Source: a virus. From it: DNA of 23,538 bases. Positions 1 through 23,538 of the stretch are shown in pieces. Below the pieces are notes generated by a model, which saw only the letters and a program-made list of their open reading frames with translations, was not told the DNA's origin and did not search any database. Made by a program: the position numbers and the translations under genes. Position 1 is the stretch's first letter; the number at the start of each line of letters is the position of its first letter. The stretch spans positions 1-23,538 of IMG/VR virus record IMGVR_UViG_3300044641_003099; one strand, written 5' to 3'.

Positions 1-323
1 TTTCTCACGTAGGTATTGTTGTTAAAGACAATGAGGATGGAACTGTTTGGTGTATAGAAGGAAACACATCTTCAAAGAAGTCTGGAAGCCAAAGAAATGG
101 CGGAGAAGTTTGCAAACAACTTCGTGCATACAAGAAAAATAAAGCTGGAGTTCTTATTTCAATTGTAGGATTTGGAAGACCAAAGTTTGGCGGGGCAACA
201 AAGACTGAAACAAAGCCCGCATCAAAGCCATCTACTTCACAAAAGATACCAGCGAAGGTAGACCCTAAAGTTAAAGCTGCAATTGATTTATTAACTAAAA
301 ACGGATATACTGTATCAAAGTAA
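1..323 (+). CDS. CHAP-domain endolysin, C-terminal part (5' end outside window)
   Basis: The reading frame is open from the left edge (first full codon at base 3) to TAA at 321-323, giving 106 visible residues. It starts SHVGIVV and continues to WCIEGNT; in CHAP cysteine amidase/peptidase domains the His of HVGIV and the acidic residue of the E-G-N strand complete the active site (here H2 and E19 of the fragment). The catalytic Cys would lie upstream, outside the window. After the domain (about residue 62) comes a Lys/Thr/Pro/Ser linker and a short tail (VDPKVKAAIDLLTKNGYTV) that could be a small wall-binding or tethering segment. The likely role is cleavage of host peptidoglycan at lysis. 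It is followed directly, with no gap, by the 51-aa gene at 324. Confidence 0.7.
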   Translation, partial: SHVGIVVKDNEDGTVWCIEGNTSSKKSGSQRNGGEVCKQLRAYKKNKAGVLISIVGFGRPKFGGATKTETKPASKPSTSQKIPAKVDPKVKAAIDLLTKNGYTVSK

Positions 324-479
324 ATGAATAAATATTTAATTAAGCTAGAAATTTCAGCAGAGGTAGAAGCTTTTGATGAAAATGATGCAAAAGAATACAT
401 CTCCGACGTGTTCGGTACAGATGATGAAGTAAAATCTGTAAAAATTTCATCAATCAAAATAAAAGGGGACAAAAAATGA
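324..479 (+). CDS. Small hypothetical protein (51 aa)
   Basis: The ATG follows the endolysin stop directly, and the TGA overlaps the next ATG by 4 nt (ATGA), so it sits in a translationally coupled chain. The protein (MNKYLIKLEISAEVEAF...) alternates beta-like residues with an acidic helix (DENDAKEYISDVFG), the pattern of small phage proteins with a 'V-x-A-x-s-x-x-d-A' beta-alpha-beta fold. A similar pattern occurs in the minus-strand gene at 17326-17520. No function can be assigned. Confidence 0.65.
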   Translation: MNKYLIKLEISAEVEAFDENDAKEYISDVFGTDDEVKSVKISSIKIKGDKK

Positions 480-1363
480 AATCGATATACGATGTAGAAT
501 TGCAAGCAGCGGATGGAACACCTGGATTCTTAGAAAAATATAAGGGTAAGGTTACTATGGTAGTTAACACAACAGTTGGTTGTGGAAATGCTAATCAGAT
601 GGAAGTCTTAGAATGGTTACAGCAAAAGTATAAGGATAGTGGTTTTGAAATTGTTGCCCTTCCAACAAATGACTATTGTGGTCCAGGAGTTACAAAGGGT
701 GCTTGGTCTCAAGGATTAGTAGAAGGCATGGATTCACAAAACTACGGATGCGATGTATATGGAACCACATTTGGGTTTTCAGAAAAAGTAAACTCTATAC
801 CAAATAAAGATATCGTTGGTGACCTTAACGGAATAGACCAACCGTTTGGTGAGCCAAGTGAGATATTTAATGTCATAGCTGAACAATGTGATCATTTGTG
901 GGGCAAGGCTTTAGAGCTTGGAATACAGTATCCATTTAACGAATATTACTCCTGGTGGCTTTGCCAAGGATTTTATTCTGGGAAGACGCAAGCAGCTAAC
1001 TTTGAAAAATATTTGGTAGATAAGGATGGATTTATAGTTAAGCATTATTCCCCTTCAGTGTTAAATCTAGATGTTGAAAAAACATTAAAAGAAAGTTTGA
1101 TAAAAGAGTTAGGTCTTGACTATGGGGATGCTGGTGCAGATTTATCCAGAATAGAACGCAACATGCCTATAACTATGGGGGAGGGCGGAAGAGCAGAGCT
1201 TGCTTCAGATCACATACTAATGGTTTCACATAGACAGCAGCAGGCTCCTGGCCCAGGCCACGGAAGATCATATAAGCTTTTCGAAGAAGAATGGTCAGTT
1301 GTATGTTCTCATATTGAAGAGTTGCTTAATGGAGAATCATCACTGATTAATCCGAATAAATAA
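476..1363 (+). CDS. Glutathione-peroxidase-like thioredoxin-fold protein
   Basis: The 295-residue protein has a GPx-type thioredoxin fold. GKVTMVVNTTVGCGNANQ (about 24-41) matches the GPx strand and loop carrying the peroxidatic residue, here Cys36. KYKDSGFEIVALPTNDYCG (51-69) replaces the usual FPCNQFG motif, so the family Gln is not conserved. NFEKYLVDKDGFIVKHYSP (175-193) is the typical C-terminal GPx segment. It is longer than a usual GPx (about 160-180 aa), with a large middle insertion and a 100-residue C-terminal extension containing a Gln/Pro/Gly/His patch. GPx-family enzymes reduce peroxides using thioredoxin or glutathione; a thioredoxin is encoded at 5504. AAGGGG at 463-468 gives a Shine-Dalgarno site. 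Peroxidase activity is inferred from the family and the missing Gln makes it uncertain. Confidence 0.72.
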   Translation: MKSIYDVELQAADGTPGFLEKYKGKVTMVVNTTVGCGNANQMEVLEWLQQKYKDSGFEIVALPTNDYCGPGVTKGAWSQGLVEGMDSQNYGCDVYGTTFGFSEKVNSIPNKDIVGDLNGIDQPFGEPSEIFNVIAEQCDHLWGKALELGIQYPFNEYYSWWLCQGFYSGKTQAANFEKYLVDKDGFIVKHYSPSVLNLDVEKTLKESLIKELGLDYGDAGADLSRIERNMPITMGEGGRAELASDHILMVSHRQQQAPGPGHGRSYKLFEEEWSVVCSHIEELLNGESSLINPNK

Positions 1364-1372
1364 TAAAAACAG

Positions 1373-1402
1373 TTGACAACGGCTGTTAGATTCCTGTATA
1401 AT
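1373..1402 (+). promoter_or_regulatory. Sigma-A-like promoter before the WhiB operon
   Basis: TTGACA (1373-1378), an 18-bp spacer and TATAAT (1397-1402) form a near-consensus promoter in the only clear gap after the peroxidase gene. The predicted start near 1409 gives a leader of about 27 nt to ATG 1436. The TGACA...TGTTA bases around the -35 are an imperfect dyad, loosely like the perfect dyads at 11403 and 15160. Confidence 0.75.
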
Positions 1403-1435
1403 AACTTATAGGTATAAATAAGACAAATTGGACAA

Positions 1436-1669
1436 ATGCTACACTTATATGAAAATGGAGTAGAAATTCTAAGGAATAGAATTCCTAAGAAGAAGTTTGA
1501 TTTATACTGGAACAATTATAGTTTAATTGTTTGGGAGAAAAATAATAGCGGATATTTTGACACCAAGGGTATTTATAAAAACAATTCCTGGGGAATCGCA
1601 AATGAGTTTCCAGTAAATTCAAAAGGGGCTTGGACTCTTCCGCTAAAGTATGTCAAATATTTTAAATGA
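1436..1669 (+). CDS. Hypothetical protein (77 aa)
   Basis: This is the first gene after the 1373 promoter. The protein is rich in aromatics, Asn and Lys (LYWNNYSLIVWEKNNSGYF) with strand-like segments and no Cys, signal peptide or membrane segment. Its last 20 nt overlap the start of the WhiB gene, which suggests coupled translation. No family recognised. A weak GGAC before the ATG is the only ribosome-binding signal. Confidence 0.6.
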   Translation: MLHLYENGVEILRNRIPKKKFDLYWNNYSLIVWEKNNSGYFDTKGIYKNNSWGIANEFPVNSKGAWTLPLKYVKYFK

Positions 1670-1961
1670 ATTAGATTCAGACGAGCAATCAATAAGATGG
1701 TGGCATTTAGCTGCATGCAATGGCATGGAGACTAATCTATTTTTTGATCAATACGAGTCTGATGTTAATATGGCTAAGGCTATAGACCAGTGTTGCTTAT
1801 CATGCCCAGTAATGTTAATGTGTCGTGATGCTGGTGTTAAAAATAATGAGTATGGGGTATGGGGCGGAGTGTTCCTTTCGTCTGGGTTAATGGATAAGAT
1901 GAAGAATTCACATAAAACAAAAGAAGTTTGGAAACAGATTAAGGCAAAACAAAATGTCTAA
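1650..1961 (+). CDS. WhiB-family Fe-S transcriptional regulator
   Basis: The 103-aa protein has the full WhiB signature: Cys23 (LAACNG), then Cys49-x2-Cys52-x5-Cys58 (CLSCPVMLMC), then the G-V-W-G-G turn at 69-73 and a basic C-terminal tail (KNSHKTKEVWKQIKAKQ). The four cysteines bind a [4Fe-4S] cluster; an extra Cys48 sits next to Cys49. WhiB proteins are confined to Actinobacteria and their phages and act with the primary sigma factor; phage versions such as WhiBTM4 can interfere with host WhiB2. ATG 1650 lies inside the previous gene, but the next in-frame ATG (Met26) would lose Cys23. This protein is a candidate regulator of the unusual promoters in this window, but that link is inference. 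Confidence 0.93.
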   Translation: MSNILNELDSDEQSIRWWHLAACNGMETNLFFDQYESDVNMAKAIDQCCLSCPVMLMCRDAGVKNNEYGVWGGVFLSSGLMDKMKNSHKTKEVWKQIKAKQNV

Positions 1962-2259
1962 TGTTTACGATAATAATCATTTTAAGTATGGAATGAATCA
2001 GTGGACTGGTGAACCAAATAAGCCAGTTTTTTATAATTTAGAAATGAAAAAAAAGTTATGGGAACTGAAAAAACCAATGTTTTTGCTTATGGATGTTGTG
2101 GAGTACCCAGAGTTTTTAGCATTGAGATTATATGAAGATAACTTTATTCAGTTTGATGGAATAGAAAAAGAAAAGGTAATAGACTATGTCTCTAGGGCTA
2201 AGAAACTTCTTGAGTCATACGGAGTTAGAGTGGAGCTAGAGGGAAGGCCAATGGCATGA
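1954..2259 (+). CDS. Hypothetical protein (101 aa)
   Basis: It overlaps the WhiB gene by 8 nt and the next gene by 4 nt (ATGA), so it belongs to the same operon. The protein begins polar (MSNVYDNNHFKYGMNQWTG), has a central hydrophobic stretch (PMFLLMDVVEYPEFLALRLY) too short and interrupted to be a clear membrane span, and ends in a helix (KVIDYVSRAKKLLESYGVRV). The last half resembles small alpha/beta phage proteins of unknown function. No family assigned. Confidence 0.65.
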   Translation: MSNVYDNNHFKYGMNQWTGEPNKPVFYNLEMKKKLWELKKPMFLLMDVVEYPEFLALRLYEDNFIQFDGIEKEKVIDYVSRAKKLLESYGVRVELEGRPMA

Positions 2260-2720
2260 ACGAGTTAAAATCAGAACATCTTTCTGTGGTTGACAACTTC
2301 TTGAGAGAAAACTCAAATGGTAGCACACACTACATGTTAACTATTGCAAGGGACGGTGAAAGCCCAGCCAGATCAATTTATCACTATAATGGACCAGTAG
2401 ATGTAACTGAAGCTTATAACAAATATACTGATTGGGGATTTGCAAAAGAATACCTAACGGTAACAATGTATGGTCCAGGAGGTCAACTGGCACAAAAAGT
2501 ACTTCGTAGGTCATCTGGTGGCACACAAGGGGACTGTACATTTGTAAGAGAAGACTATATAAAAGCAGAAAGTATCATACTAAAATATAAAAAAGATATG
2601 GAAGAAGATAGATACAAGAGCCTGGTAAAAGATTTTGCTGGACTTTTTTCAAGAGACAACATCAGATTTGATGTGAGTCGTTTTTTCAAAGCAACAGAAT
2701 GCGAAGAGGTTTTTGAATGA
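2256..2720 (+). CDS. Hypothetical protein (154 aa)
   Basis: It lies between 4-nt overlaps on both sides. Residues 25-90 look like a beta-rich domain (HYMLTIARDGESPARSIYHY, then LTVTMYGPGGQLAQKVLRR) followed by a charged helical C-terminal half (KAESIILKYKKDMEEDRYKS). There is no signal peptide or metal-binding cluster. No family recognised; a small DNA- or protein-binding role would be a guess. Confidence 0.65.
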   Translation: MNELKSEHLSVVDNFLRENSNGSTHYMLTIARDGESPARSIYHYNGPVDVTEAYNKYTDWGFAKEYLTVTMYGPGGQLAQKVLRRSSGGTQGDCTFVREDYIKAESIILKYKKDMEEDRYKSLVKDFAGLFSRDNIRFDVSRFFKATECEEVFE

Positions 2721-2956
2721 GTGAAAAGATATTTTGTTATTCATGTAACAAAACAAAGAATAAACTGAACTTAAAAAAATCATCATTATTGACAATTAAT
2801 TTGTTCTTATGTCAGACATGTATAGACAACAAATTTGAGCCTAGATGGGTAGTATTAATTGCTGGCAGACAAAATGGTCACGAGCATGTTAAAGATTTTA
2901 TACAGAAAAAAAGATATGTTGGTGCAGAAATTGCAGCATCTGAGCTATTAGTTTAG
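2717..2956 (+). CDS. Small treble-clef/zinc-ribbon protein (79 aa)
   Basis: Two CxxC pairs (Cys7/Cys10 in FCYSCNK and Cys32/Cys35 in LCQTCID) frame a basic hairpin, a four-Cys zinc site like that of ribbon or treble-clef fingers. The C-terminal half (EPRWVVLIAGRQNGHEHVKDFIQKKRYVG) contains a short Gly/Arg/Asn/His patch reminiscent of nucleic-acid-binding surfaces. It overlaps the previous gene by 4 nt and ends the WhiB operon. It is one of at least a dozen mini zinc proteins in the window. Zinc binding is inferred from the Cys spacing; the target is unknown. Confidence 0.7.
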   Translation: MSEKIFCYSCNKTKNKLNLKKSSLLTINLFLCQTCIDNKFEPRWVVLIAGRQNGHEHVKDFIQKKRYVGAEIAASELLV

Positions 2957-2969
2957 ATTAAATATACTG

Positions 2970-2975
2970 TATAAT
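2970..2975 (+). promoter_or_regulatory. Putative -10 box (TATAAT)
   Basis: TATAAT lies 10 nt before ATG 2986 in a 29-nt gap, so the leader would be only about 4 nt. No good -35 is seen at 16-18 bp upstream. The gap is very AT-rich, so a chance match is possible. Confidence 0.4.
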
Positions 2976-2985
2976 ATGATATATA

Positions 2986-3300
2986 ATGGAAATATCATAT
3001 CTAACAATAATCATTTCAATACTTGCAGCAACCCTCAGCGGGTTTGGAACTGCAATAGTTGCTGGAATTAGAGACGCCAAAAAAGAAAAAAATAGGCGGG
3101 AAGAAAAAGAAAAAGACCAGCTTAGATTAGATATAAAAGACCTTAAAATAGAGTTATATCAATTAGAAAAAGAATTAACTGAGTGGAAAGACAAGTATTA
3201 TAAGGCCATTCAGGATCTAATTGAAATGAAATCTGAACTAGATAATGTAATAAATCAATTAAATCACATAGAATATCATGAGATGCTGGACACAGAATAA
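2986..3300 (+). CDS. Single-pass membrane protein with long coiled coil (104 aa)
   Basis: Residues 4-28 (SYLTIIISILAATLSGFGTAIVAGI) form one transmembrane helix. A strongly charged region follows (RDAKKEKNRREEKEKDQLRL) and then heptad-like repeats to about residue 97 (LKIELYQLEKELTEWKDKYYKAI). This TM plus coiled-coil layout is seen in phage spanin-like or holin-associated proteins and in small membrane adaptors. The endolysin is 2.7 kb upstream, so a lysis role is possible but not shown. There is no Shine-Dalgarno; the start is near the -10 box at 2970. Confidence 0.68.
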   Translation: MEISYLTIIISILAATLSGFGTAIVAGIRDAKKEKNRREEKEKDQLRLDIKDLKIELYQLEKELTEWKDKYYKAIQDLIEMKSELDNVINQLNHIEYHEMLDTE

Positions 3301-3315
3301 TTAAAATAGTACAAT
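3287..3315 (+). promoter_or_regulatory. Promoter for leaderless Ntn-hydrolase gene
   Basis: TGGACA (3287-3292, inside the end of the previous gene), a 17-bp spacer and TACAAT (3310-3315). ATG 3322 follows the -10 after 6 nt, so transcription should start at or just before the A of the start codon. There is no Shine-Dalgarno, in agreement with a leaderless mRNA. Confidence 0.7.
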
Positions 3316-3321
3316 AAAGTC

Positions 3322-3879
3322 ATGACTTGTATTGTTGCAATTGCCCAGGGTGGTGTCGTTTATATGGCATCAGATCATGCTGCATCAGATGATAAAACTG
3401 GATGGATCCTGTCAAGAAAAGAACCAAAGTGTTTTAAGGTTGGTCAGTATGCTATTGCGTTTACAGATTCATTTCGCATGGGGCAAATTCTTCAGTACAT
3501 GTGGACACCTCCAAAATACACACCAACAAAAACTAATTCTGGCTTAGATAAGTTTATGAGAACTAAGTTTGTTGATTCAGTTAAGCTTGCGTTTAAAGAG
3601 CACGGATATGGAAGCATTGGGTCATCTTCAGAAGAAGATACTGGTGGTATTTTTATTGTTGGCCTCGAAGGCAGAATCTTTACTATAGATGAAGACTTTC
3701 ATGTTGGAGAAAACATAGTGAACTATATGGCAGAAGGAAGTGGCGGACAGATAGCCCTGGGAGCACTACATGCTACAAAGAATCAAAAGAACCCAAAACT
3801 AAGGCTTAAAGCGGCACTAGAAGCAGCAACTGAGTTTAATATGAGCGTAGCTGCCCCCTATACATACATCCAAGTTTAG
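3322..3879 (+). CDS. Proteasome/HslV-like Ntn hydrolase
   Basis: The 185-aa protein begins MTCIVAIAQGGVVYMASDHAA, the pattern of Ntn hydrolases of the 20S-proteasome beta/HslV type. Once Met1 is removed, Thr2 becomes the N-terminal nucleophile. Asp18 in the A-S-D motif and a Lys near 33-36 (SRKEPK) fit the family catalytic Asp and Lys. The glycine-rich EGSGGQIALGAL (138-149) matches the family SGSG...A-GAL helix. There is no long propeptide. Phages of Actinobacteria carry such proteins, whose substrates are unknown. It is made from its own leaderless promoter at 3287. Possible roles are degrading host or virion proteins or interfering with the host proteasome; these are inference. Confidence 0.85.
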   Translation: MTCIVAIAQGGVVYMASDHAASDDKTGWILSRKEPKCFKVGQYAIAFTDSFRMGQILQYMWTPPKYTPTKTNSGLDKFMRTKFVDSVKLAFKEHGYGSIGSSSEEDTGGIFIVGLEGRIFTIDEDFHVGENIVNYMAEGSGGQIALGALHATKNQKNPKLRLKAALEAATEFNMSVAAPYTYIQV

Positions 3880-3887
3880 TGTATAAT
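3859..3887 (+). promoter_or_regulatory. Promoter for leaderless zinc-ribbon gene
   Basis: TATACA (3859-3864, weak -35), a 17-bp spacer and perfect TATAAT (3882-3887). ATG 3894 follows after 6 nt, the same leaderless spacing as at 3310 and 4310. The gap between genes is only 14 nt and is filled by the -10 region. Confidence 0.62.
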
Positions 3888-3893
3888 TAGCTA

Positions 3894-4106
3894 ATGGATA
3901 TAAACGACTTAAGACCAGACTATTCAAAATCAATGGACATTCGAGGTGTACCAACACATGTATGTCCATGCGGTTGTGAAATATGGAACCTTAAAGTTAT
4001 GTTTGATAGTTGCGAAATTGCAACTTATTTCTTAGACATGGAGTGTGCTAATTGTGGCACACTGGCAACAGCACCAACGCCACTGGATAGAGAAGAAGAA
4101 GAATGA
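3894..4106 (+). CDS. Zinc-ribbon mini-protein (70 aa)
   Basis: CPCGC (about 24-28) and ECANCG (50-55) form a zinc-ribbon-like four-Cys site around a beta-hairpin (EIWNLKVMFDSCEIATYFLDM), with an acidic C-terminal tail (DREEEE). This resembles small phage zinc-ribbon proteins that may bind nucleic acid or a host polymerase part, but no specific function is known to me. Its TGA overlaps the next ATG by 3 nt. Expression is likely from the leaderless promoter at 3859. Confidence 0.72.
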   Translation: MDINDLRPDYSKSMDIRGVPTHVCPCGCEIWNLKVMFDSCEIATYFLDMECANCGTLATAPTPLDREEEE

Positions 4107-4282
4107 GATCACAAAGAAGAATTGACATGCTTGAGCTTGAACTATATAAGCTTAGAATTGAATTGGACATAATGCATGAAATCATGAGCAACATTATTAA
4201 TACCCAATCGCAGGCGGCAGAAATGAAAAATATGGATTCTGGCAAATGGTATCCACGCAAGAACCCAACACAGAACTCATAA
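4103..4282 (+). CDS. Small coiled-coil protein (59 aa)
   Basis: This short ORF overlaps the previous stop and runs to TAA 4280-4282. The first 33 residues (MRSQRRIDMLELELYKLRIELDIMHEIM...) form one amphipathic, heptad-patterned helix, followed by a polar tail (SGKWYPRKNPTQNS). It is probably an oligomeric helical mini-protein. No family recognised. Overlap coupling and the lack of any other reading of this 180-bp gap support it as real. Confidence 0.6.
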   Translation: MRSQRRIDMLELELYKLRIELDIMHEIMSNIINTQSQAAEMKNMDSGKWYPRKNPTQNS

Positions 4283-4286
4283 TCTA

Positions 4287-4315
4287 TTGACAATCAGCTC
4301 TGCATTTAGTAGAAT
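4287..4315 (+). promoter_or_regulatory. Promoter for leaderless subtilase gene
   Basis: Perfect TTGACA (4287-4292), a 17-bp spacer and TAGAAT (4310-4315). ATG 4323 follows 7 nt after the -10, with no ribosome-binding site, so a leaderless mRNA is predicted. Confidence 0.78.
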
Positions 4316-4322
4316 TAGCTTT

Positions 4323-5300
4323 ATGAAAAAACTACTAACTATGGCAATTATCGCCAGCACAATCGCTATCACAACAATGCCTGCACAGGCATCTTTAAAA
4401 TCAAATACACTGAAGTCAACTACATCAACACCCACACTTGCAATTCTTGACACTGCGCTGGATACATCAATTCCAGCTATCCGTTCAAGAGTTGTAGCCG
4501 AGGTTTGTATTTTAGATTGGCCTTCCTGCCCAAATAAGAAAAATTTTATGGAAGGCCCAGGATCATCAGTTCTTCCAATGAGTATGCTATCAACATCATC
4601 ATTTAATCACGGTACACAGATGGCCTCTGCAGCAATCGCAGCCAACCCAAACATTAACATTGTTTTTGTTAGAATTGTTGGTAATACAGCCAGAGGAGCT
4701 CAGCAGACTTATGGCCTTAACACACTAGTTAATGCTTTAACTTGGGTTAATAACAACAAGGCTAAGTATAATATTGTTGCAGTTGCGTCATCTCATGCTA
4801 CAAATGTTCCAGTAATTAAGAGAAGCGCAGACACTGCGTACTGTTTGCCAACAGCGGTTGACACAGTAGTCTCTAATTTAAATAACTCTGGAGTACCAGT
4901 ATTTTTTCCTGCTGGAAACAGTGGTGGAAATCCAAGCATGAAAAATAAGATTGAGTGGCCAGGATGCATTAGTCAGTCAATTGCAGTCGGCGGAGTTGAA
5001 ACTTTAAACCTAGATAAGCCTCAAGTTTCTTTAACTAGCAACTATGACTCAAAGCTTGTAGATCTATGGGGTGAAGTACAGCAACCAACTCTTTATCCTG
5101 GGAATGTTAATGGATACTCTTACGGAACATCTGTTTCTGTTCAGGTAATCGCTGCAAAGTATGTGCAACTAAAGGTCTTAAAGCCTACACTGACATCATC
5201 ACAGCTAATTTCATTAATGAAGACTGCATCTGATCCAGTAGAAAACTCTTATGGACAAAATATTTATCTGTTTAATTTGAGTAAGGTAATCAATGGATAG
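4323..5300 (+). CDS. Secreted subtilisin-like serine protease (S8 family)
   Basis: The 325-aa protein has a Sec signal peptide (MKKLLTMAIIASTIAITTMPAQA, cleavage probably after AQA at 23). The S8 triad is complete: Asp43 (LAILDTALD), His96 (NHGTQMA) and Ser270 (YGTSVSVQ); PAGNSGG supplies the oxyanion Asn199. There is almost no prodomain between signal and catalytic Asp, and there are six or so Cys residues. A TTG at 4287 would extend the N-terminus, but it lies in the -35 box, so ATG 4323 is chosen. A phage-encoded exported protease is unusual; it might cut surface proteins, be a virion component or help release. The last 8 nt overlap the next gene. Confidence 0.9.
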   Translation: MKKLLTMAIIASTIAITTMPAQASLKSNTLKSTTSTPTLAILDTALDTSIPAIRSRVVAEVCILDWPSCPNKKNFMEGPGSSVLPMSMLSTSSFNHGTQMASAAIAANPNINIVFVRIVGNTARGAQQTYGLNTLVNALTWVNNNKAKYNIVAVASSHATNVPVIKRSADTAYCLPTAVDTVVSNLNNSGVPVFFPAGNSGGNPSMKNKIEWPGCISQSIAVGGVETLNLDKPQVSLTSNYDSKLVDLWGEVQQPTLYPGNVNGYSYGTSVSVQVIAAKYVQLKVLKPTLTSSQLISLMKTASDPVENSYGQNIYLFNLSKVING

Positions 5301-5502
5301 CAAGTTAACCATACTTGAAGAAATAATCAAGGACATCGGTGAGGAGTTGTACCAGAAATGGTACAACGCCCTTGCCCTTGAAGATAGGACAGAAGAGGCA
5401 TCTAAGGCAATGGCATCGAATGCAGGAGAAACCGCAATTTGGGTTATCCAAACATTTATGAATAAGTTTAACAATGCAGCGGACGAACTAAAAGGAGAAT
5501 AA
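5293..5502 (+). CDS. Hypothetical helical protein (69 aa)
   Basis: ATG 5293 overlaps the subtilase stop by 8 nt. The protein appears fully helical and acidic (ILEEIIKDIGEELYQKWYNALALEDRTEEASKAMA...). It has no Cys or membrane segment. Its position between the protease and thioredoxin implies cotranscription with both. No family recognised. Confidence 0.62.
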   Translation: MDSKLTILEEIIKDIGEELYQKWYNALALEDRTEEASKAMASNAGETAIWVIQTFMNKFNNAADELKGE

Positions 5503-5503
5503 G

Positions 5504-5806
5504 TTGATAGTTACAGACGAAAGCTTTGATAGTGTGATTAACTCACACAATTTAGTTCTTATTGACTTTTGGGCACCATGGTGTGGGCCATGCTTGAAGG
5601 TATCTCCAATATTAGATGAGATATCTCTAGATCTTGGTTTATGGGTGGGAAAGCTAAATGTTGATGAAAATCCTATAAAATCAGCAGAATACTCTGTAAC
5701 TTCTATACCTTATATGGTATTATTTAAGAAGGGTAAGCCAGTTAAATCTATTACTGGCGCAAAACCTAAGCATGTTATGTTAGAAGAGCTTTCAGAATGG
5801 ATTTAG
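5504..5806 (+). CDS. Thioredoxin
   Basis: The 100-aa protein is a complete thioredoxin: strand VLIDFWAPWCGPC with active-site Cys27 and Cys30 in the classical W-C-G-P-C, the helix after it, VGKLNVDENP (48-57), cis-Pro69 in TSIPYM, and the final LFKKGKPVKSITGA hairpin. It reduces disulfides in the cytoplasm. The start is TTG 5504, supported by AAAGGAGA at 5491-5498 and by the family N-terminus. It may supply electrons to the GPx-like protein at 476 or serve a host or phage enzyme; T7 uses host thioredoxin as a polymerase processivity factor, but no polymerase is in this window. It overlaps the next gene by 10 nt. Confidence 0.95.
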   Translation: MIVTDESFDSVINSHNLVLIDFWAPWCGPCLKVSPILDEISLDLGLWVGKLNVDENPIKSAEYSVTSIPYMVLFKKGKPVKSITGAKPKHVMLEELSEWI

Positions 5807-5991
5807 ATAATATAGATCCAGATCATTTAGAGTTTGAAATATGGCTTAAAAATGGTTATGACAGAGGATGGATATCTGATGTATTTTGCGATACACATGA
5901 TGGGCCACCTTTAACAGATGAAGAAATGCAAGAATGGGAAGAAGGAGGAGATCCCTGCTCTTTCCATGTAAAAATAAATGCACTACATTAA
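5797..5991 (+). CDS. Small acidic protein with CDTHDGPP motif (64 aa)
   Basis: The gene starts inside the thioredoxin gene. The protein is very acidic, with WISDVFCDTHDGPPLTDEEM (about 25-44) and WEEGGDPCSFHVKI near the end. The Cys/His residues (C32, H35, C54, H57 approximately) could form a metal site. The CDTHDGPP...EEWEEGGDPC pattern recurs in actinobacteriophage small proteins as I recall them, but the function is unknown. Confidence 0.66.
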   Translation: MDLDNIDPDHLEFEIWLKNGYDRGWISDVFCDTHDGPPLTDEEMQEWEEGGDPCSFHVKINALH

Positions 5992-5994
5992 ATT

Positions 5995-6017
5995 TCTGTA
6001 ATCGCAAAGGTTACAGA
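5995..6017 (+). promoter_or_regulatory. Stem-loop/dyad in leader of the Ig-like gene
   Basis: TCTGTAA (5995-6001) and TTACAGA (6011-6017) form a perfect 7-bp stem with a 9-nt loop in the 48-nt gap before ATG 6040. AAGGAGA at 6024-6030 is a good Shine-Dalgarno. With no T-tract this is more likely an operator or mRNA leader hairpin than a terminator. Confidence 0.5.
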
Positions 6018-6039
6018 GGAAATAAGGAGAATAAATTAA

Positions 6040-7179
6040 ATGAACTCATTTAAGAAAATCGCACTAGCCATGGTTGCAGCCATGACTTTGGGCACAATCG
6101 TAGCAACACCTGCAAGTGCTGCTGTAATGACAGTCGCTGTATCATTAGATTCTGTAGCAAATACTACGGCATCTGCAATTGCTACACCAGCTTCATTGCC
6201 AGTACCTGCAGACAATACAGTTGACGCTGCTGACGCACTCAAGTTCGTAGCAACTGTTGACACAGGAACAAACGTTTCTGTAGTAGCAACAAATGCAACA
6301 ATCGTGTCTGCACTACACACATCTGCTGCACCAGTGGGAGCAGCATCAGGATCATCATCATTGACAGTTGCAACTGGTACAGGAACAACTGCAACATTCT
6401 GGGTATATACAAAAACCACAGCAATTGGAACAGTAACAGTTACCAATCAGGGGACTACATTTACCTACTACGTACAGGGAACTGCTGGAAAGATTAATAC
6501 TCTTTCAGTATCTGCTCCTGCAACAGGTGCTGCTGGGACAAAGCAAGACATTACAGTAACTGCAACAGATACATTTGGTAACAAGGTGTCTGGCAAGTCA
6601 ATTACTGCAACAGTTTTTGCTTCAACAGCAGTTATGGACACAGCAACAGTAACAACTGGTGCTACACTTTCAGATTTTGGAGTTGCAAAGTTTGTTGCAA
6701 CACTTCCAGCAACTGGAACACGATCACTAATCACATTCTCACCAACTACATCATCTGATGCAACATCAGCAGACGTAGTCGGTCTACCTGCTCGTGCTTT
6801 GGCACCGTTTGCAGAAATTGCAGTTCGTGATCTTGTATCAGAACTTGCTGCTGCAAAAGCAGCAACAGATGCCGCACTTGCTGCTAAGGCAAACTCAGAT
6901 GCTGCAGTTGTAAAGGCTAACGCAGATTCTGCTGCAGCGCTTGCTGCCGAGAAGGCTGCTTCTGCTGCAGCGCTTGCTGCCGAGAAGGCTGCTTCTGCTA
7001 AGGCACTTGCAGATGCAAAGACTGCATCAGATGCAGTAGTACTTGCTAAAGATGCAGCAATTGCTAAGTTGACTGCAGATAATGCTGCTGCGCTTAAGGC
7101 AATTAAGGCATCATTCAATGCACTCGCAAAGAAGTGGAATGCAAAGAACCCAAAGGCTAAGGTTACCTTAGTTAAGTAA
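6040..7179 (+). CDS. Secreted Ala/Thr-rich surface protein with Ig-like domain and coiled coil
   Basis: The 379-aa protein has a Sec signal peptide (MNSFKKIALAMVAAMTLGTI..., predicted cleavage after ASA near 27). Residues 30-145 are Thr/Ala/Val-rich strands. Residues 150-235 resemble a bacterial Ig-like (invasin-type) domain with KQDITVTATDTFGNKVSGKS. Residues 265-355 form an Ala-rich coiled coil (AEKAASAAALAAEKAASA), including an exact 33-bp tandem duplication at 6928-6960/6961-6993. A basic tail (FNALAKKWNAKNPKAKVTLVK) ends it. The organisation resembles exported host cell-surface proteins more than tail proteins. Possible roles are superinfection exclusion, adhesion or virion decoration. 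A terminator follows at 7191. Confidence 0.7.
   Translation: MNSFKKIALAMVAAMTLGTIVATPASAAVMTVAVSLDSVANTTASAIATPASLPVPADNTVDAADALKFVATVDTGTNVSVVATNATIVSALHTSAAPVGAASGSSSLTVATGTGTTATFWVYTKTTAIGTVTVTNQGTTFTYYVQGTAGKINTLSVSAPATGAAGTKQDITVTATDTFGNKVSGKSITATVFASTAVMDTATVTTGATLSDFGVAKFVATLPATGTRSLITFSPTTSSDATSADVVGLPARALAPFAEIAVRDLVSELAAAKAATDAALAAKANSDAAVVKANADSAAALAAEKAASAAALAAEKAASAKALADAKTASDAVVLAKDAAIAKLTADNAAALKAIKASFNALAKKWNAKNPKAKVTLVK
6928..6993 (+). repeat. 33-bp exact tandem repeat (2 copies)
   Basis: Bases 6928-6960 and 6961-6993 are identical and each encode SAAALAAEKAA. The identity at the DNA level, including synonymous positions, points to a recent duplication that lengthened the coiled coil by one 11-residue unit. 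Confidence 0.9.
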
Positions 7180-7190
7180 TTAGTTTTTAG

Positions 7191-7217
7191 TGGGGCGGGT
7201 AGCACGTGCTCGCCCCA
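7191..7217 (+). terminator. GC-rich hairpin terminator after the Ig-like gene
   Basis: TGGGGCG (7191-7197) pairs with CGCCCCA (7211-7217), and the loop contains the palindrome AGCACGTGCT, making a strong stacked hairpin. It begins 11 nt after the stop codon and is followed by TTAATAACATT, a weak T-rich tail. GC-rich hairpins with poor U-tracts are common in actinobacteria. Confidence 0.75.
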
Positions 7218-7232
7218 TTAATAACATTATGA

Positions 7233-7238
7233 TAAAAT
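7233..7238 (+). promoter_or_regulatory. Putative -10 for a leaderless mini-gene
   Basis: TAAAAT (7233-7238) lies 7 nt before ATG 7246, just after the terminator hairpin at 7191. No -35 match is seen. The spacing repeats the leaderless pattern at 4310, 10707 and 15181, but the box is weak. Confidence 0.42.
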
Positions 7239-7245
7239 AGATATT

Positions 7246-7398
7246 ATGGAATGGGATCACTATCACATAGTTCAAAAAAAAATTTTGAATGAATTGATTA
7301 ACGATATAGAAAATCTAGAATTTCCGCCAGATTGGCGACCTAAAGATGTTTTAAAACTAATAGTTAGAAAGTTAAAGGAAAAAGAGGAATCATGTTAA
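7246..7398 (+). CDS. Small hypothetical protein (50 aa)
   Basis: This ORF begins MEWDHYHIVQKKILNELIND and ends EKEESC, with TAA at 7396-7398. It is a mostly helical charged protein with a WRPKDVLKLIVRKLK segment. It overlaps the following gene by 7 nt, and ATG 7246 is preceded by a -10-like TAAAAT and no ribosome-binding site. It fills an otherwise empty gap between the terminator and the repeat protein. No family recognised. Confidence 0.58.
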   Translation: MEWDHYHIVQKKILNELINDIENLEFPPDWRPKDVLKLIVRKLKEKEESC

Positions 7399-7622
7399 AG
7401 AATTTAAAAAAATGGCTAGGCATTAATTCAGTTCAATCTCAAATTGAGATTATGTTAGAAGAAATTAATGCACCAGCAAAGAAGGCACCAGCCAAGAAGG
7501 CACCAGCCAAGAAGGCACCAGCCAAGAAGGCACCAGCCAAGAAGGCACCAGCCAAGAAGGCACCAGCCAAGAAGGTAGCCAAGAAAACTTCTGGCGGGGG
7601 AAAAGGATCTGTAGCTCTATAA
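7392..7622 (+). CDS. Histone-H1-like Lys/Ala/Pro repeat protein (76 aa)
   Basis: Residues 1-26 form an amphipathic helical head (MLKNLKKWLGIN...IMLEEI). Residues 27-61 are seven near-perfect A-P-A-K-K repeats, then VAKKTSGGGKGSVAL. The very basic PAKKA tract resembles the C-terminal tails of actinobacterial HU and histone-H1-like proteins, which bind DNA non-specifically. The short acidic-helical head is unlike HU, so this may be a tail-only DNA-coating or protein-tethering protein. AGAGGAA precedes the ATG. It overlaps the next gene by 1 nt (TAATG). Confidence 0.72.
   Translation: MLKNLKKWLGINSVQSQIEIMLEEINAPAKKAPAKKAPAKKAPAKKAPAKKAPAKKAPAKKVAKKTSGGGKGSVAL
7470..7574 (+). repeat. 15-bp tandem repeat, 7 copies
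   Basis: Seven head-to-tail copies of GCACCAGCCAAGAAG; the first has one change (GCAAAG for GCCAAG) and the others are identical. Near-identity at synonymous positions suggests recent slippage or recombination, so copy number is likely to vary between related genomes. Confidence 0.95.
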
Positions 7623-7852
7623 TGGAATCTAAAAAGAGAAGTTCTATTAAGGCAATAAGTTATACTGCATTTCATGTAGGAGTTGCCAGCATACTATTCT
7701 CATACTTGATATACATAATTACTGGTAAGTGGGAAAATGAATACCTTGAGCCTATAACCATAGGCTTTCTTGTATACGTTGCCTGGGAAATTGTTGGATA
7801 CTTTATATTTGAAAGAATATGGAACAATCGTTGGCTTAGGAAAGTGAAGTAA
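7622..7852 (+). CDS. DUF2061-like membrane protein (76 aa)
   Basis: The N-terminus SSIKAISYTAFHVGVASILFSYLIYIITGKW and the C-terminal FLVYVAWEIVGYFIFERIWNNRW match the DUF2061 layout: 'K-A-I-S-y' start, two hydrophobic helices (about 14-34 and 45-64) and a terminal F-E-R-I/L-W motif. It is a small two-helix inner-membrane protein of unknown function. Start ATG overlaps the previous TAA by one base; the stop overlaps the next ATG in the same way. Confidence 0.75.
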   Translation: MESKKRSSIKAISYTAFHVGVASILFSYLIYIITGKWENEYLEPITIGFLVYVAWEIVGYFIFERIWNNRWLRKVK

Positions 7853-7992
7853 TGGGAAAACACCTAGATAAAATGCAAAGAGCTTTGGCGCAAAGACAAG
7901 CAGGAACATATGCCAGTGGTCAAAAAAAGCCTGGATCGATGAATATTAAAAAAACGGGCTATAGAGGTCAGAAAGCCAAGGGATCTAAGTAG
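7852..7992 (+). CDS. Small basic protein (46 aa)
   Basis: MGKHLDKMQRALAQRQAGTY... runs to KKTGYRGQKAKGSK and TAG 7990-7992, with 1-nt overlaps on both sides. It is rich in Lys, Gln and Gly, with an N-terminal helix and a disordered basic tail, suggesting nucleic-acid contact. No family recognised. Coupling and the strong coding-like composition support it. Confidence 0.58.
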   Translation: MGKHLDKMQRALAQRQAGTYASGQKKPGSMNIKKTGYRGQKAKGSK

Positions 7993-8114
7993 TGTTCAGT
8001 GGTTTTTGCGAAATAAAAGATTGTAATAATAAGGCAACAAGGCTTTCTGGAAAACAAGAAGGCCCAGTCATAGACATATGTGATGATTGCTGGCATAAAC
8101 AGTATAAGTCCTAA
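7992..8114 (+). CDS. Zinc-finger mini-protein (40 aa), GTG start
   Basis: GTG 7992 overlaps the previous TAG. The protein MFSGFCEIKDCNNKATR...VIDICDDCWHKQY has Cys6, Cys11, Cys30 and Cys33: a C-x4-C...C-x2-C zinc knuckle similar to many actinobacteriophage mini-proteins ('CDxCGxxAT...CxxHW'). Function unknown. It ends the operon; a new promoter lies just downstream at 8124. Confidence 0.6.
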   Translation: MFSGFCEIKDCNNKATRLSGKQEGPVIDICDDCWHKQYKS

Positions 8115-8123
8115 TCAACTAAA

Positions 8124-8132
8124 TGCTATAAT
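8124..8132 (+). promoter_or_regulatory. Extended -10 promoter (TGC-TATAAT)
   Basis: TGC directly before TATAAT (8127-8132) is an extended -10 element; there is no recognisable -35. The predicted start at about 8139-8140 coincides with the first base of the hairpin at 8140-8163. Confidence 0.65.
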
Positions 8133-8139
8133 AGTCCTA

Positions 8140-8163
8140 TAAGCGGAATACTAGTCCCGCTTA
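8140..8163 (+). promoter_or_regulatory. 5'-terminal mRNA hairpin
   Basis: TAAGCGG (8140-8146) pairs perfectly with CCGCTTA (8157-8163) around a 10-nt loop holding ACTAGT. It lies at the predicted 5' end of the transcript, where such hairpins protect mRNA from 5'-end-dependent decay. AATAAATAACC rather than a T-run follows, so it is not an intrinsic terminator. Ribosome-binding site ATAGGAG lies further on at 8176-8182. Confidence 0.6.
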
Positions 8164-8189
8164 AATAAATAACCTATAGGAGTAATAAC

Positions 8190-8342
8190 ATGTCAGACGG
8201 AAAAGATTTAAACGGATTTACATCACCAAAGGTAAACGATTCAACAGTATGGGGAAATAACGAGCAGTACGCAGCTGATCCAAAGGCAGCATTCCCATCA
8301 ACAGACGTTTCAAACCAAGCGCAGGCTCAAGGTCCTAAGTAA
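8190..8342 (+). CDS. Small hypothetical protein (50 aa)
   Basis: Strong Shine-Dalgarno AGGAG precedes ATG 8190 by about 7 nt. The protein (MSDGKDLNGFTSPKVNDSTV... ending AQAQGPK) is polar, rich in Asn, Asp, Gln and Ala, and probably disordered. With its own promoter, 5' hairpin and best ribosome-binding site in the area it may be highly expressed. No family recognised. Confidence 0.6.
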   Translation: MSDGKDLNGFTSPKVNDSTVWGNNEQYAADPKAAFPSTDVSNQAQAQGPK

Positions 8343-8343
8343 T

Positions 8344-8436
8344 ATGTGCTTTGAATGCGGTTGCGAAAGCGTAGGCAGCGAGACTGGAGTTAAAGAAGTT
8401 AGTATCCAGGATGTATCAGATCAAAGGAATCAATAA
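8344..8436 (+). CDS. Cys-rich micro-protein (30 aa)
   Basis: MCFECGCESVGSETGVKEVS... ends NQ-TAA at 8434-8436. The N-terminal C-x2-C-x-C (residues 2, 5, 7) resembles half of a zinc ribbon. It starts 1 nt after the preceding stop and overlaps the next ATG by one base. The next ORF also begins MCKDCTCG; this MCxxCxC start occurs in sets of micro-proteins in actinophages. Being short, it remains a candidate. Confidence 0.5.
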   Translation: MCFECGCESVGSETGVKEVSIQDVSDQRNQ

Positions 8437-8546
8437 TGTGTAAAGATTGTACTTGCGGTAATCCAGAAGAAATTCAGTACGAGTCTTCTGTTGAGCCATC
8501 TATGAATAATAACGTTGTAACTATATCACAAATTAAGGGTGCATAG
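8436..8546 (+). CDS. Cys-rich micro-protein (36 aa)
   Basis: MCKDCTCGNPEEIQYESSVE... ends IKGA-TAG at 8544-8546. It shares the MCxxCxCG start with the 8344 ORF, suggesting an old duplication, and overlaps neighbours by 1 nt on each side. Cys2, Cys5 and Cys7 could bind a metal together with a partner. Function unknown. Confidence 0.5.
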   Translation: MCKDCTCGNPEEIQYESSVEPSMNNNVVTISQIKGA

Positions 8547-8728
8547 TGTCAGAAAACGTTGTAAACTCTAACGATACGCCAAAAAGAAATCCTTCTCAGG
8601 GTAAATTTAAATCAGGAATACAAGCAAAAAGACCACCAATAAAAATTGATGTCAATAAGCATGGAATTAGAAGAGAAACACCATCTGTTCCTCAAGCACC
8701 TAAAAAATTTGGTAGAAAGAAGGTTTAA
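8546..8728 (+). CDS. Small basic protein (60 aa), GTG start
   Basis: GTG 8546 overlaps the previous stop. The protein is basic, Pro/Lys/Arg-rich and likely disordered (PKRNPSQGKFKSGIQAKRPPIKIDV...PKKFGRKKV). It resembles nucleic-acid-binding tails. It lies 2 nt before the oxygenase gene in the same operon. No family recognised. Confidence 0.58.
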   Translation: MSENVVNSNDTPKRNPSQGKFKSGIQAKRPPIKIDVNKHGIRRETPSVPQAPKKFGRKKV

Positions 8729-8730
8729 TC

Positions 8731-9621
8731 ATGGAAGCATTATCACAGCAATCTAGTCAGCTCGGAGGAAGACTCCTTGGTGGAGGAGGTACTGGGATTT
8801 GGCAATATGATAACTTTCTTTCTAAAGAAGAGTGTGAAGAATTAATTAAATTCTTTAACGCAAATGAGGAAGAGTGGAGATTTATTTGCTTCTACGGATC
8901 TTACGGTATGCATGTCGTTTCTCCATTTACCAAAGATCATGGCACTTCAATAACTGAAGAATACATGGCAAACCTAAGAGAAAGAATGATTCAGTATTGT
9001 TCTGATGCTGCTGGAAGACCTATGAAGATTAACAGCATGCATGCACAGAAGTGGGAGATTGGTGCTTACGCAAACGATCACTCAGATAACACAGACCTTG
9101 ATGGCGAAGACATGGGGTGGGCTGATAACAAGCAGTACTCTGGCATATATCTAAATAGTCAGCCAGACTATGAGGGTGGAGTTTTAAGATTTAGAGATCA
9201 CAATTTAGATGTTGTTCCACCAACTGGTTCATTCGTATCATTCCCTGGAGGTGTAGAAAATATTCATAGCGTTTCTGAAATTACCGCTGGAACAAGATAC
9301 ACCATAGTTATATTCTGGGATTATGCAGATGCATGGTATTCTGAAGCGCAGTTGCAAGAGTGGGAAAGATTAATTTTTAAAGAAAGAATTCATCAATATC
9401 AATTAAAGCAGCAGTGGAAAGATAAGGTAGCTCATCCGTTACTAGAAAATCCTTATGCTGGAGCAGATAACCCAGAAGAATTACCAGAAGGACTAATGGA
9501 AAGCTTGACTTCTGCAGACATTAAATGTAACGCTAGAAGAAATCAAGAGGCCGCCATTAAAGCTGGAACGGTTCCAGCGGGAGTAATTGTTGATCAGATA
9601 ATTACAGAGGAAGATGTTTGA
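8731..9621 (+). CDS. 2-oxoglutarate/Fe(II)-dependent oxygenase (prolyl-4-hydroxylase type)
   Basis: In this 296-aa protein the double-stranded beta-helix core spans about 100-200. His117-x-Asp119 (NDHSDN) and His179 (NIHSVSE) form the iron-binding triad, and Arg189 (TRYTIVIFWDY) binds the 2-oxoglutarate carboxylate. YEGGVLRFRD and GSFVSFPGG are typical family strands. The N-terminal YDNFLSKEECEELIKFF is the common P4H-type entry motif. About 95 further residues form a helical C-terminal extension. Members hydroxylate prolyl or other residues on proteins, or small molecules; the substrate here is unknown. The gene lies beside a second, divergent oxygenase at 9913 with one small gene between. 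Confidence 0.9.
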   Translation: MEALSQQSSQLGGRLLGGGGTGIWQYDNFLSKEECEELIKFFNANEEEWRFICFYGSYGMHVVSPFTKDHGTSITEEYMANLRERMIQYCSDAAGRPMKINSMHAQKWEIGAYANDHSDNTDLDGEDMGWADNKQYSGIYLNSQPDYEGGVLRFRDHNLDVVPPTGSFVSFPGGVENIHSVSEITAGTRYTIVIFWDYADAWYSEAQLQEWERLIFKERIHQYQLKQQWKDKVAHPLLENPYAGADNPEELPEGLMESLTSADIKCNARRNQEAAIKAGTVPAGVIVDQIITEEDV

Positions 9622-9910
9622 TCTAGAAAAAGCTGTAAAGCATCACGGAACCTTTATCTTTGGCTCTCCAGAAAATTCGGAGGGGATTGATAAAAACGGC
9701 GATGCATATGATTATTCTTTTATGACAGAAACTGGTAAAGTATCCTATGTAAAGAAGAATGAAGAATCGTATGTAGTTACTATAAACAACATAGTTTCAG
9801 ATAAGATTGAAATAAGAGTACTCAGCTTGGATCAACTTACTAAATGGTTTTATGATCTATCTAATGAGTACTTTAAAGAAAACATAGAACAAATAGAATT
9901 GGAGAGCTAA
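9614..9910 (+). CDS. Hypothetical protein between two oxygenases (98 aa)
   Basis: It overlaps the first oxygenase gene by 8 nt and ends 2 nt before the second. The protein looks like a small alpha/beta domain: strands SYVVTINNIVSDKIEIRVLS (about 52-71), then an acidic helix (LSNEYFKENIEQIELES). No family recognised. Tight placement suggests it works with one or both oxygenases, perhaps as substrate or partner; that is inference. Confidence 0.62.
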   Translation: MFDLEKAVKHHGTFIFGSPENSEGIDKNGDAYDYSFMTETGKVSYVKKNEESYVVTINNIVSDKIEIRVLSLDQLTKWFYDLSNEYFKENIEQIELES

Positions 9911-9912
9911 AA

Positions 9913-10680
9913 ATGGAGTTTAATGAAATTGAAGATTCTGTTGGTTCTGATAGAGACAAAAACTTTAAAGAATATTTTATTAAAAATAAAGAAATTCTAG
10001 AAGACAGAAAAGTAATAATTGATAAAGAGCTATGGTACATACCAGACTTTCTAGAAAAAGAAGAATTAGAATATCTTAAGCCTTTCCATGAAGATGAAAA
10101 GGGATGGTATTTAACTTCAAGATCTAGCTCAATTAGAAATAAGTTTATTGGTGTTAACTATAGAATACATCCAGAGGGTACTATATGCCCAACACGAGGA
10201 ATAGATTTAAGTAATAGTGCAATATTCCCAGACGAAAATGATTTAAGATATCACCCAGAATTGTGGTATAAGACTGAAGGAGTCTTTGATAGAATGAAGG
10301 TTGTTCTACCAAATAGATTAAATGAAGATATAACCTTACAATCATTCTGGCCATTAGATGATTCAGATCATAGTGGTGCATACCAATGGCACTGGGAAAA
10401 AAGTATGGCAGCGGAGCTAGGGGATACAGAGTTCAATGATTTTGGAATGACTGCAGCATGGTCTATCTATCTAAATGAAGACTTTGAAGACGGACAGCTT
10501 GAATTTGCCTACAAGCCATATGTTATTAAGCCACAGGCTGGAATGCTAATATCAATTCCAATGACAAAAGAATTTACTCATCGTGTAACCCCAGTAAAAA
10601 ATGGAGTAAGGCACACGCTTTACGGTACATGTTTTCAGGATTTAAATGATAGAGAAATTTCTAACGGAGAAACCTGCTAA
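9913..10680 (+). CDS. Divergent 2-oxoglutarate/Fe(II) oxygenase with HxE motif
   Basis: The 255-aa protein opens with a WYIPDFLEKEELEYLKPF entry motif like the gene at 8731. The candidate iron ligands are His160-x-Glu162 (QWHWEKS) and His223 (FTHRVTP), with Arg233 (GVRHTLY) for 2-oxoglutarate. AWSIYLNEDFEDGQLEFAY and KPQAGMLISIP are the usual core strands. The acidic ligand is Glu rather than Asp; clavaminate synthase is a known HxE precedent, so it may still be active. GGAGAG before ATG 9913 is a good ribosome-binding site. Substrate unknown. Confidence 0.8.
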   Translation: MEFNEIEDSVGSDRDKNFKEYFIKNKEILEDRKVIIDKELWYIPDFLEKEELEYLKPFHEDEKGWYLTSRSSSIRNKFIGVNYRIHPEGTICPTRGIDLSNSAIFPDENDLRYHPELWYKTEGVFDRMKVVLPNRLNEDITLQSFWPLDDSDHSGAYQWHWEKSMAAELGDTEFNDFGMTAAWSIYLNEDFEDGQLEFAYKPYVIKPQAGMLISIPMTKEFTHRVTPVKNGVRHTLYGTCFQDLNDREISNGETC

Positions 10681-10683
10681 CTA

Positions 10684-10712
10684 TTGACTATAACTATTAA
10701 TTATAGTACAAT
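10684..10712 (+). promoter_or_regulatory. Promoter for a leaderless membrane mini-gene and GroES
   Basis: TTGACT (10684-10689), a 17-bp spacer and TACAAT (10707-10712). ATG 10720 follows after 7 nt with no Shine-Dalgarno, so the first gene of this operon is probably leaderless. Confidence 0.75.
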
Positions 10713-10719
10713 ATAATAT

Positions 10720-10875
10720 ATGAAAACCTTTATTATTATTTTATCTCTAGCTGTCTGCGGCTATATCGGATATAAACTTTATCAAGAGATTTCTGAAATC
10801 ATGGAAGCAAAAAAAATACAAGATAAATCGGCACAGGATCGGTTTTGGGCAAGTCAACAGTCGTTCGAGGAGTAA
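10720..10875 (+). CDS. Single-pass membrane mini-protein (51 aa)
   Basis: MKTFIIILSLAVCGYIGYKLY is one transmembrane helix or uncleaved signal anchor, followed by a charged helix (EISEIMEAKKIQDKSAQDRF). TAA is at 10873-10875, 2 nt before the GroES ATG, whose GAGGAG ribosome site lies in the last codons. It is first in a promoter-driven operon. The layout resembles small phage membrane proteins such as spanins or antiholins, but nothing specific can be claimed. Confidence 0.65.
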   Translation: MKTFIIILSLAVCGYIGYKLYQEISEIMEAKKIQDKSAQDRFWASQQSFEE

Positions 10876-10877
10876 AA

Positions 10878-11174
10878 ATGATTAAGCCATTTGGCAACTT
10901 ATTGTTAGTTAAAGAGAATAAGGTAGAGGACAGAACCACATCGTCTGGTATAGTTTTAATGGCTTCGCTTAGCGATTCTCCTCTCAGGGTTGGAAAGATA
11001 CTTGATCTTGGAAATGGTGAACACAACTATAAGGGTGAGCTTATACCAATTAATGGATTGGCCATTGGAGATAGTGTGTATTACAATCAAAACAGTGGCA
11101 CAGACATTGAAGATGAAGACGGGGAAAAGTATTTGCTTTTGAATACAAAAAGCGTACTAGCAATTAAGGGGTAA
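10878..11174 (+). CDS. groES: Co-chaperonin GroES (Cpn10)
   Basis: The 98-aa protein aligns along its whole length with Cpn10: IKPFGNLLLVKENKVEDRTTSSGIVL (N-terminal strand and mobile-loop region, about 2-27), VGKILDLGNGE, then IGDSVYYNQNSGTDIEDEDGEKYLLL and the end SVLAI. GroES caps the GroEL chamber; no GroEL gene is visible, so it would pair with host GroEL, as T4 gp31 does during capsid folding. The loop between 'GIVL' and 'VGKI' is slightly changed (MASLSDSPLR). The start is ATG 10878 with GAGGAG at 10867-10872, not the upstream TTG at 10845, which would add 11 residues not seen in the family. Confidence 0.9.
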   Translation: MIKPFGNLLLVKENKVEDRTTSSGIVLMASLSDSPLRVGKILDLGNGEHNYKGELIPINGLAIGDSVYYNQNSGTDIEDEDGEKYLLLNTKSVLAIKG

Positions 11175-11176
11175 AT

Positions 11177-11362
11177 TTGAGAAACAGATTTAACTTTAAG
11201 GTTTTATCTAACCCAGTTGTTCTTCAGGTTAAAACCAAATCACCAGAGAAGTGGCTTCTTGTAGACAGAGAAACTGGACAGGTTTATCAAGGAAGTGAAA
11301 ATGGACATTGGGATAGATTAGATCCAGTTATAAAATATACTGATGATTCCACTATATTGTAA
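11177..11362 (+). CDS. Hypothetical protein (61 aa), TTG start
   Basis: TTG 11177 is preceded by AAGGGG at 11167-11172, which supports this start. The protein has NRFNFKVLSNPVVLQVKTK followed by KWLLVDRETGQVYQGSENGHW, a beta-rich fold with a W-x-L-V-D-R-E-T-G turn like small phage OB- or SH3-like proteins. No family assigned. It ends the GroES operon, 38 nt before a complex promoter. Confidence 0.6.
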   Translation: MRNRFNFKVLSNPVVLQVKTKSPEKWLLVDRETGQVYQGSENGHWDRLDPVIKYTDDSTIL

Positions 11363-11369
11363 TAATTTA

Positions 11370-11429
11370 GCGAAAAAGTGCGGCGGAAAATAGAAGGCTA
11401 TTGACAGTACCTGTCGTATATTATATAAT
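11370..11429 (+). promoter_or_regulatory. Promoter with CGAAAAAGTG upstream block and 13-bp operator dyad (copy A)
   Basis: TTGACA (11401-11406), 17 bp and TATAAT (11424-11429) form a consensus promoter. GACAG-TAC-CTGTC (11403-11415) is a perfect dyad covering the -35. CGAAAAAGTG at 11371-11380, followed by CGGAAAATAG, lies 20 bp before the -35, where UP elements or activators bind. The same three-part arrangement occurs at 15127-15186. The downstream ATG (11438) is 8 nt after the -10. Confidence 0.78.
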
Positions 11430-11437
11430 GAACTATA

Positions 11438-11569
11438 ATGATAAATAAGATTGTATGCAGAATTAAAGGTCACAACCTTGTAGAAGCAGGAACATGCCCA
11501 TATACTGGATCAACGTATCAGTATTGTAAAAGATGTGAAGTAATGATTCCAATTCAGGTGGCAGTGTGA
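11438..11569 (+). CDS. DUF1660-like zinc mini-protein (43 aa)
   Basis: MINKIVCRIKGHNLVEAGTC..., ending QYCKRCEVMIPIQVAV with TGA at 11567-11569. The C-R-I-x-G-H start and the later C-x2-C (YCKRCE) with Cys20 resemble the DUF1660-type phage zinc proteins ('CkifGHkw...C.rCg'). It starts near the predicted transcription start, so it may be leaderless. Expression from promoter copy A suggests strong or regulated synthesis. It overlaps the next gene by 4 nt (GTGA). Confidence 0.62.
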   Translation: MINKIVCRIKGHNLVEAGTCPYTGSTYQYCKRCEVMIPIQVAV

Positions 11570-11688
11570 AAGAACCTAAGATTATGAAAATGGATTGGCG
11601 TTCATTAGGGTATTGGCCTGTATATAAAGATGGAAAACTTACATGGGAAAAGGATACAGATGAAAAAGAAGATAACCTTTTACTCTAA
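11566..11688 (+). CDS. Small hypothetical protein (40 aa), GTG start
   Basis: GTG 11566 forms a GTGA overlap with the previous stop. The sequence starts VKEPKIMKMDWRSLGYWPVY (initial Val read as Met) and ends in an acidic tail (EKDTDEKEDNLLL). An internal ATG at 11584 is an alternative start. It overlaps the start of the next gene by 29 nt. No family recognised. Confidence 0.5.
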   Translation: MKEPKIMKMDWRSLGYWPVYKDGKLTWEKDTDEKEDNLLL

Positions 11689-12406
11689 AAGAAAGCAAAA
11701 TATAGGCAACAAGCATATACCAGAGCCATCTAGAAGCGTTATCCCAGAATGGTTTTCTTCAGCAGATAAGCATAAGAAAATGCCTAATGGAATGTATGAG
11801 CTAGCGTTTGTTGTAGAAAATGGTCATCAAACATTTGAAAGAGTTCTGTCTTGGAAGTCTTGCCCAGCATTGCTAGACGTAGTTTTATCTGGATACATAT
11901 TAAAAACTCCAGTAGATATAAATATATCTAGGGTAGATGGACAGCCAGCAATCACAAATATAGAAGAGTGCAGCTATTTTTGCGGTACGAGGGGTAAGCA
12001 AGATGGGTTTCCAACTCCAGATGGGTACGATGATTTACAATTAAACTGGATTGTAAACTGGATGCCTAAAGTTCCTGAAGGCTACACTACTTTGTGGACT
12101 CACCCTTTAAATAGATTTGATCTTCCTTTTATCTCAATAGCAGGGTTTATTGATACTCAGTCTTACATACAAAAGGGCAAGCTGCCATTCTTTATAAAAA
12201 ATGATTTTGAAGGTGTAATACCAGCAGGCACACCATTCATACAGGTAGTTCCATTTAAGAATGAAAGCTGGGAAATGGATCTAAAAACATACACTGAAGA
12301 AGAAATAGAAAACAACGATAAGATTGATTTTGAAACATATAACACTGATTCACCAAATAAATCAAACTACAAGAAATTTTTCTGGACAAAAAAACAATAT
12401 GACTAA
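11660..12406 (+). CDS. DUF6065-like conserved phage protein (248 aa)
   Basis: The protein has a basic, conserved start (MKKKITFYSKRKQNIGNKHIPEPSRSVIPEWF), WKSCPALLDVVLSGYILKTP, and a beta-rich core with WIVNWMPKVPEGYTTLWTHPLNRFDLPF and GFIDTQSYIQKGKLPFFI, ending with AGTPFIQVVPFKNESWEM. This set of motifs resembles a cupin-like phage family that I tentatively identify with DUF6065; its function is not established. ATG 11660 with AAAAGGAT upstream is preferred over ATG 11630, which would add ten residues inside the previous gene. A small-molecule or modification enzyme role is possible because of the beta-sandwich look. Confidence 0.68.
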   Translation: MKKKITFYSKRKQNIGNKHIPEPSRSVIPEWFSSADKHKKMPNGMYELAFVVENGHQTFERVLSWKSCPALLDVVLSGYILKTPVDINISRVDGQPAITNIEECSYFCGTRGKQDGFPTPDGYDDLQLNWIVNWMPKVPEGYTTLWTHPLNRFDLPFISIAGFIDTQSYIQKGKLPFFIKNDFEGVIPAGTPFIQVVPFKNESWEMDLKTYTEEEIENNDKIDFETYNTDSPNKSNYKKFFWTKKQYD

Positions 12407-12415
12407 GGGGCAAAA

Positions 12416-12685
12416 ATGATTGAATGGTTAGCAAGACGTATATTTAGCTGGACAAGCCTTAGAGAGTATATCTTTGATGAAGTTCACCTATATGATCATT
12501 TAGATACAATTGTTAATGACCCAGAATCCATGGAGACAGCATCATTGAGCTGGTGTGAAGGAGATACATGGTATGGTTGGACATATGATAGTAACGCAAA
12601 GCGTTACTATTTTGATGATATTGGCAATAAGTCTCTCATTGGACTATGGGAAGATCATTGGCTAAAAGAGGCAGATAGTCGTTGA
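12416..12685 (+). CDS. Hypothetical protein (89 aa)
   Basis: AAGGGG precedes ATG 12416. The protein is acidic and Trp/Tyr-rich, with WLARRIFSWTSLREYIF as an amphipathic helix and WCEGDTWYGWTYDSNAKRYYF as a beta-hairpin. There is no membrane helix or metal cluster. Its stop overlaps the candidate TTG start of the next gene. No family recognised. Confidence 0.62.
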   Translation: MIEWLARRIFSWTSLREYIFDEVHLYDHLDTIVNDPESMETASLSWCEGDTWYGWTYDSNAKRYYFDDIGNKSLIGLWEDHWLKEADSR

Positions 12686-12693
12686 CAATAAAG

Positions 12694-12912
12694 ATGAATG
12701 CTTTCTGCGTTGATTGTAATAAGAATGTAGAAGGAAAGCTAACCGAGATGGTTGTCTTAGATTCAGGTAATTGGCTGTACATTGGAGAGTGTCCAGATTG
12801 TTATTATGAGATTAAGCGAATTGTCCCCAAAGATAATTCAGGTTACTATAATGGTCGTAGAGCGGTTTCCGAAACCGATAATGAAGGTCCGATTCCTTCA
12901 CCTGGAGCTTAA
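12694..12912 (+). CDS. DUF5679-like zinc-ribbon protein (72 aa)
   Basis: MNAFCVDCNKNVEG...GNWLYIGECPDCYYEIKRIVPK fits the DUF5679 pattern: CxxC (Cys5/Cys8), about 27 residues of hairpin, CxxC (Cys33/Cys36), then an aromatic-x-x-I/R end. A disordered Gly/Pro tail follows. The coding DNA includes a 15-bp palindrome (CGGTTTC-C-GAAACCG) near 12861-12875. A TTG at 12682 could add four residues and couple to the previous TGA; neither start has a clear ribosome-binding site. A zinc-dependent binding role is inferred. Confidence 0.65.
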   Translation: MNAFCVDCNKNVEGKLTEMVVLDSGNWLYIGECPDCYYEIKRIVPKDNSGYYNGRRAVSETDNEGPIPSPGA

Positions 12913-13040
12913 TGCCTAAACATTGGGAAGATAAGTCTCAATGGATAACAAATTGCCCTATTTGTTATTGTGCAGTAACTCACCAATTAAGAGATTATCA
13001 TATTCGATATCATGAATATAATATAAAAGATAGTGATTAA
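12912..13040 (+). CDS. C2H2-type zinc-finger mini-protein (42 aa)
   Basis: MPKHWEDKSQWITNCPICYC... continues to LRDYHIRYHEYNIKDSD and TAA 13038-13040. C-P-I-C followed by H-x4-H (DYHIRYH) 14 or so residues later matches a C2H2-like finger, common in actinophage proteins ('CP.C...F......H....H'). ATG overlaps the previous TAA by 1 nt and the stop overlaps the next GTG. It may bind DNA or RNA. Confidence 0.62.
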   Translation: MPKHWEDKSQWITNCPICYCAVTHQLRDYHIRYHEYNIKDSD

Positions 13041-13704
13041 TGAGGTTAATGTGAATACTAAAAACACAAGTACAGTTTATGATTATGAAAACAAGAAGTT
13101 TAGTTTTCCTGTTTGGAGCGAAGAAGATTTTGAATTAGGCGCAAGCGCACCATCTATATATTCTCAAATGGCATATAAGTTCAACGGAGACTTAAAGAAT
13201 GGTTATTATTTAGAAATTGGAGCAGGTCACTACAAGGATCAAAACAATACCTATTCTTTAGAAAAAGATCATGGCTGGAGTGGAGCGTCTATAGATATAT
13301 CTCCAGAACTTGTAGAAAGTTTTAATAGCAATAGATCTAATATATGTCTTAATGCTGACGCACTAAATTTTAATTGGAGTAAATTTTTAGAAGAAAATAA
13401 GTTTCCTAAATCAATAGATTTCCTATCCATTGATATTGATACAACGTCTCACAATTATGCCAATTTAATAGCTTTATTAAATATTCCCATGACCCAGTAC
13501 ACCTTTAAAGTTATTGTTATTGAACATGAGGCTGGCATGTATTATGAGCTAGAAAAGTTAAGGGATTTACAAAGAGATTTGCTCACAACACTTGGCTACA
13601 GCTTAATTTTTCGAGGAGATTGTGATGATGTATGGACTAAAGAAAGGGTAAATACTTCAAACGGATTTGCTCAAATAAACAAGCTTTTTAAACAACTGAT
13701 TTAA
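13033..13704 (+). CDS. FkbM-type SAM-dependent methyltransferase
   Basis: The 223-aa protein carries YYLEIGAGHYKDQNNTYSLE (58-77), the SAM-binding motif I with FkbM-type 'N-x-T-x-x-L-E' helix; GWSGASIDISPE (81-92), the motif II acidic strand; NADALNF near 107-113; and FLSIDIDTTSHN (130-141), the motif IV strand. FkbM-family enzymes make O-methyl groups on sugars or small molecules; in phages they often sit near glycosylation or surface-modifying genes, none of which is recognised here. GTG 13033 overlaps the preceding stop; GTG 13051 with GAGG upstream is an alternative start. A TG-extended -10 promoter lies at its 3' end. Confidence 0.8.
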   Translation: MINEVNVNTKNTSTVYDYENKKFSFPVWSEEDFELGASAPSIYSQMAYKFNGDLKNGYYLEIGAGHYKDQNNTYSLEKDHGWSGASIDISPELVESFNSNRSNICLNADALNFNWSKFLEENKFPKSIDFLSIDIDTTSHNYANLIALLNIPMTQYTFKVIVIEHEAGMYYELEKLRDLQRDLLTTLGYSLIFRGDCDDVWTKERVNTSNGFAQINKLFKQLI

Positions 13705-13713
13705 TGGTATAAT
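13705..13713 (+). promoter_or_regulatory. Extended -10 promoter (TGG-TATAAT)
   Basis: TGG precedes TATAAT (13708-13713) with no good -35. The 29-nt leader contains AACGATAAGGGTATATTAAATATG, which is close to the leader of the minus-strand gene at 18229 (AACGAAAGGGTATATTAATG), suggesting a shared leader/ribosome-site design. Confidence 0.6.
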
Positions 13714-13742
13714 ATATATCTAACGATAAGGGTATATTAAAT

Positions 13743-13988
13743 ATGGAACAGTGGGTAAATAGCTACGCCTCATACGTGCTTGTTTTAAGCGGTGCTGCAG
13801 CTATGTTTGTAATTGGCAGGAAGAAAAGATTTGGTTGGCTCTGGTTCATATTTAATGAATTTATGTGGACTGCATATGCTTTGATAACAAAGCAGTACGG
13901 TTTTATTCTTGGCGCTATCCTTTATGGGATAGTAGGTGTTAAATCTTATTTACACTGGTCTAAAAAGGGAATAAACAAGATACATTAA
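13743..13988 (+). CDS. Small multi-helix membrane protein (81 aa)
   Basis: Hydrophobic segments at about 8-24 (YASYVLVLSGAAAMFVIG), 28-46 (RFGWLWFIFNEFMWTAYAL) and 50-70 (QYGFILGAILYGIVGVKSYL) give three short membrane helices. The aromatic pattern (W-L-W-F, N-E-F-M-W) is faintly like half of a PnuC-type transporter, but it is too short to claim this. AAGGG is the ribosome-binding site. Function unknown. Confidence 0.66.
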   Translation: MEQWVNSYASYVLVLSGAAAMFVIGRKKRFGWLWFIFNEFMWTAYALITKQYGFILGAILYGIVGVKSYLHWSKKGINKIH

Positions 13989-14000
13989 TAGGGGGAACCA

Positions 14001-14255
14001 ATGGCATACTCTAGATTTACAGACAGCGACATTTATATATACGCTCATGTAGGCGGATGGATAGAATGTGCTGCATGTTGGTTAAATGAACGTTCAGATG
14101 AATATTCCTTATTCTCAATGTCAGAAGAGATCCATGATGATGGACATTTAATTGCTCATGTAAGAGAGCATATTAAAGCAGGGCATGATGTACCAGTGGG
14201 ACTATTAGCCGAGATCCTAAATGATCCAGAAAGATATGGTAAAATAAGAGTATGA
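14001..14255 (+). CDS. Conserved actinophage protein with CxxC and HxxxGHxVP (84 aa)
   Basis: MAYSRFTDSDIYIYAHVGG precedes ECAACWL (CxxC) and the C-terminal LIAHVREHIKAGHDVPVGLL. The combination 'S-D-x-Y-x-Y ... CxxC ... L-x-x-H-x-x-E-H-x-x-A-G-H-x-V-P' is widespread in actinobacteriophages as far as I recall, with no known function. Two Cys and several His suggest zinc binding. GGGGGA precedes the ATG; the stop overlaps the next ATG by 4 nt. Confidence 0.72.
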   Translation: MAYSRFTDSDIYIYAHVGGWIECAACWLNERSDEYSLFSMSEEIHDDGHLIAHVREHIKAGHDVPVGLLAEILNDPERYGKIRV

Positions 14256-14950
14256 GCGAAAAAACAGGATACAAGCCAACTGCAGGGATGAAATCTGCTG
14301 CAAAACGTGCTATTAGATTAAAAGAGCAAGGCAAGGCCAAGGGTGCAGGAACTGCAGTGGGATGGACTAGAGCTGGACAATTAGCAAGAGGAGAGACTCT
14401 AAGCTTATCTACAGTTAAGCGTATGTACTCATACTTCTCACGCCATGAGGTAGACAAGAAGGGTAAGGATTGGGGCAACTCAGAGAACCCTTCAAATGGA
14501 AAGATTATGTGGCTTGCTTGGGGCGGGGATGCAGGATATTCTTGGTCTCGTAAGATTGTTGAAAGAGAAAAGAATATGAAGAAATCCTTTGATTTGCCTG
14601 AAGAATTAGAAGAGATTAAAGATATCCTAGATGATGTCGTCAACCCATTTACCAAAGTAATTGAGATGGAAGATGATGAAGATTACGAGGATGAAGAGGA
14701 TTGCGATTGCGATAAGTGCGAAGAGGAAGATCTTGATTGCGAAGAGTGCCCAGAGTGTTTAACTAAGTCTTATGTCTCAGATAATGAGGATGAGGACAAC
14801 TGGGATAATATCCAGAAGGCATGCTGGAGCGGCTACAAGCAGGTAGGCATGAAGGATAAGGGTGGAAAGCAAGTGCCCAACTGCGTACCAATAAAGAAGT
14901 CTCTATTCGGCACAGAAGGCCCTCAGAAGCTCATACCAAGGAATAAGTAA
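14252..14950 (+). CDS. Two-domain phage protein with acidic Cys-rich linker (232 aa)
   Basis: Residues 6-105 (GYKPTAGMKSAAKRAIRLKE...AVGWTRAGQLARGETLSLST...MYSYFSRHEVDKKGKDW...WLAWGGDAGYSWSRKIV) match a DNA-binding-like domain often fused to phage prohead proteases or found alone, which I tentatively call DUF5872-like. A strongly acidic linker (138-170) holds six Cys (CDCDKC, CEECPEC). Residues 187-215 (NIQKACWSGYKQVGMKDKGGKQVPNCVP) are another small recurrent phage motif. The acidic Cys patch may bind metal. No protease motif is present. The role may be virion-associated or DNA-associated; not established. Confidence 0.68.
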   Translation: MSEKTGYKPTAGMKSAAKRAIRLKEQGKAKGAGTAVGWTRAGQLARGETLSLSTVKRMYSYFSRHEVDKKGKDWGNSENPSNGKIMWLAWGGDAGYSWSRKIVEREKNMKKSFDLPEELEEIKDILDDVVNPFTKVIEMEDDEDYEDEEDCDCDKCEEEDLDCEECPECLTKSYVSDNEDEDNWDNIQKACWSGYKQVGMKDKGGKQVPNCVPIKKSLFGTEGPQKLIPRNK

Positions 14951-14951
14951 T

Positions 14952-15119
14952 ATGGGTATACTAGATAACCTTGAAGCCTACTTAGAATCGGCGGAAGAGG
15001 CAGAAAAGTGTCATTACTGCCAAGCTATAGCTACATATAATGACCTAGCAGAAGTAGATAGAACCTATCAAATAGTAGGTGTATGTGCATGTCATGCATA
15101 TAAAGGATTAGTTTCATAA
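14952..15119 (+). CDS. Zinc mini-protein (55 aa)
   Basis: MGILDNLEAYLESAEEAEKC... ends GVCACHAYKGLVS with TAA 15117-15119. Cys20-x2-Cys23 (KCHYCQ) and the C-terminal C-x-C-H (VCACHAY) form a probable zinc site after an acidic helix. It starts 1 nt after the preceding stop and ends 7 nt before the promoter B upstream block. Function unknown. Confidence 0.62.
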   Translation: MGILDNLEAYLESAEEAEKCHYCQAIATYNDLAEVDRTYQIVGVCACHAYKGLVS

Positions 15120-15126
15120 TATAGAT

Positions 15127-15186
15127 CGAAAAAGTGAAGTCGAAAAGTAGAGACCTCTTGTCAGTACCTGACATAAATGTTATAAT
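15127..15186 (+). promoter_or_regulatory. Promoter with CGAAAAAGTG upstream block and 13-bp operator dyad (copy B)
   Basis: TTGTCA (15158-15163), 17 bp and TATAAT (15181-15186). The dyad GTCAG-TAC-CTGAC (15160-15172) differs from copy A by A-to-T in one arm and T-to-A in the matching base of the other, preserving symmetry. CGAAAAAGTG (15127-15136) and CGAAAAGTAG (15141-15150) are direct repeats 14 bp apart just upstream. ATG 15193 follows the -10 after 6 nt, so the mRNA is likely leaderless. Confidence 0.78.
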
Positions 15187-15192
15187 AAATAC

Positions 15193-15402
15193 ATGCTGCA
15201 GAACTTAGAAATACCTGATCCCTTTGCTACTTTTGTGGCACATAAATATGCCAACTTTAAGGGAGCTAAATATGACTTCTTTAGCGGTGAATGGGATATG
15301 GCATGCGGTGCATGCCAAGAGCCATTGAGCGCTCCAACTAAAAAGATATTGACTAAGATCAGACTATATCACACTAGAAATGAATGCATGGGTGGATACT
15401 AA
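15193..15402 (+). CDS. CxxC mini-protein (69 aa), leaderless
   Basis: It is preceded by promoter copy B with a 6-nt gap. MLQNLEIPDPFATFVAHKYANFKGAKYDFF... includes CGACQEP (CxxC, Cys38/Cys41 or so) and a later Cys in NECMGGY; a helix with two His and Arg lies between. A partial zinc site is likely. Its last 19 nt overlap the next gene. No family recognised. Confidence 0.64.
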   Translation: MLQNLEIPDPFATFVAHKYANFKGAKYDFFSGEWDMACGACQEPLSAPTKKILTKIRLYHTRNECMGGY

Positions 15403-15749
15403 TTAAGAACCTAAACCAGGTATTTAAGCCATATAAAGCTCAGTTTGATAGATGTCCACCACATATCAAGATCATAGCCGTTTTGTGCGTTATGTACCTA
15501 TCTGTCCCAATTGACCCATTTGATATACTATTTCCCTGGATGGCATTTACAGATGATCTATTCATAGCAGGCATCCTACTCAAGATATTGCACAAACACG
15601 GCGGGCTACCAGAAGAAGATAAGACTTCCCCTATAGACCTACTAAGAGATATATTCAAGAGAGTAGATAAGAAACAAGAGCCTACCTCCTTAGCAGCACA
15701 TTTATTTATAGATAATGTATGCAAGAATTGTGGATTGAAAGAGGTGTAA
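15384..15749 (+). CDS. DUF1232 (YkvA-like) membrane-associated protein with CxxC tail
   Basis: Residues 30-70 (IIAVLCVMYLSVPIDPFDILFPWMAFTDDLFIAGILLKIL) match DUF1232: 'Y-x-x-s-P-I-D-x-x-P...x-D-D' with two hydrophobic stretches. The last residues (HLFIDNVCKNCGLKEV) add a C-x2-C knuckle not usual in this family. Such proteins are small membrane-linked proteins of unknown role. ATG 15384 overlaps the previous gene by 19 nt; the coding pattern continues cleanly from that start. Confidence 0.75.
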   Translation: MHGWILIKNLNQVFKPYKAQFDRCPPHIKIIAVLCVMYLSVPIDPFDILFPWMAFTDDLFIAGILLKILHKHGGLPEEDKTSPIDLLRDIFKRVDKKQEPTSLAAHLFIDNVCKNCGLKEV

Positions 15750-15752
15750 TAA

Positions 15753-15908
15753 ATGATAGATAAGATTATAGGTAGAAATCCTAATTGTTATACAGGAGGA
15801 GATTGCTGGAATTATGACTATTCAGATAGATGGTTGTTACTATTCGGTATTGCAATATCAATAGTATTCATAGCCCTAAAAATACGCTCAATAAGAGGTG
15901 GCAAATAG
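15753..15908 (+). CDS. Single-pass membrane mini-protein (51 aa)
   Basis: MIDKIIGRNPNCYTGGDCW... then a transmembrane segment WLLLFGIAISIVFIALKI (about 27-44) and basic end RSIRGGK, TAG 15906-15908. Two N-terminal Cys (12 and 18) would lie outside the cell under the positive-inside rule. It lies 3 nt after the DUF1232 gene. Function unknown. Confidence 0.62.
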   Translation: MIDKIIGRNPNCYTGGDCWNYDYSDRWLLLFGIAISIVFIALKIRSIRGGK

Positions 15909-15910
15909 AT

Positions 15911-16075
15911 ATGGCAAAAAAACGGAAGTTCAATTGGGATCAACAGGTTAAATATGCCCAAGAAGCATTAGATAAGAATAAAGCCCTAATAGAGTCTACA
16001 TCTAGAGGAACTAATGCAAATAAGGCTTCATCTTGGTCTAGAAGACCATCTAAGAACAAGAGCCCATTGCAATAA
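15911..16075 (+). CDS. Small basic protein (54 aa), last plus-strand gene
   Basis: MAKKRKFNWDQQVKYAQEAL... ends RRPSKNKSPLQ. A basic start, one amphipathic helix and a Ser/Arg/Lys-rich disordered tail suggest nucleic-acid binding. The frame is open upstream to 15830, but ATG 15911, 2 nt after the previous stop, is far more plausible. RNA or DNA contact is inference. Confidence 0.58.
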   Translation: MAKKRKFNWDQQVKYAQEALDKNKALIESTSRGTNANKASSWSRRPSKNKSPLQ

Positions 16076-16123
16076 ATTAGCTCCTACCCATTATATCCCC
16101 CTCCCTTTAATCTCCCTTGTATG

Positions 16124-16138
16124 AGCCTCCTAGAGGCT
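16124..16138 (+). terminator. Hairpin after the last plus-strand gene
   Basis: AGCCTC-CTA-GAGGCT is a perfect 6-bp stem followed by TATTTAG. It lies 48 nt after the final plus-strand stop. The T-run is weak, so termination is likely but not certain. Confidence 0.5.
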
Positions 16139-16144
16139 TATTTA

Positions 16145-16174
16145 GTGGAGTATTGTGGAGTAAAGTGGAGAATC
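16145..16174 (+). repeat. Three 10-bp GTGGAG iterons
   Basis: GTGGAGTATT, GTGGAGTAAA and GTGGAGAATC follow each other without gaps. The 10-bp period places each GTGGAG on the same helix face, typical of cooperative protein-binding iterons. Confidence 0.75.
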
Positions 16175-16333
16175 ATACTATCAATTTAGATCCAAATACT
16201 ATCATTATATATAGTTAAACATATGTGTGTAATGGAACGTTACCATTTGATGGGTCATAATGTCAATAGGGCCCATATAAAGCATATTGGCCAACATATG
16301 TCAATAGATATTCCAGGAAATTTTTTTATTTGT

Positions 16334-16502
16334 TCGTAAAGAGCAATTTTGGCCCATATTTATGGCAAAAAATTATGTCTAATTCTGTATAATTTGTCTC
16401 ATATAATGAGATATTCTATACAGATATTGACAGATTTTATTCGATTTGCTACAAATTCCAGCGTATTTTTATATGCGTCGTAAAGAAGAAATTTGGCCCA
16501 TA
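16334..16502 (+). repeat. 25-bp direct repeat pair (TCGTAAAGA...GGCCCATA)
   Basis: Copies at 16334-16358 and 16478-16502 agree at 22 of 25 bases: TCGTAAAGA, a variable centre, AA-TTT and GGCCCATA. They lie 144 bp apart on either side of the 41-bp dyad. A third, looser copy (18 of 24 bases) is at 17248-17271 upstream of the Lsr2-like gene. Confidence 0.8.
16384..16424. repeat. 41-bp nested inverted repeat
   Basis: Outer arms TCTGTATA (16384-16391) and TATACAGA (16417-16424) are perfect, and inner arms TCTCAT (16397-16402) and ATGAGA (16406-16411) are perfect, with 5-bp spacers on each side and a 3-bp centre, so the element is exactly symmetric. TATAAT occurs twice within it (16388, 16402). 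It could be an operator with two dimer sites or a cruciform at an origin. Confidence 0.8.
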
Positions 16503-16512
16503 AGATGGGCAT

Positions 16513-16552
16513 AAAAAAATGGGACATATAGTATATAAACTATATGCCCCAT
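16513..16552 (-). terminator. Intrinsic terminator of the minus-strand block
   Basis: Read on the minus strand, ATGGG-G-CATATAGT (16552 down) pairs with ACTATATG-T-CCCAT around a 6-nt loop (14-position stem with one mismatch), followed directly by TTTTTTT (16519-16513). It lies 15 nt after the stop of the last minus-strand gene. A second short hairpin, GCCCAT-AAG-ATGGGC, follows at 16496-16510. Confidence 0.85.
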
Positions 16553-16566
16553 AGGGGAAAGCTATC

Positions 16567-16911
16567 TTAGAATGAATCTAAGTCCATTATGTATTTGCTA
16601 TCTCTTACTCTTGTTTCTTCAAGGGATTTAATAGTTAGGTTTCTATCCACCGCCCCGTATTTTGCCTCAATCATATCGTTAAGAGCATCAGCCAAAAGCA
16701 ATCCTTCGGATGTATATCCTTTATCCCATTCTGACTTTAATCTAAGGGAATTATATTGGATAATATATCTAACTAGTTCCATTAGCCTGTCTTGTGTATA
16801 CAAGGTATGTTCAGTTGTTAGTACATTAGCCATTACTGCTGGTGAGAAGTTAGCATTATTTAGATAGTCTGTTAGTTTTTCTGCCGCCTTGAATTCGTTC
16901 GCCTTAGCCAT
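16567..16911 (-). CDS. Conserved phage protein of unknown function (114 aa)
   Basis: The helical protein (MAKANEFKAAEKLTDYLNNA, then PAVMANVLTTEHTLYTQDRLMELVRYII and SEGLLLADALNDMIEAKYG) has no Cys or membrane segment. The stretch FSPAVMANVLTTEHTLYTQD...SEGLLLADALND resembles small actinophage proteins I have seen, without function. ATG 16911 is preceded by AACGAAAGG and the GTCAGTGG promoter at 16932. It is the last gene of the minus block, before the terminator at 16513. Confidence 0.72.
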   Translation of the reverse strand: MAKANEFKAAEKLTDYLNNANFSPAVMANVLTTEHTLYTQDRLMELVRYIIQYNSLRLKSEWDKGYTSEGLLLADALNDMIEAKYGAVDRNLTIKSLEETRVRDSKYIMDLDSF

Positions 16912-16931
16912 GAGTTCCGCCTTTCGTTTTG

Positions 16932-16952
16932 ATTATACCATTGACCACTGAC
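16932..16952 (-). promoter_or_regulatory. GTCAGTGG promoter, copy 1
   Basis: Minus strand: GTCAGTGG (16952-16945), 7 bp, TATAAT (16937-16932), with TGG as extended -10. TTTACA 18 bp upstream of the -10 is a fair -35. AACGAAAGG ribosome site follows. Confidence 0.82.
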
Positions 16953-16969
16953 ATTTGTAAATGAAGCGA

Positions 16970-17009
16970 GGACCCTCCCCTTTCCCGTTTCCCACAGAGA
17001 GGAGGATCC
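16970..17009 (-). terminator. Hairpin after the Lsr2-like gene
   Basis: Minus strand GGATCCTCC (17009-17001) pairs with GGAGGGTCC (16978-16970), nine pairs with one G-T, 22-nt loop. It lies 14 nt after the stop; no good T-run, so a weak terminator or 3'-end stabiliser. Confidence 0.45.
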
Positions 17010-17023
17010 CCACACTTAGTTTG

Positions 17024-17176
17024 TTACTTGACGTTCTTCTTGTCTGTGAAGACTACGCCTTCTTGTGCTGCCTTGCTGATAGCTCCTAGAGCTGCAGCTG
17101 AAAAGCGGCCACGCTTGCCCACAGAAATTCCCTGGGTCTTGAGGTACTCACGAGTTGTTGTTGGTGTTGTTGACAT
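17024..17176 (-). CDS. Lsr2 C-terminal-domain-like DNA-binding mini-protein (50 aa)
   Basis: The protein starts MSTTPTTTREYLKTQGISVG and continues KRGRFSAAALGAISKAAQEG. It resembles the Lsr2 DNA-binding domain: 'R-E-(W/Y)-x-(K/R)-x-x-G-x-x-V-x-x-R-G-R-(I/F)-(P/S)-A-x-x-x-x-A', with the AT-hook-like R-G-R at 22-24. Full Lsr2 (about 110 aa) has an N-terminal dimer/oligomer domain; this protein has only the DNA-binding part, so it may bind AT-rich minor grooves without bridging and could counter host Lsr2 silencing. It has its own promoter (17212) with a dyad between -35 and -10. AAAGGATC precedes the ATG. Assignment is from the motif only. Confidence 0.75.
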   Translation of the reverse strand: MSTTPTTTREYLKTQGISVGKRGRFSAAALGAISKAAQEGVVFTDKKNVK

Positions 17177-17211
17177 TAGTTTGATCCTTTCTAGATCGAG
17201 TTGTTATATAT

Positions 17212-17240
17212 ATTATATCCGAATTTCGGGGATTTGTAAA
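17212..17240 (-). promoter_or_regulatory. Promoter of the Lsr2-like gene with spacer dyad
   Basis: Minus strand: TTTACA (17240-17235), 17 bp, TATAAT (17217-17212). The spacer holds CCGAA-A-TTCGG (17229-17219), a perfect 5-bp dyad. It lacks the GTCAGTGG box of its neighbours. The third CGTAAAG-type repeat (17248-17271), containing GCAAAA-T-TTTTGC, lies directly upstream, so autoregulation is plausible. Confidence 0.75.
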
Positions 17241-17286
17241 TAGGGTACGTAAAGCAAAATTTTTGCCCGTGCCCTTAGATTAATGA

Positions 17287-17313
17287 CCGTTATGTCCGAA
17301 TTGTCCATAACGG
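17287..17313 (-). terminator. Hairpin after the 64-aa gene
   Basis: CCGTTATG (17287-17294) and CATAACGG (17306-17313) form a perfect 8-bp stem with an 11-nt loop, TCCGAATTGTC on the plus strand. It lies 13 nt after the stop of the 17326-17520 gene. The downstream tail is not T-rich, so this is a hairpin-only terminator or an operator; part of the loop recurs at 22865. Confidence 0.55.
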
Positions 17314-17325
17314 CCCAACCTATCC

Positions 17326-17520
17326 TTATTTAGTTTTAACTTCTACTTCTTCGATACTGTATGCTTCTATCTTATTTCCTTCGTTGCGAGCAGGAAGTTT
17401 CTTCCAGTCTTTTTTAGGTGTTGCCTCCGCAGCATACCAAGCCTCGTCACGATTCTCTGCAGTTACTACAAGGTAGTACTCCTGAACTACGTCTCCATAG
17501 ATTTTATATTGCTGACTCAT
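17326..17520 (-). CDS. Small phage protein (64 aa)
   Basis: MSQQYKIYGDVVQEYYLVVTAENRDEAWYAAEATPKKDWKKL... is a beta-strand then helix then strand (EAYSIEEVEVKTK) fold. The 'V-x-A-x-n-r-D-E-A-x-x-A' pattern is frequent in small phage proteins without known role and resembles the 51-aa protein at 324. The start overlaps the previous gene's TGA (ATGA). It ends the minus operon that begins near 18274. Confidence 0.66.
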   Translation of the reverse strand: MSQQYKIYGDVVQEYYLVVTAENRDEAWYAAEATPKKDWKKLPARNEGNKIEAYSIEEVEVKTK

Positions 17521-17654
17521 AGTTCCACCTGTTCTATTTTATCTTTAATTAATTTAGCGATAATGTTGTGTGCCTCGATGTTTTCTGTTTCGGACCCACC
17601 CCACAGCAAAGCTTGGGCTTTACTAAGTTGATCGTTTAAGTACTTATCACTCAT
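17517..17654 (-). CDS. Small helical protein (45 aa)
   Basis: ATG 17654 lies in the last codons of the next upstream gene (8-nt overlap) and TGA 17519-17517 overlaps the following ATG. The protein MSDKYLNDQLSKAQALLWGG... NIIAKLIKDKIEQVEL is two helices. It is supported by both coupled overlaps. No family recognised. Confidence 0.6.
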   Translation of the reverse strand: MSDKYLNDQLSKAQALLWGGSETENIEAHNIIAKLIKDKIEQVEL

Positions 17655-17961
17655 CTTCATCTTCGTCCTCCTCCTCTTCATCTTCAGGGTCAACAATGTA
17701 TTCCCTGCTTAACATCCAATCCAAAACTTCTTCGCTATGTTGTTCAGCGCCCCACTCTAGAGAGAAGCCCATTCCAGCCTCTACAGCCTCACACAGGTGG
17801 TCCCACATCTCGTCTTGGGTTGCCTTGGCAACATAGGTGTCATCCTCTAGAATACCGTTGATTGTCGACCATGTCCACAACCAAACTAATGATAGGCCTA
17901 AGTCTGTCTCATCTAGAATCTTTAAACATTCGTTTAGTTTATCTTTATCTTCAGGCTTCAT
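17647..17961 (-). CDS. Acidic conserved phage protein (104 aa)
   Basis: From ATG 17961 (with GGAG 7-8 nt upstream) the protein begins MKPEDKDKLNECLKILDETD. LGLSLVWLWTWSTINGILEDDTYV and WDHLCEAVEAGMGFSLEWGAEQHSEEVLDWML are Trp-rich helices, and it ends in an all-acidic tail (DPEDEEEEDEDEDE). ATG 17979 would add six residues inside the previous gene. The acidic tail could mimic DNA or act as a chaperone-like tail; this is a guess. Confidence 0.65.
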   Translation of the reverse strand: MKPEDKDKLNECLKILDETDLGLSLVWLWTWSTINGILEDDTYVAKATQDEMWDHLCEAVEAGMGFSLEWGAEQHSEEVLDWMLSREYIVDPEDEEEEDEDEDE

Positions 17962-18229
17962 TACGTGCTCCAATCGCAAATGATAACTGATAAGTTAGTT
18001 GATACAGTTCTACTAGCATATCTAGGCGCCCTTCACATTCTGTTCGGACCATAGAATCCATTGCCTCTTCAGACAACTCTTCCTGCTCTAATGCGCTTGC
18101 TAGGTCTTGCTCAGCAATTAACATTAGATTCTTTAGTTCACCGTGCATTATATCTAATCCACTAACACCTGCATTAACCAAACGTTGCAAGTGGGGCGGG
18201 AGCCCAATGTCTTCCATAGTCATATCCAT
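17951..18229 (-). CDS. Helical acidic protein (92 aa)
   Basis: The protein is all helical: LPPHLQRLVNAGVSGLDIMHGEL, then KNLMLIAEQDLASALEQEEL and RLDMLVELYQLTYQLSFAIGARNEA. No Cys cluster or membrane segment is evident. ATG 18229 has AACGAAAGGG 8-9 nt upstream and GTCAGTGG promoter copy 2 before it; it also overlaps the previous TAA (TAATG). No family recognised. Confidence 0.66.
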   Translation of the reverse strand: MDMTMEDIGLPPHLQRLVNAGVSGLDIMHGELKNLMLIAEQDLASALEQEELSEEAMDSMVRTECEGRLDMLVELYQLTYQLSFAIGARNEA

Positions 18230-18435
18230 TAATATACCCTTTCGTTATCAATCATTATATCAGAGGCCACTGACAAAATATGTTCCATAGTATCAATGGC
18301 TCCAGTATAATAAGCATCTGATTCAAAATACTCATCTTCATTTAAAGGTACGTTATTTCTAGCATCTTCTAAATCTTGTTCTAAACTAATCTTATGTATC
18401 TTTAGATACTCCATAAAATGTGATGACTTAGTCAA
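18229..18435 (-). CDS. Hypothetical protein (68 aa), TTG start
   Basis: TTG 18435 has GGAGG six bases upstream and overlaps the previous stop by 8 nt; ATG 18471 would overlap that gene by 44 nt and is less likely. The protein (MTKSSHFMEYLKIHKISLEQDLEDARNN... SDIMIDNERVY) is helical and acidic. Its 3' end carries promoter copy 2, so the last 15 codons double as a regulatory region for the next gene. Confidence 0.6.
   Translation of the reverse strand: MTKSSHFMEYLKIHKISLEQDLEDARNNVPLNEDEYFESDAYYTGAIDTMEHILSVASDIMIDNERVY
18254..18274 (-). promoter_or_regulatory. GTCAGTGG promoter, copy 2 (inside a gene)
   Basis: Minus strand: TTTTGTCAGTGG (core 18274-18267), 7 bp, TATAAT (18259-18254), with TGA extended -10; no -35 match at 17-18 bp. 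It lies in the coding end of the 18229-18435 gene and drives the 92-aa gene. Confidence 0.8.
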
Positions 18436-18601
18436 AGTAACCCTCCGCCCAAAGCCCCTGGAGGAAGTCATTTGTCTTCAACAAACCTTCAGTTAATAAT
18501 GACTTGTCCATTAAATCGGACGGGGTCCTAAGATAGAATAACTTAGCATCATGTACTGAGTTAATCATAGTATCAAGATCATCTTTAGTATAACCTAGCA
18601 T
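18428..18601 (-). CDS. Small helical protein (57 aa)
   Basis: ATG 18601 overlaps the end of the upstream gene by 7 nt; TAA is at 18430-18428. The protein MLGYTKDDLDTMINSVHDAK... LLKTNDFLQGLWAEGYFD is helical. GGAGG precedes the ATG at 5-6 nt (minus ATGGAGGCAATAGAATG). No family recognised. Confidence 0.6.
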   Translation of the reverse strand: MLGYTKDDLDTMINSVHDAKLFYLRTPSDLMDKSLLTEGLLKTNDFLQGLWAEGYFD

Positions 18602-18741
18602 TCTATTGCCTCCATATATTTAATCATAGTATTAAGTGTTATATGAATGTGACAATCACAATCATCTGATGTATCTCTGTCATCAAAATGGATTAAGTTG
18701 TCATCATAGATATAATCAATTAGTTCTTGTGTGGTAATCAT
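18595..18741 (-). CDS. Small acidic Cys/His protein (48 aa)
   Basis: MITTQELIDYIYDDNLIHFD... then DCDCHIHITLNTMIKYMEAIEC, TAG at 18597-18595. DCDCHIH could bind a metal. ATG overlaps the preceding TGA (ATGA), showing coupling. No family recognised. Confidence 0.58.
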   Translation of the reverse strand: MITTQELIDYIYDDNLIHFDDRDTSDDCDCHIHITLNTMIKYMEAIEC

Positions 18742-18950
18742 AGTAAGAATTCATCTCCTTCAATATAGCCATAGTATTCATTGTATGATTGCTTTAAGTT
18801 ATCAGGAGCAAATTGCATGAACTTATATTCAGCATATGCTGAGCCTTCCTCTAAATTAGCATTGTTCCATTGCTCAAAGAGATGTTGCTCAATATCTACT
18901 TGAATTGCTCCAAGAATATGTTCTCCTACTGTATCTGTAAATGCTTCCAT
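18738..18950 (-). CDS. Hypothetical protein (70 aa)
   Basis: It is coupled to the DUF1281-like gene by a 1-nt overlap (TAATG) and to the next gene by ATGA. The protein is acidic and helical (EAFTDTVGEHILGAIQVDIEQHLFEQWNN...) with aromatic residues near the end (YNEYYGYIEGDEF). No family recognised. Confidence 0.62.
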   Translation of the reverse strand: MEAFTDTVGEHILGAIQVDIEQHLFEQWNNANLEEGSAYAEYKFMQFAPDNLKQSYNEYYGYIEGDEFLL

Positions 18951-19684
18951 TATGCTTCCGCCTTTCTATATTCGGGTACTTTAGTGTCTAAGTATATCTT
19001 ATGGGTCTGACAAATTGCTACAGCCTCTAGGTCAGCATTGCCTAGCCAGTTGCAGTTGCCACAGATTTCACCGCAGTCATTGTCGCAGTATTCCATTTGG
19101 TCAGTTGCATCACAATCACGGCACATGTTATCGTATTCTGATTCTGAGATAACTTCACCACGGAGGAATTCCATTTCCCCACCCCAACCTGTTTCTTCTT
19201 CATATGATAAAGTAAATAGTAGATTAGGGTATTGTGCAGATAGTTTAGAGATAGCGCCAAGAGGCCGTGACCATGCAGTGTTAAAGTTGTAATGGACTAC
19301 ATAGTTCTCGCCATTCTCTGCTTCTTCAATAGTTGTATCAGGATACTTATTATCCTCGGCTACAGCAACATCCCACTTGGTTCCCCACTCACGCACATTA
19401 AAGTTGTACCAGTCATTGGTCTCAAACTTCATTGCCTGAGAAAAGTCGGTGGAACGAGGAGGCTGTCCATGATATACCTCATCAGTAATACCAGCATCTC
19501 TATAGTTATAGATATTATGAAAAGCAAAGATAGGATTAACATACTTAGTCTGCTTGACATCATACGATAAATCACCTAATGCAGTAATAGAATAAACAAA
19601 TGGCTTATTCATCTGCTTGATTAAAGATTTTACTTGCTCAGGATTACCTTCTATAGTTAATCCATTAAATACCCAATTTGGCAT
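18950..19684 (-). CDS. DUF1281/YubB-like ferredoxin-fold protein with Cys-rich tail (244 aa)
   Basis: From ATG 19684 the protein begins MPNWVFNGLTIEGNPEQVKS, the hallmark of the DUF1281 (YubB ferredoxin-like) family found on phages and plasmids. Middle motifs FNVREWGTKWDVAVAEDN and SRPLGAISKLSAQYPNLLF also fit (family 'W-G-T-K-W-d' and 'P-p-x-x-x-x-x-x-L-x-x-x-f-P'). A Cys-rich tail at about 188-212 (CRDCDATDQMEYC, CGEICGNC) adds a probable zinc site. The start is set by AACGAAAGG and promoter copy 3; the longer frame to 19768 would run through the promoter. Function unknown. Confidence 0.82.
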   Translation of the reverse strand: MPNWVFNGLTIEGNPEQVKSLIKQMNKPFVYSITALGDLSYDVKQTKYVNPIFAFHNIYNYRDAGITDEVYHGQPPRSTDFSQAMKFETNDWYNFNVREWGTKWDVAVAEDNKYPDTTIEEAENGENYVVHYNFNTAWSRPLGAISKLSAQYPNLLFTLSYEEETGWGGEMEFLRGEVISESEYDNMCRDCDATDQMEYCDNDCGEICGNCNWLGNADLEAVAICQTHKIYLDTKVPEYRKAEA

Positions 19685-19711
19685 TTTATATCCTTTCGTT
19701 GATATGTTCCA

Positions 19712-19732
19712 ATTATATACTAGACCACTGAC
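19712..19732 (-). promoter_or_regulatory. GTCAGTGG promoter, copy 3
   Basis: Minus strand: GTCAGTGG (19732-19725), 7 bp, TATAAT (19717-19712). No -35 or TGn is visible. A perfect dyad (19748-19764) lies 16 bp upstream and may be a second regulatory site. Confidence 0.82.
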
Positions 19733-19747
19733 AAATGGAATAGAATT

Positions 19748-19764
19748 GGCATGTGATACATGCC
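19748..19764. promoter_or_regulatory. Operator-like dyad upstream of promoter copy 3
   Basis: GGCATGT-GAT-ACATGCC is a perfect 7-bp inverted repeat with a 3-bp centre, at about -50 to -65 from the predicted start for the DUF1281-like gene. No similar dyad is seen at the other five copies. Confidence 0.5.
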
Positions 19765-19864
19765 ACATGATTCAGCTTTGTGGTCAAGATCACAGCAAAT
19801 TCCTGGGAAATATATTTGACAGTCGTAAAGACAATATGCTACCCTCATGTCTTTGGGGGCAAAG

Positions 19865-19888
19865 AAAAACCCCCAGCTAACTGGGGGT
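19865..19888 (-). terminator. Intrinsic terminator of the small-RNA unit
   Basis: Minus strand ACCCCCAG (19888-19881), loop TTAG, CTGGGGGT (19876-19869) followed by TTTTCTTTG. A perfect 8-bp GC-rich stem with a T-run makes this the most classical terminator in the window. Confidence 0.9.
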
Positions 19889-19892
19889 CTTG

Positions 19893-20007
19893 CATAATGG
19901 CTGCCTGGATTTCCAACGAAAGAAATAAACCCGCTTTACTTAGCGCCTGGCCCGAAGACTGATAGACGCACCATTATATTTCCTATTAAAACCAGGACCA
20001 GAGTCCT
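19893..20007 (-). ncRNA. Candidate structured small RNA
   Basis: Predicted start at about 20007 from the extended -10 at 20014-20022. The RNA opens with hairpin AGGAC-UCUG-GUCCU. A 9-bp stem (UAUAAUGGU, 19978-19970, with GCCAUUAUG, 19901-19893; seven Watson-Crick pairs and two G-U) closes a multibranch region. Arms inside it are GCGUC/GGCGC and GGGUUU/AAAUCC. The terminator follows 4 nt later. Size and compact fold resemble a regulatory RNA. It does not fit a tRNA (no T-arm) or any riboswitch I recognise. A 12-aa ORF inside could mean a peptide leader instead. Confidence 0.55.
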
Positions 20008-20013
20008 AGTCTA

Positions 20014-20022
20014 ATTATACCA
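20014..20022 (-). promoter_or_regulatory. Extended -10 promoter of the small-RNA unit
   Basis: Minus strand TGG-TATAAT (20022-20014) overlaps the stop codon of the 20015-20380 gene. There is no GTCAGTGG box. The predicted start falls on the first base of the 5' hairpin. Confidence 0.62.
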
Positions 20023-20380
20023 TAACTAGTCGACTGTATTTGTCTACAAATGCCGCTAAGGATAAACTAAATACAACTGTTTCAAGGTCCTCTTCATACA
20101 GTGTAAACGTTTGATTGGCCCAATCAATTACAGGCACCTTGTGCTCATTATCACTAATCTGATTAATGTTAAGGCCCCACGACAAAGCCTGATTCCAATC
20201 TTCACCAATTAAATGAGAGATTGCAATGCGTGTTGCATACTCCTCGTGCTCCCAGCGTGGCTCTGCAGCCTGCACGGCATTTGCTAGTTTTGCTAGCATA
20301 TTATATCCTGCCCAGTGTCCATATAAAAATACTGTATCGCCCTTTTGGTCTTTAAACCCAAAGTTTGCTCTGTCGCCCAT
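20015..20380 (-). CDS. Conserved phage protein MGDRANFGF family (121 aa)
   Basis: MGDRANFGFKDQKGDTVFLYGHWAGYNMLAKLANAV... RWEHEEYATRIAISHLIGEDWNQALSWGLNIN... EHKVPVIDWANQTFTLYEE. This strongly patterned sequence recurs in actinobacteriophages as I recall it, always without known role. YGHWAG and the buried ATRIAISHLIG helix suggest a compact alpha/beta fold. It lies 1 nt after the upstream gene's stop. No Cys pairs or membrane segment. Confidence 0.78.
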   Translation of the reverse strand: MGDRANFGFKDQKGDTVFLYGHWAGYNMLAKLANAVQAAEPRWEHEEYATRIAISHLIGEDWNQALSWGLNINQISDNEHKVPVIDWANQTFTLYEEDLETVVFSLSLAAFVDKYSRLVMV

Positions 20381-20381
20381 T

Positions 20382-20582
20382 TTATTCCGCCGTTTCTAAA
20401 GTAGGTATTGCTGGTTCTTTCTTGTCTAATTCTATCACTTCATAGGCTACCTTGTCTAGGCCTGCCTTGTTTTTATTGTAGTGGTGACCGCAAAAAGCTA
20501 ACTCACCATCTACTAGTTTAACTAGATACATTGCATCTGCTGATCCACATGCATCACATGGAATGAACTCTCTGTCTCTCAT
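20382..20582 (-). CDS. DUF7455-like zinc-finger protein (66 aa)
   Basis: PCDACGSADAMYLVKLVDGELAFCGHHYNKNKAGLDKVAYEVIEL has CxxC (Cys9/Cys12) and C-x-H-H (Cys31, His33, His34), matching the DUF7455-type actinobacterial/phage pattern 'CDrCga.A...v.l.sG.ellFCgHHarkh...L'. A zinc finger of unknown target. The ATG overlaps the previous TGA (ATGA) and a Pro/Glu tail ends it. Confidence 0.75.
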   Translation of the reverse strand: MRDREFIPCDACGSADAMYLVKLVDGELAFCGHHYNKNKAGLDKVAYEVIELDKKEPAIPTLETAE

Positions 20583-20725
20583 AGAGCACCGCCCTCAATC
20601 ATCTCAGAAAGACGGTCAAGAATCCAAGAATCAATATCGTTGATATCAATTTCTGATAACTTCTCCATTATTTCTTCACGGGCAAACTTATACCCGTCAT
20701 CCCAGCCATCCTTATAGTCTGACAT
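20579..20725 (-). CDS. Small acidic protein (48 aa)
   Basis: MSDYKDGWDDGYKFAREEIM... DSWILDRLSEMIEGGAL, TGA 20581-20579, overlapping the next ATG. AAGGAG lies 5-6 nt before ATG 20725. The 'W-D-D-G-Y-K-F-A-R-E-E-I' motif is a frequent one in small phage proteins with two helices. Function unknown. Confidence 0.64.
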   Translation of the reverse strand: MSDYKDGWDDGYKFAREEIMEKLSEIDINDIDSWILDRLSEMIEGGAL

Positions 20726-20734
20726 AATTTCTCC

Positions 20735-20938
20735 TTAGTAACCTGTGGTTTCGTATTCTGATACATAAGATTCAGTTAAGTTGTACTTATCTCTAAGCCT
20801 ACTTACTTTCTCAATACTACCAGTTCCAATGTTGAATGTCAATGCAGACATTGCTTGTGGGTCGAGCCCTGTGATTTGTGCATCCCAATAGGCCCTCTCC
20901 ATGGAGAGCCTATCAGGAGCGGTGAGTTCAAAGTACAT
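20735..20938 (-). CDS. Small conserved phage protein (67 aa)
   Basis: MYFELTAPDRLSMERAYWDAQITGLDP...TFNIGTGSIEKVSRLRDKYNLTESYVSEYETTGY: a helix, GTGS turn and second helix, like a small phage HTH-like fold with a recognition-like helix SIEKVSRLRDKYN; this is only a resemblance. ATG overlaps the previous TAA (TAATG). Confidence 0.65.
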   Translation of the reverse strand: MYFELTAPDRLSMERAYWDAQITGLDPQAMSALTFNIGTGSIEKVSRLRDKYNLTESYVSEYETTGY

Positions 20939-21354
20939 TAGTCCACCTCTACTGAATCGATAGATGATGACATGTATGTAATAGGCTCATCATAAGATAC
21001 TGTGTCAAAGTCTGTTTCGTGAATTGCATTGATAGCAGACTCCTCGTCACGAGCATTAACTGTAACTGAATATTGTACAGTTACGGTTAACTCAAATTCA
21101 TTTGTTAGTTCAAATCCACAAATGCTTGAAATCTCTTCTGCTTGAAACTCAGTCAATGAGTCGTCATCAAGACCTTCTAATGTGAATACCTTCATGTCGT
21201 CACGTAACTTGTTTAATGTTCCTGCAGTTGCGTAGTCACGTTGTGTTACACGCTGGATGTGCTCTTCTAATTGCACAATGCGGGCCTTATTCTCAACTAA
21301 CTGTGACTCAAGAAATTCCCGTGTCAAGTAGTGATTATCTGTTGTTGTTTCCAT
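20938..21354 (-). CDS. Short isoform (138 aa) of the nested gene
   Basis: ATG 21354 begins METTTDNHYLTREFLESQLV. It is served by AACGAAAGAGG and promoter copy 4 (21386-21406), and it shares frame and stop with the 206-aa form. Residues 10-40 look like a coiled coil, followed by a linker and a VTVQYSVTVNARDEESAINAIH region that resembles the 'V-x-A-x-d-e-x-x-A' fold of other small phage proteins here. It is the more likely main product if copy 4 is the stronger promoter. Confidence 0.72.
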   Translation of the reverse strand: METTTDNHYLTREFLESQLVENKARIVQLEEHIQRVTQRDYATAGTLNKLRDDMKVFTLEGLDDDSLTEFQAEEISSICGFELTNEFELTVTVQYSVTVNARDEESAINAIHETDFDTVSYDEPITYMSSSIDSVEVD

Positions 21355-21558
21355 TGTTTCCTCTTTCGTTTGGTTTGTTGGTGCAATTGTAGCATGCTCC
21401 ACTGACAATAATGTGGTCTTGCGTCCGCATGGGCATGTGAGCGTTGTCACACCTGAAGGAAAGCCAAATCCATCAGATGATGTTAGTTCTATTAATGAAT
21501 CGCATTCATCTGGGTCACAGACAAAGGTGTACTTACTTGATACTAGTTCGTTGGTCAT
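20938..21558 (-). CDS. Long isoform: zinc-ribbon domain fused to helical/beta domain (206 aa)
   Basis: From leaderless ATG 21558 (7 nt after TATAAT of promoter copy 5) the frame reads MTNELVSSKYTFVCDPDECDSLIELTSSDG...TLTCPCGRKTTLLSVEHATI, a zinc-ribbon-like domain with C-x4-C and CPCG, then NQTKEETMETTTDN and the whole downstream protein without a stop. The same frame has a second strong start at ATG 21354, with its own promoter (copy 4) and ribosome site AACGAAAGAGG. So the locus probably makes two nested proteins, 206 and 138 aa. The region after Met69 has a coiled-coil helix (FLESQLVENKARIVQLEEHI) and a beta-rich end (LTVTVQYSVTVNARDEESAI). Function unknown. Confidence 0.68.
   Translation of the reverse strand: MTNELVSSKYTFVCDPDECDSLIELTSSDGFGFPSGVTTLTCPCGRKTTLLSVEHATIAPTNQTKEETMETTTDNHYLTREFLESQLVENKARIVQLEEHIQRVTQRDYATAGTLNKLRDDMKVFTLEGLDDDSLTEFQAEEISSICGFELTNEFELTVTVQYSVTVNARDEESAINAIHETDFDTVSYDEPITYMSSSIDSVEVD
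21386..21406 (-). promoter_or_regulatory. GTCAGTGG promoter, copy 4 (internal)
   Basis: Minus strand: TTGTCAGTGG (core 21406-21399), 7 bp, TACAAT (21391-21386), with TGC extended -10. It lies inside the coding region of the 206-aa frame and precedes ATG 21354. Confidence 0.8.
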
Positions 21559-21565
21559 AAAGAGA

Positions 21566-21586
21566 ATTATACAGGACCCCACTGAC
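21566..21586 (-). promoter_or_regulatory. GTCAGTGG promoter, copy 5 (leaderless)
   Basis: Minus strand: GTCAGTGG (21586-21579), 7 bp, TATAAT (21571-21566), then 7 nt to ATG 21558. Unlike the other copies there is no AACGAAAGG leader, so the transcript should be leaderless. Confidence 0.82.
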
Positions 21587-21659
21587 ATTTACAATAGATT
21601 CCAGGGATTTTCTTTTGTGACTCGTAACACACTTTTTCTCCCCTTAGCATTGCGGGCCC

Positions 21660-21736
21660 TGGCGATCCATAACGGACTTGAACCGTCGACCTCTACCGTG
21701 ACAGGGTAGCGCTCTAACCAACTGAGCTAATGGACC
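21660..21736 (-). tRNA. tRNA-Asp (GTC), CCA encoded
   Basis: The minus strand folds into a full cloverleaf: acceptor GGTCCAT/ATGGATC (one G-T), D-arm GCTC/GAGC, anticodon stem CTACC/GGTAG with loop CTGTCAC (anticodon GTC), T-arm GACGG-TTCAAGT-CCGTT, discriminator G and CCA at 21662-21660. G73, the anticodon and the rest fit tRNA-Asp. It follows DUF932 and its terminator by 3 nt. Asp codons are common in the acidic phage proteins, but a decoding benefit is only suggested. Confidence 0.95.
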
Positions 21737-21739
21737 TAG

Positions 21740-21771
21740 AAAAAATTGTGAGCAGTTTTTATTCATGCTCA
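21740..21771 (-). terminator. Intrinsic terminator between DUF932 and tRNA-Asp
   Basis: Minus strand TGAGCA (21771-21766), 11-nt loop, TGCTCA (21754-21749), then CAATTTTTT. The tRNA begins 3 nt downstream, so the tRNA is made by read-through or from another start. Confidence 0.75.
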
Positions 21772-21783
21772 GGAATTTATTTA

Positions 21784-22791
21784 TTAAAACGCAGAAATTA
21801 ATTTCTTAATTTTATTTTTTTCTGCGGTAAGAATTGGGTCAAACCCTGATGCACCAGCCATAAGTGTTTCAGAATTTCCGCGACCTGAACGATAATAGTC
21901 AAGGCGTTCAGTTAGTGCATTGAACGCACCCCACTTAGTTCCCTTGATGTTAGCGTTAGTTGGTGAGTTATGATAAAGATTGTCAAGAAGGACAACCTTA
22001 TTCTCCCACTTAGTTAGCGCAACCTTAGCAGAATCTTTATCTGGCTTAGGATAAATTGTCTGAATTAACTTTGAGAATTCAGCATCAGTAATTGATTGAG
22101 AATAAAGAGCCTGAGCCTCTTTCTCGAATTCATCAAAGTATCCGAGAGCAAGCCCAAGAGTTTCGCGGGCTACTTGAATGCGACCTTCAACAGATTGCGT
22201 GTGACGAATCTTGAAAGATTGCTTAGCATTACGCATTGCAAGATTCAATGTGTTTTGGCAAACTACACGAACAGGGGTAACTGCAGCCTGAACCGCAACA
22301 GACCCGTCATGTGATGTCCAAACAATTAGATACAACTTGGTTGCATCATTTGCACCTTGTGGGTCAAGCACCATTGTGCGAGGAATATCCACAGTGCCGA
22401 AAACAACCTTACCGCTACGAAGTGAGCCAGCAGATTCCCAACGGCAATCAGCATTGGCATCATGAATTGCATCTGCGAATGCAAACAATTCTTCATTCTG
22501 CACAGGCTTGTAACGCTTTCCAACAGTAGCAAGAACATCAGTTCCGCTATTGAATGGGTTGTCACGAATAACTAATTGAGCATTAGATACATCATTCCAT
22601 GTATCTGAAATGTGGTCAGTTAGTGGAGACAAGCGAACATTCCAGTTGGAAAGTTTTGCCTCATCTAACATCATTTGAGTTGTAACATCTTCATCTTGTG
22701 TAAAGATGCGATTTGCAAGGTTGTGCCATGCAGGTGCGCCACGAAGTGCGAATGCAACTTCGCCATTTTCCATTTCTAGATTATGAGCCAT
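21784..22791 (-). CDS. DUF932 phage/plasmid-like protein (335 aa)
   Basis: The protein starts MAHNLEMENGEVAFALRGAPAWHNL and keeps the DUF932 (TIGR03299-like) landmarks: PAWHNLG-type start, WNVRLSPL, KRYKPVQNEELFAFADAI, GSLRSGKVVFGTVDIP, DPQGANDATKLYLIVWTSHDGS, and TPVRVVCQNTLNLAMR. The C-terminal part includes KWGAFNALTERLDYYRSGRG. The family is widely found in phages and plasmids, with a proposed role near DNA replication or in anti-restriction; the function is not established. The start has AACGAAAGG and GTCAGTGG promoter copy 6; a terminator and the tRNA gene follow. Confidence 0.92.
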   Translation of the reverse strand: MAHNLEMENGEVAFALRGAPAWHNLANRIFTQDEDVTTQMMLDEAKLSNWNVRLSPLTDHISDTWNDVSNAQLVIRDNPFNSGTDVLATVGKRYKPVQNEELFAFADAIHDANADCRWESAGSLRSGKVVFGTVDIPRTMVLDPQGANDATKLYLIVWTSHDGSVAVQAAVTPVRVVCQNTLNLAMRNAKQSFKIRHTQSVEGRIQVARETLGLALGYFDEFEKEAQALYSQSITDAEFSKLIQTIYPKPDKDSAKVALTKWENKVVLLDNLYHNSPTNANIKGTKWGAFNALTERLDYYRSGRGNSETLMAGASGFDPILTAEKNKIKKLISAF

Positions 22792-22822
22792 TTTTTACCT
22801 TTCGTTTGTTTGATTAGTTGTA

Positions 22823-22843
22823 AGTATAACAGACCCCACTGAC
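22823..22843 (-). promoter_or_regulatory. GTCAGTGG promoter, copy 6
   Basis: Minus strand: GTCAGTGG (22843-22836), 7 bp, TATACT (22828-22823), with TGT extended -10 and TAGACA at 17 bp as a fair -35. The leader ends in AACGAAAGG before ATG 22791. Confidence 0.83.
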
Positions 22844-22864
22844 ATTGTCTATGATTAGTTACAA

Positions 22865-22883
22865 TATGTCCGAATTGATCCAT
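22865..22883. repeat. TATGTCCGAATTG repeat (second copy)
   Basis: TATGTCCGAATTG followed by ATCCAT here and by TCCAT at 17291-17308; the first 13 bases are exact. Both lie in intergenic DNA of the minus block. The CCGAA...TTCGG dyad of the Lsr2-like promoter (17219-17229) shares CCGAAT. Confidence 0.6.
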
Positions 22884-22905
22884 GTGATTAATCTCACAAA
22901 AATCC

Positions 22906-22947
22906 AGGGGTTATCCACAAGTGGTCGTAACCCTGTGGATAACCCCT
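22906..22947. promoter_or_regulatory. Long inverted repeat with two perfect DnaA boxes
   Basis: AGGGGTTATCCACA (22906-22919) and TGTGGATAACCCCT (22934-22947) are perfect 14-bp arms with a 14-bp centre. Each arm contains TTATCCACA (22911-22919; reverse at 22934-22942), the consensus DnaA box. On the minus strand the hairpin is followed by GGATTTTTG, so it might also terminate the 22992 gene. Either a replication/DnaA-binding site or a terminator; both readings are open. Confidence 0.6.
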
Positions 22948-22962
22948 TACCTTTACGGGCCA

Positions 22963-22978
22963 GCTGCACATATGCAGC
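22963..22978. repeat. Short hairpin GCTGCA-CATA-TGCAGC
   Basis: A perfect 6-bp stem with a 4-nt loop and no T-run, between the stop of the 22992 gene and the DnaA-box repeat. It may be a 3'-end hairpin or part of the same control region. Confidence 0.45.
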
Positions 22979-22991
22979 CAGTGTTAGATCT

Positions 22992-23246
22992 TTACAGACC
23001 TAACTCATCCCTGGTTAATTGATTCTTTCGATTGAAATTAATAACTTCGGCGGGAAGATAAAGAGCAGTAGTCTTAGTCTTCTTTAAAGTATCATAGACA
23101 TAAGCACGTACATCACCAAAGAAATTTCCTCTATTAGAGAATGCTAATTCAGTTAAGTATTCCTTATCAACACCTTGCTCTGAATAGATTGTTAAATCAT
23201 TACTCTTGTTTGCATCATAGATTTCTACTCTGAAACGATTTTTCAT
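22992..23246 (-). CDS. Hypothetical protein (84 aa)
   Basis: MKNRFRVEIYDANKSNDLTI... with YLTELAFSNRGNFFGDVRAYVYD and KKTKTTALYLPAEVINFNRKN: beta-rich and basic. AAAGG precedes ATG 23246 by 8 nt. No family recognised; the strand-helix-strand pattern resembles small phage single-domain proteins. Confidence 0.66.
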   Translation of the reverse strand: MKNRFRVEIYDANKSNDLTIYSEQGVDKEYLTELAFSNRGNFFGDVRAYVYDTLKKTKTTALYLPAEVINFNRKNQLTRDELGL

Positions 23247-23344
23247 TATTTGCCTTTGTTAGTAGTTGTCCCAAAAGGGAGAGCAGTTTGGCGACATACT
23301 CAGGTCGTTTGGGTTCAGGACTTTAGTTCTGCCCCCCAAATTGT

Positions 23345-23538
23345 TTAGAGATAACGAGCAATAGCGTTGTAGGTGCTAGTGCTAACTGTTTCCTCATCTG
23401 TCATTTTTAGAATACGAATTGCGTTTTGCAATTCCTCTTTCATTTCTGAATAAGAGTGTCGGTGTAGAACTTCGTAGTCCTTCTCAGGCTCTTTAGGCAA
23501 ATCCTTATCTGAAACTGTTAGGTCAAAGTCAATGTTTA
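23345..23538 (-). CDS. Partial gene at right edge, C-terminal 63 residues
   Basis: The frame is open from the right edge to TAA 23347-23345. The visible part (DFDLTVSDKDLPKEPEKDYE... SYSEMKEELQNAIRILKMTD... STSTYNAIARYL) is an acidic linker followed by two helices. No family can be assigned from this end. A 98-bp gap with short hairpins separates it from the 22992 gene. Confidence 0.55.
   Translation of the reverse strand, partial: NIDFDLTVSDKDLPKEPEKDYEVLHRHSYSEMKEELQNAIRILKMTDEETVSTSTYNAIARYL

Follow-up and report, generated by a model that had tools for sequence, protein, structure and literature searches.

Features of the locus

The DNA analysed here, referred to as the window, is a stretch of 23,538 nt that covers positions 1 to 23,538 of the virus record IMGVR_UViG_3300044641_003099 and includes a WhiB gene. 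Between the gene for a DUF932 protein and the next reading frame lies a dyad whose arms, 22906-22919 (AGGGGTTATCCACA) and 22934-22947 (TGTGGATAACCCCT), are perfect complements. The features of this region are as follows.

16567-23246, minus strand: part of a presumed early-gene block, containing all six TGTCAG promoters of the window
22992-23246, minus strand: 84-aa open reading frame upstream of the cassette, without a family match
22963-22978: dyad GCTGCA-CATA-TGCAGC, between the 84-aa reading frame and the cassette
22906-22947: dyad of 14-bp arms with a 14-nt loop, the loop containing CGTAA (TTACG on the minus strand)
22934-22942, minus strand: DnaA box 1, TTATCCACA, promoter-distal, an exact consensus match
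22911-22919, plus strand: DnaA box 2, TTATCCACA, in opposite orientation to box 1 (gap of 14, starts 23 bp apart)
22883-22898, minus strand: CRP/GlxR-like palindrome TGTGAGATTAATCACA, whose start lies 44 nt downstream of that of box 1
22823-22851, minus strand: predicted early promoter of DUF932 (TAGACA, TGTCAGTGGGGTCTGT, TATACT), 10/12 consensus positions, with TG before the -10 element
21784-22791, minus strand: DUF932 gene, 335 aa, phrog_1221 (Pfam E=3e-56), the first gene after the predicted promoter

The consensus of the DnaA box is TTWTNCACA, and both boxes in the window fit this 9-mer. The original prediction of two inverted, perfect DnaA boxes in a 14-bp dyad between DUF932 and the next gene was confirmed, and the two exact copies of TTATCCACA in the perfect arms are the only ones in the window. 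The number of boxes is not in excess, as TTATNCACA occurs twice where 1.79 occurrences are expected and 54 of 100 shuffled sequences reach two. What rises above chance is instead the arrangement of the boxes, which is reflected in the fold scores of the dyad (z-scores of -4.9 as RNA and -4.8 as DNA, with none of 200 shuffles folding equally well), together with their conservation in relatives. The dyad is absent from a terminator scan of the window that was restricted to loops of 3-8 nt. The position of the neighboring dyad, GCTGCA-CATA-TGCAGC, would be fitting for the end of the upstream transcript.

Around DUF932, the elements follow each other in the order box pair, CRP-like palindrome, TGTCAG-N-TATAMT promoter, and gene. 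The consensus of the CRP/GlxR site is TGTGA-N6-TCACA, and TGTGAGATTAATCACA fits it. This pattern is found twice in the window against an expectation of 0.06, and the second copy (21436-21451) lies within an open reading frame. A general promoter scan of the window was not above chance overall (32 matches vs. 27.6). TGTCAG-N-TATAMT occurs six times against 0.04 expected, always on the minus strand. In these six promoters (16932-22844), TGTCAG stands 10 nt ahead of TATAMT, where no sigma element is expected, and it may be an operator or activator site.

Conservation upstream of DUF932 in close relatives

Relatives were fetched with the DUF932 protein of the window, and the best 80 of 268 loci, with identities of 91-100%, were compared. 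Including the window, these 81 loci yielded 48 distinct sequences upstream of DUF932, a count that is anchored on the protein and not on the box. Both boxes are kept in all 48. Box 1 reads TTATCCACA in 44 sequences and TTTTCCACA in four, and box 2 reads TTATCCACA in 24, TTTTCCACA in 15, and ATATCCACA in nine. Box 2 is inverted in 44/48 sequences, with a gap of 14 in 43 and of 15 in one, and direct with a gap of 12 in the other four. The palindrome TGTGA-N6-TCACA is present in 47 sequences and shortened to GTGA-N6-TCAC in the remaining one. All 48 carry the TGTCAG promoter, 97 or 98 nt from the start of box 1, as well as TTAMG within 14 nt after box 1. Conserved boxes at fixed places relative to the promoter, as expected of a DnaA-regulated promoter, are thus found in every one of these sequences.

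Within 72 distinct inverted cassettes, the arms show no mismatch in three, one in five, two or three among the 14 positions in 63, and four in one. The conserved feature is the box pair, not the hairpin. Because the arms drift and because flipping of box 2 abolishes the hairpin while the box itself stays, the dyad does not appear to be kept as a terminator hairpin. Arms that vary freely without the boxes, which the original prediction had regarded as favoring a plain terminator, were not encountered; the arms drift and box 2 may turn around, but the boxes stay. A chance pair of boxes was ruled out as well, since the pair is conserved in relatives and confined to one block, even though the number of boxes in the window is at the level of chance.

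A further set of 178 distinct cassettes was picked by a pattern that fixes the box cores and limits the gaps, so that frequencies within it are conditional on that pattern. It comprises 101 cassettes with a direct pair and a gap of 12 (D12) and 67 with an inverted pair and a gap of 14 (I14). TTAMG lies between the boxes, at the place of 22920-22933 in the window, in 165/178 of these cassettes and may be a third contact. The spacing from palindrome to promoter is mainly 48, 52/53, or 63/64 nt; these spacings do not all fall on one helical face, and a uniform helical phasing of the palindrome to the promoter is therefore not supported. Just before box 1 there is a GC stem, with several different sequences, of at least 4 bp in 131/178 cassettes and at least 5 bp in 94/178, which would be a better terminator candidate for the upstream gene than the dyad. 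The words CGACACGCC and GAGCGTCTCA recur between the box pair and the promoter in some cassettes (L083, L086). No nucleotide relatives of the intergenic region were found among named phages.

Repeated cassettes in a presumed early block

Fifteen large related records of 67-117 kb, some of which may be fragments, together provide 1.41 Mb of sequence. TTWTCCACA occurs 119 times in these records vs. 20 times for the same pattern read backwards. The boxes are concentrated in the 6 kb upstream of DUF932, as these regions (87 kb of the 1.41 Mb) hold 88 of the 119, a 43-fold enrichment over the rest. Each block holds two to eight boxes, mostly TTATCCACA. Exact pairs with boxes 21-23 bp apart number 41, with one to four in each record and at least two in 13 of the 15 records; all lie in the 6 kb before DUF932, and none was listed elsewhere in the 15 records. 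The original prediction had suggested looking for further DnaA boxes and a DNA-unwinding region nearby. The further boxes exist as these one to four pairs per large record, but they are found at promoters and not at a single origin with an unwinding region.

The cassettes that were inspected mostly follow one plan, in which the box pair is followed by the palindrome, the promoter, and a small gene. The orders of direct (D) and inverted (I) cassettes upstream of DUF932 include DI, IDDI, DDDI, and, at four loci, ID. At these four loci a direct cassette stands before DUF932, with an inverted one next in line, and it looks as if cassettes were exchanged between units. Some contigs end within 5 kb of DUF932, not all at one place, and these ends may stem from the repetition of cassettes or from the collapse of a terminal repeat.

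In two large relatives, a comparison of a 15-kb block with the rest of the record gave 8:0 and 7:0 for palindromes and 14:1 and 16:1 for TGTCAG promoters (14/15 and 16/17). In one of the two, coding in the 15-kb block is mostly on the plus strand, and nearly all other bins are minus-coded. The block is presumed to be early because of this layout of strands and promoters and because, in a relative, it lies within the terminal repeat.

Eight loci contain a tight cluster in which two copies of TTATCCACA 2-3 nt apart are followed by CCTGTGGATTTTTT, beside AT-rich DNA (L091 at 13710-13760, L092 at 14395, L322, L356, L373, L375, L390, and L399). Such a box cluster downstream of DUF932 looks like a replication origin.

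Candidate readers of the sites

The 15 phage records, which may be fragments, yielded no match to the DNA-binding domain of DnaA. The helix-turn-helix domain of CRP exceeded the cut-off in none of them, and five matches were weak (E 0.009-0.016). A DnaA or CRP encoded by the phage was rejected as the reader, as neither was over the cut-off in these records.

Candidate hosts were sought among small actinobacteria, for which 29 genomes of 1.0-1.5 Mb were selected by size from 296 Actinomycetes genomes; 18 of the 29 were used for the tests of CRP and the palindrome. All 29 contain TTATCCACA within the 2.4-3.5 kb surrounding the DnaA domain, and the variant TTTTCCACA is found near dnaA in candidate hosts too. 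In a search of 84,980 bacterial and archaeal genomes, the direct pair with the palindrome turned up once, in the dnaA-dnaN intergenic region of a Corynebacterium, where the direct spacing of 21 bp is the same as in the phage D12 pair. The occurrence of the same element in bacterial chromosomes was rejected on this single match. In viral contigs, the same pattern gave at least 120 stretches vs. none with the boxes reversed. The direct pair was present in two of the 296 Actinomycetes genomes, one being the same Corynebacterium. Broad pattern scans returned at least 218 loci; among the matches listed, the gap peaked at 12 (33 direct pairs) and 14 (18 inverted pairs), other gaps were common, and the palindrome was near 12 D12, five I14, and six other-gap pairs.

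Host DnaA is the likely reader of the boxes, since no DnaA DNA-binding domain was detected in the phage records, the box occurs near dnaA in small actinobacteria, the Corynebacterium match has the phage spacing, and the pattern is in excess in viral contigs. These hosts are candidates only. A gene of the CRP family is present in all 18 candidate host genomes tested, and the exact TGTGA-N6-TCACA occurred in 2/18 vs. 4/18 for a reversed control. The assignment of the palindrome to CRP is weak, and less sure than that of the boxes to DnaA.

Distant relatives and phage kinship

A second scan, centered on a Streptomyces homolog of DUF932, gave 80 loci. Of these, 63 were examined and 17 were left out (71-100% identity, in records of 131-134 kb). 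The upstream stretches of the 63 distant loci were at most 400 nt long, with some shorter and some near-duplicates. An I14 pair and the promoter, without the palindrome, were found at 14 loci. At 13 of these 14, box 1 is 64-65 nt from TGTCAG, compared with 97-98 nt in the close relatives, so that the pair lies 32-33 bp nearer, or about three helical turns. Five further loci show differently arranged boxes, at least one each, and 44 have no box in the stretch of at most 400 nt examined. Thus part of the lineage has the pair, which is independent of the palindrome. Among other viral contigs, four (L335, L341, L410, and L428) have tandem copies of TTATCCACA, an imperfect CRP-like palindrome, and CGACACGCC before a different promoter-like stretch.

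The DUF932 protein of the window shares at best 51% identity with a named phage, and Streptomyces phages come first. In a related 115-kb record that shares DUF932, Streptomyces phages likewise provide the best matches for the head protease (46%) and Pol III alpha (57%). The lineage may thereby be akin to the Stanwilliamsviridae and their kin, Streptomyces phages such as Jay2Jay and BillNye, which have a homologous DUF932 and, by comparison with the related record, a homologous Pol III alpha and head protease. This 115-kb record encodes Pol III alpha, a DnaB-type helicase, primase, SSB, and a UvsX-like recombinase, and for this reason its replisome is largely its own.

In Jay2Jay, DUF932 lies inside a terminal repeat of 11,438 bp, and terminal repeats of about 11 kb are described for BE1 phages in PMC5764925. 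Jay2Jay and Riptide differ from the lineage of the window in that their DUF932 lacks the upstream box pair, with no box in roughly 8 kb around the gene. Their pair sits elsewhere. In Jay2Jay an inverted TTATCCACA pair is present at 122,001-122,031 (L475 3001-3031), 63-93 bp before the right terminal repeat. Both boxes at this place are intact in seven of nine Streptomyces Samistivirus phages, including Jay2Jay, while the first box is changed in Navo and Paradiddles.

Proposed mechanism and alternative explanations

The most probable reading, with a probability of about 0.6, is that host DnaA controls early promoters of the phage, perhaps together with a protein of the CRP family. The dyad would then be the upstream regulatory element of an early promoter of the form TGTCAG-N10-TATAMT, and its boxes would act as a pair of fixed geometry, either direct with a gap of 12 or inverted with a gap of 14. 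If the transcript of DUF932 starts about 7 nt after the -10 element, as estimated, the centers of the boxes would fall near -122 and -99 and that of the palindrome near -75. Host DnaA would bind the pair, the CRP-family protein would be bound between the pair and RNA polymerase, and the two would jointly activate early transcription. With the cassette repeated before further early genes, the early program may answer to host DnaA and perhaps to the cAMP state. Activation is the most likely sign of the effect, although it is less sure than DnaA control itself; it is preferred to blocking because all of the sites lie upstream of the promoter and none lies on it. The spread of distances from palindrome to promoter speaks against a simple activator.

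Several other explanations have to be weighed against DnaA control. It is improbable that the pairs form a DnaA-dependent origin of phage replication, at which they would load DnaA to open nearby DNA. The exact boxes have a geometry also found in the Corynebacterium dnaA-dnaN region, some relatives possess, about 6-7 kb downstream of DUF932, the tight cluster next to AT-rich DNA, and the Samistivirus phages have their inverted pair close to the right terminal repeat. However, the records contain one to four scattered two-box sites instead of one cluster, and when exact boxes are counted the window site holds two only, rather than an oriC-type cluster next to an unwinding region. Moreover, at a distance of some 45-55 kb from the block the related record encodes Pol III alpha, DnaB-type helicase, primase, and SSB of its own, and the GC skew of two large relatives tracks the gene strand without pointing to a separate origin. 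Slightly less probable still is a sink, in which the boxes titrate DnaA so that host initiation ceases as phage DNA replicates. For E. coli, PMC5835720 describes titration by DnaA boxes as established, and the two to eight boxes in each block would suit it, but a sink needs no fixed spacing, palindrome, or promoter placement, and around DUF932 all three are conserved. Titration might arise as a by-product. The original prediction that the site recruits or titrates host DnaA is therefore favored in its first half, as the boxes are kept while arms drift and box 2 flips, and titration retains a small share. Under DnaA control, titration or an origin role could also be added functions.

The resemblance to DnaA boxes could also be incidental if another host or phage protein reads the TTWTCCACA pair, an explanation about as improbable as the sink. 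The TTAMG that follows box 1 in 48/48 sequences would not be needed by a plain pair of DnaA boxes. Nevertheless, the sequence equals the DnaA consensus, candidate hosts carry its TTTTCCACA variant near dnaA, and box 2 tolerates inversion, as it would if a protein monomer bound each box. Far less credible is an intrinsic terminator of the upstream 84-aa gene whose arms resemble DnaA boxes by chance. The hairpin in the window is strong and has a TTTTT run on the minus strand 4 nt beyond its stem, and the median RNA fold of the inverted cores, -21.8 kcal/mol, is strong as well. Relatives with direct repeats cannot form the hairpin, however, and of the 72 inverted cassettes 69 have imperfect arms and eight a T-rich tail, while the GC stem before box 1 is the better candidate. 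With the boxes kept where the hairpin is lost, the terminator is largely refuted, and the suggestion in the original prediction that the site may also terminate transcription is not supported. A checkpoint during entry, by analogy with the injection stop signal of T5, is equally far-fetched. DUF932 of Jay2Jay does lie within the terminal repeat, with a DnaA-box pair beside it, but within the block the cassettes recur from one promoter to the next, and the terminal repeat that was seen belongs to this relative, not to the lineage of the window.

Going beyond DnaA control as such, it is tentatively suggested, and rather doubtful, that this actinophage lineage wires its early program to both host DnaA, as a measure of replication and growth, and a CRP-family protein, as a measure of nutrient state, through a cassette copied to one to four early units and exchanged between them, which would gate infection by the cell cycle. 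If host DnaA drives these promoters, the phages would sense the cell's replication state before they commit. The cassettes would then be a natural reporter of DnaA activity in actinobacteria, and DnaA control of phage transcription would shift from a special case in lambda to a recurring design. As the cassettes are repeated and tolerate flipping, the geometry of the DnaA pair can be tested directly, and a culturable starting point is offered by those Streptomyces relatives in which a pair is conserved.

Comparison with known systems

PMC8203912 describes DnaA as an activator or repressor that stimulates transcription at ori-lambda of phage lambda, where it is proposed to contact RNA polymerase. 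The likeness would be that host DnaA acts on phage transcription. Unlike ori-lambda, the candidate sites here are one to four strictly spaced pairs, mostly with a CRP-like site, before presumed early genes of an actinophage-like lineage. The E. coli nrdAB promoter and other DnaA-regulated bacterial promoters are similar in having a few boxes at a promoter that DnaA can activate or repress (PMC8203912), but here the genes are those of a phage, the gap is fixed at 12 or 14 nt, and a palindrome lies between the pair and the promoter. The dnaA-dnaN region of Corynebacterium sp. ES2730-CONJ (L318) shares the TTATCCACA pair with its 21-bp direct spacing. There it is one of several origin boxes, whereas here the pairs are isolated at promoters. 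The injection stop signal of T5, described in PMC13250531 as containing repeats, palindromes, and DnaA boxes, is alike in that the part of the genome entering first is associated with DnaA boxes and inverted repeats, but it is a single stop region and not a series of repeated promoter elements.

A literature search made mostly without subscription journals found no description of DnaA-box pairs at early promoters of actinophages, which leaves absence unproven. DnaA as a regulator and its role in lambda transcription were already known; what appears to be new here, as a variant of this theme, is a repeated, flip-tolerant cassette with a DnaA-box pair at phage promoters.
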